From NCBI GenBank assembly GCA_902761735.1, contig CACWLL010000008.1, positions 1 to 64,000 on the forward strand: 64,000 nt of DNA. Reading direction: 5' to 3'. Positions within the stretch are counted from its first letter, which is position 1, and the number at the start of each line of letters is the position of its first letter. This DNA comes from an uncultured bacterium. Its GTDB lineage: Bacteria > Cyanobacteriota > Vampirovibrionia > Gastranaerophilales > Gastranaerophilaceae. Made by a program: the position numbers and the translations under genes. The notes beneath the pieces are model-generated. The model was not told the origin of the DNA. It worked only from the letters and a program-made list of their open reading frames with translations, and searched no databases. This document shows, in pieces, positions 1-64,000 of this stretch.

Positions 1-3000
1 TGGTAATTACAACAGATGTTGATAACCAAGGTACCTTGAATCTCGGTGCAGGTGATTTGGCAAGTAATATTGCAGGTAATAATGGTATTACTAATATTAT
101 TGGAGATGTAACAAGTGCTAAGTCAATCACTCAGGACACTTTAACTACTGACTCCGGTATAACATTCACAAACAGCGGTGATGTAACAGTTAATTCAACA
201 CTAACAAATGCAGGAAATATTGATAACAGCGGTGCAATAATTATCGGTACAACAACAGGAACTCCGACAGGCGGTAACATAGGCACATTCAGCGGAACGG
301 GTTCTCTGACTCTTAACGGCGGAACGAATGTTACTTATACAAACAATTCAACAAGCGGCATTTCTCAGGGTACCCTAGTTAACAATGCTAATTTGAATAA
401 CAACAATACATTATCAGCAAGCATTCAAAATACAGGTAAAATTACATCTGACGCAGATAAGTTACAAGGTACCGTTGCTAACTCCGGTAATCTTGTATTA
501 ACCGGCGGAAGTATTCAGAATAATATAACCAAAAACGGAACGACAGGCGGAACAATTGAAATTAACAACACAGTAACGTTAGGCTCCGGAAAAGCTATTA
601 CCGATAATAATATTGAACTTACAAATAATTCCACTTTGAATCTTCATGGCGGTTCTATTGCTGATGCCGCAAATTTAATCGCTAAAGGTGGTACAATAGA
701 CTTAGCAGATAGTATTATCGGGTCGGCGGCAATTAATCTTGGTAATATTGATATATCAAATGCAGACCTTAATGTAATTATTGATACGGATTTGGGCTCC
801 GAGCCGGCAGCTTCATCTGATATAATTACTGCAAATTCAGTTACGGGTTCCAATAATAAAGTATTGATTTCAGATATTAACCTTATGCGCAAAACTACTC
901 ATGGCGTACCATTAGATGTTCTAATTGCTGAAGAAGCAATAAAAAGTTTTGTCGATTTGGCAGCAGGTTTAAAAATAAACGGCAAATCTGTTGAAGGTGA
1001 TACATACATGTTGACTTATGATAATACAACCGGTTATTTGAATTTCTCTTATTTGAGCGGTTTGTATAATGCAGTTAAATCCACTTCTCCTTCCAGAGTT
1101 TATGAGATGGGTGAGGATGAAAATGTAAGTATTGATTTAGGTGACATGGGCGGACCTGCAACCGGAGATAACAAAGGTACCTTGACCATCAACGGTAATA
1201 AACATAGCATCAATGGTAATAGCTATGAGGGCATAAACGTTGGTGAAGATCAAACTCTTTATGTTAACGAAGTAGGTAAACTTGCGGAAGACGGCAGTAT
1301 AGAAAAATCATATAATGGATTTGACAAAGCTATAGATGTTGCAGCCGGAGGAAATTTAACCGTTGAGGATTCAATATTTGATGGTAATACTACGGATGTA
1401 AACAATAACGGTACATTTACACTTAAAGGTAATAACATATTCAATGATGCAATTACATCAACGAATAATACGGGTGCAACAACTGTTAATGACGGCACAA
1501 CAACATTTAACGGCAATGTAACTCAAGATACTATTACGGTTAATGATGGTGCAACTGCGAACTTCAATGCAAATACAACATCTGATATTGCAAATTCAGG
1601 TACAACCAATAATGCGGGAATATTAACGGGTGACGTATCCAATACCGGTGATAATGCAACCTTCAATAACAATAACAAAGTAGATGGTAACATAACCGAA
1701 AATAGCGGGACATTCAATAATAACGGCAAAGAAGTCACAGGTGACGTTTCATCTAACAGTGGCACCTTTAATAACAAAGCCGGAAATGTTGGCGGTGACG
1801 TTACATCTTCAGGTACATTTGACAACTCAAATAATGGTTCTGTTGGCGGCGACGTAGATAACAGCGGCACATTCGATAATAAAGGCGGTTCAATTACCGG
1901 TGATGTAACATCTTCAGGTACATTTGACAACTCAAATAACGGTTCTGTTGGCGGTAATGTTAATTCTACGGGTACATTTAATAACAATAGCGGTAATATA
2001 GCCGGCGATGTTACTTCTTCAAACGCATTCAATAATCAAAATGGTCAAATAGGCGGCGACGTAGATAACAGCGGCACATTCGATAATAAAGGCGGTTCAA
2101 TTACCGGTGATGTAACATCTTCAGGTACATTTGACAACTCAAACAATGGTTCTGTTGGCGGTGATGTTGACATTACCGGCGGCACATTCAACAATGAAGG
2201 CGGAAGTATTAGCGGCAATGTTACTAATGCAGGTACGTTAGATACTAATCTTAATAATGTTAGCGGAACAATTGAAAACAACGGTACAATGAATATCAGC
2301 GGCGGTAACGTACAAAATGATATTACAGGAACAGGTGTTGCTAATATTAACGATAACATTGTAAACACTAAGAATGTAACTGCAGGAACAGTTAATGTTG
2401 CACCGGATAAAGATATTATAAATACGGGTAATATGACTGTTAATAATGCTCTTAATAATAATGGTAATATTATAGGTACAGGAGCATTAAATATCGGAGA
2501 TAATGCTACTGCCGATAATACTAACGGTACTATTCTTCAAGATACAATTAATATCGGAAACAACGCAGCCGTAACAACAAATGCTAATGATTTTAATGCT
2601 ATAAACGGTATAAATAATGCCGGTACACTTACTTATACGGGCGGTAACGTAAATAACAATATTACAGGCCCTTCGACAGGTGCTGTTAATCTTGGCGATG
2701 ACCCGACATCAAGTACAAATATTAATATGCCTATAAATTCAACAATCAGCGGCAATCAGATTAATTTGAACAATGCGATTGTGACATTTGGTCCGAGTGC
2801 AGATATTTCAGGAGCTTCCTCTTTGAATGTTAATGCCGGCGGAATAAATGTAATGGATGGAAATCTATCATCTGTAAATCTTGGTAATGTCAACCTTAAC
2901 GGCAACTCCAATTTAGCTATTGACTTTAATTTGAATGATTTGACCTCCGATAAATTTATTGCAAACGTTACAAATAATGGCGGTATCTTTAATGTCGACA

Positions 3001-4319
3001 AACTCAATATAGTAGGTACAACCCTTAAAGATAATATTAAAATTCATCTTGGTGATACAACAGGTTTAGGTCAATCTAATGTAACTTCAAGTACATTCGA
3101 TTTGCCGTCAATTTTAACTCCTATAAGAAAAATTAATGGTAGAGTTGAAGACGGATACTTGATATATACACCAGCAGGTAATGACTATAAAGACTTTAAC
3201 CCGTCTGTTATGGCAGCACCGGTTGCAGCACAACTTGGCGGATATTTAACCCAATTAAATTCATATGACGAAGCCTTCAGAAATATGGATATGTATATGT
3301 TAATGACTGCAAGTCAAAGACAAGCATTGAAGAATAAAAACAAAATTGCCGCACTAGAAGGTGGTGTTTTATATGATGCATCTCTTGCAAGACAAGAAAG
3401 AGCAGAAGGTTGGATTAGACCAATGACGACATTCGAAAGAGTACCTTTGAAAAACGGGCCAAAGGTATCTAATGTAATGTATGGTTCACTAATAGGTGCC
3501 GAATCTGAAATGTATGATTTAGGTCACGGATGGGACGGTATATGGGGAGCATATATTGGATACAACGGTTCCCACCAAGCTTATGATGGTGTTTCTGTAT
3601 ACCAAAACGGCGGCACTTTGGGAGCATTGGGCATGGCATACAAAGGAAACTTCTTCACAGGTTTGACGGTTAACGTCGGAGCAAACGGAGTAGATGCTGA
3701 CACAATGTTTGGTAACGAAGAATTTGCAATGCTAATGACAGGTGTAGCTTCTAAGACGGGATATAATTGGGAATTATTTAACGGTAAATTTATAATTCAG
3801 CCAAGTATGTTAATGTCTTATTCATTTGTTGATACATTTAACTATCGTAATGGTGCGGGTGTAAAAATCAGTTCAGATCCGTTGCATGCAATTCATCTTC
3901 AACCTCAATTGAAGTTTATCGGGAACCTGAAGAACGGTTGGCAGCCTTATGCGAGCGTTGCAATGATATGGAATGTTATGGATGATACAAAATTCAAAGC
4001 AAATGATGTTTCGTTACCGGAATTATCGGTTAAACCATACGTTAAATACGGCGCAGGCGTTCGTAAAACTTGGGGTGAAAGATTTACAGGCTTCTTCCAA
4101 ACATATATAACTAACGGCGGAAGAAACGGTGTAGGTTTACAAGCCGGTTTCACATGGGCAATCGGTAAAGATCAACAGCAACCGAAAGAACAACAAAAAG
4201 AAAAGAAACAAGGTTTCTTCGGCAAATTATTCGGCAGTATATTTAACCATAAACCTGCTAACACTACCCAAACAAAAAGTGATAAAAAAGTAATCAAATC
4301 TATAAACCATCGTAAATAA
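1..4319 (+). CDS. Autotransporter-like adhesin, 3' part (left end outside window)
   Basis: The reading frame is open to the left edge, so the N-terminus and signal peptide lie outside the window. About 1100 visible residues are Asn/Gly/Thr/Ser-rich repeats with the rhythm expected of a beta-helical passenger; a block near 1.6-2.3 kb has a period of about 19 residues with phrases like SSGTFDN and GGSITGDV. From about 3.2 kb the sequence changes to an aromatic, alternating pattern (about 250 residues starting near EGWIRPM) that resembles a type V autotransporter outer-membrane barrel and ends near AGFTWAIG. A Lys/Gln-rich tail of about 50 residues follows the last strand, which is unusual because such barrels normally end on an aromatic residue read by the BAM complex. 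It probably acts as a surface adhesin. The domain call rests on composition and pattern only. Confidence 0.75.
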   Translation, partial: VITTDVDNQGTLNLGAGDLASNIAGNNGITNIIGDVTSAKSITQDTLTTDSGITFTNSGDVTVNSTLTNAGNIDNSGAIIIGTTTGTPTGGNIGTFSGTGSLTLNGGTNVTYTNNSTSGISQGTLVNNANLNNNNTLSASIQNTGKITSDADKLQGTVANSGNLVLTGGSIQNNITKNGTTGGTIEINNTVTLGSGKAITDNNIELTNNSTLNLHGGSIADAANLIAKGGTIDLADSIIGSAAINLGNIDISNADLNVIIDTDLGSEPAASSDIITANSVTGSNNKVLISDINLMRKTTHGVPLDVLIAEEAIKSFVDLAAGLKINGKSVEGDTYMLTYDNTTGYLNFSYLSGLYNAVKSTSPSRVYEMGEDENVSIDLGDMGGPATGDNKGTLTINGNKHSINGNSYEGINVGEDQTLYVNEVGKLAEDGSIEKSYNGFDKAIDVAAGGNLTVEDSIFDGNTTDVNNNGTFTLKGNNIFNDAITSTNNTGATTVNDGTTTFNGNVTQDTITVNDGATANFNANTTSDIANSGTTNNAGILTGDVSNTGDNATFNNNNKVDGNITENSGTFNNNGKEVTGDVSSNSGTFNNKAGNVGGDVTSSGTFDNSNNGSVGGDVDNSGTFDNKGGSITGDVTSSGTFDNSNNGSVGGNVNSTGTFNNNSGNIAGDVTSSNAFNNQNGQIGGDVDNSGTFDNKGGSITGDVTSSGTFDNSNNGSVGGDVDITGGTFNNEGGSISGNVTNAGTLDTNLNNVSGTIENNGTMNISGGNVQNDITGTGVANINDNIVNTKNVTAGTVNVAPDKDIINTGNMTVNNALNNNGNIIGTGALNIGDNATADNTNGTILQDTINIGNNAAVTTNANDFNAINGINNAGTLTYTGGNVNNNITGPSTGAVNLGDDPTSSTNINMPINSTISGNQINLNNAIVTFGPSADISGASSLNVNAGGINVMDGNLSSVNLGNVNLNGNSNLAIDFNLNDLTSDKFIANVTNNGGIFNVDKLNIVGTTLKDNIKIHLGDTTGLGQSNVTSSTFDLPSILTPIRKINGRVEDGYLIYTPAGNDYKDFNPSVMAAPVAAQLGGYLTQLNSYDEAFRNMDMYMLMTASQRQALKNKNKIAALEGGVLYDASLARQERAEGWIRPMTTFERVPLKNGPKVSNVMYGSLIGAESEMYDLGHGWDGIWGAYIGYNGSHQAYDGVSVYQNGGTLGALGMAYKGNFFTGLTVNVGANGVDADTMFGNEEFAMLMTGVASKTGYNWELFNGKFIIQPSMLMSYSFVDTFNYRNGAGVKISSDPLHAIHLQPQLKFIGNLKNGWQPYASVAMIWNVMDDTKFKANDVSLPELSVKPYVKYGAGVRKTWGERFTGFFQTYITNGGRNGVGLQAGFTWAIGKDQQQPKEQQKEKKQGFFGKLFGSIFNHKPANTTQTKSDKKVIKSINHRK
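1620..2260 (+). repeat. Tandem coding repeats in the adhesin passenger
   Basis: The passenger contains repeated units of about 57 bases. The strongest copy pair is 1845-1936 and 2052-2143, identical over about 92 bases and offset by 207 bases, with near-identity continuing about 25 bases further. A shorter piece starting CATCTTCAGG recurs at 1804, 1909 and 2116. Such close copies suggest recent duplication and could allow length change by recombination. Confidence 0.85.
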
Positions 4320-4321
4320 TT

Positions 4322-4358
4322 AAGGCTAATGCTTTTAATTATAGCCTTTCTTGTTTTT
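4322..4358 (+). terminator. Rho-independent terminator after adhesin
   Basis: A 7-bp stem (AAGGCTA at 4322-4328 with TAGCCTT at 4342-4348) lies just after the stop codon and is followed by a T-rich run. Confidence 0.7.
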
Positions 4359-4539
4359 TGTTTATTGATAGGTGTTGTTATGGGCTATTTAAGTAAAATA
4401 TTTACTAAACTAAAACATATTTTATTGACATAATGAACAAATTTTTCATATAATTAATTAAACAGAAAATTAATTATGTAAAAAACAAATTGACAAAATT
4501 ATAATTCTGCAACCGTATAAAAATAATGGAGGGAACAAG

Positions 4540-5034
4540 ATGTCAAAAACAAATTCTGAAACTTTAGTTGCATACTTTTCAAGAACCGGAGAGCAATATG
4601 GTGTAGGGGTTATAAATGAAGGAAACACTTCAATTGTAGCCAAAATCATTGCGGAAAAAACCGGTGCAGATTTATTTGAAATAAAAGTTGTTGATGACAA
4701 TTATCCTGATACGTATTCTGCATTGATACAATATGCCAAGAAAGAAAAACAAGAAAACGCAAGACCGGAAATTATCGGAAAAGTTGATAATATTAAAAAA
4801 TACAAGAATATTTTTATAGGTTATCCGAATTGGTGGGGTGATATGCCAATGCCTGTTCATACTTTCATTGAAAATCACAAATTAACAGATAAAAACATTT
4901 ATAATTTTTGCACCCATGAAGGTTCCGGCGGGATAAAAAGTGATGATTTTGCAATCTATGGTCATATTGCACAAACAGATAAAGACCTTACCGAAAGACA
5001 AATTTCTCAGTGGTTAAAACGATTGGGTTTTTGA
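4540..5034 (+). CDS. Flavodoxin-family protein
   Basis: This 164-residue protein has the flavodoxin-fold beginning TLVAYFSRTGEQ, where the phosphate loop would bind FMN phosphate. It also has the later IFIGYPNWWGDMPMP segment typical of flavodoxin-like NAD(P)H-quinone reductase or flavodoxin_4 proteins, with the WWG turn near the flavin ring. The C-terminal CTHEGSGG segment also fits that family. It is probably a soluble electron carrier or FMN reductase; the partner is unknown. The ATG at 4540 has a strong GGAGG Shine-Dalgarno sequence. It stands alone between two terminators. The family call is secure; the exact reaction is not. Confidence 0.85.
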   Translation: MSKTNSETLVAYFSRTGEQYGVGVINEGNTSIVAKIIAEKTGADLFEIKVVDDNYPDTYSALIQYAKKEKQENARPEIIGKVDNIKKYKNIFIGYPNWWGDMPMPVHTFIENHKLTDKNIYNFCTHEGSGGIKSDDFAIYGHIAQTDKDLTERQISQWLKRLGF

Positions 5035-5064
5035 TAAAATACAAATAAAATATAATTATTACTT

Positions 5065-5107
5065 TACGAGGCAAGATTTTTAGATAAAACCTTGCCTCGT
5101 ATTTTTA
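5065..5107. terminator. Bidirectional terminator between flavodoxin and thrC
   Basis: An 11-bp perfect stem (5065-5075 with 5091-5101) is flanked by A-rich and T-rich tracts. It can serve both convergent genes. Confidence 0.8.
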
Positions 5108-5118
5108 AAATACCGATA

Positions 5119-6171
5119 TTATATATTCATAACTTTTAAGATTTCATTCATATCCGCAGGTGTCTTTTTGACATCACAATTAGAATGTTTGATAGCATTA
5201 TCAGGGTCTTTTAATCCATTACCTGTCAATACACATACAATTTTTGAACCGGATTGAATTTTATCTTTCACTTTTATCAAACCTGCAACAGAAGCTGCAC
5301 TTGCAGGTTCTGCAAGAACACCTTCACTGGATGCAAGCAATTTATATGCATATAAAATTTCATCATCCGTTACAAAATTAATCATACCGTTACTCTCATC
5401 ACGAGCGGCAACAGCCTTTTCCCAGCTTGCGGGGTTTCCGATACGAATTGCGGTTGCAATAGTTTCAGGATGTAAAATTCTTTCTCCTTTTACAATTGCA
5501 GCAGCACCCTCAGCTTCAAAACCCATCATCTTAGGTGTTTTTGAAATCTTACCGAAATTATAAAATTCCTTGTAACCTTTCCAATATGCCGTGATATTTC
5601 CGGCATTTCCGACAGGTATAAAATGATAATCCGGCGCATCTCCCAAAGCCTCACAAACCTCAAAAGCACCGGTTTTTTGCCCTTCAATTCTAAAAGGGTT
5701 TACTGAATTTACAAGAGTAATCGGATATTTGTCAGAAATTTTCCTTACAAAATCTAATGCCTCATCAAAATTACCTTGAATAGCTATGATTTCTGCCCCA
5801 TACATCATTGCCTGAGATAATTTACCTAAAGCGATATATCCGTCAGGAATTAATACAAAAGTTTTTAATCCTGCTCTTGCTCCGTATGCCGCAGCAGATG
5901 CTGAAGTATTACCGGTTGAAGCACAAATAATTGCACCTGAACCTGATTCTTTTGCTTTTGTAACAGCCATAGTCATTCCACGGTCTTTAAAACTTCCTGT
6001 CGGATTACAACCCTCAAATTTTAAATAAATTTCTGCATCAAGCCCGATTTTTTTTGCAAGGTTTTCCGCTTTTATTAACGGGGTGTTACCCTCATTCAAT
6101 GTTACAACAGGAGTTTTTTCATCAACGGGTAAAAACTCTCTATACTTGTTTATTAATCCTTTGTAGTACAT
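5119..6171 (-). CDS. thrC: Threonine synthase
   Basis: This 350-residue PLP enzyme converts O-phosphohomoserine to threonine and phosphate. The PLP lysine is K62 in the motif [10 protein letters not shown]. The Ser/Thr-rich phosphate-binding region [14 protein letters not shown] and the late [10 protein letters not shown] segment match the short bacterial threonine synthase class of about 350 residues. The start has an AAAAGGGA Shine-Dalgarno sequence. The gene lies downstream of an acetyltransferase on the same strand, with a gap of about 30 bases. No other threonine gene is present in the window. Confidence 0.95.
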
Positions 6172-6202
6172 TTATATTTCCCTTTTCCACTTTATTTTAT
6201 AA

Positions 6203-7189
6203 TTATTTTTTTACAGGTAAATACGCTTGCGGATAATTATAATCCTCTTTAAATCCGATATTTCTATACATATTTAATGCCTGAAAATTATTTGTTTCGG
6301 TTGTTGTATTTACTTCCGTAATAGGTCTTTCACCTTTATCCGTCATATCTATTATTTTTCTAATAGACTTTTGTAATAAATGTTTTGAAAGTCCTTTGCC
6401 CTGATGTTCTCTTTTAATACCAAACAGAGGAATATTTGCAATACTTCCGCCCGTTAAATTCATTAAGCACAATCCGACAGGTTCTTCATCAAACAACAAT
6501 ATTGAAGAAGCTTGCGGAAGGAATTCGGCATATACATTTTCCGTAACTTTTGTAAGAATATCTCTAACCCCTTTATCCGAATTAAATCTTGGGTCGAATA
6601 GTGCATCCGCACTGTTATTAAATGCTTCACGAATAATATCTACTGCGTATCCGTAATATTCGTCACTCCATTCAACTAAGCTGTAACCCTCCGGCAAATG
6701 CGGAACTTCCTCCGCTTCAAGAATATCTCGTGACGAAGTTCCAAACATCATAAATCTTAAAACAACAATTCCTATAAATTTAAACCCGAATAATGCAACC
6801 TCGTTTATTAAATCTTTTTGATTGCCCAACATCGGATAACAAACTACTTTATCAGACCGCTCTTCTCTCGTAAGACGAACAAATTCTTTTATTAAATAAC
6901 GACTTCTTTCAGGAAATTTTTCCATTCTGTGAGAATGTATAATATTAAGTTCAATAGCCTCGGAAATTGATGTTGTATAAATCAAAAATGCTGTCGGAAT
7001 AGAATTTTCAAACAATACAATACATTTTATTAAATCTTTTTCAATTGCATTGATAAAATCTTTGTAACCTATAGGAGGTAATTCGAATTTATATTCTTCC
7101 ACCGCACATTCTTTAAAATCGTTATAAATCGGCTCAAATGCTGTGTAATCATCTTTTTCTATTAATCTTGCTTCAAAAAATGTTGTCAT
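6203..7189 (-). CDS. GNAT-family N-acetyltransferase, two-domain
   Basis: The protein has 328 residues. The C-terminal half contains a clear GNAT acetyl-CoA loop, KREHQGKGLSKHLLQ, followed by NTTTETNNFQALNMYRNIGF, the usual alpha4/beta7 end of the fold. The N-terminal half has the size and pattern of a second, degenerate GNAT domain, so a tandem arrangement is likely. The substrate cannot be deduced. An AAGGAAA Shine-Dalgarno sequence precedes the ATG. The gene sits 20 bases after ribBA and about 30 bases before thrC, so co-transcription with the riboflavin genes is possible. Confidence 0.8.
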   Translation of the reverse strand: MTTFFEARLIEKDDYTAFEPIYNDFKECAVEEYKFELPPIGYKDFINAIEKDLIKCIVLFENSIPTAFLIYTTSISEAIELNIIHSHRMEKFPERSRYLIKEFVRLTREERSDKVVCYPMLGNQKDLINEVALFGFKFIGIVVLRFMMFGTSSRDILEAEEVPHLPEGYSLVEWSDEYYGYAVDIIREAFNNSADALFDPRFNSDKGVRDILTKVTENVYAEFLPQASSILLFDEEPVGLCLMNLTGGSIANIPLFGIKREHQGKGLSKHLLQKSIRKIIDMTDKGERPITEVNTTTETNNFQALNMYRNIGFKEDYNYPQAYLPVKK

Positions 7190-7209
7190 AAATTTTCCTT
7201 AAATTTGGT

Positions 7210-8418
7210 TTATAAAGTATGGTGCATTTTTTCTCTCTTGGTGTCAAGATAGTATTTGTTGTATTCAGTCACTTCTGACTCCACTTTTATTATATCATTA
7301 ATTTTTAGTCCGTAACCGTTCAAACCGATGATTTTTTTAGGATTATTTGTAATCAGATTAAATTCCTCATATCCTAAATCTCTGATAATCTGTGCGCCAA
7401 CACCATAATCCCTTAAATCAGGCTTAAATCCGAGAGAAATATTTGCTTCAATTGTATCCTGCCCTTGTTCTTGGAGCTTATAAGCTTTTATTTTATTTAC
7501 AATACCTATACCTCTGCCCTCATGTCCTCTCATATAAACAACAGCACCCTTGCCGTATTTTTCAATCATCCTGAGAGCTCCATGTAACTGAGAATTACAA
7601 TCGCATTTTAAGCTGTGAAAGATATCTCCGGTTAAACATTCACTATGCACTCTAACCAGCGGTATTTTATCACTGCCATCATCTTTTACTAATGCTACAT
7701 GTTCCTCTTTAGTTAATTTATTTACATAACCGTATATTTTAAAATGCCCGTATTTTGTAGGCAAATCGGCTTCAGCCTCACGAGAGATAAGTTTTTCGGA
7801 TTTTAATCTGTATGCAATAAGTTCAGATACGGTTATAAATTTAATTCCATGTTCATCAGCAAATTTTCTCAGATAATCACGACGAGCCATATGACCGTCT
7901 TTTGTCATAATTTCACACATAACACCTGCCGGAGTGTGTCCGCATAACCTTGCTAAGTCAACGACAGCCTCAGTGTGCCCTGTTCTTTGTAAGACTCCGC
8001 CTTTTCTGGCAACACAAGGAAATAAATGCCCCGGACGTCTTAAATCCGACGGAACAGCATCAGGGGCTAACGCTACTTCTATTGTTTTAGCTCTGTCATA
8101 CGCTGAAATACCTGTTGTGACACCATATTTCTCATCAGCATCAACACTGACCGTGAAAGCTGTTTTCATTGATTCACTATTTTGTTCAACCATTTGAGGC
8201 AAATCGAGTTTTTCTGCAATTTCGCTTGATATTGCAAGACATACAAGCCCTCCTGCTTCTCGTGCCAAAAAATTTATGACATCAGGCGTGACCATTTGTC
8301 CCGAACAAATAATATCACCTTCGTTTTCTCTGTCCTCATCATCAGCAACTATAAGCATTTTGCCTTGTTTATAATCTTCTATTGCATCTTCTATACTGTC
8401 AAATTTAAAATTATCCAT
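7210..8418 (-). CDS. ribBA: Bifunctional DHBP synthase / GTP cyclohydrolase II
   Basis: This protein of about 402 residues makes two precursors of riboflavin: dihydroxybutanone phosphate from ribulose 5-phosphate and the pyrimidine intermediate from GTP. The N-terminal half has the acidic RibB motif [10 protein letters not shown] and [12 protein letters not shown]. The C-terminal half has the RibA zinc-binding region [20 protein letters not shown] and the GTP-binding RGHEGRGIG. The ATG at 8418 is preferred over the TTG nine bases upstream because the protein then starts [10 protein letters not shown] like the family. It lies one base after the ribE stop, which suggests translational coupling. 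No ribD or ribH is present here. Confidence 0.95.
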
Positions 8419-8419
8419 A

Positions 8420-9064
8420 TCACACAAATCCGTTTTCTTTAAGAAAATCTTCTGTTAAGTCACTATAGTTATTATCTCTTGATGATAAAAATTTTTCAAT
8501 GTATCTGCCTAAAATATCTGTTTCTACGTTTACAATATCATTTTGTTTTAATTGTTGAAGTGTAGTATTTTTATATGTATGAGGAATAACAGCGACTTTT
8601 ATCTCATTTCCTCTAATATCTGCAACCGTAAGGCTTACTCCGTTTATTGCTATTGAACCTTTTTTAACCGTATATTTTGTTAATTCCGGAGTAATTTCAA
8701 ATATAAAATTATAAAATTCAGCTTGTTTCTCTATAGAAATAATTTTACCTGTTCCGTCGATATGACCCTGAATTATATGCCCGCCCATTCTTGATATTGG
8801 CATCAATGCTCTTTCAAGATTTACGTCATCTGCTGCTTTTAAAGTTCTAAAATTCGTAACCTTTAAAGTTTCTTCACTTACGTCAGCCAAAAATCCGTCA
8901 GAAAATATTTCCGCAACAGTCTGACAGCAACCGTTAATTGCAATACTGTCACCAATATTTATATCTTCAAGGATAGTTTTACATTTAATCTTGAGTTTTG
9001 CACCACCGGAATATTTTTTAAATTCCGAAACAGTTCCAATTTCTTCAATAATACCTGTAAACAT
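8420..9064 (-). CDS. ribE: Riboflavin synthase, alpha subunit
   Basis: This 214-residue protein converts two molecules of lumazine to riboflavin. It begins MFTGIIEEIGTV and has the internal duplication of two lumazine-binding barrels, with the second starting near MGGHIIQGHIDGTG. Both halves carry the SIAING segment. It is first in the ribE-ribBA unit and is coupled to ribBA. There is no Shine-Dalgarno sequence. Instead a TGC-TAGGAT extended -10 ends six bases before the ATG, suggesting a leaderless message. No FMN riboswitch is seen, because only about 95 bases separate it from the next gene. Confidence 0.95.
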   Translation of the reverse strand: MFTGIIEEIGTVSEFKKYSGGAKLKIKCKTILEDINIGDSIAINGCCQTVAEIFSDGFLADVSEETLKVTNFRTLKAADDVNLERALMPISRMGGHIIQGHIDGTGKIISIEKQAEFYNFIFEITPELTKYTVKKGSIAINGVSLTVADIRGNEIKVAVIPHTYKNTTLQQLKQNDIVNVETDILGRYIEKFLSSRDNNYSDLTEDFLKENGFV

Positions 9065-9070
9065 GACTTT

Positions 9071-9079
9071 ATCCTAGCA
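9071..9079 (-). promoter_or_regulatory. Extended -10 promoter of ribE, leaderless
   Basis: On the minus strand TGC is followed by TAGGAT, which ends six bases before the ATG at 9064. Transcription would start at or next to the start codon. Confidence 0.55.
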
Positions 9080-9112
9080 CAAAAGTAAGTCAATAAAAAT
9101 ATGTTTGCAATA

Positions 9113-9144
9113 AAAAAGTCCCGCATATACTGCGAGACTTTTTG
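9113..9144 (-). terminator. Terminator of the 9161-10090 gene
   Basis: A hairpin pairs AAAAAGTC (9113-9120) with GACTTTTT (9136-9143), with a further CGC/GCG pairing inside. On the minus strand it ends in a T run, right after the stop at 9161. Confidence 0.75.
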
Positions 9145-9160
9145 TTATGTATGAAATAAT

Positions 9161-10090
9161 TTATTCACCATCATCAAGACGACCGTCTTTTGAAATTACT
9201 TTTATGCTTGAATTTCTCCAAGTTGCATCATACGGATTTGTTAAAAGAACTGTCTTGTCAACATCACCTTTTCTGATTGACCAATCAAAAATTCTATCTG
9301 TTGAACTTGGAATTTCGTGAGATCTGTCAACTTTACCTTCAGATTTTTTGTTATCAAAAATAATAACTTCAGAAGCATACATATAATCGTTCAAGCCTCT
9401 TGGGTTTGTTACGCCGAGTTTCGGAACGCATTTCAATGCCATAAGTTTTCCGCCATCCGTTAATGAGCATAAGTAAATAGGTTTTTCATCCAAAGGAGTT
9501 CCTACGACAAATCTGCTTTCATCATCACTCCAAGGAGAAACCGTACTTCTGTACATTACTTGGTCTTCACTTGAATAACGTCCGTCAAATACGTGTTGTT
9601 TATATTTTGTATCCATTTCATCAACGTAAGATATTTTCCAAGGAATATATTTATCGCCATGGTCAATATCTAAATTATCCAAAATTGAATTTATTGAATC
9701 AATTACAGGTGATTTATAATCCGGTTTAATAAATATAGTATCTGATGTATGGATTATTTGAGGAATTGAATCGTGGATATAAACTGTATCTTTTCCTTTG
9801 TGGATACCGCAGCATCCGCAATTATGAATAAAATTATTAATCGTTGTATCATTACTTTGTGCGTATGCCCATGCTTCTGCTTTTGCATCACAACCTGACA
9901 ATACGGTTGCCGGAACAGCTATTAATAAAAGTCCGCCCAAAGTATAATTTCTCATTGCTTTACCGCTGTCACCAAAGGATACTGCGTTATGATTTGCTTG
10001 AATGCTCGGTGCACTTTGTTTTAATTTTGTTTCAGAATTGTTATTTGCGTTAAATTTTACACTATTTACTGCGTCTACTGACAATGACAT
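9161..10090 (-). CDS. Lipoprotein-like protein with N-terminal Phe-Gly motif
   Basis: This 309-residue protein matches no family I recognise. An N-terminal segment of about 47 residues contains VKFNAN (11-16) and VSFG (37-40). A hydrophobic span (about 52-66) follows and ends in a lipobox-like TVLSGC, then a Cys-rich CGCCG stretch and an acidic soluble domain. If the lipobox is used, the protein would be an envelope lipoprotein with an unusually long pre-sequence; otherwise it has one membrane anchor. The start has a strong AGGAGGT Shine-Dalgarno sequence. It is a single gene with its own terminator. Confidence 0.75.
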   Translation of the reverse strand: MSLSVDAVNSVKFNANNNSETKLKQSAPSIQANHNAVSFGDSGKAMRNYTLGGLLLIAVPATVLSGCDAKAEAWAYAQSNDTTINNFIHNCGCCGIHKGKDTVYIHDSIPQIIHTSDTIFIKPDYKSPVIDSINSILDNLDIDHGDKYIPWKISYVDEMDTKYKQHVFDGRYSSEDQVMYRSTVSPWSDDESRFVVGTPLDEKPIYLCSLTDGGKLMALKCVPKLGVTNPRGLNDYMYASEVIIFDNKKSEGKVDRSHEIPSSTDRIFDWSIRKGDVDKTVLLTNPYDATWRNSSIKVISKDGRLDDGE

Positions 10091-10143
10091 GTATTTACCT
10101 CCTACATAGTAATTCCGTTTATGTGTTGTTTATTATAAAGAGA

Positions 10144-10183
10144 AACATGTTTTTTGTTGCTAGTTTTATATGAAAAACATGTT
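10144..10183. repeat. Inverted repeat, terminator or operator
   Basis: An 11-bp perfect inverted repeat (10144-10154 with 10173-10183, sequence AACATGTTTTT) lies 54 bases upstream of the 9161-10090 gene and about 120 bases downstream of the small ORF. It could end the rnpB-side transcript, since a T-rich run follows on both strands, or it could be an operator. Confidence 0.5.
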
Positions 10184-10305
10184 ATTATTTTTGTATTTCA
10201 TTAATATTATTGAGTTTCAGCTACATTTTTTGTCTTTATAAAACTTAATAATTAACTTATAACATATTCCCTTATATCTTATATATGTATAGTAATACAA
10301 AAAAT

Positions 10306-10464
10306 CTAATTTTTATATGATTCTTCAAGTTTTGTTTTTATAAATTTCAATTCCTCACGAGTAAGATATTTTGAAAAACGAGAAAATTCATACATAGCAT
10401 CGTCATAACTGTATTGTCGGCGCTCAACTTTTTGTATCCACTCTCTGACTTCTTTTGTAATCAT
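10306..10464 (-). CDS. Small hypothetical protein, 52 aa
   Basis: This reading frame starts MITKEVREWIQKVERRQYSY and ends EESYKN. It is charged, helical in pattern and has no membrane segment. An AGGAT Shine-Dalgarno sequence lies about seven bases before the ATG. It begins only 22 bases after the 3' end of the RNase P RNA on the same strand, so it may be expressed by read-through. Function is unknown. The coding-like composition and ribosome site support a real gene, but not strongly. Confidence 0.6.
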   Translation of the reverse strand: MITKEVREWIQKVERRQYSYDDAMYEFSRFSKYLTREELKFIKTKLEESYKN

Positions 10465-10485
10465 TTTAAAATCCTATAAAAAAAT

Positions 10486-10820
10486 AAAGCAGCTCATAAG
10501 CCGTGTTCTGTTTCAAGATAATCATCTGTCTTGTATTAGGATTACTCCTAATCTCTAGCGATTTTTCGGAAGTGGGCGGACACCTTTATAACCTTCCATT
10601 CAATCTTGCATCCGACTGGGGGTTGCCTGACCGATACCTCTCGATATCGTCGGTGAGCTCTTACCTCGCCATTGCACCTTTGCCTGTGACATATGTCCAT
10701 CGGCCGTATCTTTCTGTGGTCCTATTCCACCGATTCACACCGTCCGGAGTTTCTCCGGCAGTCTGTCCTTGGATGCACGGACTTTCCTCACCTTAATAGG
10801 CGCGATTATCCGGCTGCTTT
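10486..10820 (-). ncRNA. rnpB: RNase P RNA, bacterial type A
   Basis: The minus strand carries the conserved GAGGAAAGTCC of the 5' core (10779-10789) and, at the other end, ACAGAACACGGCTTAT, the 3' half of the P4 region. The P1 helix closes the molecule: AAAGCAGC at 10813-10820 pairs with GCTGCTTT at 10486-10493. The RNA is the catalytic subunit that trims tRNA 5' ends. A T7 tract follows P1. It lies 54 bases downstream of dprA. Ends are taken from P1 and are accurate to a few bases. Confidence 0.95.
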
Positions 10821-10826
10821 ATTTAA

Positions 10827-10832
10827 TTTATA
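10827..10832 (-). promoter_or_regulatory. -10 element of rnpB
   Basis: TATAAA on the minus strand ends six bases before the first base of the P1 helix, the spacing expected for a transcript starting at P1. No good -35 was found. Confidence 0.45.
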
Positions 10833-10875
10833 GTCTAATAAAAACAAAATTTATTTACAATATAATCGTTTTTAA

Positions 10876-11958
10876 TTAGACTTTCTTATACCTGTCGCCT
10901 GTGGTTTGCTTAATTATCCCTTTTAATTCCAAAGTTGTTAAAAGGATTAATAAATCGTTTGTACTTATATTTGTTTCACTGCTTATTTCATCAAATCCTT
11001 TTTCTTCTATTTCTAAAAATTCAACTACTTTTTGTTCATCGGCATTCAATTCAGACAAATCCATTTTTAATTGTTCCGCAGGTTTAATTTCCCAATTCAA
11101 AGCTTCCAAAATATCCTGCGCACAAGTTACTAATGTAGCACCGTTTTTAAGTAATTTATAAATTCCTTCGGTATTCGGATTTGTAATAACGCCGGGAATA
11201 CACATTAACTCTCTGCCTTGTTCAAGCGTCAAATTAGCAGTTATTAAAGCACCGCTCTTTAAAGAAGCTTCCGCGACAAGTGTTCCGAAAGAGATTCCGG
11301 AAACTATTCTGTTTCTTTCGGGAAATCTGAATTTCAAAGGTTCAAATGACGGGTAATACTCAGTTATTATTGCCCCTCCGTTTTCCTCAATTTCCCTGTA
11401 CAAATCCTTGTTTGACGCTGGATATGTATAATCAAAACCGCTTGCAATAACACCGATTGTTTTTAATCCGTGTCTTAGCGCACACCGATGAGCCGTAGTA
11501 TCAATGCCGGACGCAAGTCCTGATACTATACATAAATCTGTACCATCTAATTCCGACAAAATTTTTTCAACCGATTCTTTTGCGTTATAACTTGCTTTTC
11601 TTGAACCTACAACAGCTAATGTTCTTTCTAAATTACAATTTTTGATATTTCCTTTGTAGTATAAAACTATCGGAGGATTAGAAATTTCTTTCAACATTTT
11701 AGGATAAGACGGATGCTCAAAAGTATAAAAGCTGATTCCTTTATTCAATACTGTATCCAATGCTTTATCAGGATTTACTTTATCCCTTTGTTTTAAGAAA
11801 TTTTCGGCTTTTTTAACACTCAGTCCCTCTATTTGAGAGAATTCACTTTGAGTTGCGTTATATGCTCTTTCAATATCCCCAAAATAATTATACAGCCTTT
11901 GTACGAAAGGACTGTCAACCTGTTCAATTGCAGAAAATGCTATCCAGTATTTATCCAT
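10876..11958 (-). CDS. dprA: DNA-processing protein DprA
   Basis: This 360-residue protein loads RecA on incoming single-stranded DNA during transformation. An N-terminal helix-hairpin-helix-like part (about 1-65) is followed by the Rossmann-fold core: AVVGSRKAS, then IVSGLASGIDTTAH, then the region FPERNRIVSG. The C-terminal 70 residues look like the DprA winged helix (GFDEISSETNISTNDLLILL). Its start overlaps the end of the upstream TPR gene by 8 bases, so it is the last gene of the lptC-lptA-TPR-dprA unit. It suggests competence, but no other competence gene is in the window. Confidence 0.95.
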   Translation of the reverse strand: MDKYWIAFSAIEQVDSPFVQRLYNYFGDIERAYNATQSEFSQIEGLSVKKAENFLKQRDKVNPDKALDTVLNKGISFYTFEHPSYPKMLKEISNPPIVLYYKGNIKNCNLERTLAVVGSRKASYNAKESVEKILSELDGTDLCIVSGLASGIDTTAHRCALRHGLKTIGVIASGFDYTYPASNKDLYREIEENGGAIITEYYPSFEPLKFRFPERNRIVSGISFGTLVAEASLKSGALITANLTLEQGRELMCIPGVITNPNTEGIYKLLKNGATLVTCAQDILEALNWEIKPAEQLKMDLSELNADEQKVVEFLEIEEKGFDEISSETNISTNDLLILLTTLELKGIIKQTTGDRYKKV

Positions 11959-12727
11959 TTACTTTTTTCTTCTTAATTCTTTCAATCAAAGTTTTTACGT
12001 TATTTATTTCTTCTTCCGGCAATTCCATTTCAATATATTCTTCTAAATATTCAATAGCATCATCAAAATCTCCACGTGCAAGAAATAATATTGCAACTTT
12101 TTTATATGCCTGCTTAAATCCGGAATCATGAGCGATTGTTTTCAGATAATTTGATATTGCCTTATCTATTTCGTTATTCATTTCATAAGATTGTGCAAGA
12201 TTAAAATAAATATACGGATTATCTTCTTTAAATTCCAATATATTTTCAAAATTTTCTATCGCACAATCGTAATTTCCGAGTTCAAAATGCACTCTGCCTA
12301 AATCGTAGTATGCATCGTAATTTTCAGGCTGTGCCTCTAAAACTTTTTCTAATTCATCAATAGCCAAATCCAGTCTGCAATCTTCCATATAAAATCTTGC
12401 AAGAAAATGTGCCATAACCATATTATCTGGCATTGCATTTGCGCCGGTCGTTAAAAGACCGATACCTTTACCGTATTCTTTGTTTCTGTAATAAATATCC
12501 GCAAGGTTAATATAAGCATGAGCCAATTGTGGATTTAGTTCAATTGCCTTTAAAAAATTATCTTCAGCTTTTTCATCATTAGCAAGGCTTGCATAACACT
12601 GACCGATATTATTATATATTTCGGCAGACGGCTCTTCTGTTTCTACCACAGAACTAAAGGCATCAATAGCCTTGTCATATTCACCGCTTTTATAATAATT
12701 GATTGCTTCTTCTACTTTTGTATTCAT
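11951..12727 (-). CDS. TPR-repeat protein
   Basis: This 258-residue protein consists almost entirely of 34-residue tetratricopeptide repeats, about six to seven units (for example AEIYNNIGQCYASLANDEKA and NYDAYYDLGRVHFELGNYDC). There is no signal peptide or membrane span, so it is probably a cytoplasmic scaffold. It has an AAGGAT Shine-Dalgarno sequence, lies 20 bases after lptA and overlaps dprA. The position suggests a role linked to either neighbour, but nothing more specific can be said. Confidence 0.85.
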   Translation of the reverse strand: MNTKVEEAINYYKSGEYDKAIDAFSSVVETEEPSAEIYNNIGQCYASLANDEKAEDNFLKAIELNPQLAHAYINLADIYYRNKEYGKGIGLLTTGANAMPDNMVMAHFLARFYMEDCRLDLAIDELEKVLEAQPENYDAYYDLGRVHFELGNYDCAIENFENILEFKEDNPYIYFNLAQSYEMNNEIDKAISNYLKTIAHDSGFKQAYKKVAILFLARGDFDDAIEYLEEYIEMELPEEEINNVKTLIERIKKKKVNG

Positions 12728-12747
12728 CTTATATCCTTGTGTAAATC

Positions 12748-13731
12748 TTATAATCCTAATGTCATGCCGGAATTTCCGGAATCTCCTTCATGAGTTCCGA
12801 TATTTTTAATAACCGTTCTTGTATTACCTTCTGCATGAAAATCTTTAGGTTTTAATTTCATTTTGATTTTATCGGCAAATATGGTTCTAACACCCTGAGT
12901 AATACTTGAACGACCTATAAAATATACATCATTAGGTTTTCCGTCAGCACCCGGATATACATTAATTTTCGGCCCGACTGCATAATAATCATCATACCAA
13001 ACTCTTACGTTACCGCTTGCGGTAAAAGTATTTTTATTTTCCATATATTCTTGAATATGAGATTTTAATACAAGCTTCTTACCGTTATTTTCCGTCATGT
13101 TTGAAGTGGTATTTCCCGTTGCAGTAATAATCTTTGTTGCCGAGTTATAGAAAAATCTGTCAGCGTAAGAATCATTAGCTTTTTGTTTAACTCTTCCGTT
13201 TCCGATTAGTTCAAGAGTCTGCAAGTCACCATTTTTATCCATCTTGATAATTGCTTTATCGGAGAATGTTTCAATATCTTTGTACTTCATAGTTACATTT
13301 CCGGTTGCCGTCATAATATTTGTTTGTGTATTATATTCCTGAACATCGGAATTTATAACTACAATAGGATTTTTCCCGTCAAATACAACCGATTGAGTAT
13401 CCCCTTCCGCTCTTACAATTTTATTTATCAAAGAAACTTTTAAAATATTTGCTTTTACTTCACGTTTTTTATTCTTTTTAATTTCATAGGCATACGGTTT
13501 ATCATAAAAAGTTGCAGTATCAAGCTTTTGTTGGTCATCCATATCTACATCGGCAGAATCCCCGACAACTTTTAGCTCATCAACAGTAACTTTAACATCG
13601 CCGTTAAATTTTATTTTATTTTCACCTTCGGAATAAGACTGAGATTTTGACTCGATAACCAAGTCAGAAGCTTGTGTCACCAAGCCTAATGAAAGTGCTG
13701 CTATTGTAAGAATTAGTATAAATTTTTTCAT
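12748..13731 (-). CDS. lptA: LptA/OstA-like periplasmic protein
   Basis: This 327-residue protein has a clear signal peptide (MKKFILILTIAALSLGLVTQ, cleavage near ASD). Repeated OstA-type beta strands follow, with recurring phrases like TATGNVTMKYKD, TATGNTTSNM and TASGNVRVWYDD. LptA-family proteins bridge the periplasm and carry lipopolysaccharide to the outer membrane. At more than 300 residues it is larger than the classic LptA of about 185 and contains about three repeats of the fold. It is translationally coupled to the lptC-like gene by a one-base overlap at 13731. The symbol is by homology of fold and context, so it is tentative. Confidence 0.8.
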   Translation of the reverse strand: MKKFILILTIAALSLGLVTQASDLVIESKSQSYSEGENKIKFNGDVKVTVDELKVVGDSADVDMDDQQKLDTATFYDKPYAYEIKKNKKREVKANILKVSLINKIVRAEGDTQSVVFDGKNPIVVINSDVQEYNTQTNIMTATGNVTMKYKDIETFSDKAIIKMDKNGDLQTLELIGNGRVKQKANDSYADRFFYNSATKIITATGNTTSNMTENNGKKLVLKSHIQEYMENKNTFTASGNVRVWYDDYYAVGPKINVYPGADGKPNDVYFIGRSSITQGVRTIFADKIKMKLKPKDFHAEGNTRTVIKNIGTHEGDSGNSGMTLGL

Positions 13732-14318
13732 TATTTCTCCTTAGATTTATAAATTTTAGAAACTGCCTTACCTATAATCTTAAAATCATCATAGTTAGGA
13801 CTTATTTCAACTTCATTTGCTGTTGCAAAAAATTCATCATTTCTTGTAATTCTAATATTTCCCTTTGCTTTTATCGGAGCTTCACTTCCTGACCAAACTA
13901 CCCTGTCTGCTTCAAGCGAAGTCCCATCTTTTATAACTATGTGAGTATTTTGATAAAGAATAATTTGTTTTTTATTAGCATTATACGTACCTTTTGTTGA
14001 CTCAAAACTCATAGAAACTTCATTATTTTTGTCATAAAAGTTTCCGACACAACTGTCCAACATTGCGATACTGTTGTCGCTTGTATAAGAGCCTGTTTCT
14101 CCGTATATTTCCCAATATTTATGGTCATCCTTTGTTTCTGTAAGAATTATACCGTGAATAAGAGCTTCTTGTTTATCTTGTTGACCGTTTACCTGACTGC
14201 GGTTGAAGTTTCTTGTAATAATTCCTGCAGAAATAAATGCCCAAAGCATAACTGCCGCAATAGTACCTGCAGCAAGAATATAAGTCTTTCTTTTTTTGCT
14301 CAAATCCTTCCACTTCAT
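13731..14318 (-). CDS. lptC: LptC-like inner-membrane protein
   Basis: This 195-residue protein has one N-terminal membrane anchor (about residues 12-33, TYILAAGTIAAVMLWAFISA) and a periplasmic part of beta strands like those of LptC (YWEIYGETGSYTSD, IVIKDGTSLEADRVVWSG). LptC passes lipopolysaccharide from the LptBFG transporter to LptA. It is first in the unit and coupled to lptA. There is no Shine-Dalgarno sequence. A TGA-TAAAAT extended -10 ends seven bases before the ATG. lptB, lptF and lptG are not in the window. Confidence 0.8.
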   Translation of the reverse strand: MKWKDLSKKRKTYILAAGTIAAVMLWAFISAGIITRNFNRSQVNGQQDKQEALIHGIILTETKDDHKYWEIYGETGSYTSDNSIAMLDSCVGNFYDKNNEVSMSFESTKGTYNANKKQIILYQNTHIVIKDGTSLEADRVVWSGSEAPIKAKGNIRITRNDEFFATANEVEISPNYDDFKIIGKAVSKIYKSKEK

Positions 14319-14325
14319 ATCAAAA

Positions 14326-14334
14326 ATTTTATCA
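14326..14334 (-). promoter_or_regulatory. Extended -10 promoter of lptC, leaderless
   Basis: On the minus strand TGA-TAAAAT ends seven bases before the ATG at 14318, with no ribosome-binding site between. Confidence 0.55.
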
Positions 14335-14400
14335 CAAAAAAGCCCATATTGGCAAATATTTTAGGTAATAATTATTAATTTGTTTACTAAAAAAATAATA

Positions 14401-15744
14401 TTATTCCTCTTTAATATATACCGTTTCGTAGCGAAAGGCTTCAAATGTATTCGAAAAATGAGTTTCCGGAAGTCCAGCCTTTACCTTTAAAGAATTTAAA
14501 AACATCTTTTTATCAGGTATTTGCTCCCACACGGATGGTAAATATACGGCCTGATAATTACCGTCTTTTATAATTATTCCGTCTTTATTCGGAACTATTT
14601 TGTTTAATAAATCTTCTTCATTTTCAAATTCAATCTTTGCAGGTGCCGTCAAAATTGATATTGCAATCTTTAATTCATCAAGTTCTTCGGGTCTAAGAGG
14701 ATTAAATCTCGGATCAGAAAAAGCGGCATTTCTTGTATTCTGAACCAAATCATTAATAAGCGGTTGATGAGCAATTATTGAACCTATACACCCTCTCAGC
14801 ATTCCGTTTTTTTCTAATGTTACAAAACTTGCACCAAATTCATCCATAATTTGGGGGTAATCTATAGTACGCTGTTCTTTATCAAAAGAAGATTTCAGTA
14901 CAACTTTTGATAAATCAATTAAAAAATTCGAATAATATTCTTTTATAAAATTATTTTTATCACCTTCAAGTAAAAACCACGTTCCATAACCGACTACTCG
15001 AGATTTATCTCCTGTAACCCAAGAGGAATTTGTCATATCAATTCTTACCAGTGACCAATTTTTTTTGTTAGCAAAATTTACTAACCCGGCAATACCTACC
15101 GCTCCACAAGCCATTTCATATTTAAATCCGTTCAGATTACCGCGTTCAATCATAAAAGCTGTTTGATGGTCAAGTTTAAATGCTTCTTCATTTGTCAAAA
15201 AATGACTCAAATCGGAAGAAACAATAAAGCCATATTCCGGATTTGGATAATATTCCTCAATAATTTTTGTAACATCTTGAAAATCTGCCTGTCCCAATAA
15301 TACTGGAATAATCTTTACTTCATCAAAAATATATTGAATTATTGGAACTTGAATTTCAATTGAATGCTCGGAAGTAAGAGCTTCATCATTATAATTTGCA
15401 CCAAACTTATCTATCAAATCCCTTGTGATATCTTGATTAACACCAATTGTTCCCAGAGGAGTTTTCCAATAGTCATAACTTGTAAGTCCCAACCCTTGAA
15501 ATCCGACACGATGTGCAGGCGCAAAAATAAATATGTTTTTTATACTGCGGTCTAATTGGCTAATTCCCTCATACGCCAATCTCCCCGAATAAACCAATCC
15601 GGCATGCGGAACAATTACTGCTCTGGTTGAAATCGGATATTGATTTTTACTCTCTCTTATAAATGATTCTATTTGTGTTTTTAATTCTGAAGGGTCGCCC
15701 GTATAAAAAGTATTTGCAACCGAAGGTTCTTTCACTTTGTCCAT
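14401..15744 (-). CDS. AmmeMemoRadiSam proteins B and A fused (MEMO1-AMMECR1)
   Basis: The protein has about 447 residues. Residues 1-260 are a MEMO1-family domain, with the putative metal ligands visible as H47 (VPHAG), H78 (PAHR) and C213 (ACGAVG), plus SEHSIEIQVP and SSDLSH. Residues 265-447 are an AMMECR1 domain with the signature LRGCIGS (316-322) and DPRFNPL. Both families are conserved from bacteria to humans, and their bacterial function is not settled. Here they are fused and divergent from the radical SAM partner. The ATG at 15744 is chosen because the protein then starts MDKVKEPSVANTFY, like other MEMO proteins. An upstream ATG at 15777 would overlap the partner gene. Confidence 0.9.
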   Translation of the reverse strand: MDKVKEPSVANTFYTGDPSELKTQIESFIRESKNQYPISTRAVIVPHAGLVYSGRLAYEGISQLDRSIKNIFIFAPAHRVGFQGLGLTSYDYWKTPLGTIGVNQDITRDLIDKFGANYNDEALTSEHSIEIQVPIIQYIFDEVKIIPVLLGQADFQDVTKIIEEYYPNPEYGFIVSSDLSHFLTNEEAFKLDHQTAFMIERGNLNGFKYEMACGAVGIAGLVNFANKKNWSLVRIDMTNSSWVTGDKSRVVGYGTWFLLEGDKNNFIKEYYSNFLIDLSKVVLKSSFDKEQRTIDYPQIMDEFGASFVTLEKNGMLRGCIGSIIAHQPLINDLVQNTRNAAFSDPRFNPLRPEELDELKIAISILTAPAKIEFENEEDLLNKIVPNKDGIIIKDGNYQAVYLPSVWEQIPDKKMFLNSLKVKAGLPETHFSNTFEAFRYETVYIKEE

Positions 15745-15746
15745 AC

Positions 15747-15762
15747 ATGTATTATAATACAT
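15747..15762. promoter_or_regulatory. Palindromic divergent promoter of the AmmeMemoRadiSam pair
   Basis: ATGTATTATAATACAT is a perfect 16-base palindrome. It contains TATAAT on the plus strand (15753-15758) and TATAAT on the minus strand (15751-15756), overlapping. They end seven and six bases before the two start codons at 15766 and 15744. One DNA site would therefore start two leaderless messages in opposite directions. Confidence 0.6.
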
Positions 15763-15765
15763 TTT

Positions 15766-16773
15766 ATGAAATATCAAAAATTATTAACAAATGGTAAAGT
15801 TCAATGCAATATATGTCCGCGTAACTGCATTTTAGGCGAAGGGAACAGCGGATTTTGCTATATTAGAAAATGTGAAAACGGTGAAATTAAACTGAAATCA
15901 TACGGTTATAATACGGGACTTGCTATTGATCCGATAGAGAAAAAACCGCTTTATCAGTTTTATCCGACAAGTACAATTCTTTCATTCGGAACTCTCGGCT
16001 GCATTATGGGATGCCAATTCTGTCAAAACTGGCAAACAACAAAAGTTAAAGCTCCAATAGAATCCTGTAATAAAACCTCTCCGGAAGAAATAGTACAAAT
16101 AGCTAAACATTATAACTGCAAAAGTGTTGCTTTTACCTATAACGACCCGATTGCATATTATGAGTATGCTCTTGATTCGGCAAAACTTTGTCAGGCAAAC
16201 GGACTAAAAACCGTTGCAGTAACTTCGGGATATATCAATCCGGAGCCTGCAAAAGAATTTTTCAAATATATGGATGCAGCTAACATTGATTTAAAAGGTT
16301 TCAGCGAAGAATTTTACCAAAAACATTGTTTGGCACATATTAATCCGGTTCTTGAAACGATTAAATATGCCGTAAACGAAACAGACTGCCACGTAGAACT
16401 CACTACGCTTTTAATTGAAGGGGAAAATGACAGTGACGATATGATTAAAGCCGAATGCGATTGGATTTTAAATAATCTTGGGGATAATGTACCTCTGCAT
16501 TTTAGTGCTTTTTTCCCCAGATACAAATATACGGAGAAAAAATCTACCGATTTTTCAACATTAATGAAAGCGTATCAAATTGCAAAAAATGCTGGAATAG
16601 AATATGTCTACACCGGTAATATTTCCAATATTGAAACATCAAGAACCTACTGCAAAAATTGTAGAAATCCTATAATAAAACGTAACGGTTATCAATTGCT
16701 TGAGTACAATTTAATAGGTGATAAATGCCGATTTTGCGGAGCAAAAAATGACGGCATGTATGAACCGGATTAG
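15766..16773 (+). CDS. AmmeMemoRadiSam radical SAM enzyme
   Basis: This 335-residue protein has the radical SAM cluster motif CxxxCxxC at C79, C83 and C86 (GCIMGCQFCQNW). It also has an N-terminal Cys cluster (CNICPRNC and GFCYIRKC), as in the PflA-like enzymes of this system. The C-terminus adds two more Cys pairs (YCKNCRNP and KCRFCGAKN), probably a zinc ribbon. Its reaction is unknown. It is divergent from the MEMO-AMMECR1 fusion, with only 21 bases between start codons. No Shine-Dalgarno sequence is present. A terminator follows directly. Confidence 0.92.
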   Translation: MKYQKLLTNGKVQCNICPRNCILGEGNSGFCYIRKCENGEIKLKSYGYNTGLAIDPIEKKPLYQFYPTSTILSFGTLGCIMGCQFCQNWQTTKVKAPIESCNKTSPEEIVQIAKHYNCKSVAFTYNDPIAYYEYALDSAKLCQANGLKTVAVTSGYINPEPAKEFFKYMDAANIDLKGFSEEFYQKHCLAHINPVLETIKYAVNETDCHVELTTLLIEGENDSDDMIKAECDWILNNLGDNVPLHFSAFFPRYKYTEKKSTDFSTLMKAYQIAKNAGIEYVYTGNISNIETSRTYCKNCRNPIIKRNGYQLLEYNLIGDKCRFCGAKNDGMYEPD

Positions 16774-16783
16774 ATAACACTAA

Positions 16784-16813
16784 AAAAAGACCGCTTATAT
16801 TGCGGTCTTTTTG
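16784..16813 (+). terminator. Terminator after radical SAM gene
   Basis: A stem of AAAGACCGC with GCGGTCTTT is followed by a short T run, 11 bases after the stop. On the other strand it could also serve the convergent small gene. Confidence 0.8.
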
Positions 16814-16867
16814 TTCCTTATCCTAATTTCCTTAACGATTGCTCCTTGTCCTGTTTCCTTTTTTCTA

Positions 16868-17119
16868 TTATCCAACGCTTTTTGATACGAAGTTTGCGAT
16901 GTCAAAGAATGTATCTTTTACAAATTCTTTTGCCAATGTTGATACAGGTCTGCTGTCAATACAATCAAATATATAGTAGATTGGATCTTTAGCAGAATTG
17001 AAACGCATTCTTCTATCGTTTTTGCCTATATATTTATGAGTTGTAATATCAAACTCAGCATTGCTTCTTTTAATCTTTTTTGCAATTAAAGTTCCGAATT
17101 TTTGTTGATTTGCTAACAT
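16868..17119 (-). CDS. Small hypothetical protein, 83 aa
   Basis: This basic protein without a membrane span starts MLANQQKFGTLIAKKIKRSN. I recognise no family. A purine-rich GAGAGAG stretch lies about ten bases before the ATG. It is convergent with the radical SAM gene and alone on its strand. Composition is coding-like and no competing frame is present, so it is probably real. Confidence 0.6.
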   Translation of the reverse strand: MLANQQKFGTLIAKKIKRSNAEFDITTHKYIGKNDRRMRFNSAKDPIYYIFDCIDSRPVSTLAKEFVKDTFFDIANFVSKSVG

Positions 17120-17383
17120 AATTTTACTCTCTCTCGTTTCTTACATATATATAAAGTATACAACTTTTAAATAATTGCCTTTTTAAAGAAATTCTAATTT
17201 ACATTTGTTAACAATTAGTCTAAAAAGCCTGTCTTTACTGAATTATTTATTTATTTATAAAATATAAATAAAAATAACAAAATTAATATGTTAACTTTTG
17301 TAAACAGCACCTGTTTCAAAAAAGCAATTTTTTTATACATAGATACTTTATATATATAAGTTATATAAGAACGAGGAACATAT

Positions 17384-17692
17384 ATGGCATACGAGAGCAA
17401 TCCAATATCCGGAGTAGCCGGAGTATCACAACACAAAATGGTATTCACCGATTCCATTGTAAATACATACTCAAATCGACTGGAAGTCAATACTGACCCC
17501 GACACGGCGGGGATGTCCCAGATAGCGGGTTATGCCGGTGCAAAATCGGCTATGGCTGCGGGGATGTTTAATCTTGCCCCCGGACTAAACACTTTGGTAT
17601 CGCCTTATTCCAATATGCTTGATGAACCCGCCTTGTGCTGTCACACAAACTGTTTTAGGGGCGAGGGCTCAACGGTAGAATACATAGTATAA
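17384..17692 (+). CDS. Hypothetical protein, 102 aa
   Basis: The frame starts MAYESNPISGVAGVSQHKMV with an ACGAGGAAC ribosome site. It is Gly/Ala/Asn-rich, has no signal peptide and has two cysteines close together (CCHTNC) near the end. Its middle part is visibly richer in G and C than the surrounding genes, which may mark transfer or strong codon selection. It forms a probable two-gene unit with the 78-residue ORF that starts 20 bases downstream. Family unknown. The opposite-strand frame across its start is a shadow. Confidence 0.65.
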   Translation: MAYESNPISGVAGVSQHKMVFTDSIVNTYSNRLEVNTDPDTAGMSQIAGYAGAKSAMAAGMFNLAPGLNTLVSPYSNMLDEPALCCHTNCFRGEGSTVEYIV

Positions 17693-17711
17693 ACAAAAAG
17701 GATTTAAAAAG

Positions 17712-17948
17712 ATGCAGTTAAACGGAATTAACATACAACCCAAAATAGGCTCTGATTTCACCGCACAATACGGTGAAGTCGGTTCTGCGTTGAATGCTAA
17801 TACTTTAGCTCAAGCATCCAATCCTTCCGGACAATCATACAATCAAGCAAAAGTAAATCAAAATTCAAATCCTGAAAAAATTGCAGAAAATATTTCAAAA
17901 TACGCTGTTGCTCAGGGGAATTACGCAAGAGCATTTCACAACGTTTAA
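17712..17948 (+). CDS. Hypothetical protein, 78 aa
   Basis: It starts MQLNGINIQPKIGSDFTAQY and is rich in Asn, Gln, Ala and Ser, without membrane segments. An AAAAGGA ribosome site precedes it. It follows the 102-residue ORF by 20 bases and is likely co-transcribed. The composition recalls small secreted or filament-like proteins, but no family is recognised. Confidence 0.6.
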   Translation: MQLNGINIQPKIGSDFTAQYGEVGSALNANTLAQASNPSGQSYNQAKVNQNSNPEKIAENISKYAVAQGNYARAFHNV

Positions 17949-17953
17949 TAGCA

Positions 17954-17974
17954 TTTTTATACTTGATAAAAACT
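17954..17974. terminator. Weak A/T hairpin between convergent genes
   Basis: TTTTTAT (17954-17960) pairs with ATAAAAA (17966-17972). It is a weak all-A/T stem, placed where a bidirectional terminator would be expected. Confidence 0.35.
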
Positions 17975-17975
17975 T

Positions 17976-19010
17976 TTATGCGATTACATTTGCAAGCTTA
18001 AATAAATAATCTTCTTTTGTGCCGCAATGCAATCCAATCGGAATAAAGTTTTCTTTATATTTTTCAACGGCATACCTATCTGTCATGCCTGAAATATAAT
18101 CTGTTACAACACGTTCTATTTTGCTTTCTTCACATACCGGTTTTAACATTTCGCAGTAGTGATAAAAAAGTTCTCTGATTACGCGACTTGCTTTTTTCTC
18201 CTCCAATTTTGCGGGAGAATCCACATATACATTTTCAAACATCCATTCTCTAAGTTTTGTCGTGTAATGCCAGCCTTCTTCGCTCATAGAAATAGTGTCT
18301 TTACCCAAAGAGTTGCTGATAATCTCCATTATCATTTTATTTAAACGCTTACTTTGAATTGAAGAAAAATATTCTCTGCAATCCTTAGGCAAATCGTCCT
18401 CTGAAATAATTCCTGCACGAATAGAATCTTCTATATCATGATTTATATATGCAATTTTATCGGCAAGCTGAACAACCTGAGCTTCCGGAGTTTTTGGAGT
18501 GTACCCCCAAGTATGAGTTAAAATACCGTCAATTGTCTCTTTGCATAAATTCAAATTTTCAAGAACTTCAACAACTCGCACACTCTGAATATTATGATGA
18601 AAACCGCCTTTTACCAATTCGTCTAATACACCTTCTCCGCAATGACCAAAAGGGGTATGACCCAAATCATGACCCAAAGATATTGCTTCCGTCAAATCTT
18701 CATTCAGACAAAGAGAACGAGAAATTGTTCTGGCAATTTGAGATACTTCCAGTGTATGTGTCAATCTTGTTCTAAAGTGGTCATCAAAAGGCGACAAAAA
18801 TACTTGCGTTTTATGTTTTAAGCGCCGGAAAGCTTTAGAGTGTAATATTCTATCTCTGTCCCGCTGAAAACAAGTTCTCATTTCACTTTCTTTTTCTGGG
18901 TTTTTTCTTCCCAGTGAATTACGAGCCTTTGTTGCGATATCACAAAGCGTAGCAAATTCTCTTTCTTCTAATCCTTCTCTAATTGTGTTTACATCTGCAA
19001 ATTGAGGCAT
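17976..19010 (-). CDS. dgt: dGTP triphosphohydrolase-like HD protein
   Basis: This 344-residue protein cleaves dNTPs to nucleoside and triphosphate in its family. The HD metal site is visible: H85 in RTRLTHTLEV, then H114-D115 in GHDLGHTPFGH, and a later D in LADKIAYINHD. The start of the domain (RDRDRILHSKAFRRLKHKTQVF) is typical. It matches the shorter, deoxyguanosinetriphosphate triphosphohydrolase-like type. An AAAGGA ribosome site precedes the ATG. A TGATAGAAT-type promoter sits about 60 bases upstream on the minus strand. Confidence 0.9.
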   Translation of the reverse strand: MPQFADVNTIREGLEEREFATLCDIATKARNSLGRKNPEKESEMRTCFQRDRDRILHSKAFRRLKHKTQVFLSPFDDHFRTRLTHTLEVSQIARTISRSLCLNEDLTEAISLGHDLGHTPFGHCGEGVLDELVKGGFHHNIQSVRVVEVLENLNLCKETIDGILTHTWGYTPKTPEAQVVQLADKIAYINHDIEDSIRAGIISEDDLPKDCREYFSSIQSKRLNKMIMEIISNSLGKDTISMSEEGWHYTTKLREWMFENVYVDSPAKLEEKKASRVIRELFYHYCEMLKPVCEESKIERVVTDYISGMTDRYAVEKYKENFIPIGLHCGTKEDYLFKLANVIA

Positions 19011-19085
19011 TTTATAAATCCTTTATGTTTAGAACTTCCATTTAGCCTGAAATCCAAGCAAAACTATTCTATCACACAAATAAGA

Positions 19086-20786
19086 TTAGGCAACTTGACC
19101 ATTTGTAGGATTTTTTTGAGCAAGAGCAACCGTTCGTTTATTATCTAAAACATTACCGACTTTTGCAAAACCTAAACCTGTAATTGCACCAAGAGCGAGT
19201 GATATTCCGCCGGAAATAAGTTTTGTAGTACAAATTATGGTTGTACCTATTGAACCTAAAATCGGGATTCCCGCAGTAAGCATTACAGATATTCTTTCAT
19301 CTTTGTCATGGGCATCTCCTAACCCATACGCTATCATTCCGCCTGATGCTAATAACGAAAGTACATCTGTCGGAGCAGAACCTAAAACCAAATCTCGCAC
19401 CTTATCAAAGAAATCGACGGTTTCTGTTTTCAAAGCTTTGTCAAAAGAACCGACAGCAGATTCGACATATTTTTCCGCTTTGGAATGGCTCAACGCATAC
19501 GCATCCAAAACTTTATATATTTCCATCATATCTTGAAGCTGTCCTGCATCACTATTTTTTACTAAATCACTAATTGATTTTATATATGATTCACGCATTT
19601 TGGTTTGGTTTTGTATAATACTTTCTTCTATGCCCTTTTCAAAAGGTCGATTTTTTAGTTGTAATAATTCTTTTAAAAAGTTTTCGCTATTAGCGGCAAG
19701 TCCTTCCGGATTTTCGGTAAACCATTCAAGTTTTTTTATAATTGATAAACCTTCCGCATCATTTGGCGGAATTATCTTTCTTAAATTCTTTATATATTGT
19801 GAAATAACATTCATTTTATCTTTTTCGGTATAAGCAATTTTATTTCTGACAGCAGCAACCTCATCTGTCAACGTCTTCTTATTACCTTGAATTTTGGCAT
19901 CAGGAATATAACTTGTCCACATTTCTTTGCGTAAAAACGGGTTGTCTTTTGTCCAATAGCCTTTTGTAAAAAAGCCTTTGAAAGAATTATCCCAGAAATA
20001 GTTATATAACTCATCCGTCGAATCTTTTATGTATTTATATCTGTTGTCCATTTCCTCCTGTGACATAAATTTTGTAACGGCATCTTTAATATCTTTTCTG
20101 CTTTTTTGAGCAATTTTCAGTAATTCACTTTTTGTATATTGTTGCCCTTTATAATTAACAATATCATCCGCGCCGTTTTTAAGAATAACTTCGTCCAGTT
20201 TATCAAACTCCTCAAACATTTTGTCGAATTTTTTACCTGCTTTTTGGTAGCTCTTTGATACGGTTTTTCTCGCAAGTTTTTCAAAATAATCCGATATTGC
20301 TTTATGCACTTTTGATGTTGGTTTTGTTTTATCCATTAAGTGTTTAAACTGAATATCTTTTAAAGATGTAAAATTGTTTATACTTTGTGTTGCTTCTTTG
20401 AAACTGTCAATCTTTCGTATTGAATATTCCCAAAAGCGCTGCATTTTTTCGGAACCTTTTGAATTTTCTGATTGTTTTTCAAAATACTTTTTCAATTTGT
20501 CCAAATACTTTTCCGTATTTTTTGGCAGCCCTCTCATTAAAACAAGTACACCGCCGCCAACAATAAGTGCAGAGGACCCGACCGCGTATGCAAGATTTCG
20601 TTTTCGATGAGTTTTCTTTTTGATTTGTTCATCGGGACTATTATTAATTGTTACCGTATCGGTATAGGGTTCCGTATTTTTTACAACACTATGCTCCTGC
20701 GGAATATAGTACTGTGCCATATTTTTTTCCGCAAGAGTAAACGTATTAAATATGTTTGTTTTTCCGTTTTGTACTTGTTCTACCAT
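19086..20786 (-). CDS. Unknown membrane protein with long coiled-coil region
   Basis: The protein has about 566 residues. A membrane span at about 65-86 (AYAVGSSALIVGGGVLVLM) is followed by about 370 Lys/Glu-rich residues that should be helical or coiled. Near the C-terminus lie two or three hydrophobic segments (VLSLLASGGMIAYGLG, AGIPILGSIGTTIIC, GGISLALGAITGLGF). The ATG at 20786 is chosen because AGGGAAA precedes it; the upstream TTG has no site. It follows the two paralogues and the AAA+ gene on the same strand, 95 bases away, so it may belong to the same unit. No known family is recognised. Confidence 0.75.
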   Translation of the reverse strand: MVEQVQNGKTNIFNTFTLAEKNMAQYYIPQEHSVVKNTEPYTDTVTINNSPDEQIKKKTHRKRNLAYAVGSSALIVGGGVLVLMRGLPKNTEKYLDKLKKYFEKQSENSKGSEKMQRFWEYSIRKIDSFKEATQSINNFTSLKDIQFKHLMDKTKPTSKVHKAISDYFEKLARKTVSKSYQKAGKKFDKMFEEFDKLDEVILKNGADDIVNYKGQQYTKSELLKIAQKSRKDIKDAVTKFMSQEEMDNRYKYIKDSTDELYNYFWDNSFKGFFTKGYWTKDNPFLRKEMWTSYIPDAKIQGNKKTLTDEVAAVRNKIAYTEKDKMNVISQYIKNLRKIIPPNDAEGLSIIKKLEWFTENPEGLAANSENFLKELLQLKNRPFEKGIEESIIQNQTKMRESYIKSISDLVKNSDAGQLQDMMEIYKVLDAYALSHSKAEKYVESAVGSFDKALKTETVDFFDKVRDLVLGSAPTDVLSLLASGGMIAYGLGDAHDKDERISVMLTAGIPILGSIGTTIICTTKLISGGISLALGAITGLGFAKVGNVLDNKRTVALAQKNPTNGQVA

Positions 20787-20880
20787 GGTTTCCCTACAAC
20801 TATATAAAAACATAACAAAAAGAATTTTTGCATGCTACAGAAAAGTTTCTTAAGTTATATGAATAAAATCTATTATATTT

Positions 20881-21900
20881 TTATTTGTTTTTAATTTTTA
20901 TTTGTAGCAATAATTCATTTACTGCATCGGAAATTTGGGGGTTTTCGCTATATTTACTATGTAATATGGCATTACAAACAAATTTTACTTTCTTATCTCC
21001 CTGTGCAAAGGTTTTAATCATGTTAATTGCCCTTAATACAGAATCCTCTTTAATATTATTGGGATTATTAGTATTTATAAAATTGGTTAAAGTTATTGCG
21101 ACAGAATGCGCATCATCATAATTATCTTTTTCTCCGATTTTTTCCATCAAATCAAGGTATTTTGAAAACAGCCTTTCTGTTTTATGATTTTTGGGTAATC
21201 TGGATAAATCTAATGACAAACTGAATATCGTACTGCCTATCCTTCCGGATTCGCTTTTAATACCGTATTGCTCAAACAACTCCAAAACATCTAATGCCGA
21301 AGCCTCATTAACATTTGTTTTAGGATAAACAAATTGATGCATATAATTGTGAATTTGAGCTTTTCTAAAACTTTCATCGGATGCAAAATTAGAGATATCT
21401 TTTTTAAAAACTACCGAATAATTTTTATGTCTTATTTGATTTTCTACGGAAACTAAAATGTCGGTAATTTCACGATATTTGTCTTTATCGTGTTTTGTCC
21501 ATTCATTTGCTAATCTTGCGGCATATGTGTTCTGTTGCTCTTGTAACTCCTCATAGTGTTTTACTAATTGTTCTCTGGTTGGTTCCGGAAAATATAAAGG
21601 TGTTTGCCTTTTGTAATTCGTATTGCTTTTTACCAAAATTTGTATATTTTGATTAGTTGTTTGTTCTATGGCTTGGCTTTTAAAAAGCTTTGCTATGGAT
21701 TTTCCTTTAATAATTCCCGCAACTAATACAATAACACCGGCTCCTGCTAATATTTTATTGCTTGTACTCGTACTGTTCCATTTTTCTTTTATTTGTTCCG
21801 ATTTTGTTTTTTGCGGCAGAGAATTTTTTGGCGATGTACTTTGAGTCGTCAATGTTAAAGGTAAATAAAATTTTGTATTATCTATACTTTTTATTTCCAT
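20881..21900 (-). CDS. Membrane-anchored paralogue, shared C-terminal domain
   Basis: This 339-residue protein has one membrane span at about 48-65 (NKILAGAGVIVLVAGIIKG). Residues about 112-335 form a domain that is clearly homologous to the C-terminal part of the adjacent 21902-23308 product. Shared phrases include DKYREIT, EASALD, GRIGSTIFS, NYDDAHSVA and SKYLDLME. The domain is helical in pattern, with conserved His in IHNYMHQFVYP. I know no named family for it. The stop-to-start gap with its upstream paralogue is one base, so translation is probably coupled. Confidence 0.8.
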   Translation of the reverse strand: MEIKSIDNTKFYLPLTLTTQSTSPKNSLPQKTKSEQIKEKWNSTSTSNKILAGAGVIVLVAGIIKGKSIAKLFKSQAIEQTTNQNIQILVKSNTNYKRQTPLYFPEPTREQLVKHYEELQEQQNTYAARLANEWTKHDKDKYREITDILVSVENQIRHKNYSVVFKKDISNFASDESFRKAQIHNYMHQFVYPKTNVNEASALDVLELFEQYGIKSESGRIGSTIFSLSLDLSRLPKNHKTERLFSKYLDLMEKIGEKDNYDDAHSVAITLTNFINTNNPNNIKEDSVLRAINMIKTFAQGDKKVKFVCNAILHSKYSENPQISDAVNELLLQIKIKNK

Positions 21901-21901
21901 G

Positions 21902-23308
21902 TTAACCTTCTCTGTTCTTCATCATTTTCAAAAATTCTTTCAAAGAGGAACTGATATCCGCATCATTACCATACTTACTTTTTGACAATGCATTATATAC
22001 AAATCGAACTTTTTTAATTCCTTGAGAAAAATCTTTTATCATGCGCATTGCACGTAAAATTGAATCCTTACTTATTTCATTTGGATTTTGCGATTTAATA
22101 AAATCGGTTAAAACAACAGCAACAGAATGCGCATCATCATAATTGCCGTTTTGTCCAAACTGTTCCATTACATCTAAATATTTTGAAAAAACCTTTTCTG
22201 TTTTGTGATGTTGAGGAAGCCTTGCCATATCCAATGCCATACTAAATATAGTACTTCCGATTCTGCCTTCTTCTTTTTTACCAAATTTTTTAAACATATC
22301 TAAGCCATCAAGAGCGGAGGCTTCGGTTTCTGTCATATTAGGAAAAACTTTGCCATGCATATAATGATGAATTTCTCTTTCTCTTAATATCGGATCTGTT
22401 GAAAAATCCGCCTCCGTTTTTTTAGGAACCAATGAGATATTATCTCTTACAATAATTTCTTCTAACTCTACTAATTTATCGGTAACTTCTCTATACTTAT
22501 CCTTGTCCGCTTGAGTCCAATTTTTTGCTAACCTGTCAGAATATACCGCTTGTTCGGCATTTAATTTTTCATAATCTGATACTATATTCATTTTCTCAAT
22601 ATCTTCCGGAGTAATTTCAGAATGATTTTTTACAATCGGAATATTTTCCCTTAATATTGCTTGGGCTCTTCTAATCATGTCTTCTTGATTTTCAGGGTTT
22701 TTACTAAAACTTACCTTATTAAAATATATCCCGTTTCCGTTAATGTAATCATCTGCTATAAGGCTCAATCTGTCGAGCATTTCTTTTACCAGAGAGGACT
22801 TTGCAACAGATAATCTGCCGCCGTGAAAAGCAGCATTTGCTTGAATTCTGGAAATACGATGTGCATTATTAGTTCTTAATGTTAGTTTTGTAAATATAGG
22901 ATATCCAAGGTATCTATTGATATAATTTCCAATTCCACCCGATGAACTAATCTCGTTTTTTGGTTTACTTATATAACTTCTTCTCTCAGCTTCAAGTTTA
23001 CGTATACTTTCTGCGGTATTTTTATTAAAAGAACCTTCGATATACTGTTCATAAAGACCTAAAAGTTTTGGATAAATATATTTTTTATAACTTATTTTCC
23101 CTTTTTCAAAAGGAGTTTTGGAAGGTGCTTCTTTAAGATTAAAAAGTTCATTTCTTATAATAGGAGCAAGTTCTGTTATCGTTTTATCCGAGTATAAACC
23201 TGAAAAAGATACGGTATCATCCGAAACTTTCCAACTTGTTCTTTTAGAGGCGGTCGGAATTAAATGTATAGTGTTTAAATTAAAACCGGTGACACTGTTT
23301 GTTTTCAT
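21902..23308 (-). CDS. Soluble paralogue with N-terminal Phe-Ser-Gly motif
   Basis: This 468-residue protein has VSFSG at residues 33-37, a central helical region of about 200 residues, and at about 244-465 the domain shared with the 20881-21900 product (REIHHYMHGKVFP, EASALDGLDMF, GRIGSTIFSMALD, NYDDAHSVAVVLTDF). No membrane segment is seen. It lies 8 bases downstream of the AAA+ ATPase gene. The conserved domain appears alpha-helical and might be a binding or repeat scaffold; function is unknown. Confidence 0.8.
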   Translation of the reverse strand: MKTNSVTGFNLNTIHLIPTASKRTSWKVSDDTVSFSGLYSDKTITELAPIIRNELFNLKEAPSKTPFEKGKISYKKYIYPKLLGLYEQYIEGSFNKNTAESIRKLEAERRSYISKPKNEISSSGGIGNYINRYLGYPIFTKLTLRTNNAHRISRIQANAAFHGGRLSVAKSSLVKEMLDRLSLIADDYINGNGIYFNKVSFSKNPENQEDMIRRAQAILRENIPIVKNHSEITPEDIEKMNIVSDYEKLNAEQAVYSDRLAKNWTQADKDKYREVTDKLVELEEIIVRDNISLVPKKTEADFSTDPILREREIHHYMHGKVFPNMTETEASALDGLDMFKKFGKKEEGRIGSTIFSMALDMARLPQHHKTEKVFSKYLDVMEQFGQNGNYDDAHSVAVVLTDFIKSQNPNEISKDSILRAMRMIKDFSQGIKKVRFVYNALSKSKYGNDADISSSLKEFLKMMKNREG

Positions 23309-23316
23309 TAAGGTTA

Positions 23317-25260
23317 TTAACCCTCACTGTCAATTAATTCAAAGATTTGTTGTAATTGCATATATTCATCCGCTTCATCTTCGTTATCCAACAAACCTCT
23401 GTTATATTTATCCTCAAGGGCTTCTAAACGAGGGCGTTTTACTTCAACAAAATTATCTATCATTGCCTGCTCGTCAGGGCTGATATTTTTGCCTGAAATT
23501 AATATATGCAGCAATTCTTCGTAACTGTCTGCATCATTTCCGTCAGGACGATGAGCTATTAAGTTCACGGATTTTTCAATTTGATTAAAATGTTTAAGCA
23601 TATCCGGACTGATTGCTCTTTTTGAATGAATCATTTCGTCCATAAAATATTTTAAATAATCTTCATTCGGGTTCTCAGCATATTTTCGAAGAGCACGTCT
23701 TGAAATATGTGCTATTTGGTCATTTGTATAAGCCCCGTGTCTTATATTCGGATTGAATATTTTAGCCATCTTCATAAAATCAGGAGATTCACAATCTATA
23801 TTCAATATTTGGTCAGCAACACTATTCTTAAACAGATACATTAATGTTGCCCTCCCCCTCGGAGTGAGTTCGTCAATATGATTTAGGCTTTCCCGTTGAA
23901 TTTCTTCTGTTTGAGAGCCCAATAATTTTATAAAGCTTAAAGTATCATTACTTTGGTTAAAATAATATTTTATTACATCAGCCAAATCACGGTTTTCCGC
24001 AGGTCCGACATGGAAAGCATGCACTTTTCCTTCTCTATACATCAAGTCATCATTAATCAAATGCGGATAATTAGTTGTTATAAAAATAGTTGTTGCAGAC
24101 CTATGCCTATCATTACCGTTAGGTTCTTGAGATAACACGTCAAAAATATGTTTGAATTGAGCAACATTTTCATTTGTTCCTCGCTCATTTATAACTTGAA
24201 GTCTTGCAAGTTCATCAGGGGTATAATTGTCTTTATGTTCCAATGCAGAATCAAGAGTTTTTGCAAAATATTCTTCTGCATCATCCATCAACAACACTGT
24301 TCTCTTACCTTCATTTTTATATCTTGTTTTTGCTTCTTCAAGATAATTATCAAAGGCTGTAATAAAATCTATATCTCCGTTTGGATTGTAGTAAAATCTG
24401 ACAGTTTCAACATTACCCTTTGCACTGTCTTCAATACATTTTAAGAATGTGGATTTTCCGGTACCGATTGCACCGTATAATAATACACAAGAAGGGATAT
24501 GTCCTTTATCATGATTTAGTTTTCCTATAAATTCGTTAATTTCCTGTTTAACATCATCATATCCGGCAATTTTTGTATTAATACCGTATTCACCGTTCAT
24601 ATATTCTTCAATCAGATTTGTTACTGCCGTATAATCAGCATATTTCGTTTTTGCGGCAATCAAATCATCAAGAGTTCTTATTCTTAAAGCTTTTTCTTCT
24701 CTGCTTTTTTCGGCATTTTCAATTATATTTTGATTTAATTCTTTTCTATCTTTGTATATAAGGTATTTATCTCTGCAACGGATATACTCACTGTCTTCAA
24801 AGACTTTGTTTCCTGCACGAACAGCATCTCTTGAAAACATTCTATCCCACCAATCTTGTTTACCTCTTACGGCATCATATTCATGTTCACGCGCATTTTC
24901 AGCATCTGTGTACAACTTATATCTGTTTTTTTCAAAGAAGTCACAAAGCTCTAATTCAGCCTTTGCCTGCTTAACCCTTTCTTCTTCGTTAACAATCATT
25001 AAAGCTTCTTTTTCCGCTTTCAGTCTGTTTATTTCTTGCAACAAAGCTTTTGTAGCTTCAGATTTAGATTTTTCATCATCAAAATTACCTGTAAAATTAA
25101 TATTTGGGCGAACTAAAAGATTTCTTAAAAGTTCGTATCCGGCCGGTTGATAATTACTAACCATACTGTTATCGGTATATGAGTTTTGAAAATTACGTTT
25201 TTTTTGAATGTCCGAATTATTTACGGTATATAATAAATTGCTAACAGATTGAATTTTCAT
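23317..25260 (-). CDS. AAA+ ATPase with coiled-coil N-terminus
   Basis: The protein has about 647 residues. The N-terminal part carries INFTG at 54-58, then a Glu/Lys-rich coiled-coil region at about 65-205. The ATPase module begins near IAGYDDVKQEI, with Walker A GAIGTGKST at about 263-271, Walker B VLLMDDAEE with Asp 326-327, a sensor-like TTIFITTNYP, and an arginine-containing TPRGRATL region. The C-terminal 150 residues are acidic. The ATG at 25260 has AAGGGG upstream. It heads a compact unit with the two paralogues (8 and 1 base gaps). It is likely a remodelling ATPase of unknown substrate. Confidence 0.85.
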   Translation of the reverse strand: MKIQSVSNLLYTVNNSDIQKKRNFQNSYTDNSMVSNYQPAGYELLRNLLVRPNINFTGNFDDEKSKSEATKALLQEINRLKAEKEALMIVNEEERVKQAKAELELCDFFEKNRYKLYTDAENAREHEYDAVRGKQDWWDRMFSRDAVRAGNKVFEDSEYIRCRDKYLIYKDRKELNQNIIENAEKSREEKALRIRTLDDLIAAKTKYADYTAVTNLIEEYMNGEYGINTKIAGYDDVKQEINEFIGKLNHDKGHIPSCVLLYGAIGTGKSTFLKCIEDSAKGNVETVRFYYNPNGDIDFITAFDNYLEEAKTRYKNEGKRTVLLMDDAEEYFAKTLDSALEHKDNYTPDELARLQVINERGTNENVAQFKHIFDVLSQEPNGNDRHRSATTIFITTNYPHLINDDLMYREGKVHAFHVGPAENRDLADVIKYYFNQSNDTLSFIKLLGSQTEEIQRESLNHIDELTPRGRATLMYLFKNSVADQILNIDCESPDFMKMAKIFNPNIRHGAYTNDQIAHISRRALRKYAENPNEDYLKYFMDEMIHSKRAISPDMLKHFNQIEKSVNLIAHRPDGNDADSYEELLHILISGKNISPDEQAMIDNFVEVKRPRLEALEDKYNRGLLDNEDEADEYMQLQQIFELIDSEG

Positions 25261-25409
25261 GTAAAACACCCCTTTGTTTTAGTTATGAAAACACCTAAAT
25301 AAAAATTTTGCCATGCAAATTAATAATTTGTTACATATATATAAATATTTTTCTTATTGTTTGTTTACAATTATTTGCAATTTAAAAATGTTTGTAATAG
25401 CATGTTTCC

Positions 25410-25495
25410 ATAAGCCGATTATTGAAGAATGTGTTGTCCCACATTCTCTCTTAAAAAGCAAATAAAAAATTGAATAAAACGGCAAAACGGCTTAT
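25410..25495 (+). promoter_or_regulatory. Possible structured leader of rpmG
   Basis: ATAAGCCG (25410-25417) can pair with CGGCTTAT (25488-25495). Between them a 7-bp hairpin pairs GAATGTG (25427-25433) with CACATTC (25440-25446). The element ends 44 bases before rpmG. It may be a cis-regulatory leader; the rest of this 279-base divergent region is A/T-rich with no further clear site. Confidence 0.35.
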
Positions 25496-25539
25496 ACGGG
25501 ACAAGTCATACCAAATACAAAACAAAAAGGAAGAATACA

Positions 25540-25707
25540 ATGGGTATCAAAGGTAAAAACGACAGAATGGTAGTTCTTGCATGTGAAGATTGCAAAGAAA
25601 GAAACTACACAACAGTGAAAAATAAAAAGAATATTAAAGACAGACTTGAATTGAGCAAATATTGCCCAACTTGTAAGAAACATACCACTCACAAGGAAAC
25701 GAAGTAG
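25540..25707 (+). CDS. rpmG: Ribosomal protein bL33
   Basis: This 55-residue protein starts [20 protein letters not shown]. It has the zinc-binding CxxC pairs of the C+ type of L33 (CEDC and CPTC) and the basic C-terminal [10 protein letters not shown]. It is part of the large ribosomal subunit near the E site. The AAAAGGAAG ribosome site is good. It leads the rpmG-tRNA-Trp-secE-nusG-rplK-rplA order, which is common in bacteria. Confidence 0.95.
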
Positions 25708-25711
25708 TTAA

Positions 25712-25819
25712 GCAAATAAGGAAATAGGGAAATAAGGAAATAAGTTTTTATCAAACAACCTGTATTAACAAATAGTATATGAACTTATTCACTTATTACC
25801 TTATTCACTTATTCACTTT
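25712..25819. repeat. Short tandem repeats forming an imperfect inverted pair
   Basis: Between rpmG and the tRNA, 25712-25744 has four units of the type AAATAAGG, and 25783-25818 has four units of the type CTTATTCA. The two blocks are roughly complementary, so the transcript could fold over a loop of about 38 bases. Purpose unknown; processing or attenuation is possible. Confidence 0.55.
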
Positions 25820-25825
25820 AAACAA

Positions 25826-25898
25826 GCGTCCTTAGTTCAGTTGGTAGAACGTCGGTCTCCAAAACCGGATGTCGAGGGTTCGAGTCCTTCAGGGCGCG
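25826..25898 (+). tRNA. tRNA-Trp (anticodon CCA)
   Basis: The 7-bp acceptor stem GCGTCCT pairs with AGGGCGC, with one G-T pair. The D arm, the anticodon loop CTCCAAA with CCA at 25859-25861 (position 34-36), and the TTCGAGT of the T loop are all in place. The length is 73 bases and the 3' CCA is not encoded. Its place before secE is conserved in many bacteria. Confidence 0.95.
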
Positions 25899-25922
25899 AT
25901 TTAAAAAATCAAAGGATAAAGA

Positions 25923-26147
25923 ATGGATAATACATTTAACGCATTTTTAGAATCAATGAAAAAATACTTCCGCGGCGTACGTGCAGAGTGGGGTAAGATA
26001 ACATGGCCTGAAAAAAATCAGGTTGTAATGGAAACAATTTTTGTAATTGTTATAGTTACGTGTTTTACAATTGCGGTATATTTAATGGACATCATTTTTA
26101 AATATGGGACAAGATGGATTGTTGATATACTAAAAAATATGTTTTAA
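25923..26147 (+). CDS. secE: Preprotein translocase subunit SecE
   Basis: This 74-residue protein has the conserved segment RAEWGKITWPEKNQV just before a single membrane span (about 41-60). It clamps the SecY channel in the inner membrane. It lies 24 bases after the tRNA and 35 bases before nusG, the usual gene order. A GGATAAAG ribosome site precedes it. Confidence 0.95.
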   Translation: MDNTFNAFLESMKKYFRGVRAEWGKITWPEKNQVVMETIFVIVIVTCFTIAVYLMDIIFKYGTRWIVDILKNMF

Positions 26148-26182
26148 AAAGAATTTAATAACAAAGAGAATAAAGGTGGCTT

Positions 26183-26821
26183 ATGACTAAGAAACAAAAA
26201 TCAATGGAAGAAGAATTGAACGAAGATAAATTGGCAGAACAAGAGGCTGCAGAAGCTGAAGCTAAAGCCCAAGAAGAAGCCCAAAAGGCTAAAAACAACG
26301 AAAAACGTTGGTATATCGTTCACACATATTCAGGACACGAAAACAAGGTAAAAGTAAACCTTGAAAAACGTATTGAATATATGAATATGGGTGAAAAAAT
26401 CTTCCGTATAGAAGTTCCTCAAAAAACCGTTACTCAAATTAAGGGCGGTAAAAAGCAGGAACGTGAAGAAAAAATCTTCCCGGGTTATGTTCTTGTTGAA
26501 ATGATTATGGATGAAGACAGCTGGTATGTTGTAAGACACACAGCAGGGGTTACAAAATTTGTCGGCTCTGCAAAAAGACCTATTCCGGCTAAAGAAAGTG
26601 AAATTAAAAAGATTCTTCATCGTTCATCTTCTCAAACTCAAAAAATTGAACTTGATGTTAAAGCAGGTGACAAAGTCAGAATCGTTTCAGGTCCGTTTGC
26701 AGACTTTATTGCAGACATCATTGAAGTTTACCCTGATAAATCTAAACTTCGTGCAAATGTTTCAATCTTCGGTCGTGAAACTCCGGTTGAATTGGAATAT
26801 AAACAAATCAACAAACTATAA
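26183..26821 (+). CDS. nusG: Transcription termination/antitermination factor NusG
   Basis: The protein has 212 residues. A Glu/Ala/Lys-rich extension of about 35 residues precedes the NGN domain (WYIVHTYSGHENKVKVNLEK, then FPGYVLVEM and VRHTAGVTKFVG). The KOW domain follows (AGDKVRIVSGPFADFIADI). NusG binds RNA polymerase and links it to Rho or the ribosome. An AAAGGTGG site precedes the ATG. The extension is longer than in E. coli NusG and is strongly charged. Confidence 0.96.
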   Translation: MTKKQKSMEEELNEDKLAEQEAAEAEAKAQEEAQKAKNNEKRWYIVHTYSGHENKVKVNLEKRIEYMNMGEKIFRIEVPQKTVTQIKGGKKQEREEKIFPGYVLVEMIMDEDSWYVVRHTAGVTKFVGSAKRPIPAKESEIKKILHRSSSQTQKIELDVKAGDKVRIVSGPFADFIADIIEVYPDKSKLRANVSIFGRETPVELEYKQINKL

Positions 26822-26875
26822 TACATAGTTAAAATAAAGTAGGATGCAGTTTAACGCATCGGCAAAGTACAAAAC

Positions 26876-26908
26876 GTGGAAGGGACTTAACTGCCCCGCT
26901 AATACCAC
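26876..26908 (+). promoter_or_regulatory. RNA motif before rplK, probable r-protein autoregulatory site
   Basis: GTGG (26876-26879) pairs with CCAC (26905-26908). Inside is an asymmetric internal loop of AA opposite GCTAATA, and an inner GGG/CCC stem. The same plan recurs before rplA. An additional GATGC/GCATC hairpin lies just upstream at 26843-26860. L1 is known to regulate this operon by binding leader RNA, so this is the likely site. Confidence 0.6.
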
Positions 26909-26922
26909 AAAAGGAGAAAAAA

Positions 26923-27348
26923 ATGGCAAAAAAAGTAGTAGGAAAAATTAAGCTTCAAATTGAAGCCGGAAAAGCAAATCCTTCACCACCGGTTGGTCCG
27001 GCATTAGGTCAGCATGGTGTAAACATCATGGATTTCTGTAAGCAATTCAATGCTAAAACAGAGTCTCAAGCAGGATATATTATCCCTGTTATTATTGATG
27101 TATATGAAGACAGAAGTTTTTCATTCGTAGTTAAATCTCCACCGGCACCGGTGTTGATTAAGAAAGCATTGAATATCCCTAAAGGATCTTCAGTTCCGAA
27201 TAAAGACAAAGTTGCTGAAATTACTCGTGCTCAGTTAGAAGAAATTGCAAAAATCAAAATGAATGACTTAAATGCAACCACAATGGATGCAGCAGTTAAG
27301 ATGATTGCAGGTTCTTGCAGAGCTATGGGTGTTACAGTAAAAGATTAA
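26923..27348 (+). CDS. rplK: Ribosomal protein uL11
   Basis: This 141-residue protein has the family start with [20 protein letters not shown] and the C-terminal RNA-binding end ([20 protein letters not shown]). It forms the GTPase-associated centre with 23S rRNA and interacts with elongation factors. The AAAAGGAG site is strong. It sits between two similar RNA motifs and upstream of rplA. Confidence 0.97.
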
Positions 27349-27351
27349 TTA

Positions 27352-27384
27352 ATGGAAGTGCAATAATACGCACGCTACGACCAT
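27352..27384 (+). promoter_or_regulatory. RNA motif before rplA, second copy
   Basis: ATGG (27352-27355) pairs with CCAT (27381-27384). An AA/GCTACGA internal loop and an inner GTGC/GCAC stem give the same architecture as the site before rplK, with different paired bases. The compensating changes in both stems argue for a selected RNA structure. Confidence 0.6.
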
Positions 27385-27399
27385 GAAAGGAAAAGAAAA

Positions 27400-28128
27400 A
27401 TGGCAAAATTAACTAAAAAACAAAAGAAAATGCAGGAAATGTTGGCTGATTTTACTCAACCGGCAACTGCAGTTGATTCTATTAAAAAATTAAAAGAAAT
27501 ATCTAAAGAATTGTCTAAGTTCAATGAAACTGTTGAATGCCACATGAGATTAGGTATTGACGTAAGACAAGCTGACCAGCAAATTCGTTCAACTGTTGTA
27601 TTACCGGCAGGTTTAGGTAAAACAGTCAGAGTTTGTGTTATCGCAAAAGGTGCTAAAGCTACTGAAGCAAAAGAAGCTGGTGCGGATTTTGCAGGTGCCG
27701 AAGAAATCATCGATAAAATTTCAGACGGTTGGTTTGAATTTGATACATTGATTGCAACCCCTGACTGTATGGGTATGTTGGGTAAACTCGGTAGAGTTCT
27801 CGGACCTAAAGGTTTAATGCCAAACCCTAAGACAGGTACTGTTACAATGGATATCGCAAGAGCAGTAAAAGATGCAAAAGCAGGTAAAGTTGAATTTCGT
27901 GCCGACAAGCAGGGTATGATTCACTGCCCTATCGGTAAAGCTGAATTCAGCGAAGAAGATTTAATTAAGAACTATGCAACATTGGCTGATGCTATTTTAA
28001 GAGCAAAACCATCTGCTGCAAAAGGAACTTTTGTTAAATCTGTTTACCTTGCAACAACAATGGGACCTGGTATCAAATTAGATCCTAAAGTATTTGCTGC
28101 AGAAGTAAAAGAATTGATTGCAGGTTAA
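27400..28128 (+). CDS. rplA: Ribosomal protein uL1
   Basis: This 242-residue protein contains the L1 signature in [19 protein letters not shown] and the region [18 protein letters not shown]1 forms the mobile stalk near the E site and in many bacteria represses its own operon. It lies 51 bases after rplK, with the RNA motif between. A strong terminator follows, so rplJ and rplL, which often come next, are not part of this transcript. Confidence 0.97.
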
Positions 28129-28150
28129 TAACCAAAATATCAATATTCAG

Positions 28151-28180
28151 AAAATACCGGCATAAAGCCGGTATTTTTTA
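28151..28180 (+). terminator. Terminator after rplA
   Basis: An ATACCGGC/GCCGGTAT stem with loop ATAAA is followed by a T run. Confidence 0.9.
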
Positions 28181-28265
28181 TTGTAAAAATTCGTGTTTTA
28201 TGATGTTAACTTGCATTCTTTTTTCAAATATGTTATATAAAAAGCAAAGGATGGGGTGATAGTTA

Positions 28266-29033
28266 ATGTTAAAACCTATTAGTGCAAAAGATAGAATTAT
28301 ACTGGCACTTGACGTAGATACTTTAGAAGAAGCGGCAACTCTTGTAACAGAGTTAAAAGATTATGTCGGATATTTTAAAATAGGTTTGCCGCTTATCGTA
28401 AGCTACGGTTTTGAAGCGGTAAAGCTGATTGAGAAATTGGGTGGAAAATGTTATTACGACAGTAAATTCCACGATATACCAAATACCGTTCAAAAAGCCT
28501 GCATAAATTTAGTAAAAAATAATATTCACGTTTTTAATATTCATCTTCAAGGCGGTTCAAAAATGATATCAGGTAGTGTTAAAGCTGTCAAAGCTGCCGC
28601 TAAAAGATTAGAAAAAGACCCTCCTATTATTCTCGGGGTTACACTGCTTTCAAGTTTCGGTCAAAGAACATTAACTACGGAATTATGCGTAGACAGAAGT
28701 CTTGAGGATTACGCTTTGCAATTGGCAAAGGTTGCATATGAATCAGGTCTTGACGGAGTCGTTGCATGCGCGGATGAAGCAAAACGAATAAGAAAAGAAA
28801 TTAATGACGATAATTTTATAATAGTATGTCCTGCAACTCGTCCGACATGGTCATCCGTTAATGATCAAGTAAGGGTTGATACACCTTATGATGCAATTAT
28901 GTCAGGTATCGATTATATGGTAATAGGTCGCCCGATTACAACGGCGGAAAATCCTGTTGCTGCCGCAAAATTGATTATTGATGAAATTGATTCGGCACTA
29001 AAAGATTTAGAGAACCAAAAAGCTTTATTTTAA
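28266..29033 (+). CDS. pyrF: Orotidine 5'-phosphate decarboxylase
   Basis: This 255-residue enzyme makes UMP from OMP. The catalytic DxKxxD motif is D65, K67 and D70 (YYDSKFHDIPNTV). The barrel start ILALDVDTLEEA and the phosphate-binding end YMVIGRPI are present, and the segment before it reads CPATRPTW. A GGATGGGG ribosome site precedes the ATG. Its 3' end overlaps the convergent gene by 9 bases. Confidence 0.95.
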   Translation: MLKPISAKDRIILALDVDTLEEAATLVTELKDYVGYFKIGLPLIVSYGFEAVKLIEKLGGKCYYDSKFHDIPNTVQKACINLVKNNIHVFNIHLQGGSKMISGSVKAVKAAAKRLEKDPPIILGVTLLSSFGQRTLTTELCVDRSLEDYALQLAKVAYESGLDGVVACADEAKRIRKEINDDNFIIVCPATRPTWSSVNDQVRVDTPYDAIMSGIDYMVIGRPITTAENPVAAAKLIIDEIDSALKDLENQKALF

Positions 29034-29642
29034 TATTGAAACATAACTATCCATTTCACTTCGGATATTTTCTACTTGAGAAGGCTTTCCGTCGGTAAAT
29101 GTTGTAATTCTGTACGGAATGGATTGAGTTTCGGATGAATATTCCAACACTTTATCTATTTGCGGATTTTCACCTGTAGTTAAAATATATTTACGGATAG
29201 TGTTATCTTTTTGATTTTTAATAATAATTTCCGTACCATCTTGATTAACAACTCCTTTTTTCTTCAATTTAGAAATATCTGTTTCAAGATTTTTAGGGAG
29301 CTTACCAAAATCGATAATATTAACCGGTGACTCAAATTTTGCGGAAGAATCCGGTTTTAAAATATCGGTTTTTGTATTATTGTTATTTATTTTACCTTTT
29401 TTGCAAACTAAATATATCGTAGTCCCGATAACCACAAGCGCAGCCAATCCGGTTAGTAAATATTTTTTTATTAATGATTTACGCTCTTTTTTTATATCGT
29501 TATCTTGTGTTTGAACAATATCACTTTGCGGATTTCTTTCTAAGGTATTATTTTGTTCTGTTTGAACGTTACCGAATAATACAGTTCTATTTACAACTGC
29601 ATTTGGTGATTGAGTATAATTTACAGCACTAATTTTATCCAC
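29025..29642 (-). CDS. Membrane-anchored protein with N-terminal Phe-Gly motif
   Basis: This 205-residue protein has VLFG at 21-24, then a linker and one membrane span at about 60-80 (YLLTGLAALVVIGTTIYLV). The C-terminal domain of about 110 residues (GKLPKNLETDISKLKKKGVV, then strand-rich) shows no recognised family. The general plan, motif then single span then soluble domain, resembles the 9161-10090 product. No clear ribosome site is seen before the start; upstream is A/T-rich. Confidence 0.7.
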   Translation of the reverse strand: MDKISAVNYTQSPNAVVNRTVLFGNVQTEQNNTLERNPQSDIVQTQDNDIKKERKSLIKKYLLTGLAALVVIGTTIYLVCKKGKINNNNTKTDILKPDSSAKFESPVNIIDFGKLPKNLETDISKLKKKGVVNQDGTEIIIKNQKDNTIRKYILTTGENPQIDKVLEYSSETQSIPYRITTFTDGKPSQVENIRSEMDSYVSILK

Positions 29643-29767
29643 TATTCTACCTTATATAACTTTATACAATTAGTAAAACTCAAAAATAACATTAATTGCT
29701 CTTTCCTGAAGAAAAATTAATATGTCTTAATAAACTCCTACAAGCAAATGATGTATAGATTAATAAC

Positions 29768-29796
29768 TTGACCCTATTTGCGAAATTTGCTACAAT
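29768..29796 (+). promoter_or_regulatory. Sigma70-type promoter of the MotA-like gene
   Basis: TTGACC (29768-29773) and TACAAT (29791-29796) are separated by 17 bases. The start would fall near 29803, just before the GGAG ribosome site. This shows that the TTG at 29768 is a -35 element and not the start codon. Confidence 0.8.
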
Positions 29797-29818
29797 TCTA
29801 TTGAGATTGGAGAACTTT

Positions 29819-30724
29819 ATGGGAATTTTTAAAATATTTTTAGATATACCAATTGATGTAGTTTTAATACTGTTTGTTACATCTTTGATTTATACTACGC
29901 AGAAATACTCGTTTACAAGTAAAAATTTGAAACTGTTATTTGGTTTTTTATCTAACTTTAAGAAAACCGATTTGAATTTCAGATTTAAAGAAATTGACGA
30001 GTGGATGTCAAATAATCCATACGTTTTAGGACCTTGGATGGAATTTAAAAATACTCTTGTATTTTCAGAATCCATTGCATTAAAAGGACAAAATAATAAT
30101 CTGACATACAAGGAAGTGTCTTCAACCATACAATATATTCAAACAACTGTTGACCCTTTATATTTCTTTGAAGAGGACAGCTTAGTTACATCTAAATTTA
30201 ATTATAAGTTTATCCAATCCGTATCAACAATCTTAACAGGTTGCGGACCGTTATTTACATTCTTGAACATCGCATTAGCGTTTGGTAAGGTTACATTTGA
30301 ATCACAAGAAAAAACTCTCGCATCGTTATCAGGGTTTATCGGTTCCATGCAGACAGCGGCATTAGTATCCGTTGTTGCGGTATCTTGTTCTTTGATATTT
30401 ATTGTTTTCGAAAGATTAGCATATAATAATCTTTGTAAAAAACCTTTGTATGCGGTTCAAAGTGCTGTTTCAAAATTATTTGACAACATTTCATCAGAAA
30501 AATTCCTGCTTGAATTATTAAAAGAAACAAAAATTCAGAATAACGCATTACAAAATATGGTTGCAGATTTGCCTGAAAACTTTAAAGTAGCACTTAATTC
30601 CGGAATAGCAAGTAATTTGGTTCCGTATTTGGAAAACCTTATATACGGTATGAATTTGCTTAATAAAAATATTAAAGAAGCGATTGCTGCAAATAAAAAA
30701 GATGATGTGGATGATTTGTTCTAG
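29819..30724 (+). CDS. MotA/TolQ/ExbB-like (ZorA-like) membrane protein
   Basis: The protein has about 301 residues. Three clear membrane spans lie at about 10-27, 132-155 and 176-202. The middle one contains GCGPLFTFLNIALAF, like the third helix of MotA/ZorA proteins, and the third is followed by a cytoplasmic tail of about 90 residues. A cytoplasmic region of about 100 residues separates spans 1 and 2. Together with the next gene it would form a proton- or sodium-driven motor unit. The ATG has a GGAG site and a good promoter. It is not flagellar, because no flagellar gene is near. Confidence 0.75.
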   Translation: MGIFKIFLDIPIDVVLILFVTSLIYTTQKYSFTSKNLKLLFGFLSNFKKTDLNFRFKEIDEWMSNNPYVLGPWMEFKNTLVFSESIALKGQNNNLTYKEVSSTIQYIQTTVDPLYFFEEDSLVTSKFNYKFIQSVSTILTGCGPLFTFLNIALAFGKVTFESQEKTLASLSGFIGSMQTAALVSVVAVSCSLIFIVFERLAYNNLCKKPLYAVQSAVSKLFDNISSEKFLLELLKETKIQNNALQNMVADLPENFKVALNSGIASNLVPYLENLIYGMNLLNKNIKEAIAANKKDDVDDLF

Positions 30725-30741
30725 TTAACGGGTGATAAGAG

Positions 30742-31443
30742 ATGGCAATACATAAAAAAGGCGGAGTAAAAGAAGAGGGTTCAGATAATATATTTTGGAC
30801 AACAATGTCAGACTTGATGTTGGGTCTTTGTATTGTATTCATGACTCTGTTTATCCTTGCTATGACCGGTTTTACTCAAGCTACAATTAAGCAACAGCAG
30901 CAACAACAAGAAACAGCAAAAGAACTTGCAGAAAAACTTAAAGTTGAAAAAATTGACGCGGAAGTAGATATCTTCGGAAGTGTAAAAATTTCTGATGTAG
31001 AATTATTTGATGTCGGCAGTTATCAGCTTTCAGCAAAGGGTAAAAAATTCCTTGATAAATTTACTCCTATATATTTTGATACAGTATTTCAAAACGAAGC
31101 AACCGCAAGGAATATTGATAATATTATTGTTCAAGGTCATACCGATTCACAAACTTTTAAAGATGCAAAAACCGTAAATGAACAATTTCAGAGAAATATG
31201 TTTTTAAGTTTACAGCGTGCATATGCTGTACAAGATTATATGTTATTAAAAACCAGATATAACAGAAAATATGACAAAGATTTAAGGAAAATGCTCATTG
31301 TAGAAGGTCGTTCATTCTCTGAACCAGTATATGACGGAACAGGAAAAGAAGATTTTTCTCGCAGCAGAAGAGTTGAATTAAAATTGAAGGTAAAGGGGTC
31401 GAGCTTGGCGACTATGCTCGGTATGAATTTTGGCGGAAATTAA
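30742..31443 (+). CDS. MotB/OmpA-like (ZorB-like) protein
   Basis: This 233-residue protein has a short N-terminus, then [19 protein letters not shown] as the membrane span; D24 is at the place of the ion-carrying Asp of MotB. A Gln-rich coiled segment follows, then a C-terminal OmpA-type peptidoglycan-binding domain ([18 protein letters not shown]). It lies 17 bases after the MotA-like gene. The pair resembles ZorA/ZorB of the Zorya defence system and related non-flagellar motors, but zorC, zorD and zorE are absent here. Confidence 0.8.
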
Positions 31444-32797
31444 CGAAAATTTTATATTAGAAACAATTAATATGGTAAAGCTTCACAATCTTGATATCCG
31501 AACTGTGACATTGGCTATCAGTTTGCGTGATTGTATTCATCCTGACGTAGATGTGCTTTGTCAAAACATTCGCAATAAAATTAAAAAATATGCGAAAAAT
31601 CTTGTTGAATATGCTCAAGATTTAGAGAATGACTATTCAATTCCTATTATCAACAAAAGAATATCAGTTACTCCGATTTCGTTAATAGGTGAAGCATGCG
31701 AAAACCCTGATTATGTGAAAATTGCAAAAACTCTTGATGAAGTTGCCACTGAAGTAGGTGTTAATTTTATCGGCGGGTTTTCGGCATTAGTGGAAAAGGG
31801 GTTTACAAAAGGTGATGAATTACTGATTAAAAGTATTCCTGAGGCTTTGGCACAAACAGAAAAATTATGTTCTTCAATAAATCTTGCAAGTTCAAAAGCC
31901 GGCATAAATATGGATGCGGTTTTAAAAATGGCAGAAACCATAAAAAAAGCTGCAGAAATAACTAAAGACAGAGATAGCATAGGTGCTGCAAAATTGGTTT
32001 GTTTCTGCAATTCTGCAAGTGACAACCCGTTTATGGCAGGGGCATATTGTGGCTATGGAGAGGCGGAATGCGCATTGAATGTGGGTGTTTCTGGTCCGGG
32101 TGTTGTTAGAGCCGCAATAGAGAGTTTGCCAAAAGATGCGAATTTTAGCGAAATGGCAAATTGTATTAAACAAACAGCATATAAAATTACATCAACAGGA
32201 GAATTAGTCGGTAAAAAACTTGCTAAAAAATTAGGAGTACCTTTTGGTGTTATTGATTTATCACTTGCGCCAACACCTGCAGTAGGAGATAGTGTTGCGG
32301 GAATTTTTCAGGCTATGGGATTAGAACACGCAGGTGCTCATGGAACAACTGCCGCTCTTGCAATGTTAAATGATGCTGTTAAAAAAGGCGGAGTCATGGC
32401 TTCTTCTCATGTTGGAGGATTGTCAGGGGCATTTATTCCTGTTTCTGAGGATGCGGGAATGATTGAAGCTGCTGATAAAGGTCACTTGTCTTTGGATAAA
32501 CTCGAAGCTATGACGTGTGTTTGTTCTGTTGGAATTGATATGGTTGCCATTCCGGGAGATACATCGGTTTCTACTATCGCCGGTATTATTGCCGATGAAA
32601 TGGCAATAGGTATGATTAATAAAAAAACTACCGCCGTTAGAATAATACCTGCGGCAGGAAAAAATGTCGGCGACAAGATATATTTTGGCGGTTTGCTTGG
32701 AGAAGCACCTATAATGAAGGTAAAGGAACTGTCATCTGAGAATTTCATAAAACACGGCGGGCGAATTCCTGCACCAATACACAGTTTGAATAATTAA
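31430..32797 (+). CDS. UPF0210 / PFL-family protein
   Basis: This 455-residue protein matches the UPF0210 (DUF711) family through [15 protein letters not shown], the central [22 protein letters not shown] and [22 protein letters not shown]. The fold is related to glycyl-radical enzymes, but no reaction is assigned. The TTG at 31430 is the likely start, because residues from there align with the family beginning and the frame overlaps the previous gene by 14 bases, which suggests coupling. It seems co-transcribed with the motor pair. Confidence 0.85.
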
Positions 32798-32819
32798 TAG
32801 TAAAATTGGGAGATATAAA

Positions 32820-33215
32820 ATGGGTAAATCATTTAACGAGCTTGGAAGAGCATTAAAAGATTTAATTAAAGACATGAACAGTGATGCAAGTAATTCAAGA
32901 AGTTTCAGAGAAGAAAGATACAACAATATGAAAATTTCAATGGATCCTTCTTCGGATGCTCAACCGCACGTTATAATTCAAATTGGGGTATCAGAAGCAA
33001 AATACAGCTTAACTACTCAACAGAGAATAAACGGTTCTTTGGGGCCCGATGAAAGATATATTTCTCGTTGGTTTGGAAGAATAGGGGTTATGGATAGTTT
33101 AAAAGATGCTTGGAAAGATCTGGCAAAGAAAGATAAAGAAACTATTGACTCTCAAGATTTGGAAGATATCGACGAACTCAAAAAGAAAAAAAAGCAAGAA
33201 AATAAAGATAAATAA
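32820..33215 (+). CDS. Hypothetical protein, 131 aa
   Basis: It starts MGKSFNELGRALKDLIKDMN, is charged and ends in a Lys/Glu-rich tail. No membrane span or known motif is seen; PHVIIQIGVSEAKYSL is the most ordered-looking part. A GGGAGAT ribosome site precedes it, 22 bases after the UPF0210 gene, and a strong hairpin follows. It is probably the last gene of the motor/UPF0210 unit. Confidence 0.7.
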   Translation: MGKSFNELGRALKDLIKDMNSDASNSRSFREERYNNMKISMDPSSDAQPHVIIQIGVSEAKYSLTTQQRINGSLGPDERYISRWFGRIGVMDSLKDAWKDLAKKDKETIDSQDLEDIDELKKKKKQENKDK

Positions 33216-33247
33216 TCTTTTTATAATTTTGAAAAAATACTATTTTG

Positions 33248-33278
33248 TATAAGCCTTTGTTAATAACAAAGGCTTATA
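33248..33278 (+). terminator. Hairpin after the motor/UPF0210 unit
   Basis: A 15-bp perfect stem (33248-33262 with 33264-33278) has a single-base loop. The T-rich stretch after it is loose, so termination is likely but not classic. Confidence 0.65.
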
Positions 33279-33305
33279 CTTTGAATATAATTTTATTTTC
33301 ATAAC

Positions 33306-33327
33306 AAAAAGACCGGACTTGCCGGTC
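33306..33327 (-). terminator. Terminator of the 44-residue ORF
   Basis: GACCGG/CCGGTC with loop ACTTG is followed on the minus strand by TTTTTG. It implies a minus-strand transcript from the right. Confidence 0.75.
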
Positions 33328-33397
33328 AGAACCACATAAGTAAATTTAGGTTAGTTAGTATTTATCTCTTTCTCATATCCTAATCGAACAGCTAAAC

Positions 33398-33532
33398 CTA
33401 TTTTTCAATAGCTTTTTCTGTTTCTTCAATCTGTTTTATAAGGTCATTTAACTTATCTTTAAAAAATTCAAGAAACAAACCTATTTCATTTTTAAAACTA
33501 TAAGCACCCGGCCATATCGCATATTTATACAT
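33398..33532 (-). CDS. Small hypothetical protein, 44 aa
   Basis: The reading frame starts MYKYAIWPGAYSFKNEIGLF and continues as a charged amphipathic helix (KDKLNDLIKQIEETEKAIEK). An AAGGAGAAG ribosome site lies directly upstream, and a terminator 71 bases downstream fits its transcript. The good ribosome site plus terminator make a real small gene likely. Function unknown. Confidence 0.65.
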   Translation of the reverse strand: MYKYAIWPGAYSFKNEIGLFLEFFKDKLNDLIKQIEETEKAIEK

Positions 33533-33631
33533 TTTCTTCTCCTTGTTAATCTAACCTTGCAATATCAGGTACGGATTTTTATTTTAAAACTTGAGAAATT
33601 TTCTATTTTCTGTAAACAAATGTTACAAAGC

Positions 33632-33658
33632 AAAAAAAAATCCGAATTTTCATTCGGA
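33632..33658 (-). terminator. Terminator of the 33713-34087 gene
   Basis: TCCGAAT/ATTCGGA with loop TTTC is followed on the minus strand by nine T residues. Confidence 0.85.
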
Positions 33659-33712
33659 ATAAGTGGACATAATATGATTGGAAATTATCCCCAAATCGGA
33701 GGATTTGTAAGG

Positions 33713-34087
33713 TTAGTTATTATTGTAGAGAGTTTTGGGGTAATTTAAAACTGTTTGAGCAAGAACAAATAAAGTTAACAAATTCAAAAAATTTGTATAA
33801 CCTTCATATCCAATCCATAGCATTACACCTACAATAAATAATAAAAATATATTGTGGCGGCGGCGTGATTTTAATTCTTGTTGTTGCAAAATTTTATTTA
33901 TATTTGATTTAAATATCCTATTTTTAGGGTTAAGTTTTAATGCAACAGACATATATTTATATGCAGAATCCAAGTCTTTTCTGTATTTACTTAAAAATAC
34001 AGCGTAGTCGTTGTATAAAGAAGAATTTGTAGGATTTATTTTTATTGCTTTTTTGTATTCTGTTTCAACCTTTTCTATTTTGTTCAT
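33713..34087 (-). CDS. Small TPR protein with C-terminal membrane spans
   Basis: The protein has 124 residues. The first 70 contain about two TPR units (EYKKAIKINPTNSSLYNDYA, SAYKYMSVALKLNPKNRIFK). Two hydrophobic segments follow (IFLLFIVGVMLWIGY, LLTLFVLAQTVL), so the TPR part should be held at the membrane. A GAGGAC site precedes the ATG and a strong terminator follows. Its partner is unknown. Confidence 0.75.
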   Translation of the reverse strand: MNKIEKVETEYKKAIKINPTNSSLYNDYAVFLSKYRKDLDSAYKYMSVALKLNPKNRIFKSNINKILQQQELKSRRRHNIFLLFIVGVMLWIGYEGYTNFLNLLTLFVLAQTVLNYPKTLYNNN

Positions 34088-34218
34088 AATTTTGTCCTCG
34101 TTTGTCTATTTCCTTTAACAACTTCATATTAAAATAACGATACGTCATTTTTGGACACATAAAAATTTATTTAAAAATATACATGAAATGTATATTACTG
34201 CTTAAAAATTTTTGTTTG

Positions 34219-34227
34219 TGTTAGAAT
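34219..34227 (+). promoter_or_regulatory. Extended -10 promoter of dnaN
   Basis: TGT-TAGAAT ends about 29 bases before the dnaN ATG. Here an AAGGAG ribosome site lies between, in contrast to the leaderless cases. Confidence 0.5.
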
Positions 34228-34256
34228 TAAAAACAAAAGATTATAAGGAGTAGGGT

Positions 34257-35378
34257 ATGAAGTTTGTTATTAAGAAAGAAGATTTATATAATGGGATTAA
34301 AATTGTAGAAAATGCAACAGGTTCAAGAGCTTTACAGCCGGTTTTGTTGAATATATTAATTGAAACTGTCGGCAAAAATGCCATTAAATTAGTTGCAACA
34401 GATTTAGATTTAACTATTATTACGGAAGTCGATGCACAAGTCGAAGAAGAAGGTAAAATTACACTGCCGGCAAGAACATTAAATGAAATTGTTTCAAAAT
34501 TGAATAACAAACTTATTACTTTTGAAAAAAATACTGATTCTTCTATCGTAAATATGACCTGTCAAAATTCAAAATTTGATATTAATGGAATTTCTGCAAA
34601 TGAATTTCCGCCGGAAGTGTATAATGTAGAATTAAAAGAAGAAGATAGTTTTGAAATAGAAATTAAACCTTTAACAAAAGCTGTCAAAAAAGCCGGCTTT
34701 GCAGCAGCCGGATACGAAACAAGCAATCTTTTATCCGGTATTGTTTGTGATATAAACGGTCAAGTATTGGAAATCGCATCAACAGACGGGAACAGACTTG
34801 CCAGAGTGAGAGAAGCTATTAAAAATAGCGACGGCAAAGCTCGTCAACTTATTATTCCATCAAGAACAATGAATGAATTCGGTAAGATAAGCTCATATAT
34901 TGAAGAAGATAGTATTAAAATATTTACCGAAAAAACAAAAATTGTTTTCAAATCTTCAAAAACGACTATGATATCAAGACTTCTTGACGGACAATTTCCT
35001 AAATATAATCAATTAATTCCGACAGAAAGTCCAAAAACCGTTGTTGTAAATGTTGAAACATTAACTTCTGCATTAGAACGTGCCGCTATTATGGTAAACG
35101 ATAAAACCGGCAGTGTAAAAATGGAATTTTCAGACGGTAATTTAAAATTATATGCAGATACTCCGGATTCCGGAAAATCTGAAGAAAAAGTGGCTGTTGA
35201 ATACACCGGAGATGATTTAATAATAGCCTTTAATTATAAATATATACTTGAAGCTTTGAAAAGTATGGATTGTGAAGAAGTTAAAATCGGCTTGAACACA
35301 AGTTTGTCAGCAACGGTTTTCCGCCCGAACAATAACGAAGATTTTGTTTGTTTGATTATGCCGGTTCAAATCAGGTAA
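34257..35378 (+). CDS. dnaN: DNA polymerase III sliding clamp (beta)
   Basis: This 373-residue protein has the three-domain clamp layout. It starts MKFVIKKEDLYNGIKIVENA and ends DFVCLIMPVQIR, the usual hydrophobic-pocket end in MPxx. The clamp ring holds the replicase on DNA and binds partners via its pocket. An AAGGAG site precedes the ATG. ispF follows after 6 bases. dnaA and recF, frequent neighbours, are not seen, and I found no cluster of DnaA boxes. Confidence 0.95.
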   Translation: MKFVIKKEDLYNGIKIVENATGSRALQPVLLNILIETVGKNAIKLVATDLDLTIITEVDAQVEEEGKITLPARTLNEIVSKLNNKLITFEKNTDSSIVNMTCQNSKFDINGISANEFPPEVYNVELKEEDSFEIEIKPLTKAVKKAGFAAAGYETSNLLSGIVCDINGQVLEIASTDGNRLARVREAIKNSDGKARQLIIPSRTMNEFGKISSYIEEDSIKIFTEKTKIVFKSSKTTMISRLLDGQFPKYNQLIPTESPKTVVVNVETLTSALERAAIMVNDKTGSVKMEFSDGNLKLYADTPDSGKSEEKVAVEYTGDDLIIAFNYKYILEALKSMDCEEVKIGLNTSLSATVFRPNNNEDFVCLIMPVQIR

Positions 35379-35384
35379 TTAAAA

Positions 35385-35864
35385 ATGTACAGAATCGGTA
35401 ACGGCTACGATATACATAAACTGACAACCGGCAGAGATTTGATAATTGGCGGGATAAAAATAACGCATGAAAAAGGTCTTTTGGGGCATTCGGATGCGGA
35501 TGTTTTAATTCACGCAATAATTGATTCTTTGTTGGGTGCACTTGCTTTATCTGATATCGGAACATTGTTTCCTGATATTGATCCGAAGTATAAAGATGCA
35601 GACAGTACAATTTTATTGGATAAAGTATACAAGCTTATTAAATCAAAAGGATATTCTATTGTTAATATAGATAGTAACATAATAGCCCAACAACCTAAAA
35701 TGATGCCATATATTCCTAAAATGAAGGAAGTTTTATGTAAAATTCTGGAAGTGAATAACGACCAACTTTCCATAAAGGCAAAAACTAAAGAAAAAATGGA
35801 TGCCGTAGGACAAGAAATGGCAATTGAGGCAACCGCTTCGGCGCTACTTAAAAAGACTAATTAA
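35385..35864 (+). CDS. ispF: 2-C-methyl-D-erythritol 2,4-cyclodiphosphate synthase
   Basis: This 159-residue enzyme makes the cyclic intermediate of the MEP isoprenoid pathway. Metal ligands D9 and H11 (GYDIHKL) and the HSDADVLIHAIIDSLLGA and LSDIGTLFPD segments are present. The C-terminal TKEKMDAVGQEMAIEA matches the family. It lies 6 bases after dnaN and is probably coupled. dxr, another MEP gene, is elsewhere in the window. Confidence 0.95.
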   Translation: MYRIGNGYDIHKLTTGRDLIIGGIKITHEKGLLGHSDADVLIHAIIDSLLGALALSDIGTLFPDIDPKYKDADSTILLDKVYKLIKSKGYSIVNIDSNIIAQQPKMMPYIPKMKEVLCKILEVNNDQLSIKAKTKEKMDAVGQEMAIEATASALLKKTN

Positions 35865-35902
35865 TACTTGGTTGGTTTATCATCAAATATTAACTGCAAA
35901 AA

Positions 35903-37258
35903 CTATTTTTTTAAGTGCTTAATAAAATCTTCCATATGCGAAGGTTTTGAATATTGCTCATTATGTGATACATCATTCATTTTTTGGGAATTTACATCTT
36001 TTTCAACATCTTTTTTAATCATTTTATTTATAGTTTTCGGTACCGCATACCCCATAGATATCATTAAAATTAACATATTTGCCCAAAATATTCCGGCTGA
36101 TACATGTTTATTTGCTTTGGAAATTTTACCTTGTTCAACTTCTTCCATTACCTGATTTAGACGTTTTATTTTAGGGAAAATTTTACTTATAATCGATTTA
36201 CTGCTATCATCAGCTCTTAGTTTCGTTCCAAACAATCTGTCACTTATATTGGTAAATAAACTTCCTAAAAGCAAATCACCACCAAAAAATATTGCAGAAC
36301 CAACCCCTTGTCTTATAGCCAAATCCTTTCTTTCGGTGCCATTTCTTGCAGCTAAAATATTAGCTAAAGTAGTCAACATAAATCCCATAAAAAATGGTAA
36401 TCTTGACATATAAATACCTTTATTATAATCAAACCATCTTGCATTGTTTTTCATACCTTGAATAATCTTGCCGGAACTTTTTGATGTTAATGCGGAAAAT
36501 ACAAATTTTGATATTCCGAAAGTTACAGCTCCCAAAACACCAATAAAAGCAATGTATTTTTTTCTTTTACTTCTTTCGTGCTTTTCGGCTCTTTTTTCAA
36601 CTATTTCTTTATCAGCCATACTCATTTCGGCACTAAAACCTTTTTGTCCGGTTTGACTTTTTGTAATTTCATTATTTATAAAAGGAACACTGCCAAGTAC
36701 TCCAATTGTCGAAATATAATCTGTAATAAATACCGCTTTTTTAGATTTAATAATTTTATTTCTTAGCTTTTCTTTGTCCCCGTTCGCTATCTGTAAAAGC
36801 TCATCTATATCTAGTTTTGAATTATATTCTTTTTTAGATACCAATTTGTAATACAGACTTTCAATCGGATTTTTCTTTACATTTACACCTGTTTTAGTAA
36901 GTTCCGCCATCATTGTTTCAGCATCTTTTAGGTATTCATTTGAAATATGAATTACTTTATGATTATTTGACCAAAAATTTTTGGTTAATTTACCAACATA
37001 TCTTGCAGATAAACGATTTAATAAAGGCAAAGCTAAAAACGGTGATATATAAGCAATGGCATAATCAAATAAAAATCTTCTGGATTTTTCTTTTCGCTCG
37101 GTTTTGTTGTTAGCCATTATTATCCATGGAATAGTGCATCCGCACCCGTCAACGAGAGCGCGACTCAACATTACACTTGAATCAAGTTCCCGTGTAACAT
37201 TATAAAATCCGCTTTTGAATGTCGGATTTTGTTTTGAATTTATTTGTGCAATTTGCAT
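35903..37258 (-). CDS. Multi-pass membrane protein with N-terminal Phe/Gly motif
   Basis: This 451-residue protein starts with PTFKSG at 12-17. Hydrophobic segments are seen at about 65-82 (YAIAYISPFLALPLL), 237-255, 293-312 and 400-417, with charged helical stretches between. No family is recognised. No ribosome site is seen. A TATAAT ends five bases before the ATG on the minus strand, so a leaderless message is possible. Confidence 0.75.
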   Translation of the reverse strand: MQIAQINSKQNPTFKSGFYNVTRELDSSVMLSRALVDGCGCTIPWIIMANNKTERKEKSRRFLFDYAIAYISPFLALPLLNRLSARYVGKLTKNFWSNNHKVIHISNEYLKDAETMMAELTKTGVNVKKNPIESLYYKLVSKKEYNSKLDIDELLQIANGDKEKLRNKIIKSKKAVFITDYISTIGVLGSVPFINNEITKSQTGQKGFSAEMSMADKEIVEKRAEKHERSKRKKYIAFIGVLGAVTFGISKFVFSALTSKSSGKIIQGMKNNARWFDYNKGIYMSRLPFFMGFMLTTLANILAARNGTERKDLAIRQGVGSAIFFGGDLLLGSLFTNISDRLFGTKLRADDSSKSIISKIFPKIKRLNQVMEEVEQGKISKANKHVSAGIFWANMLILMISMGYAVPKTINKMIKKDVEKDVNSQKMNDVSHNEQYSKPSHMEDFIKHLKK

Positions 37259-37343
37259 GTCATATTATAAACTTGTAAATATAATTTTTTGTCAATATTT
37301 ATTAATAGCAAAATTTTTTCTTTACAGTTTATATAAATAAAAT

Positions 37344-38189
37344 ATGAAAATATCTAACTGCGTTATAAACAATTATTATCAGCAAAAATATCATAATAAA
37401 TGCAATAATTGCCAACCGAATTTCGGCAGTATGGGATTTACTTTTGGTATTTATAGAGATTGCTATGGCATTCAAAGAGAAACTCAAAACACTACCGGAT
37501 TAAGAAAAGATATTTGTTTAGAAGATTTTGCCAATATTTTAAAATGGAGATTTAAAAACTTTGACAGGGTAAACATTATGCCAATGAACGTTTCGGATGG
37601 AATGGATGCATATATGTTTGCAAATGCTATTATCAGAAATGAAGGTATTAAAAATTTTGAAAAGAAGTATTCCCCTATTAAAGCATCTGATGTTATGTCA
37701 AATGTTATTGAAAACTACGCAAAAAACGGTTTACTACATTTATATAATGTAGAAGTAAATGCCTTTGACAGGTTAGGAATGAATGTCTTAAAAGAAGTAG
37801 ATATAAAAAACTATGAAGATAAAATAATTTTTCAAGCAACATACCCTGATAAACTGTTTAAATTAAGTGATGAATACAGAAAATTTTTTGATTTTCATGT
37901 TGAAGATTTGCAATCAAGAATACATGACTTAAAGGATGAGGGAAATTCGGTAATAGCAATTCGAAATTGCCTGAAACAAAGCTTTGGTGATACAAAATCT
38001 TCCTTGATTATTTTAAAACTCGCAACGAAAATGAAAGGGGCAAGTTTATTAATTACAGGGGATTATGATAGGGAATGTCAACTTTTAAATGATACTTTAA
38101 AGGATTGTTTTTTCGAAATTAAACACAATATATGGGGTTTAAAAGACTACGGACATATTAAAAATCGTTTAACTAAATTTATCATTTAA
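37344..38189 (+). CDS. Possible CheR-like methyltransferase fold, N-terminal Phe-Gly motif
   Basis: This 281-residue protein has PNFG at 25-28 in a Cys/Asn-rich start. The middle (LKWRFKNFDRVNIMPMNVSDG) and the later segment SVIAIRNCLKQSFGD, then KMKGASLLITGDYD, recall the SAM-dependent CheR-type methyltransferases (motif CRNVLIYF and LKPGGLLFLG). The glycine-rich SAM loop is not clear, so activity is doubtful. No Shine-Dalgarno sequence is seen. The function is unknown and the fold call is tentative. Confidence 0.55.
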   Translation: MKISNCVINNYYQQKYHNKCNNCQPNFGSMGFTFGIYRDCYGIQRETQNTTGLRKDICLEDFANILKWRFKNFDRVNIMPMNVSDGMDAYMFANAIIRNEGIKNFEKKYSPIKASDVMSNVIENYAKNGLLHLYNVEVNAFDRLGMNVLKEVDIKNYEDKIIFQATYPDKLFKLSDEYRKFFDFHVEDLQSRIHDLKDEGNSVIAIRNCLKQSFGDTKSSLIILKLATKMKGASLLITGDYDRECQLLNDTLKDCFFEIKHNIWGLKDYGHIKNRLTKFII

Positions 38190-38272
38190 ATACAACTTCG
38201 TATTCCTGTGTTAGAGGGGTATTAATATACAGATTTTATCAAATATGCATATTTGTTTTGTTTAAAACTCTT

Positions 38273-38923
38273 TTATTCCGATAAAATTTCAATTAATTCT
38301 TCTTTTGTTAATTCTGGACAGATTTCTTTTATACAAGTAATTTCTGATGTATCAACAGGCTCATGAAATATTTTTTCGAGTAATTTTTTATTGTAATCGT
38401 ACAAAATTGAACCGTGTTGTAAAATATACCCCTGTTTCCGGCATTGAGCGGAACCTATCAGCTTTTTACCTTCATAACATAAGTCCGCACCAGTTGAAAT
38501 TAACATACAATAATCAAACTTTGTATTTACTTTCTTAGAACCGCCAAATTCAAGCGTGATGCCTATTTTTGAGAATTTATCAATTAAAATTCGTGAAATT
38601 TCTACATACGATTTTGTAACATTTTCACCATGCTTTAAATACTCAATAGGACAAACAAAACTATATGTAATTTCATCATCGTGAAGTAAAGCTCTGCCTC
38701 CTGTGAGCCTTTTGACCAAATCTATATTAGTATCTTTCAGATACTTTTTATCAATAAACGCATCATTCTGGTTTTTGCCAAGCGAAACACAAGCCGGTGA
38801 CCAACCATACAGTCTGAATACAGGCTCTCTCCACTGCTCCTGAATTGCATTTTCAAGCAATTCATTGTCAATACGCATATTTTCTTCGCCGGAAAAAACG
38901 TTATAGGGGATAAATTTTATCAT
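38273..38923 (-). CDS. Lipoate/octanoate protein ligase family protein
   Basis: This 216-residue protein has the lipoate-ligase core: RLTGGRALLHDDEITYSF, and LIGSAQCRKQGYILQHGSIL with the expected Lys and HGS. It lacks the C-terminal accessory domain of long LplA proteins. It may be a LipM-like octanoyltransferase or a ligase. The 4-base overlap with the preceding gene (38920-39825) suggests coupling, which is odd because the neighbours are exported. Confidence 0.85.
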   Translation of the reverse strand: MIKFIPYNVFSGEENMRIDNELLENAIQEQWREPVFRLYGWSPACVSLGKNQNDAFIDKKYLKDTNIDLVKRLTGGRALLHDDEITYSFVCPIEYLKHGENVTKSYVEISRILIDKFSKIGITLEFGGSKKVNTKFDYCMLISTGADLCYEGKKLIGSAQCRKQGYILQHGSILYDYNKKLLEKIFHEPVDTSEITCIKEICPELTKEELIEILSE

Positions 38924-39825
38924 GTTCCACTCTCGGATTTTTCTCTTTTGGAAAGATTTTCTTCAAATTGTTTGAAAACATCATTTCCGACAAATTGTTC
39001 TAATGCCGCACGCTTTGAATAGAAAGTTGCTCTTGCTTTCATTTGTTCGTCTAATGCACTTCTGTAATATGCATCGGTTATCATTATTATTTCTCTTGAA
39101 AGGCTTTGTGCAGACTCGTAATATAATTTCCTTTGTTGAGCTATTTTTGTATACATTTCCAACATCTTTTTAGACGTCATATACTCATTGTACAAATCAA
39201 CAGTTAATTGCTGTAAATCTTCAATTTTTCTGATTAAAATAATCATATCAGCATCAGTAACTTTAGTATATTTATAATTTAAAGCTTTTGTATCCTGTGA
39301 CATTATCCCGAAAACATTACTTCCGAGCATTGACCCTGCTGCAATAATAGGATTACCGACACCGGCGCCTACTAAAGTTGACATGCTTGCAATTGACATT
39401 AGTACTTTTTTTACCGATTTTTCGTTTGGTTTATTCTCATCAGGATTTGATAATTTATATAATGCAAAATTTATTGTATCACTTTTTGCCGCAGCACCTT
39501 GCCACAAAAGAGTCAGGTCTTCGTACATATCATTTTGATCAAGTTCTAATTCTTTTGATATTTCTTTAGACATTCTTTTTATACTTAAATCAGCATACGT
39601 TAAATCACCTGAATCAGCAGTTTTTTCGTCGGTTAAAGCGGAATCTTCTTTTATTGTTGTTTTAACCTCAACAAATCTTTGTTCCGGATCATCAGTCAAT
39701 CCCACTCTATATGCGGGGTCTTTTATATTGGATTCTCTAACATCATCTAATTTAACTTCTTCTGCAAAGGCATAAGAAAAACTTAGAAAAGAAAGTAACA
39801 AAACAGTTAAAAGTTTCCTTTTCAT
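38920..39825 (-). CDS. Exported helical protein, paralogue 1
   Basis: The protein has 301 residues with a signal peptide (MKRKLLTVLLLSFLSFSYAF, cleavage near AFA-EE). The mature part has DLTLLWQGAAAKSDTINFAL and a Gly/Ala-rich hydrophobic stretch (MSTLVGAGVGNPIIAAGSML). Two long helices follow, ending KARATFYSKRAALEQFVG, similar in rhythm to a TolC half-hairpin. It is homologous to the upstream product (LW-G, FAL-KL, final helix). Function unknown, probably periplasmic. Neighbours overlap by 4 bases on both sides. Confidence 0.7.
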   Translation of the reverse strand: MKRKLLTVLLLSFLSFSYAFAEEVKLDDVRESNIKDPAYRVGLTDDPEQRFVEVKTTIKEDSALTDEKTADSGDLTYADLSIKRMSKEISKELELDQNDMYEDLTLLWQGAAAKSDTINFALYKLSNPDENKPNEKSVKKVLMSIASMSTLVGAGVGNPIIAAGSMLGSNVFGIMSQDTKALNYKYTKVTDADMIILIRKIEDLQQLTVDLYNEYMTSKKMLEMYTKIAQQRKLYYESAQSLSREIIMITDAYYRSALDEQMKARATFYSKRAALEQFVGNDVFKQFEENLSKREKSESGT

Positions 39826-40643
39826 TTTGCACCTCCTTCAGCCTTAAACAAAGCAGTATTATAGTTATATTGATACATATTTAAGTTATCAACAACTTTT
39901 TTCCCTGCTAATCTTTGGAGTTCAAGATGATATTTTTTTGCTTGCTCAAGATAATAAGCTTCTTCAATATGCATATTATCATACAATGACGACGAGATTG
40001 TTATTTCTAACAAATCGTCTTCTTCCATAGCCTTTGAAAAATTTTTATTATATAAAAGCAGTTTTGAACGAGTTTCTTTTAATTGAGATAAAGAACTTTT
40101 GTAGTTATAATAAGCGGTTATAATTCTGTCTTGCAAGTTTTCAACAAGCCCTGCAAGTTCAATCATTTCCGTATCTGTCAAAGGAATTTCTTTAGGCACA
40201 TTTTTTTTGTTAATCAAATTTTGTGCTAATCTGCCTGCCGCAAAAGCAGCTGTTTGTGATAAATAATCCGCTCCGATTAAGGATGGCGCAAACGATGCTC
40301 CTGCAACCAATGCTGACAACGTTTTAGACATTAAAGATGCATGTATTCTTCTTTGACTTTCGGGAGTAGCAAGTTTTTTTAAAGCAAATCCTATGACCTG
40401 ATTATTATCAACCGTACCTTTCCAAAGAGCTTCTATATCTTCCAAATCCTTTTCTTTTTGCTTATTAATAATTTCCTGCAAAGCAGTATCATCATTAATA
40501 ATCAATGACTCTTTCATGTTAACGTTCGGACCTGTAAGCTCCAGCTTTTGAGGTTCTACCCCATCCAACATTATTATATCTTCTGCCATTGATGGAGTTA
40601 TACATAAACTCAATATTGTAAGTACGGATAAAATCTTTTTCAT
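39822..40643 (-). CDS. Exported helical protein, paralogue 2
   Basis: The protein has about 273 residues from the ATG at 40643. The signal peptide is MKKILSVLTILSLCITPSMA. It shares DIEALWKGTVDNNQVIGFAL and KLATPESQRR with its neighbour, and a hydrophobic LVAGASFAPSLIGADYL stretch. It ends in helices with YYLEQAKKYHLELQRLAGKK. The upstream in-frame start at 40679 would put 12 residues before the signal peptide, so it was rejected. A TGG-TATATA -10 ends six bases before the ATG, which suggests a leaderless message. Role unknown. Confidence 0.7.
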   Translation of the reverse strand: MKKILSVLTILSLCITPSMAEDIIMLDGVEPQKLELTGPNVNMKESLIINDDTALQEIINKQKEKDLEDIEALWKGTVDNNQVIGFALKKLATPESQRRIHASLMSKTLSALVAGASFAPSLIGADYLSQTAAFAAGRLAQNLINKKNVPKEIPLTDTEMIELAGLVENLQDRIITAYYNYKSSLSQLKETRSKLLLYNKNFSKAMEEDDLLEITISSSLYDNMHIEEAYYLEQAKKYHLELQRLAGKKVVDNLNMYQYNYNTALFKAEGGAK

Positions 40644-40649
40644 AATAAA

Positions 40650-40658
40650 TATATACCA
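40650..40658 (-). promoter_or_regulatory. Extended -10 promoter of the 39822-40643 gene
   Basis: TGG-TATATA on the minus strand ends six bases before the ATG, with no ribosome site. Confidence 0.4.
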
Positions 40659-40759
40659 CAACTCAAATAATAAATCCATGGATTGATAATATTATCCATC
40701 TCCGGATTGTTCTACCGGAATACAAAAAAAAGTACAATATAACTTGAAAAGAGGTTATT

Positions 40760-41506
40760 TTGGCAAATAATGGTGAAAAAACAAAATATATGTCTAAGCC
40801 GAAATTAAAAGCGGTAAATAAATTTTCCGTACAGGCAGACAAATTGCGTGAACAAAACATGCATAAAAATGCTGTTTCTATTTATCTTAATGCCATTTTA
40901 ATTGATAGAAATGATGTAAATTCATATTACGGACTCGGATTGTGTTATAAATCTTTAGGAGAATATAAAAAAGCAATTAAAACTTTCGGAAAAGCCGTTA
41001 AATTAAAACCTGATTTTTACGATGCTTTCTATGAAATGGGAATATGCCACCAGTTAGAAGGGATACCATGCGGAGCAATAAAATGTTTTATTGACGCAAT
41101 AAAAATTAATCCCGAAAACCCTGGTGCAATTTTACAACTTGGCATTTCACATGAACTTTGTGAAGAAGAAGATATGGCTTTGATGATTTATCAAAAACTA
41201 ATTGAAACAACTCCTAATTACACAAAAGCTTACGAATATAAATCTCGTTTATTAATGAAATTAGGCAGATTTTCAGAAGCCTGCTCCGTATTAATAAATT
41301 TGATAAAGTGCACTCCGAATTATACCTCTGCATATCTTGGAATTGCGACATGTCTTGAAAAATTAGGTAAAAAATCAGATGCTCAAAGATATTACCGTAA
41401 ATTTATTCAGCATAATCCTCAATTAAATCAAGCTCATTTTGCAAAAACAAGATTAGATAAATTAAAACAAAAAACCGAACAACGTAGTTATTTAAGCTTG
41501 GTATAA
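40760..41506 (+). CDS. TPR-repeat protein
   Basis: This 248-residue protein is made of about six TPR units (NSYYGLGLCYKSLGEYKKAI, DAFYEMGICHQLEG and so on) with no signal or membrane span. The TTG at 40760 has GAGG five bases upstream. An ATG ten codons later has a weaker site. The role is probably protein interaction; the partner is unknown. It is transcribed away from the exported paralogue pair. Confidence 0.8.
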   Translation: MANNGEKTKYMSKPKLKAVNKFSVQADKLREQNMHKNAVSIYLNAILIDRNDVNSYYGLGLCYKSLGEYKKAIKTFGKAVKLKPDFYDAFYEMGICHQLEGIPCGAIKCFIDAIKINPENPGAILQLGISHELCEEEDMALMIYQKLIETTPNYTKAYEYKSRLLMKLGRFSEACSVLINLIKCTPNYTSAYLGIATCLEKLGKKSDAQRYYRKFIQHNPQLNQAHFAKTRLDKLKQKTEQRSYLSLV

Positions 41507-41590
41507 AAATATTTAGTTTTGTAAAATAAAGTGTATAATATACGCTTAATGTTTTTTTCATGCTATCATATTATCAAAAGGAGAAAATCA

Positions 41591-41845
41591 ATGTACATTA
41601 ATCCCGTTACGCCACGCTTTACAGGTAATAGTGAAGTAATTTCAATATCTGTTAAAGAGAATACCCAAAAACCGTTTTTATACAATGACATTATTTCTAT
41701 ATTAAAAGAGAATTATTTTCCCCACACGATTAAAAATTCATTGTTCAACATAAATATAGAAGATGTAAATTTTCAGGCAGAAAAAATGAAATTATTGAAG
41801 GCAGAACTTGCAAAACGCGGTATAAAATTTATGAAAATTGCATAA
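41591..41845 (+). CDS. Small protein with N-terminal Phe-Thr-Gly motif, 84 aa
   Basis: It starts MYINPVTPRFTGNSEV, with the PRFTG motif at 8-12, and continues as a short helical domain ending KRGIKFMKIA. An AAAAGGAG site precedes this ATG. The upstream TTG in the same frame has none, so it was not used. Family unknown. The 11 residues around the motif resemble those of several other unrelated proteins in the window. Confidence 0.75.
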   Translation: MYINPVTPRFTGNSEVISISVKENTQKPFLYNDIISILKENYFPHTIKNSLFNINIEDVNFQAEKMKLLKAELAKRGIKFMKIA

Positions 41846-41850
41846 CATAG

Positions 41851-41880
41851 AAAGAGCACCTTATAAAGGTGCTCTTGATT
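41851..41880. terminator. Bidirectional terminator
   Basis: A 10-bp stem AGAGCACCTT/AAGGTGCTCT with loop ATA lies between convergent genes at 41845 and 41880, with A- and T-rich flanks. Confidence 0.8.
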
Positions 41881-42356
41881 TATTCTAACCCTTTCATATA
41901 TACCGGTCCGGACATCATAAATACTCCGTCATTATGAACATCCATTCTGCGGTTATAAATTTCATGCTCTAAATGGTTACGTTTCTTAACTTCGTTGATA
42001 TTTTCTTCTTTATACCGAGTTTCCTTTTTGAGTTGACCGTTTTTATCATATTCCTTTGTTACGGTTTCATCATCAAAACCATCACCATCATGGTCAATAA
42101 AAGTTTTAGATTCAGACTTGCCATCATTAGATTTGTAGAAATTTGTAACAGAATAAATATCTTCTTTACCGTCACCGTTTACATCTTTAAATACGGCTTC
42201 TTTAAATAAACTTCCACTCTTGTCGTAGTGTCGTTCGATTTTAGAACCATCAGAATTAAAAATCGTTTCAATCTTACCTTCACGCTGCTTAAATTTTTCT
42301 ATGCGTCTATTTGAACCTTGCGGTTCCTGCGGATTAAAATTTACTTCTAATGACAT
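41880..42356 (-). CDS. Small protein with two EF-hand-like calcium loops
   Basis: The protein has about 158 residues and starts MSLEVNFNPQEPQGSNRRIE. It contains strand-rich repeats (GKIETIFNSDGSKIERHYDK) and two Asp-rich loops, DVNGDGKED and DHDGDGFDD, of the EF-hand/dockerin type that bind calcium. No signal peptide or membrane span is seen, so the location is unclear. The ATG at 42356 has a strong AAAGGAGT site. The upstream in-frame start has none. Confidence 0.75.
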   Translation of the reverse strand: MSLEVNFNPQEPQGSNRRIEKFKQREGKIETIFNSDGSKIERHYDKSGSLFKEAVFKDVNGDGKEDIYSVTNFYKSNDGKSESKTFIDHDGDGFDDETVTKEYDKNGQLKKETRYKEENINEVKKRNHLEHEIYNRRMDVHNDGVFMMSGPVYMKGLE

Positions 42357-42511
42357 ATTAATACTCCTTTCTATATCATCCTCGTTAACAATAATAAAAT
42401 AATATTTGATAACTATTATATACATGTTATATAAGTATATTTTTAAACCGGAATTGCTTGTTTCAAAATTAAATTTTACATATCTTAACAGTTATTAACT
42501 ATTATTTATAC

Positions 42512-42538
42512 GCTAATGGATATTAGAAATTTGCTAAT
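42512..42538. promoter_or_regulatory. Possible operator of the XRE regulator gene
   Basis: CTAAT, ATTAG and CTAAT lie in alternating orientation just before the -10 box. ATTAG and CTAAT form an inverted repeat around seven A/T-rich bases. The position suggests autoregulation. Confidence 0.4.
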
Positions 42539-42546
42539 ACAAAACC

Positions 42547-42552
42547 TATAAT
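42547..42552 (+). promoter_or_regulatory. -10 promoter of the XRE regulator, leaderless
   Basis: TATAAT ends seven bases before the ATG at 42560 and overlaps the earlier ATG at 42551. Confidence 0.5.
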
Positions 42553-42559
42553 GGTTATC

Positions 42560-42784
42560 ATGGATAGAAATGCGGACTTAGAAAAACGTTTTGGCGCAAA
42601 ACTTGCGTATATAAGAAAATCAAAAAAACTTTCTCAAATGAAATTGGCAGAAATTGTCGATATGAATTTCAATTACATCGGACAGATTGAACGTGGAGAA
42701 GCAAACGTTACAATTAAAACCATGAAATTACTTGCTAACGCATTAGATATTGAACTTAAAGATTTATTTGATTTTTCATTTTAA
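42560..42784 (+). CDS. XRE-family DNA-binding regulator
   Basis: The protein has about 74 residues. A single helix-turn-helix domain fills it: FGAKLAYIRKSKKLSQMKLAEIV then NYIGQIERGEANVTIKTM and LLANALDIELKDLFDF. The ATG at 42560 is preferred because TATAAT covers the earlier ATG at 42551. It is likely a transcription regulator, perhaps of itself. It ends 13 bases before the convergent glyA. Confidence 0.8.
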   Translation: MDRNADLEKRFGAKLAYIRKSKKLSQMKLAEIVDMNFNYIGQIERGEANVTIKTMKLLANALDIELKDLFDFSF

Positions 42785-42797
42785 TTTTTTATTTGCA

Positions 42798-44036
42798 TTA
42801 ATCATACAACGGATGTTTTTGACAAAGTTTTAATGAGCGTTCCCTTAAGTTCTTCAGAGCTATTTCATTATCCGAAGCATAAATTGCTCCTGCAATAATT
42901 TTTGCAACTTCCGTCATATCTTCTTCTTTGAAGCCTCTTGTTGTAACAGCAGGAGTACCTAATCTTATACCGCTTGTTATAAAAGGACTCTGAGGGTCGT
43001 TCGGAACTGTATTTTTATTTGCCGTTATTCCAACCCGTTCTAAAACATTTGCCATATCCTTACCGGTCTTACCTGTTTTTCTCAAATCTAACGTCATAAG
43101 ATGATTTTCCGTCATGCCGCCGACAATATCCATACCCTCATCCATTAAGCCTTGTGCTAATGCTTTTGCGTTTTTAATAATTTGTGCAGCGTAATCTTTA
43201 AACTCAGGTTTGGATGCTTCAAGTAAAGCAACAGCTTTACCTGCAATAATATGCTCCAAAGGTCCGCCCTGCATACCCGGAAATACAGCTTTGTCTATTT
43301 CTTTTGCCCATTCCTCTTTACACATAATAATACCGCCCCTTGGACCACGTAAAGATTTGTGGGTTGTTGTTGTGACAAAATCCGCATATGGAGCAGGAGA
43401 TGGATGAAGTCCTGCAGCAACTAATCCTGCGATATGTGCAATATCCGCTAATAATAATGCTCCGACTTCATCTGCAATTTCTCTAAATTTCTTAAAATCA
43501 ATAATTTTAGAATAGTTACTTGCCCCGCAAATAATTAAACGAGGTTTATGCTCAATTGCCATTTTACGAACATCTTCGTAATCAATTTCACCATATTCAT
43601 TTATGCCATAACTTTTTACATCAAAATATAATCCTGAAAAATTAACCGGCGAACCATGGGACAAATGACCGCCGTTTGATAAATCCATACTTAAAACTCT
43701 GTCGCCAGGTTTCATTGTTGCCATAAATACCGCCATATTTGCCTGTGCTCCGCTATGAGGTTGAACATTTGCGTGCTCCATTTGAAACAACTCACAAGCT
43801 CTTTTCTGACAAATTTCTTCAATGACATCTATATGTTCACAACCGTTGTAATATCTTTTGTTCGGTTTTCCTTCGGCATATTTATTGGTTAAAACACTGC
43901 CGCAAGCTTCCATAACAGCTAAAGAAGTGCAATTTTCACTTGCAATAAGCTCTATTGTTTCCTGTTGTCTTTTTAATTCAAGTTCAATTTGTTCTGCAAC
44001 TTCAGGGTCAGTATTTTTGATATGTTCTATATTCAT
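42798..44036 (-). CDS. glyA: Serine hydroxymethyltransferase
   Basis: This 412-residue PLP enzyme converts serine and tetrahydrofolate to glycine and methylene-tetrahydrofolate. The PLP lysine is in [13 protein letters not shown]. The start ([20 protein letters not shown]), [16 protein letters not shown] and the folate end ([19 protein letters not shown]) are typical. No glycine riboswitch is seen in the upstream region. It is a single gene. Confidence 0.96.
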
Positions 44037-44138
44037 AATTTTTGTACCTCTTACTTAATATACGTTAATCGTTATTATACCCTTTTTTACAAGACAGGTA
44101 AAGATTGTAAAGATGTCATAATTAACCCTGTTATACAC

Positions 44139-44167
44139 TTGACATGAGTTAAATTTAACCGTATTAT
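44139..44167 (+). promoter_or_regulatory. Promoter of rubredoxin with operator-like palindrome
   Basis: TTGACA (44139-44144) and TATTAT (44162-44167) are 17 bases apart. The spacer holds the perfect 12-base palindrome GTTAAATTTAAC (44148-44159). Related half sites (TTAACCC upstream at about 44123 and GGGGTTAA downstream at about 44187) flank it. A repressor binding there would block the promoter. Confidence 0.6.
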
Positions 44168-44249
44168 TAAAGATGCCGTCAATTAGGGGTTAAATGAAAA
44201 TATCTAATTAGGGCAAAGTATGTGTAATCATTAAATTAAGGAGAAAACT

Positions 44250-44387
44250 ATGGAAAAATATGTATGCTCAGTATGTGGTTTTGAATATGATCCGGCTGAA
44301 AATGATGGTGTAGCATTTAGTGATTTACCTGATGATTATGTATGCCCTCTTTGCGGTGTAGGCAAAGATATGTTTAATGAAGCATAA
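44250..44387 (+). CDS. Rubredoxin
   Basis: This 45-residue protein has CSVCGFEY and CPLCGVGK, the two CxxCG knuckles that bind one iron, with the usual aromatic and acidic core. It is shorter than the common 52-54 residues. Rubredoxins pass single electrons, often to oxygen or peroxide defence enzymes in anaerobes. An AAGGAGAAA site precedes the ATG. Its promoter carries an operator-like palindrome, so it may be stress-regulated. Confidence 0.93.
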
Positions 44388-44462
44388 TTTTTTAATTGAT
44401 GGATGAGATAGTTGGAATGAAATAATGATAATATATGTCACGTTTCATTCATGGGGGAAATA

Positions 44463-44690
44463 ATGATAAACAGAATAGTTATAACACGTATTGAACCGTG
44501 TTTTATGGCAACAAAACCTGTAAGTGGTGAATTATCAAGAGTAAAAAAAGATAATATAAATTCTTCACAAGTGAACATACAACAAACCCCGAGAACAGAT
44601 ACTTTTACTTCCGCAAAAGATAATAAAGAAGTTAATTCGGAAAAAAATAACGGGGATAAAATAGAAATTAAGAAAGGAAACGCTGAATAA
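44463..44690 (+). CDS. Small hydrophilic hypothetical protein, 75 aa
   Basis: It starts MINRIVITRIEPCFMATKPV and becomes a Lys/Asn/Ser-rich, disordered-looking tail. The ATG at 44463 is chosen because GGGGGAAA lies right before it; the ATG at 44451 has nothing. The stop codon is inside the terminator hairpin. Family unknown. Confidence 0.6.
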   Translation: MINRIVITRIEPCFMATKPVSGELSRVKKDNINSSQVNIQQTPRTDTFTSAKDNKEVNSEKNNGDKIEIKKGNAE

Positions 44691-44705
44691 GCGTTTCCTT
44701 TTTAG
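44676..44705 (+). terminator. Terminator overlapping the preceding stop codon
   Basis: GGAAACGCT/AGCGTTTCC with loop GAATA is followed by TTTTT. The stop codon TAA of the 44463-44690 gene lies in the loop and the start of the 3' arm. Confidence 0.85.
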
Positions 44706-44733
44706 TTACCAAAATTATTTTCTGCTTTATGTC

Positions 44734-45573
44734 TTAGAATATAAGCCCGGCAATTCTGGCATATGCCGCAACCTGATTAGCAACAGCTTTAATATTTTTT
44801 GCACTGTTACTCAAAGTTACTGTTGTATTTCTTATATCAGCAATGTTATTTATTAGTATAGATTTGTCAACTGCATTCTGAGTAATTGTTGTACCGTTTT
44901 TTGCATATTTTGTTGCTATTTCAATATATCTGTCCGCATCTTGTGACATCGTATTTAGCGTATTTACAAGATTTTTCTGCTCCGGAGCAGATAAATTTAA
45001 TATAACATTAATTACGGCCGATTTATTATTTTCCAATGCTGCAGCATATGCAGTAGCTAACTCATTTAGCGCCGTACATTTTCTTGTTTCGGACAATTGT
45101 GAATTCATCATAATATCTGCAACTTGAGAACGAATTTGAACAGTCTGCTCAGGTCTGGATAGAAGCGAAACTAGATTTACGAATGTTGCTTGAAAATCCG
45201 TATCTGCCGATATTAAATCTAAATCTGCCAATTTAATTGATTTTAAAGCTTCCTCAGTTACTGCAGCTTTTCTTTTTAATTCAGCTTTTGATATTTTTTG
45301 AGCTTTTTTCGCAGCTTTTTTTTCGGCTTTTGCAGCTTTTTTTGCAGCTCTTTCTGCTTTTGCCTGTTCTTTTTTTGCGGCTTTTATAGCTTTTTTCTCA
45401 GCCTTTTCTGCCTCTTTAAGAGCTTTTTTTTCTGTTATTTGTTCGGATTGAACCGCTGTTTGAGAATCTTTACGGAACAGTGTCCAATTTTTGGGTTTTA
45501 TTTCAAAAGCGTTTGCAGATAAAGGTGCTGCCATTATCATTAACGCTGCAGTTATTGCTAAAACTCTTTTCAT
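44734..45573 (-). CDS. Exported Lys/Ala-rich repeat protein
   Basis: The protein has 279 residues with a signal peptide (MKRVLAITAALMIMAAPLSA). After it comes a highly basic helix of about 60 residues with repeats such as AEKAEKKAIKAAKKEQAKAE. A helical domain follows (ADTDFQATFVNLVSLLSRPE to the end). The basic repeat resembles histone H1-type tails and could bind acidic polymers or be a flexible spacer. An AAAAGGAGAG site precedes the ATG. No family is recognised for the C-terminal part. Confidence 0.7.
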   Translation of the reverse strand: MKRVLAITAALMIMAAPLSANAFEIKPKNWTLFRKDSQTAVQSEQITEKKALKEAEKAEKKAIKAAKKEQAKAERAAKKAAKAEKKAAKKAQKISKAELKRKAAVTEEALKSIKLADLDLISADTDFQATFVNLVSLLSRPEQTVQIRSQVADIMMNSQLSETRKCTALNELATAYAAALENNKSAVINVILNLSAPEQKNLVNTLNTMSQDADRYIEIATKYAKNGTTITQNAVDKSILINNIADIRNTTVTLSNSAKNIKAVANQVAAYARIAGLIF

Positions 45574-45595
45574 TTTTCTCTCCTTTTTTATATAT

Positions 45596-46303
45596 TTATG
45601 TTAAATTTTTGTATAATTCGTACGCTCTTATTACCTTTGAATTATTTTGAATTTGATAAATTCTTACCAAAGCCCACTCCGCAGTGGAGTTTAATTTTGA
45701 TTTATCTATAAATCCCGCATCTGCCGAATTTATAAGAGCCTTATCTATTGTATGGTACAATTTGCCAAGGGTTCTGTTGTCCATACGATGAATAGGTCTT
45801 GAAAAATATCCTGCCAAACCTCCTGAATTTAAATCAAGAGTTTCATATAGTTTTCTCAAAGTATTTTGAACATCTGATAATTCATATTGAAGAAATGCTA
45901 CAACTTGATCTTTTGTGCCATGCCTGTATACATATGCTTTTGCCGTTTCAATTCTATCTCTGTCCTGTCTGTTACGAATTTCAAAATTGGAATCTATAAT
46001 TGAATTTATAAAACTTCTGATTTGTTTTTTATCGATATTCATTGTTTTGGCAAAAATAATATCGTCGCCCCTCTTTGTAAAAGAATTTTTTAACGGTTTA
46101 AATCTTATAAGAGGCCTATTTTCCATTATCTGCTGAAATTCTTCCTTTGATATATCTGTTTTCAAAACTTTTTTTATTTGCGTTTCATTTTTACGCAAAT
46201 ATTCGGCTTTCATATTATCCGTAAGCTTTTCCGAAGACAAAACTTTATGGATTTCGTAAGCATTTACTGGTTTTATTGCATCAATCGCATCAATTTTTGA
46301 CAT
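45596..46303 (-). CDS. Hypothetical protein, 235 aa
   Basis: It starts MSKIDAIDAIKPVNAYEIHK and is Lys/Arg/Asn-rich and helical in pattern, with no signal or membrane span. No known motif is seen. A GAGGTCT site precedes the ATG. It lies upstream of the Lys/Ala-rich exported protein on the same strand, with a 22-base gap, so the two may be co-transcribed. Confidence 0.65.
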   Translation of the reverse strand: MSKIDAIDAIKPVNAYEIHKVLSSEKLTDNMKAEYLRKNETQIKKVLKTDISKEEFQQIMENRPLIRFKPLKNSFTKRGDDIIFAKTMNIDKKQIRSFINSIIDSNFEIRNRQDRDRIETAKAYVYRHGTKDQVVAFLQYELSDVQNTLRKLYETLDLNSGGLAGYFSRPIHRMDNRTLGKLYHTIDKALINSADAGFIDKSKLNSTAEWALVRIYQIQNNSKVIRAYELYKNLT

Positions 46304-46494
46304 AAGACCTCATGTTAACTTCCAAACCTTGTGTAGATTTTATCATTTTTTCACAGCTATGGCAATACAATTTCTATTTATTTTTATCCTTAAATAATGT
46401 TTTAATGTTAAGTTTTTTTACAATATTCAAAAACCATGCAATTCTTGCGTATCCCAAACGTTTATATAAATAAGATATAAACTGAGGAATTATT

Positions 46495-47094
46495 ATGGCC
46501 AATACAGTTGTTACTTTAGAACAATTTCAGAGCGACCCTAAATTACAAGCACAATTTGGGGGCGATTACGGTCGCTATCTTGACAGCTTTATGCAACAGT
46601 TGCAATTAGGCGGCTTGTTTGATGTAGCAAGACAAGGTTATACAAGTGTTCCGGGTTTAAATAAAGTAAGTCTGTTTTATAATTTTACACCGCAAACAGC
46701 TGCGGCTACGGATAAAATAAAACAGCAGGAAGAAGAAAAACAAGCGAAAATTGATAAAAAACTTGATACGATAAAAGACCCAAAAATTAGAGCTCAAGTT
46801 GAAGCTGAATTGTATTCTAACAATCTTACGGAAGAATTCTTTGAGCTGTTGTTGGATAGATATGAAAGGAAAAAGGAAGAATTTGACATACTCTGGGCAA
46901 AATATCAAGCCGCAAAAGGCGAAGCTGCAAATATGAAAAAAGTTTGTGAAAGATTGCTCAGAGAATATCAGTCAAAACAAGATGTTTCTGTCCGCTCAAG
47001 ATATATTAATACGGAACGTAATTTCCAAGAGGCAGATATGTGGGCAGATATATATTTGTCAGAAGCTGGTGACGTTGCTCACAGAGTAACTTAG
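46495..47094 (+). CDS. Hypothetical coiled-coil protein, 199 aa
   Basis: It begins MANTVVTLEQFQSDPKLQAQ, has a hydrophobic LFYNFTPQ segment, then a long charged helix (KQQEEEKQAKIDKKLD and so on) and ends SEAGDVAHRVT. A CTGAGGA site precedes the ATG. No family is recognised. The preceding gap of about 190 bases is A/T-rich with no further signal. Confidence 0.65.
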   Translation: MANTVVTLEQFQSDPKLQAQFGGDYGRYLDSFMQQLQLGGLFDVARQGYTSVPGLNKVSLFYNFTPQTAAATDKIKQQEEEKQAKIDKKLDTIKDPKIRAQVEAELYSNNLTEEFFELLLDRYERKKEEFDILWAKYQAAKGEAANMKKVCERLLREYQSKQDVSVRSRYINTERNFQEADMWADIYLSEAGDVAHRVT

Positions 47095-47279
47095 TATTTT
47101 TGCTTTTATCTTAACTTAAATGCATTTTATATAAATTTCTATACTTATGTATTAAAAATTTGCTTGAAAAAATTACTTGTGGTAGGCTTAATATAGGTCA
47201 GCATTAAGTTATTATTTTTATGCTCAGACCAATCGAGAGTATAGGATGGCGTAGTTAAGCGTTTTTCAAAGGGAAATAA

Positions 47280-49571
47280 ATGGCAAAAGAAAAATCATTG
47301 GTTATAGTCGAGTCTCCGGCAAAATCCAAAACAATTAAAAAGATTTTAGGAAATGATTTTCAGATTGAAGCAAGTTTTGGGCACATAAGAAACTTACCGC
47401 TTAAAGACCCTAAAACAGATAATTTGGGATTTGATGTTAACAATAATTTTGAACCGAAATTTGAGATAATTGCCGGAAAGCAAAAGGTTGTTACTAAATT
47501 GAATGAACTTGCCAAAAAAAGTGACAAAATATACCTTGCATCCGACCCCGACCGTGAAGGAGAAGCTATTGCATGGCACGTTCGTCAAGTTTTAAAGGTT
47601 CCTGATGAAAAAATATTCCGTATTGTTTTTAATGAAATTACACCTAAAGCAGTAAGGTATTCCGTTGAAAACCCACGTTCTATTGATATGGATATGGTTA
47701 AAGCACAACAGACAAGACAAATTTTAGATAAACTTGTAGGTTTCAAATTAAGCCCAGTTCTTTGGAAACAAATCGGTAACAGAAATCTCTCAGCCGGTCG
47801 TGTTCAGTCAGTTGCTTTGCGTATGATTTGTGAAAGAGAAGACGAAATAGAAGCATTTGTTCCGCAAGAATATTGGTCTATTCACACGATTTTAGATAAA
47901 GACGGTAAAGAGTTTGAGGCAGAGTTATCAAAAATTAAAGGAAAATCCGTTGAAAAAACAATAAAAAACAAAGAAGAAGCTCTAAAAATTGTTGATTTTC
48001 TGACTAATTATCCTACCGAAATGGATGTGACAAAAGTTACTAAAAAGACAACTAAACGTAAGCCGACTGCACCATTTATAACATCCACAATGCAACGTGC
48101 CGCAAGCTCAAAACTTGGTTTTGGCGTTCAAAAAACGATGCAGGTTGCTCAAAAGTTATATGAAGGTATTGAAATTGAAGGAAATCCTGTCGGTTTGATT
48201 ACATACATGAGAACCGATAGTGTTCGTGTATCAGATGACGCTCAAGCTATGGCAAAAGATTATATTTTGAACAACTTTGGTGAAAAATATTATCCTGATA
48301 AACCGAATATTTATGCAAAAGGTAAACAAAATGTTCAAGACGCACACGAAGCTATTCGTCCGTCATACCCTGAAAGAACTCCTGAAAGTTTAAAGAAATT
48401 TTTAGACAACGACCAATATAGATTGTATAAACTTATTTGGGAAAAATTTATGTCATCCCAAATGGCAAATGCCGATGTTGCAAACAAAACCGTTGAAATC
48501 ACCGCTGGAGATTATACTCTTAAAGCAGGCACAAGCAAAGTAACTTTCGATGGCTTCTTGAAAGTTTACAACGATGCCGAGGAAGAAGAACAGGAAAAAG
48601 AGGCAAAAATTCCTGATCTTAATGAAGGTGATAAAGTTAAATGTAAAAAAATTGAGCCTAAACAACACTTTACTCAACCGCCTCCAAGATATAACGAAGC
48701 ATCTTTAGTTAAAGCTCTTGAAGAACAAGGTATTGGCCGCCCGTCAACCTACGCTACAATTATTACCGTAATTCAAACAAGAAAATATGTTGAAAAGAAA
48801 AACAAAGTTCTTTTCCCTACACTACTGGGCAGGACTGTTTCAAAACAACTCTGCGAACAGTTTGCAAAAATTATGGACTATAAATTTACGGCCAGTATGG
48901 AAAGCAAATTGGATGAAATTGCAGATAAAAAAGCGGTCTGGAATAAAGTTTTAGCAGACTTCTATATTCCGTTTATGGAAAACGTAAACAGCGTAATGCA
49001 AACAGCAGAACGTGTAAAAATAGAAACCAACATAAAATGTCCGAATTGCGGAAAGCCAATGTTGGTCAGAACGAGCCGTAAAGGTACACAATTCCTCGGC
49101 TGCTCAGGCTATCCTGATTGCCAGACTACCATGTCATTAAATGCTCTTAATGAAGGGGAGCCGACAACTGCCGGAGAAGAAGAAATCTGTGAAGAAAAAT
49201 GTCCTAAATGCGGTTCTGATATGGTATTCAAAACCGGACCTTACGGAAAATATATGGAATGTACTGACCCTGATTGCGCACACCGACAACCTTATGTAAA
49301 ATCAACAGGTGTTACCTGCCCAAAATGCGGTAACGGAAAAATTGTTGAAAGAAAGTCAAAACGAGGAACTGTTTTCTATGGTTGTAACCAATATCCTCAA
49401 TGTGATTATGTTATGTGGAATGAACCAACAGGTGAAAAATGTCCTGAGTGCGGTTCTTTGTTAGGTAAAGTTGTTATGAAAAACGGCATTACTCTAAAAT
49501 GTTCTAATATAAAATGTCATTTCAAAAAAGAACTTCCTCAAGAAGAAATTTCCAAAACTGAGGAGTCTTAA
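47280..49571 (+). CDS. topA: DNA topoisomerase I
   Basis: This 763-residue type IA topoisomerase relaxes negative supercoils. The Toprim domain is at the start (LVIVESPAKSKTIKKIL; SDPDREGEAIAWH). The catalytic Tyr is Y309 in GLITYMRTDSVRVS. The C-terminus has four Cys4 zinc ribbons (CPNCGKP, CPKCGSD, CPKCGNG, CPECGSL), as in E. coli-type enzymes. An AAAGGGAAA site precedes the ATG. It is convergent with lepA, 18 bases apart. Confidence 0.97.
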   Translation: MAKEKSLVIVESPAKSKTIKKILGNDFQIEASFGHIRNLPLKDPKTDNLGFDVNNNFEPKFEIIAGKQKVVTKLNELAKKSDKIYLASDPDREGEAIAWHVRQVLKVPDEKIFRIVFNEITPKAVRYSVENPRSIDMDMVKAQQTRQILDKLVGFKLSPVLWKQIGNRNLSAGRVQSVALRMICEREDEIEAFVPQEYWSIHTILDKDGKEFEAELSKIKGKSVEKTIKNKEEALKIVDFLTNYPTEMDVTKVTKKTTKRKPTAPFITSTMQRAASSKLGFGVQKTMQVAQKLYEGIEIEGNPVGLITYMRTDSVRVSDDAQAMAKDYILNNFGEKYYPDKPNIYAKGKQNVQDAHEAIRPSYPERTPESLKKFLDNDQYRLYKLIWEKFMSSQMANADVANKTVEITAGDYTLKAGTSKVTFDGFLKVYNDAEEEEQEKEAKIPDLNEGDKVKCKKIEPKQHFTQPPPRYNEASLVKALEEQGIGRPSTYATIITVIQTRKYVEKKNKVLFPTLLGRTVSKQLCEQFAKIMDYKFTASMESKLDEIADKKAVWNKVLADFYIPFMENVNSVMQTAERVKIETNIKCPNCGKPMLVRTSRKGTQFLGCSGYPDCQTTMSLNALNEGEPTTAGEEEICEEKCPKCGSDMVFKTGPYGKYMECTDPDCAHRQPYVKSTGVTCPKCGNGKIVERKSKRGTVFYGCNQYPQCDYVMWNEPTGEKCPECGSLLGKVVMKNGITLKCSNIKCHFKKELPQEEISKTEES

Positions 49572-49589
49572 TTCTATTAAATGTAATAT

Positions 49590-51392
49590 TTATTCCTCAT
49601 TTAAGCTCAAAACAGCCATAAATGCTTCCTGCGGGACTTCTACACGTCCGACGGATTTCATACGTTTTTTACCTTTTTTCTGCTTTTCCAACAGTTTACG
49701 TTTACGTGTAATGTCACCACCGTAGCATTTATCAAGTACGTTTTTGCGCATTGCTTTTATGTTCGTTCTTGCAATAATTCTGCCGCCAATTGCCGCTTGA
49801 ATAGGCACTTCAAACAGTTGACGAGGAATAATATCTTTTAATTTTGTTGTCAACTTTTGACCGATATAAAAAGCACTGTCCTCATGACATATAACAGACA
49901 ATGCATCAACAACTTCTCCTGCAAGCATAACATCAAGTTTTACAAGTTTAGAACGCTTATAATCACAAAATTCATAATCCATACTTGCATAACCTTTTGT
50001 GCGAGATTTCAATTGATCATAAAAATCAGTAATAACTTCCGATAACGGAATTTCGTATTCCAAATCTGCTCTGACTTTATCTATATAAGACATATTTTTG
50101 AATATGCCCCGTTTTGTTTGTGCCAAATCCATTAAAGTTCCAACATAGTCATTTGGTGTAATTATAGAAACTTTTACGTATGGTTCTTCAATATAATCTC
50201 TGTATTGTGCTCCCGGAAGGTTTGCGGGATTATCAATTTCAATCATTTCACCGTTTGTTTTATAAACCTTATAAACTACTGACGGTGCAGTTGTTACGAT
50301 AGAAAGTCCATATTCTCTTTCCAATCTTTCCTGTGCAATTTCCATATGGAGCATTCCCAAAAATCCGCAACGAAAGCCAAAACCTAACGCAGAAGATGTT
50401 TCAGGTTCAAATGTAATACTGCTATCATTAAGCTTCAATTTTTCAAGAGCCTCTTTTAAATCCTGATAATCGTCGTTATCAACAGGATAAAGCCCCGAAA
50501 ATACCATCGGCAAAGCTTCCTTATATCCCGGTAAAGGTTCCGGTGCAGGGTTTTCCGCATTGGTAATAGTATCACCTACAAACCTTGTAAGCTCTTTAAT
50601 TGAACCTGCAAAAAACCCTACATCACCACATTTTAATTCATTTACAGAAACTCGCATAGGCGTTTGATAACCTAATTCAACAACCTCAACTTCTTTTCCG
50701 GTTGCCATAAATTTAACCTTGTCGCCGACTTTAATAGAACCGTCAACAACCTTAAAGAAACACAATGTACCTAAATATTGGTCGTATACACTGTCGAAAA
50801 CAAGAGCTCTCAGAGGTTTTTCTGTCGTATCCTCAGGCGGCGGAATTAAATCTACAATAGATTCTAATACTTCTTCAATACCGATACCTGCTTTTGCACT
50901 TACAGGAATTGCTAGAGAGGCATCAATACCAAGAACTTCTTCTATTTCTTCTCTTACTCTTTCAACATCAGCCGAAGGTAAATCAATTTTATTAATAACA
51001 GGAATAATTTCCAAATTTTGTTCTGCCGCTAAATAAACATTAGCAAGAGTTTGAGCTTCAACACCCTGTGTTGAATCCACAATTAATAACGCACCTTCAC
51101 ATGCAGCAAGAGAACGAGAAACTTCGTAAGAAAAATCAACGTGCCCCGGCGTATCTATCAAATTGAGTTCATATTTTTTACCGTTTCTTGCAGTATATTC
51201 CATTCTTGCAGTATTTAACTTGATAGTAATACCACGTTCACGCTCAATATCCATGGAATCCATAATCTGATTTTGCATATCACGCTGAGCAACAGTACCG
51301 GTTTTTTCTAACAGTCTGTCAGCTAGGGTAGATTTTCCATGGTCAATATGGGCAATTATACAAAAATTTCTTACATTTTCTCTGTATTTCAT
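49590..51392 (-). CDS. lepA: Elongation factor 4 (LepA)
   Basis: This 600-residue GTPase has the P loop [46 protein letters not shown], and the LepA-specific C-terminal end ([20 protein letters not shown]-like). It acts on the ribosome during back-translocation or assembly. No Shine-Dalgarno sequence is seen. TGA-TAGAAT ends six bases before the ATG on the minus strand. Confidence 0.96.
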
Positions 51393-51398
51393 AAAATT

Positions 51399-51407
51399 AT
51401 TCTATCA
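51399..51407 (-). promoter_or_regulatory. Extended -10 promoter of lepA, leaderless
   Basis: TGA-TAGAAT on the minus strand ends six bases before the ATG at 51392. Confidence 0.55.
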
Positions 51408-51428
51408 TGAACAACAGAAATTTAAAAA

Positions 51429-51632
51429 CTAGTCACTTTCTGCAATAACGGTAGTAATAAGTTCTCCGTAATTGTTAACGTGTCCGTCAGTTTCTTCTAC
51501 AATATATCTTAAATCAGGTCTGTTTTCTATTTTTTTGCGAGCAACAGTCATTGCTTCTTCTAAATCGGTATATTCACCTATTAATGTTTTTGAAAATTCT
51601 GAATAATCTTTCTCTGTATAAACATGATACAT
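51429..51632 (-). CDS. Small hypothetical protein, 67 aa
   Basis: It starts MYHVYTEKDYSEFSKTLIGE and is acidic with a helical-and-strand pattern, with no membrane span. An AAGGGGGAT site precedes the ATG, so it is likely real. It lies 36 bases upstream of the lepA start, between purB and lepA on the same strand. Family unknown. Confidence 0.7.
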   Translation of the reverse strand: MYHVYTEKDYSEFSKTLIGEYTDLEEAMTVARKKIENRPDLRYIVEETDGHVNNYGELITTVIAESD

Positions 51633-51712
51633 AATTAAATCCCCCTTTGATTTTATTCTACTACAAATAAAATTTTTAAATTCAAACGGCCGGATAAAAA
51701 ATAAATATTATA

Positions 51713-53005
51713 TTAATTAAAAACCTTACTGTAAATTTTATCTATATTTTTTAAATAATATTTCTTATCAAATATTTCTTCAATTTCGTTTGCTGAAAGT
51801 TTTGATGTAACTTCTTCGTCCTTGTATAAATTTTCTTTAAAATTTCCGTTATTTTCAAATGCATCAAGAGCTTCTTTTTGAACAATTCTGTACGCTTCTT
51901 CTCTTGTATAACCTTTTTTTATAAGTTCCAGCATGACTTTTTGTGAAAATACAATTCCGCCAAATTTTTCCGAATTTTTCAACATATTGTCTTTATGAAC
52001 GACTAAATTCTGCAATATGTTGTTGAAACGAGAAAGCATAAAATCTACTAAAATCAAACTGTCAGGGAAAATAATTCTTTCTGCTGAACTATGAGAAATA
52101 TCTCTTTCATGCCATAATGGAATATTCTCCATTGCCGCCATTGAATTTGCACGAACAACTCTTGCCAATCCGCATAAATTCTCACTTAATACCGGGTTTT
52201 TTTTATGCGGCATTGCGGAAGAACCTTTTTGATTTTTACCAAAACCTTCTTCAACTTCCAAAACTTCAGTTCTTTGCAAATGTCTAATTTCAGTTGCAAA
52301 CTGCTCTACCACACTCGCAATTAGAGCTAAGCTTTGCATAAAATGTGCATGATAATCTCTTGCAATAATTTGGGTTGAAATTGCCGCCGGCTTTAATCCC
52401 ATATTTTTGCACGCAATTTCTTCAATTTCAGGGGAAATATTACTGTATGTTCCGACAGGTCCCGAAACTTGACCAACTCTTATTTGTTCTAATGCTTGAA
52501 CAAAATTTTCTTTTTGGCGTCTTATTATGTCATACCAATTACACATTTTTATACCAAAAGTCATAATCTCTGCATGTATTCCATGGGAACGACCTATACA
52601 AATAGTATTCTTATGTATATCGGCAAGATTTTTTAATGAATTTAAAACATCCTCTAAATCTTTTTTTATAATTTTGCCGCTGTCTTGTATTTGCAGTGCA
52701 AATGCGGTATCAATAACATCGGAACTTGTCATTCCAACGTGCATATACTTTGCGTATTCCCCGACATTTTCGTTTACGTTTGTCAAAAACGCAATAACAT
52801 CATGGCGAACTTCTCTTTCAATTTCATCAATACGAGATAAATCAAATTTAGCTAATTTTTTTAACTCTAAAATATCTTCTTTCGGAAAATCTCCGTGTTC
52901 AACGTATGCATCACATACTGCCAACTCTACCGCAAGATAATAACTGAATTTTGATTGCAGTGTCCAAATATTTGATATTTCTTCTCTTGAATATCTTTCA
53001 ATCAT
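51713..53005 (-). CDS. purB: Adenylosuccinate lyase
   Basis: This enzyme of about 430 residues acts twice in purine synthesis, splitting fumarate from SAICAR and adenylosuccinate. The signature GSSAMPHKKNPV is present, with MTSSDVIDTAFALQ and RSHGIHAE. The ATG at 53005 is chosen because the family starts MIERYSREEISNIW; an upstream in-frame start adds 33 non-conserved residues. A TGC-TATAAT ends six bases before the ATG, which suggests a leaderless message. It is divergent from hydF. Confidence 0.96.
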   Translation of the reverse strand: MIERYSREEISNIWTLQSKFSYYLAVELAVCDAYVEHGDFPKEDILELKKLAKFDLSRIDEIEREVRHDVIAFLTNVNENVGEYAKYMHVGMTSSDVIDTAFALQIQDSGKIIKKDLEDVLNSLKNLADIHKNTICIGRSHGIHAEIMTFGIKMCNWYDIIRRQKENFVQALEQIRVGQVSGPVGTYSNISPEIEEIACKNMGLKPAAISTQIIARDYHAHFMQSLALIASVVEQFATEIRHLQRTEVLEVEEGFGKNQKGSSAMPHKKNPVLSENLCGLARVVRANSMAAMENIPLWHERDISHSSAERIIFPDSLILVDFMLSRFNNILQNLVVHKDNMLKNSEKFGGIVFSQKVMLELIKKGYTREEAYRIVQKEALDAFENNGNFKENLYKDEEVTSKLSANEIEEIFDKKYYLKNIDKIYSKVFN

Positions 53006-53011
53006 ATATTT

Positions 53012-53020
53012 ATTATAGCA
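53012..53020 (-). promoter_or_regulatory. Extended -10 promoter of purB, leaderless
   Basis: TGC-TATAAT on the minus strand ends six bases before the ATG. It is the best match of the leaderless set. Confidence 0.65.
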
Positions 53021-53098
53021 TAAAAGAATTTTAAGAAATTCTTTATTGCAAAATACCAATATATTGAATATAATTTTTTTAAATTGTAGAGGTAAAAT

Positions 53099-54292
53099 AT
53101 GCAAACATTAAAATCCGACAGATTACATATATCATTTTTCGGCAAAACAAATGTCGGAAAATCTTCCATAATAAATAAAATTACGGGACAAGATACCTCT
53201 ATTGTTTCTGACATTGCAGGAACAACTACCGATGTTGTTGAAAAATCCATGGAATTATTACCTGTTGGCGCAGTCAGAATTCTTGATACGGCAGGACTCG
53301 ATGATAAATCCTTATTAGGGGATGAGCGTATACAAAAAACATTAAAAGTCATTAACCGTACGGATGTCGGTATTATTGTTTGTGATTATAACGGCATTAG
53401 TGATTACGAAAAAGATTTGATTAAAAAGTTTGATGAATTAAATATCCCTTACATCTTTCTTGTGAATAAAACTGACATTAAAAATGCCGAAGATACGGTA
53501 ATGAGCGATTTATATACGCTAACACCTCATGTAATTCTTACATCTGCAAAAACGGATAAAGATTTAATTTATAAATTTAAATCGGAAATGGTTTCTGTTC
53601 TGCCGGAAGAATATATTAACACTCCGACAATCCTTGGAGATTTGGTATCTTCAAAAAGTACAGTTATTCTTGTTGTTCCGATTGATAAAGAAGCTCCAAA
53701 AGGCAGATTGATACTTCCCCAAGTTCAAACTATAAGAGATTTGTTGGATAATAATTGTTTAACATATGTTGTTAAAGAAACAGAATTAAAACAGGCAATA
53801 GAAAATTTAAAAGAACCTCCGGCTCTTGTTGTAACAGATTCTCAAGCGTTTAAACAGGTTAGCGAAATTGTTCCCAAAAACATTCCCCTTACTTCTTTTT
53901 CAATATTATTTGCAAGATTAAAGGGGGATTTGAAAGCTTTTACTGAAGGTGCGAATGCTATTGAAAAATTAAATGACGGAGATAAGGTTTTAATCCTTGA
54001 AAGCTGTACTCATCACGCGATTGAAGACGATATCGGTAAAGTTAAAATCCCGAATTTACTCAAGAAAAAAACAGGGAAAAATTTAATAATTGAACACTAC
54101 TCGGGACACGATTTCCCTGATATAAGCGAATATAAATTGATAATTCATTGCGGCGCATGTATGACAACCAGAAGAGAAATTTTATCAAGAATTATACTTG
54201 CCTCAAAAGCAAATGTACCGATTACAAACTACGGAATTGCAATTTCGTATTGCTTAGGAATTTTACCGAGAGCCATAATGATTTTTTCATGA
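53099..54292 (+). CDS. hydF: [FeFe]-hydrogenase maturation GTPase HydF
   Basis: The protein has 397 residues. The N-terminal GTPase has P loop GKTNVGKS at about 15-22 and DTAGLDD. The C-terminal part carries the cluster ligands: C303 in CTHH, then C351 and C354 in HCGAC. HydF carries the di-iron subcluster to the hydrogenase. Its presence implies an [FeFe] hydrogenase with HydE and HydG elsewhere. A GAGGT site precedes the ATG. Confidence 0.93.
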   Translation: MQTLKSDRLHISFFGKTNVGKSSIINKITGQDTSIVSDIAGTTTDVVEKSMELLPVGAVRILDTAGLDDKSLLGDERIQKTLKVINRTDVGIIVCDYNGISDYEKDLIKKFDELNIPYIFLVNKTDIKNAEDTVMSDLYTLTPHVILTSAKTDKDLIYKFKSEMVSVLPEEYINTPTILGDLVSSKSTVILVVPIDKEAPKGRLILPQVQTIRDLLDNNCLTYVVKETELKQAIENLKEPPALVVTDSQAFKQVSEIVPKNIPLTSFSILFARLKGDLKAFTEGANAIEKLNDGDKVLILESCTHHAIEDDIGKVKIPNLLKKKTGKNLIIEHYSGHDFPDISEYKLIIHCGACMTTRREILSRIILASKANVPITNYGIAISYCLGILPRAIMIFS

Positions 54293-54298
54293 TACAAT
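54290..54298 (+). promoter_or_regulatory. Extended -10 promoter of engB, leaderless
   Basis: TGA-TACAAT ends seven bases before the ATG at 54306. The TGA is also the hydF stop codon. Confidence 0.5.
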
Positions 54299-54305
54299 AA
54301 GATTT

Positions 54306-54905
54306 ATGGCAGATAAGTTTATACAAGCAAAATTTATTATAAGTGCAGAGAAATTATCTCAATGTCCGACGTTTAATCTGCCGGAATTTCCGCTCATAGG
54401 GCGTTCTAATGTCGGAAAGTCATCATTTATTAACGGTATTGCAAATCATAAAAAGTTAGCAAAAACTTCTAATACTCCGGGGAAAACAAGGCTTATAAAC
54501 TTTTTTGATTTTTCGGATAAATTTATGATTGCGGATTTACCGGGATACGGATATGCAAAAGTTTCAAAAGAAGCTCAAAATAAATGGCAAAAATATTTGG
54601 AAGAATATCTTTTGAAACGAGAAGAAATCTGTTCATTAATCCAATTTATTGACGGGCGTCATGAAATTCAAAAGAATGATTATCAAATGAGAGAGTGGGT
54701 TCAAGCGTATAACTTGCCAATTATAACTATTGTCACAAAAATAGATTACGTTCCAAAAAGCAAAGTTTTTAATGTAATAAAAAGTGTTGAAAAAGAATTT
54801 GGCGGTTTAGTATTACCGTTTAGCGCAACAGATAACAGGTATAATGAAAAAATTATTGAAACATTGCTAAATCTAAGTGATAATAAAAATAATATGGCAG
54901 ACTAA
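54306..54905 (+). CDS. engB: Ribosome biogenesis GTPase (EngB/YsxC)
   Basis: The protein has 199 residues. The P loop is GRSNVGKSSF, followed by TPGKTRLINFF, DLPGYGYA and TKIDYVP, which are all typical. It helps 50S subunit assembly. Its start follows hydF by 13 bases and no Shine-Dalgarno sequence is seen. dxr follows by 30 bases. Confidence 0.95.
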   Translation: MADKFIQAKFIISAEKLSQCPTFNLPEFPLIGRSNVGKSSFINGIANHKKLAKTSNTPGKTRLINFFDFSDKFMIADLPGYGYAKVSKEAQNKWQKYLEEYLLKREEICSLIQFIDGRHEIQKNDYQMREWVQAYNLPIITIVTKIDYVPKSKVFNVIKSVEKEFGGLVLPFSATDNRYNEKIIETLLNLSDNKNNMAD

Positions 54906-54920
54906 AATTTATACTGTTTG

Positions 54921-54929
54921 TGCTAAAAT
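54921..54929 (+). promoter_or_regulatory. Extended -10 promoter of dxr, leaderless
   Basis: TGC-TAAAAT ends six bases before the ATG at 54936. Its layout matches the purB one almost base for base. Confidence 0.55.
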
Positions 54930-54935
54930 TAAATT

Positions 54936-56066
54936 ATGGAAAAGAAAAGAAAAATAAGTATTATAGGTTCGACAGGCTCTATTGGCACTCAAGCTTTAGA
55001 GGTTATAGAAAAGCTGGAAGATAAATTTGAAATTATTGCGTTAGCCGGCGGTTCAAATGTAGAATTACTCGAACAACAAGCAAAGAAATTCAGACCAAAA
55101 TATATTTACGCAAACAAGCCTATTAAAGTTGACGGAATAGAAACATTAGATAGTCTTGATGATATTGCATCAAATACTGAAAATGATATTATTCTTGTTG
55201 CATGTTCTGGAAAAATTGGTTTGCGCCCTACTTTAAAAGCAATTGAAAACGGTATTGATATTGCGTTAGCAAACAAAGAAACTCTTGTTATGGCAGGTGA
55301 TATTGTTATGGAAAGTGCTCGCAAACACGGAGTAAATATTATTCCGGTAGATAGCGAACATTGTGCAATACATCAATGTATAAAAGATATTTCTCAAGTT
55401 GATAAATTAATTATTACGGCAAGCGGCGGTCCGTTTTTACACAAGTCAATTGAAGAAATGAAAAATGCAACCGTAGAACAGACCCTTAAACATCCGAGAT
55501 GGAATATGGGTAAAAAAATTACGGTTGATAGCGCAACATTAATGAATAAAGGGTTGGAAATTATTGAAGCACATCATCTTTTCGGTTTTGATTATGATGA
55601 TATTCAAGTGGTTGTGCATCCGCAAAGTATAGTACATTCTGCAATCGAATATGTTGACGGAAGCGTTATTGCGCAGATTGGTTTACCTAGTATGCATATT
55701 CCGATTCAATACGCTATTACTTATCCTGAAAGATATGAGGGTATTAAATCAAAAAGTTTCAGTTTCTCAGAAATCGCAAGATTAGATTTTGAAGAACCTG
55801 ATTTTGAAAAATTTCCGACAGTAAAACTCGCATATAAAGCAGGTAAAATGGGCGGTACTGCCACTACCTGTATTAATGCTGCAAACGAAGAAGCTGTTTT
55901 TGCCTTCCTTGAAGGTAAGATTAAACTTTATCAAATATATGAAATTACAAAACGTATGCTTGATGAACATAAATTGATTGAAAATCCCGATATAGATGAG
56001 ATTTTTGAAGTAGACAGGAGCGTGAGAGAAAAAGTTAAATTTATGTTTTCTCAAATGTATTGCTAA
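54936..56066 (+). CDS. dxr: 1-deoxy-D-xylulose 5-phosphate reductoisomerase
   Basis: This 376-residue enzyme makes MEP from DXP in isoprenoid synthesis. The NADPH loop IIGSTGSIGTQAL, the metal site PVDSEHCAIHQC, and ITASGGPFLHKS, HPRWNMGKKITVDSATLMNKG and VVHPQSIVHS are all clear. It shares the MEP pathway with ispF. No ribosome site is seen before the ATG. Confidence 0.96.
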   Translation: MEKKRKISIIGSTGSIGTQALEVIEKLEDKFEIIALAGGSNVELLEQQAKKFRPKYIYANKPIKVDGIETLDSLDDIASNTENDIILVACSGKIGLRPTLKAIENGIDIALANKETLVMAGDIVMESARKHGVNIIPVDSEHCAIHQCIKDISQVDKLIITASGGPFLHKSIEEMKNATVEQTLKHPRWNMGKKITVDSATLMNKGLEIIEAHHLFGFDYDDIQVVVHPQSIVHSAIEYVDGSVIAQIGLPSMHIPIQYAITYPERYEGIKSKSFSFSEIARLDFEEPDFEKFPTVKLAYKAGKMGGTATTCINAANEEAVFAFLEGKIKLYQIYEITKRMLDEHKLIENPDIDEIFEVDRSVREKVKFMFSQMYC

Positions 56067-56169
56067 CTTTTATTATTTTCTTGCATATAAAATCTTGTTG
56101 GTGTAGGATATATTTGAAGTTAAGATTTCTTACAAGATTTGTTTTCTGACTTCATGAATATATTTTTAG

Positions 56170-56178
56170 TGGTAGAAT
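56170..56178 (+). promoter_or_regulatory. Extended -10 promoter of the acyltransferase, leaderless
   Basis: TGG-TAGAAT ends six bases before the ATG at 56185. Confidence 0.55.
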
Positions 56179-56184
56179 ATTAAT

Positions 56185-57012
56185 ATGGTTAAAGAAGAAG
56201 AAAAATTATATTCGGATGTTCCTCCGACAAAGCTTAGAAACAAAGACGAAAAATTCAGACCTGCTAAAACAAATAAATTTTGGCTTTGGGTCGCGAGTAT
56301 GTTTTTCTTTAATATGATTCAAAACAGATTTTATGCATTTCGTTATAAGGGAGAGGAGACAGCCGTTGAAAAAGGTATTCCGACTATTTTATATGCACCT
56401 CACGGTAATTGGTGGGACGGAATAGTTTTTTATAATATTGTACACAGAATTTTTCATAAAGAAATTCGTATGATGATTGAAGAATTAAACAGATTTCCGC
56501 TGTTCCATAAAGGCGGAGGATATCCTGTTAATAAAAAATCACCACAATCCGCAATGAAAGCTTTAAAATATTCTGTTGATGTTGTTTGTGATTTGAAAAA
56601 TATTTTGTGCATTTTCCCACAAGGCATTATAAGACCGCCTCATTACAGACCGATTGAATTTCAGACAGGTCTTGCATATATCGCTCAAAATGCCGTAAAA
56701 AGAATGGGAAAAGTAAATCTTGTTCCTATCGCTTTTGATTACTGCTTTTTAAGAGATAACAGACCTGAAGTTATTATTGAATTTGGAAAACCTTACACAT
56801 TAACCGCAGAAGCAAGCGCTCAAATGGATAGAAAGGACTTAACACATATTCTTGAACAAGAACTTACTGCTGTTTGCGATAAGCAAAGGGATGAGATTGC
56901 TCATGGTGAAGTTGATGACCATAAAATTTTATTCAAACAGCATCTGAAATGGTATAGAAGAATAGAACAAAGATTAAAAAGGATTGACATACCGCCTGTT
57001 GCAGATGTTTAA
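56185..57012 (+). CDS. PlsC-family acyltransferase
   Basis: The protein has 275 residues. The catalytic HxxxxD motif is HGNWWD, and the substrate segment is GGGYPVNKKSPQSAM. The usual FPEG motif reads FPQG, so the family's Glu is replaced. A hydrophobic stretch near 31-44 may anchor it. It probably transfers an acyl chain to a lysophospholipid or other alcohol. No ribosome site is present. Confidence 0.8.
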   Translation: MVKEEEKLYSDVPPTKLRNKDEKFRPAKTNKFWLWVASMFFFNMIQNRFYAFRYKGEETAVEKGIPTILYAPHGNWWDGIVFYNIVHRIFHKEIRMMIEELNRFPLFHKGGGYPVNKKSPQSAMKALKYSVDVVCDLKNILCIFPQGIIRPPHYRPIEFQTGLAYIAQNAVKRMGKVNLVPIAFDYCFLRDNRPEVIIEFGKPYTLTAEASAQMDRKDLTHILEQELTAVCDKQRDEIAHGEVDDHKILFKQHLKWYRRIEQRLKRIDIPPVADV

Positions 57013-57013
57013 T

Positions 57014-57337
57014 TTAATATTGGAAAAATCTGTCAAAATCAACGTCGTCAAAGTTGCATAAAAGTCTGTACACCTCATCATCTTCATCCATACGTTGAAA
57101 ACTGTAATTATCAAACTTCCAATATTTCGGATTTATTCCTTTTACCCTTACAATCCCGCTATCTTTAAGTATAACTAATTTCTTTTTAACAATTTCTACC
57201 GGAAGTTCAACTAACTTGGCAAGTTCAACAGCAGTTATTCCATCATTGCTGCTGCATTTTTCGGGTGTCATAAACATCAATTCTAAGCCGACTGATTTTA
57301 GTGCTTTATCTTCTATTTCTGTTTCATAGTCATACAT
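57014..57337 (-). CDS. Winged-helix-like small protein
   Basis: The protein has about 107 residues and starts MYDYETEIEDKALKSVGLEL. The centre has a helix-turn-helix pattern with GITAVELAKLVELPVEIVKK and a following LKDSGIVRVKG wing. The C-terminus is acidic. It may be a DNA-binding regulator. The ATG at 57337 is preferred: a TATTAT box ends six bases before it, and the in-frame TTG upstream lies across that box. Confidence 0.65.
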   Translation of the reverse strand: MYDYETEIEDKALKSVGLELMFMTPEKCSSNDGITAVELAKLVELPVEIVKKKLVILKDSGIVRVKGINPKYWKFDNYSFQRMDEDDEVYRLLCNFDDVDFDRFFQY

Positions 57338-57343
57338 ATAGGA

Positions 57344-57349
57344 ATAATA
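57344..57349 (-). promoter_or_regulatory. -10 promoter of the winged-helix gene, leaderless
   Basis: TATTAT on the minus strand ends six bases before the ATG at 57337, with no ribosome site. Confidence 0.45.
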
Positions 57350-57480
57350 CAAAAAATAAACAAACTTTTTATCATTCTTTTAGAGGGTTTATTAAATTGT
57401 AAAGTTTTTTATTAAATTGCCCTAAAATCTATGTTTATGCTACAATATAGCTATATAAAACCCGACATGGAGGATGAAAA

Positions 57481-60060
57481 TTGAGTCAGCAGAATATATT
57501 TGGCGATGGTAAAATCGTAGACGTTAATATAAGAGAGGAAATGAAACGTTGCTATATAGATTATGCAATGAGCGTAATTGTAGGACGTGCTTTACCGGAT
57601 GTTCGTGACGGTTTAAAACCTGTTCACAGAAGAATTTTGTATGCAATGAACGAATTAGGGATGACCCCTGATAAACCGTTCAAGAAATGTGCACGTATCG
57701 TTGGTGAAGTTCTCGGTAAATATCACCCGCACGGTGACAGTTCGGTTTATGAGGCTCTTGTTCGTTTGGCTCAAGACTTTAATACAAGGTATCTTGTTGT
57801 TGACGGACACGGTAACTTTGGTTCGGTTGACGGTGACGGAGCTGCTGCAATGCGTTATACGGAAGCTCGTATGCACAAAATTACTCAATCCATGTTGGCC
57901 GATATCGATTGTGAAACAGTAGAATTTGAACCGAATTTTGACGGTTCATTGCAAGAACCTTCCGTTCTTCCTGTTCGTTTGCCTATGTTGTTATTGAACG
58001 GTTGCTCAGGTATCGCCGTTGGTATGGCTACAAATATTCCTCCTCACAATTTATCCGAAATTGTTGACGGAACTATTGCATTAATCGATAACCCGCAAAT
58101 TACCGTATCAGAATTGATGGAATATATAAAAGGGCCGGATTTTCCGACAGCAGCAACTATTGTCGGATTAAATGACATTAAACAAGCTTATGAAACAGGT
58201 CGTGGTTCAATAAAAATGCAAGCGGTAGCAAACTTTGAAGAAATCGCCGGCGGAGCCGGTCGTCAGGCTCGTACGGCTATTGTTGTAACCGAAATTCCGT
58301 ATCAGGTTAACAAATCCGTTCTTATTGAAAAAATTGCAGAGCTTGTTAAAGACCAAAGAATTAACGGTATATCAGATATTCGTGATGAATCCGACAGAGA
58401 AGGTATGCGTATCGTTATTGAATTAAAACGTGATGCAAAACCTGATGTTGTTAAAAATAATTTATTCAAATATACTCAATTATCAACAACTTTTGGTGTA
58501 AATATGCTTGCTCTTTGCGGTAAGCAACCAAGATTGCTGAATTTGTATGAAGTATTAAATGAATTTGTTGAACATAGAGTTGAGATTGTGACCAGAAGAA
58601 CCATTTTCTTCTTGAAAAAAGCAAAAATCAGAGCACACATTTTAGCAGGTTTGATTATTGCTTTGGGTTCAATTGATGAAGTAATTGAACTTATCAAAAA
58701 ATCGAAAACTACAGATGATGCTCGTGACGGATTAATGAGCAGATTTGGTCTTGATGCAGATCAGGCTAATGCTATTCTTGAAATGCAATTAAGAAGATTA
58801 ACAGGATTGGAACAAGATAAAGTTAAAGCTGAATATGACGATTTATTGAAGAAAATTGCTGAATACGAAGATATTCTTGCAAGCCGTCAAAAAATTCTCA
58901 ATATAATAAAAACAGAACTTACCGAAGACAAAGAAAAATACGGTGATGACAGAAAAACTCAAATTGTTCCTGAACAAGGTGAAGTAACTATTGAAGATTT
59001 AACACCAAATACACCTATGGCTGTATTTATTACACATCAAGGATATTTAAAGAGAATTTCACTTGACACGTTTGAACGCCAAAACCGTGCGACAAGAGGA
59101 AAATCCGGCATCAAGACTAAAGAGGATGATGATATTCAACATTTCTTTACGGCAATGATGCACGATAAGGTATTGTTCTTCTCCTCTAAGGGTACCGTAT
59201 ACAGCTTGAATGTATATGACTTCCCTGAAGGCGGACGTCAGGCAAAAGGTTTACCGATAGTTAACGTTCTTCCGATTGAACAAGATGAGCAAATAACTGC
59301 CGTTGTTCCTGTAAGTCAATTCTCACATGAATTGAACTTGATAATGCTTACGAAGAAAGGTTATATCAAGAGAATAGAATTAGACAACTTCTCTAATATC
59401 AGAAGAAACGGTATTATAGCAATCGGACTTGAAGAAGGTGACAGTTTGAATTGGGTAAAACTGGCAACCGCTCGTGATGAAATAATTATCGGAACTTCTT
59501 GCGGTATGGCAATCAGATTCCCGATTCAAGACCTTAGACCGTTAGGAAGAAGTGCAAGAGGTGTAACTTCTATGAAACTTCGTACCGGTGATGAAATTAT
59601 CGGTTGTGATATTGTTCCTAGAGATTATGATGCAGATTTACTTGTTGTAACTTCTGACGGCTTTGGTAAACGAACTAAACTTTCCGAATTTAGAAGCCAA
59701 AACAGAGGCGGATTAGGATTAATCGCAACAAAATTCAAATCAACAACTTCAAGATTAGTTGCTTTAACTATCGTAAAAGACACTGATGATATTATGATGG
59801 TTACAGCAAACGGTGTTGTTACAAGATTGAATGCAGGCTCAATTTCTTGTCAGGGTCGCCCTGCAACAGGTGTAAGAGCTCAAAATCTTGTAGATAACGA
59901 TTCTGTTGTATCCGTAAACAAAATTGTAAATCCTGATGCTGATGAAACAATTATCAAAGATAATATGAGAGCTGAAGCAGAAGAAAATGCTAATGTTGAA
60001 CAAACAAATATGTTTGATACAACAACATTAACAGAGATTGTTAAAAACGACGAAGAATAG
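57481..60060 (+). CDS. gyrA: DNA gyrase subunit A
   Basis: The protein has 859 residues. The catalytic Tyr is Y126 in AMRYTEARM. The quinolone region reads [12 protein letters not shown], with Ser and Glu at the sensitive places. The C-terminal half has the beta-pinwheel repeats ([14 protein letters not shown] and so on). The GyrA box is degenerate (QNRGGLG). The TTG at 57481 is the start because GGAGGA lies just before it and the ATG four codons earlier is out of frame. gyrB is not in the window. Confidence 0.93.
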
Positions 60061-60075
60061 CCGTCGTTGGTTTGT
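60046..60075. terminator. Possible terminator between gyrA and hydrolase
   Basis: AACGACG (60046-60052) pairs with CGTCGTT (60062-60068) across the gyrA stop. The T tail is short, so this is tentative. Confidence 0.4.
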
Positions 60076-60821
60076 TAATTCTCCGAACCTGCTAACCATT
60101 CAAGACAAAGTTTTGTAAAATCTTCTTTGTAATGAAGGTATAAGTCTTCTGCGTGACAACCATTTTCATATAATTTGTATAATTTCGGACAGGTTGCTTT
60201 GTCACATAAACTTTCCGTATGCCAAGAACATACGGTTGGATCCTTTGCTCCGGCAATAAATAGTGTAGGGGTTTTTAAATCTTTAATTATATTGATAGGT
60301 TTTATCTTTTTCAATGGAATCGGATAAGGTCTTATAGAACAAAATCTGTCTAATTCAAACTTTTTAAAAGTCTCACCCCATGCTTCTTTTTTCCACATTT
60401 TATTTTCTATTTTGTCAAAATCCGCAGGAACTGAAACAGCTATTAACTTACTTATACACTCATTTTGTACGGCATAAATAACAGCAACAGCAGCACCCAA
60501 AGAAAACCCCGCAAGGTGTATTTTTTTGTAATTTTTTTCTTTCACAAAATCAACAACGCATTCTAAATCCAATATTTCTTTTGCGGAAAAAGTATACCAA
60601 CCGCTACTTTTACCATGACCACGAAAATCGAAAGTAACAACATCATAATTTGTAGCAAACATTTCCGATATTTGTAAAAATGCGTTGGAATCTTTTGTCA
60701 TACACCATCCCGGTGCAACAATAACAATTTCATCAAATCCGCCTTTATAATAATTTATAGCTATTTTAATATTATCTTTTGCTATTAAATTTAATTCTTT
60801 TGTTTTATCACAAACTTTCAT
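60075..60821 (-). CDS. Alpha/beta hydrolase
   Basis: The protein has 248 residues. The nucleophile elbow is GFSLGAA, the acid is probably in IAGAKDPTV, and the base is H in NGCHAEDLY. The early segment IVAPGWCMTKDS and DFRGHGKSSG fit the family. It is probably an esterase or thioesterase. Its start overlaps the upstream lipid-enzyme gene by 14 bases, so a lipid-related role is plausible but unproven. Confidence 0.85.
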   Translation of the reverse strand: MKVCDKTKELNLIAKDNIKIAINYYKGGFDEIVIVAPGWCMTKDSNAFLQISEMFATNYDVVTFDFRGHGKSSGWYTFSAKEILDLECVVDFVKEKNYKKIHLAGFSLGAAVAVIYAVQNECISKLIAVSVPADFDKIENKMWKKEAWGETFKKFELDRFCSIRPYPIPLKKIKPINIIKDLKTPTLFIAGAKDPTVCSWHTESLCDKATCPKLYKLYENGCHAEDLYLHYKEDFTKLCLEWLAGSEN

Positions 60822-63800
60822 ACCATTTTTTCAAATCTTTGCGTTTTACTTTTCTTGTTGACGTTTTAGGAAGTTCATCACGGTGAATTACGACCACCGT
60901 TGGTGTTTTATATGGTGCTAAATTCTTTTCCGATAAAATTTTTACTTCTTCTTCCAATATTTTTTGTATTTCCTCATCGGATTTTTTTGCTAATTCATCT
61001 GACGGAGTGATTATAACACCAACTTCTTCCGTACCTGCTTTATTTCCGGATTTTATTGTTAAAGACATAACACATAACTCTTTTACAAAAGGAGAAACCT
61101 CTAATACCGCCTCTACTTCTTCAGGAAAAATCTTTTTACCTCCTCCAAGAACAATCATATTTTTTATACGACCGGTAATCTTTATAAATCCGTCTTTGTC
61201 AATTTCACCAATATCACCGGTATGGAACCAGCCATCTTCGTCAATTACTTCCTTTGTCATTTCCGGTTTTCCGTAATAACCCTGCATTACATTAGGACCT
61301 GTTGCAAGGATTTCTCCATTATCTGCAATTTTGACCGTAACCGAAGGCAAAGCTTGTCCCACAGTACCGATTTTTGCGTGTCCGTATCTGTTTGTAGAAA
61401 TTGTCGGAGATGTTTCCGTTAAACCGTAACCTTGAAATACCGGAACACCTATTCTTTCAAAAAATTCCGCTACGTTATCTTCCAGCGGAGCGCCACCGCA
61501 TATAAAACACTCTAATTTTCCACCCAAACCGTCTATTACTGATTTGAACATCATTCTACGAATTTTGCGTGGCACAAATTTTGCTGTCTTATACATTATA
61601 TTAAAAGCCGTTTGAGCTGTTTGCGGTTGTTTTTTAATCTGTTTATCAATACTGTTTTTTAGCATTTTTGCAACTAAAGGAACAACTATCATATTTGTTA
61701 TTCCCTTTTCTTTCATTGTTGAAGTTAATTCTTTAGGATTTAAAGATTTGATATATACAACCCTTGCACCCATATATAACATTCCAAAAAATCCGCAATC
61801 AAGTTCCAATAAATGATTTAACGGTAAAATTGAAAGTAATGTATTTTTTTCGGATAACTTAAACATTGCTTCAAAATCTCTCAACTGAGAATATATATTA
61901 CCAAAACTTATCATGACACCTTTTGGATTTCCTGTTGTACCTGAAGTGTAAACTATCAATGCTGTTTCATCCAAAGAACGCGGCCGACCCAAATCTTTTT
62001 CTATATCACTTTCCAATGCTGATACTGAAGGTATTTCTATGTGTTCTCTTTCTTCGTCATCCAATACATATATTTGTTCTATTGATTTAACATTATTTTT
62101 TACTTCTATTGCGTGTTCCAAGTAATGAGAAGAACATAATAAAATTCTCGGGTTACAATCATTAAGAATATGAGTATGTTCAGGTACCGTAAGTTTGACA
62201 TCTAAAGGAACAGTAATTGCACCTGTCTGAATAGAGCCAAACATCCCTATAGAAAATTCCGGTCTTGATTCGCATATAATAGCTATTCTGTCATTTCGCT
62301 GAATTCCGTATGATTCTATTAAATAATTTGCGAATTTTTTTGCAAGCCTTGAAATTTCTATATAACTTAATTCTTCATAACCATCTTTTGTTTTTAGTGA
62401 CAATGCTTTGACCTGTCCGTATATATCACCTTTTTCTCTCATTAAATCCAAGAAATTTGTATGTAAATGATGTTTTATGTTATAAAAAGCACGTCTTTCC
62501 AAAGAATTTTTCATAAAGTTTACACGAGTTTGAAGTTCATGGGCAATTTCTTTTTCATCACGTTCGAGTTCTTTAACAGGTTGACCAAATTGAATAACAA
62601 TAGTATTAAATAATTTGGGCAGTTTTCTTGTTTTGCCCCAAGTTTCAAATCCGCCTTTTATTGCAAACGGAACAATAGGACAGTCTGCTTGTTTTGCCAT
62701 TAATCCCACTCCTCTGTTAAATTTACAAAGATTACCGTCTGATGTAAATTTACCTTCAGGAAAAATTATAACCGCTTCGCCGCCATTCAATTTATTTACG
62801 GCAGACTCAATAGCTTCAATTCCTTTTCCGAATTTTAAAGGCAAAACATTATAATATTTTAAGAGATGTCTTACTATAGGAACTTTAAAAGCTGCAGGCC
62901 CTGTTACAAACCATAATTGACGATTCGTTGCCATTTGGACAATAAACGGGTCCAAATGTCCTGTATGATTACCTGCTAATATAACTTTTCCTTTGCGAGG
63001 AATATTTTCTACCCCCTCAACCCTATAACAAAAAAGCGTTAAAAAAATCTGTCCTAATGTAGCTTTTAACAATAAATATCTGAAAGATTTATCAAATACT
63101 AATACTAAAGCCGCCATCACAAAAGATAATATTGCAATTCCCCTAAATACGCTCAATGGGTTTATAAAACCTATAATATGCGCAACAATAATTGTTCCGA
63201 TAAGAAAACTCAATGTACTTAGAGTTAACTGTAAGCCAAAAACTTTACCCCTTACTCTATCAGGTGTAATTTTCTGTAATATTGTATCAAGCATAACAAC
63301 TACTACTGCATCAGCCATTCCGATAGGTATTAACCAAGCCCATGCAGTGCTGATACTTTTACATAATGGTGCCGTAACTAAAGTTATACATAAAATTATA
63401 AATCCGCTTGCAAAAAGATGAGGTACTCTCATAAATCTTGCAAAATATAATGTTACACCCATACCACCGATAATCCCTATACCCAAAAGCGTTCTCAAAT
63501 AAGTTAACTTATCAAAAGTTAAACCGTAATAATCGGTAATAAGAGCATTCAAACTGTTCGAAAAAACAGCTACAATAAATTGTATACAAATTGATAGTCC
63601 TACCAAATACAAAGCTTTTTTGTGGTTTTGTAAATAATTAAATGCTTGAATTATGTTGTTTTTAGTTTTATCCGTAACAAAAGATTTTTGAGGAATATTG
63701 AATTTTAACGTAATCATAAAAAGTGCTGCAATAAAATACATTCCTGCAATAACAATTAAGGCTTTTACGCTGCCTAAAGAAATATAATAATTTGATATAA

Positions 63801-64000
63801 ATGCACCAAATAATAATGCTACTGCGCCGATTGATGATGTAAGAGCATTTGCAAATTTCAATTGTGAGCTTTTTACGATATTTGTAACCGCGGACATTTT
63901 TGCCGGATAAAAAAACGCTGCTCCACAACCTAAAATAAATGAAAACGTATAAATTAATTTCACATTTATAACAGGTAATAAAAATATTGCAATACATATT
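60808..64000 (-). CDS. MFS transporter - acyltransferase - acyl-ACP/CoA ligase fusion, N-terminus cut
   Basis: At least 1063 residues are visible, and the frame is open to the right edge. The first about 300 residues are a multi-span MFS-type transporter like LplT. Residues about 315-480 are a PlsC domain (GNHTGHLDPF and FPEGKFT). From about 495 an AMP-forming ligase follows (VYTSGTTGNPKG, GYGLTETSP, GWFHTGDIGEID). This matches the Aas/LplT lysophospholipid repair system joined in one chain: import, activation and re-acylation. The GTG at 63963 is not the true start. Confidence 0.9.
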   Translation of the reverse strand, partial: ICIAIFLLPVINVKLIYTFSFILGCGAAFFYPAKMSAVTNIVKSSQLKFANALTSSIGAVALLFGAFISNYYISLGSVKALIVIAGMYFIAALFMITLKFNIPQKSFVTDKTKNNIIQAFNYLQNHKKALYLVGLSICIQFIVAVFSNSLNALITDYYGLTFDKLTYLRTLLGIGIIGGMGVTLYFARFMRVPHLFASGFIILCITLVTAPLCKSISTAWAWLIPIGMADAVVVVMLDTILQKITPDRVRGKVFGLQLTLSTLSFLIGTIIVAHIIGFINPLSVFRGIAILSFVMAALVLVFDKSFRYLLLKATLGQIFLTLFCYRVEGVENIPRKGKVILAGNHTGHLDPFIVQMATNRQLWFVTGPAAFKVPIVRHLLKYYNVLPLKFGKGIEAIESAVNKLNGGEAVIIFPEGKFTSDGNLCKFNRGVGLMAKQADCPIVPFAIKGGFETWGKTRKLPKLFNTIVIQFGQPVKELERDEKEIAHELQTRVNFMKNSLERRAFYNIKHHLHTNFLDLMREKGDIYGQVKALSLKTKDGYEELSYIEISRLAKKFANYLIESYGIQRNDRIAIICESRPEFSIGMFGSIQTGAITVPLDVKLTVPEHTHILNDCNPRILLCSSHYLEHAIEVKNNVKSIEQIYVLDDEEREHIEIPSVSALESDIEKDLGRPRSLDETALIVYTSGTTGNPKGVMISFGNIYSQLRDFEAMFKLSEKNTLLSILPLNHLLELDCGFFGMLYMGARVVYIKSLNPKELTSTMKEKGITNMIVVPLVAKMLKNSIDKQIKKQPQTAQTAFNIMYKTAKFVPRKIRRMMFKSVIDGLGGKLECFICGGAPLEDNVAEFFERIGVPVFQGYGLTETSPTISTNRYGHAKIGTVGQALPSVTVKIADNGEILATGPNVMQGYYGKPEMTKEVIDEDGWFHTGDIGEIDKDGFIKITGRIKNMIVLGGGKKIFPEEVEAVLEVSPFVKELCVMSLTIKSGNKAGTEEVGVIITPSDELAKKSDEEIQKILEEEVKILSEKNLAPYKTPTVVVIHRDELPKTSTRKVKRKDLKKWYESL

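Follow-up and report, generated by a model that had tools for sequence, protein, structure and literature searches.

A divergent AAA ATPase and two paralogues form an undescribed three-gene module within a mobile operon family of Gastranaerophilales

Do four closely spaced genes of a gut-dwelling relative of cyanobacteria constitute one undescribed system and, if only some of them do, what could these be for? The window (the whole stretch of DNA analysed here, 64,000 nucleotides) had been given a preliminary description in which an ATPase (B), two tandem paralogues (C and D) and a further membrane protein make up a four-gene system. All four open reading frames are present at 19086-25260, on the minus strand and in the places proposed (Table 1). 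The gaps of 8 and 1 bases claimed between the ATPase and the paralogues are likewise those measured: 8 nt between B and C, and 1 nt between C and D. D and the fourth gene lie 67 nt apart, or 94 nt when counted from the likely MVEQ start. The proposal stands for the ATPase with its soluble and membrane-anchored paralogues, and falls for the fourth gene: the three genes B-C-D make up a genuine module that has not been described before and that belongs to a more extensive mobile operon family. A literature search, mostly outside subscription journals, retrieved no paper describing such a system.

Table 1. Coordinates of the module genes, of the adjoining core gene and of two genes of the fuller operons.
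Feature	Position	Strand	Basis or remark
B, divergent classical AAA+ ATPase, 647 aa	23317-25260	-	Pfam AAA, Foldseek, motifs
C, soluble paralogue, 468 aa	21902-23308	-	FxG motif, variable N-terminal part, shared helical domain
D, membrane-anchored paralogue, 339 aa	20881-21900	-	one TM segment, then shared helical domain
Fourth gene, three-TM core membrane protein, not a module member	19086-20813	-	adjacent to dgt
Z1, opens the longer operon	L112:53-2737 and equivalents		AAA modules
A1, ~350 aa	L115:5547-6611 and equivalents		no Pfam match of weight

B had been taken for an AAA+ ATPase with a coiled-coil N-terminus, and both parts of this assignment are borne out. Its Walker A motif is intact (YGAIGTGKS in the window), with glycines and lysine that are invariant across 20 B proteins and conform to the P-loop pattern GxxGxGK[ST], and Pfam PF00004 (AAA) matches it with 27.4 bits (cut-off 21.2, E=5e-6). 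The AlphaFold model (mean pLDDT 77) predicts a disordered N-terminus that carries INFTG, a helical or coiled region (residues ~63-222), an AAA module (~230-590) and a C-terminal helical hairpin; p97, Vps4, FtsH and Msp1 came out on top when this model was submitted to Foldseek (E~1e-6; prob 1.00 for p97, Vps4 and FtsH). B is a divergent member of the classical AAA ATPases. Like p97/Cdc48, Vps4, Msp1 and FtsH, it has a Walker A motif, an intact sensor TTN and an AAA lid, and it shares with them the arginine in the DLxxR position: in the second region of homology, which in full has two Arg fingers (R-x-G-R), the first arginine is retained in most B proteins and the second is substituted (DLMYREGKV in the window). 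It differs from them in that identity is just ~13-15%, its N-terminal coiled-coil is unrelated and it has no protease domain. Moreover, the acidic pair of the Walker B-like motif (LLMDDAE in the window) is variable in the B family (DD, DE, NE or ND depending on the locus), unlike that of classical AAA ATPases. The UBA2855 orthologue of B is 88% identical to that of the window.

The domain of about 220 residues said to be common to C and D was recovered as an alignment of ~224 residues with 54% identity (E 1.6e-73), which begins at residue ~235-242 of C and ~105-112 of D. One paralogue is soluble and the other membrane-anchored, as proposed: D has one N-terminal TM segment (~46-66), retained by the majority of D proteins at related loci, and C has none. 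Residues 230-466 of C are predicted to be all-helical, with pLDDT values mostly about 80-96. That no named family covers this domain was also upheld, since searches of Pfam, NCBIfam, PADLOC, PDB sequences, PDB folds and BFVD folds gave no match of weight (none below 0.001 in BFVD). The best PDB fold matches, to 14-3-3, a designed nanocage and Kap114, had low TM-scores and E-values no better than 0.019, and were rejected as generic helical similarity.

The fourth gene, by contrast with its place in the preliminary description, does not belong with these three. Its relatives occur in 260 of the 286 genomes of the order, nearly all of which lack B-C-D, and in the same-genus genomes without B-C-D that were examined it lies directly before dgt in 8/8. 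Because it is so widespread and is kept beside dgt without the module, we place it outside the set: it is one of the order's core genes, and its position next to dgt is independent of the module. A four-gene complex could invoke the fact that the genes share a strand and lie close together both in the window and in UBA2855 (G223/L095), the two sites where the module adjoins the fourth gene, as well as the fact that no terminator was detected between D and this gene, but given the core distribution and the pairing with dgt it has almost no chance of being right and, as an obligate unit, it is already refuted. A real three-gene module is thereby separated from an unrelated core neighbour that mere adjacency would have joined to it. 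The fourth-gene family had no Pfam match above cut-off; a second paralogue of this gene is found at G000:C10:22957-24432.

Of the same 286 genomes, 16 carry full-length B (counted by score), 17 carry the C/D domain and 15 carry both (Fisher p=6e-22). The search method matters for these counts: a single-sequence search gave B relatives in 19 genomes, and C/D relatives were found in 5 genomes by single sequence and in 17 by profile. The exceptions to co-occurrence are a B gene at a contig end, a fragment in G170 and a degraded remnant in G202 that comprises a domain fragment and a truncated E (L136:8107-9360; E is introduced below). Across 289 genomes sampled from the whole class, all B matches fell within the window's own family, and a scan of named genomes yielded 23 loci, almost all in Candidatus Gastranaerophilales or Melainabacteria MAGs. 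Two module-bearing contigs are labelled Muribaculaceae (L096) and Clostridia (L099), maybe as a result of binning errors or of transfer. A viral origin of B was considered and rejected, none of the viral contigs scanned carrying B.

Conservation of gene order in Gastranaerophilales, which had been put forward as a check, was found: many genomes show the arrangement B-C-D(-E), and the fuller operons come in two subtypes. The longer one runs Z1-Z2-A1-B-C-D-E; in the other, A2 (~280 aa) is followed by B-C-D-E and preceded by two further conserved genes. Z1 (720-950 aa) contains up to three AAA modules, a degenerate N-terminal one and two classical ones, Z2 (~1000 aa) contains ankyrin repeats and often GLUG, and A1, whose FGxC...H motif is conserved and whose C-terminal tail is rich in His, is possibly metal-binding. 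E, shorter than its paralogue B, lacks Walker A and is therefore probably a pseudo-ATPase. The arrangement varies: D stands ahead of C in L112 and L114, and D has shrunk to a TM stub of ~100 aa in L101 and L103. A further variant (L066:2038-4772) carries three tandem domain copies (345, 282 and 261 aa; 98% and 77% identical) that precede two tandem shorter B-like ATPases. The window and UBA2855 sites have B-C-D alone; E, Z1, Z2 and A1 are absent from the window site, and a search for E or A1 across the rest of the window genome found neither.

Evidence of mobility comes from two genomes, G201 and G110, which belong to different species: identity between them is 85% in the topA region and 93% in the gyrA-type region. 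Their operons are ~99.8% identical over 7.6 kb, from Z1 to the middle of B. Divergence begins inside B, and C is ~77% identical in DNA and 67% in protein, which would fit either a recent operon transfer with later recombination inside B or an allele replacement on the C side. A tyrosine integrase adjoins the G110 operon. The operon is gained or lost patchily and moves between species, and B-C-D is a compact member of this mobile, fast-changing family, confined to one family of Gastranaerophilales.

The rate of change is unevenly distributed among the genes. Between the window and UBA2855, dN is 0.046 for dgt, 0.074 for the fourth gene, 0.067 for B and 0.22 for both C and D, i.e. about 3 times higher in C and D than in B and the neighbours; the dN contrast alone was used, dS being above 1.3 and near saturation. 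In the window lineage, dN/dS values of 0.04-0.16 for the three module genes indicate purifying selection, a pattern which supports these genes as encoding real proteins.

As to the genomic setting, several copies of the A2 type neighbour defence-type genes: those for SspD (L103), a DrmD-like helicase, GmrSD and a DUF4917/AbiH-like protein (L102), DUF5131 with a PDC-M30A-like partner (L106) and a zeta toxin (L101), and a BRO/PDC-S13 gene neighbours L115, in samples that are small and unblinded and with PADLOC candidate families that are broad. Most A1-type flanks gave nothing of this kind, loci of that type showing few such genes, and the counts of defence-type neighbours are small. Of ten control proteins from fourth-gene loci, only an Era-type GTPase matched, to Leo models, and this match was taken as spurious. 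The window copy itself sits between housekeeping genes, outside any defence island.

A second feature of the family is the relationship between the C and D domains. In a tree of the shared domain, C groups with the D of its own locus in 9/13 loci, and C-C and D-D orthology is kept in the window/UBA2855 and L107/L109 lineages. C-D identity inside the locus is 94-100% in eight of the nine loci, the ninth (L066) showing 78% between its outer copies, as compared to 23-56% for the best domain match in any other locus. At the DNA level, seven loci have C/D tracts that are 97.5-100% identical over 679-856 nt; these start abruptly at the domain, identity dropping to chance-like levels just upstream, and end between 12 nt before and 25 nt after the stop codon. 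Where a count was possible, the copies showed 0-9 synonymous differences in ~240 codons. The C and D domains of most relatives evolve in concert, homogenised at the DNA level, and the identical tracts are most directly read as the product of recent gene conversion or cassette replacement, since protein selection alone would not equalise synonymous sites. An assembly artefact was considered as the source of these tracts and is unlikely, because a few differences separate most of the copies, and related contigs break at the edge of the repeat. Indeed, the L110 contig ends at C residue 180, the L113 tract starting at residue 181, and the L108 (C residue 217) and L105 (D residue 134) contigs also end near the expected edge; L097, with its truncated C, departs from this pattern. 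The window pair, being 52-54% identical, has not been recently homogenised.

Two published cases resemble this situation. mtrA-1 and mtrA-2 are paralogues of one operon, one of which has its own TM domain, and their non-TM domain is homogenised by gene conversion (PMC4632066), as in C and D; unlike the module, they belong to a metabolic complex, the methyltransferase of methanogenesis, which has no ATPase and for which patchiness or mobility is not reported. In TLR1 and TLR6, also tandem paralogues, repeated gene conversion keeps one domain region identical while the remainder diverges, which the authors credit to shared binding partners (PMC2077338); unlike C and D, these are mammalian receptors, both membrane-bound, with no AAA ATPase. 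If our reading is right, the copying of a domain cassette between a soluble carrier and a membrane-bound one leaves a clear signature that can be searched for elsewhere.

What, then, might the module do? The account we favour, albeit tentatively and with a confidence that stays short of even, is that of a mobile recognition module, probably for defence or conflict, whose ATPase, B, would remodel C/D complexes at the membrane. The domain common to C and D would form a recognition surface that binds one common ligand, either a foreign (non-self) component or the domain itself, so both carriers would have to hold the same specificity. B would assemble or take apart C-D complexes at the membrane, in the fuller operons together with the pseudo-AAA protein E and the triple-AAA protein Z1, and would thereby set a threshold for a membrane-localised response. 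The role of B as remodeller of C-D complexes is the most likely one because B is an AAA remodeller by family, and the earlier suggestion that the ATPase acts on a membrane-bound partner may be kept in this form. Anti-phage defence or another biological conflict would be the most likely setting, which we favour because of the patchiness, the transfer, the rapid change and the neighbours. Against this account, none of the module genes codes for a nuclease, an enzyme producing a nucleotide signal or an effector of a known kind. PADLOC models matched B in partial AAA regions of DolB, mad8 and IetA alone (E 1e-5 to 3e-3; no full-length match), matched C partially with PD-T7-4 (E 3e-3) and did not match D. 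The window copy also speaks against the account, given its housekeeping surroundings, its missing E, Z1, Z2 and A1 and its unhomogenised pair, as do the low numbers of defence-type neighbours.

Among known conflict systems, the MoxR-vWA ternary systems, which are NTP-dependent and diversifying (Kaur et al. 2020, PMC7159879), likewise combine an AAA+ ATPase with variable partners, inactive NTPase components and, in some cases, TM segments. The module differs from them in that its AAA protein is of the classical clade and that no MoxR, vWA, beta-propeller or VMAP was found in the tested genes; in particular, MoxR and vWA were sought in B, C, D, Z2, A1, A2 and E with no match. Z1 of L105 gave one sub-threshold bpMoxR match. 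If the reading we favour is right, an uncultured gut lineage would have yielded a new type of recognition module, driven by an AAA protein.

The same observations could be accommodated by a non-defensive accessory membrane machine, a possibility we regard as rather unlikely. B would then, like Msp1, Vps4 or FtsH, extract or remodel complexes associated with the membrane, with D as its membrane receptor and C as a soluble adaptor; homogenisation would preserve the adaptor-receptor fit, and patchiness would reflect niche-specific gain and loss. The top Foldseek matches of B, the one conserved TM anchor of D and the mtrA-1/mtrA-2 parallel are consistent with such a machine, but presence in only 16/286 genomes, interspecies transfer and defence-gene and integrase neighbours are unusual for a housekeeping function.

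A bolder version of the recognition module, which we consider unlikely, is a mobile immune-like machine of an undescribed class, whose AAA motor works on a domain displayed both free and membrane-anchored. Gene conversion would keep both copies identical, new specificities would spread by interspecies recombination, and the cell would always hold a matched soluble sensor and membrane receptor; in the fuller operons, the motor would be joined by a pseudo-motor, a triple-AAA protein and an ankyrin protein.

A secreted or host-facing system, in which N-terminal FxG segments would be export or targeting tags and the operon would act on the gut host or on neighbouring cells, appears improbable. Two of the four genes had been said to carry a Phe-Gly motif, and FxG is indeed found only in B (INFTG) and C (VSFSG). 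In the fetched loci, [ILVMY]xFxG occurs within the first ~80 residues of 63/340 proteins, as compared to 6/340 control windows (~10-fold), and this enrichment, together with the ankyrin and GLUG repeats of Z2, would suit such a system. However, cytosolic-type AAA ATPases bear the motif too, as do proteins from all over the sampled loci; no gene of a known secretion system turned up, and the window site lacks Z2. FxG was accordingly discarded as a marker of the system, the motif being general at N-termini across the sampled loci, and appears to be a lineage-wide N-terminal feature.

Finally, a selfish mobile module of no benefit to its host, spread by recombination and with C/D identity as a by-product of repeat recombination, would agree with the remnant in G202, the interspecies transfer and the nearby integrase, but is decidedly improbable given that the conserved gene set has no transposase or integrase inside, that the open reading frames are complete in nearly all loci and that B, C and D are under purifying selection in the window lineage.
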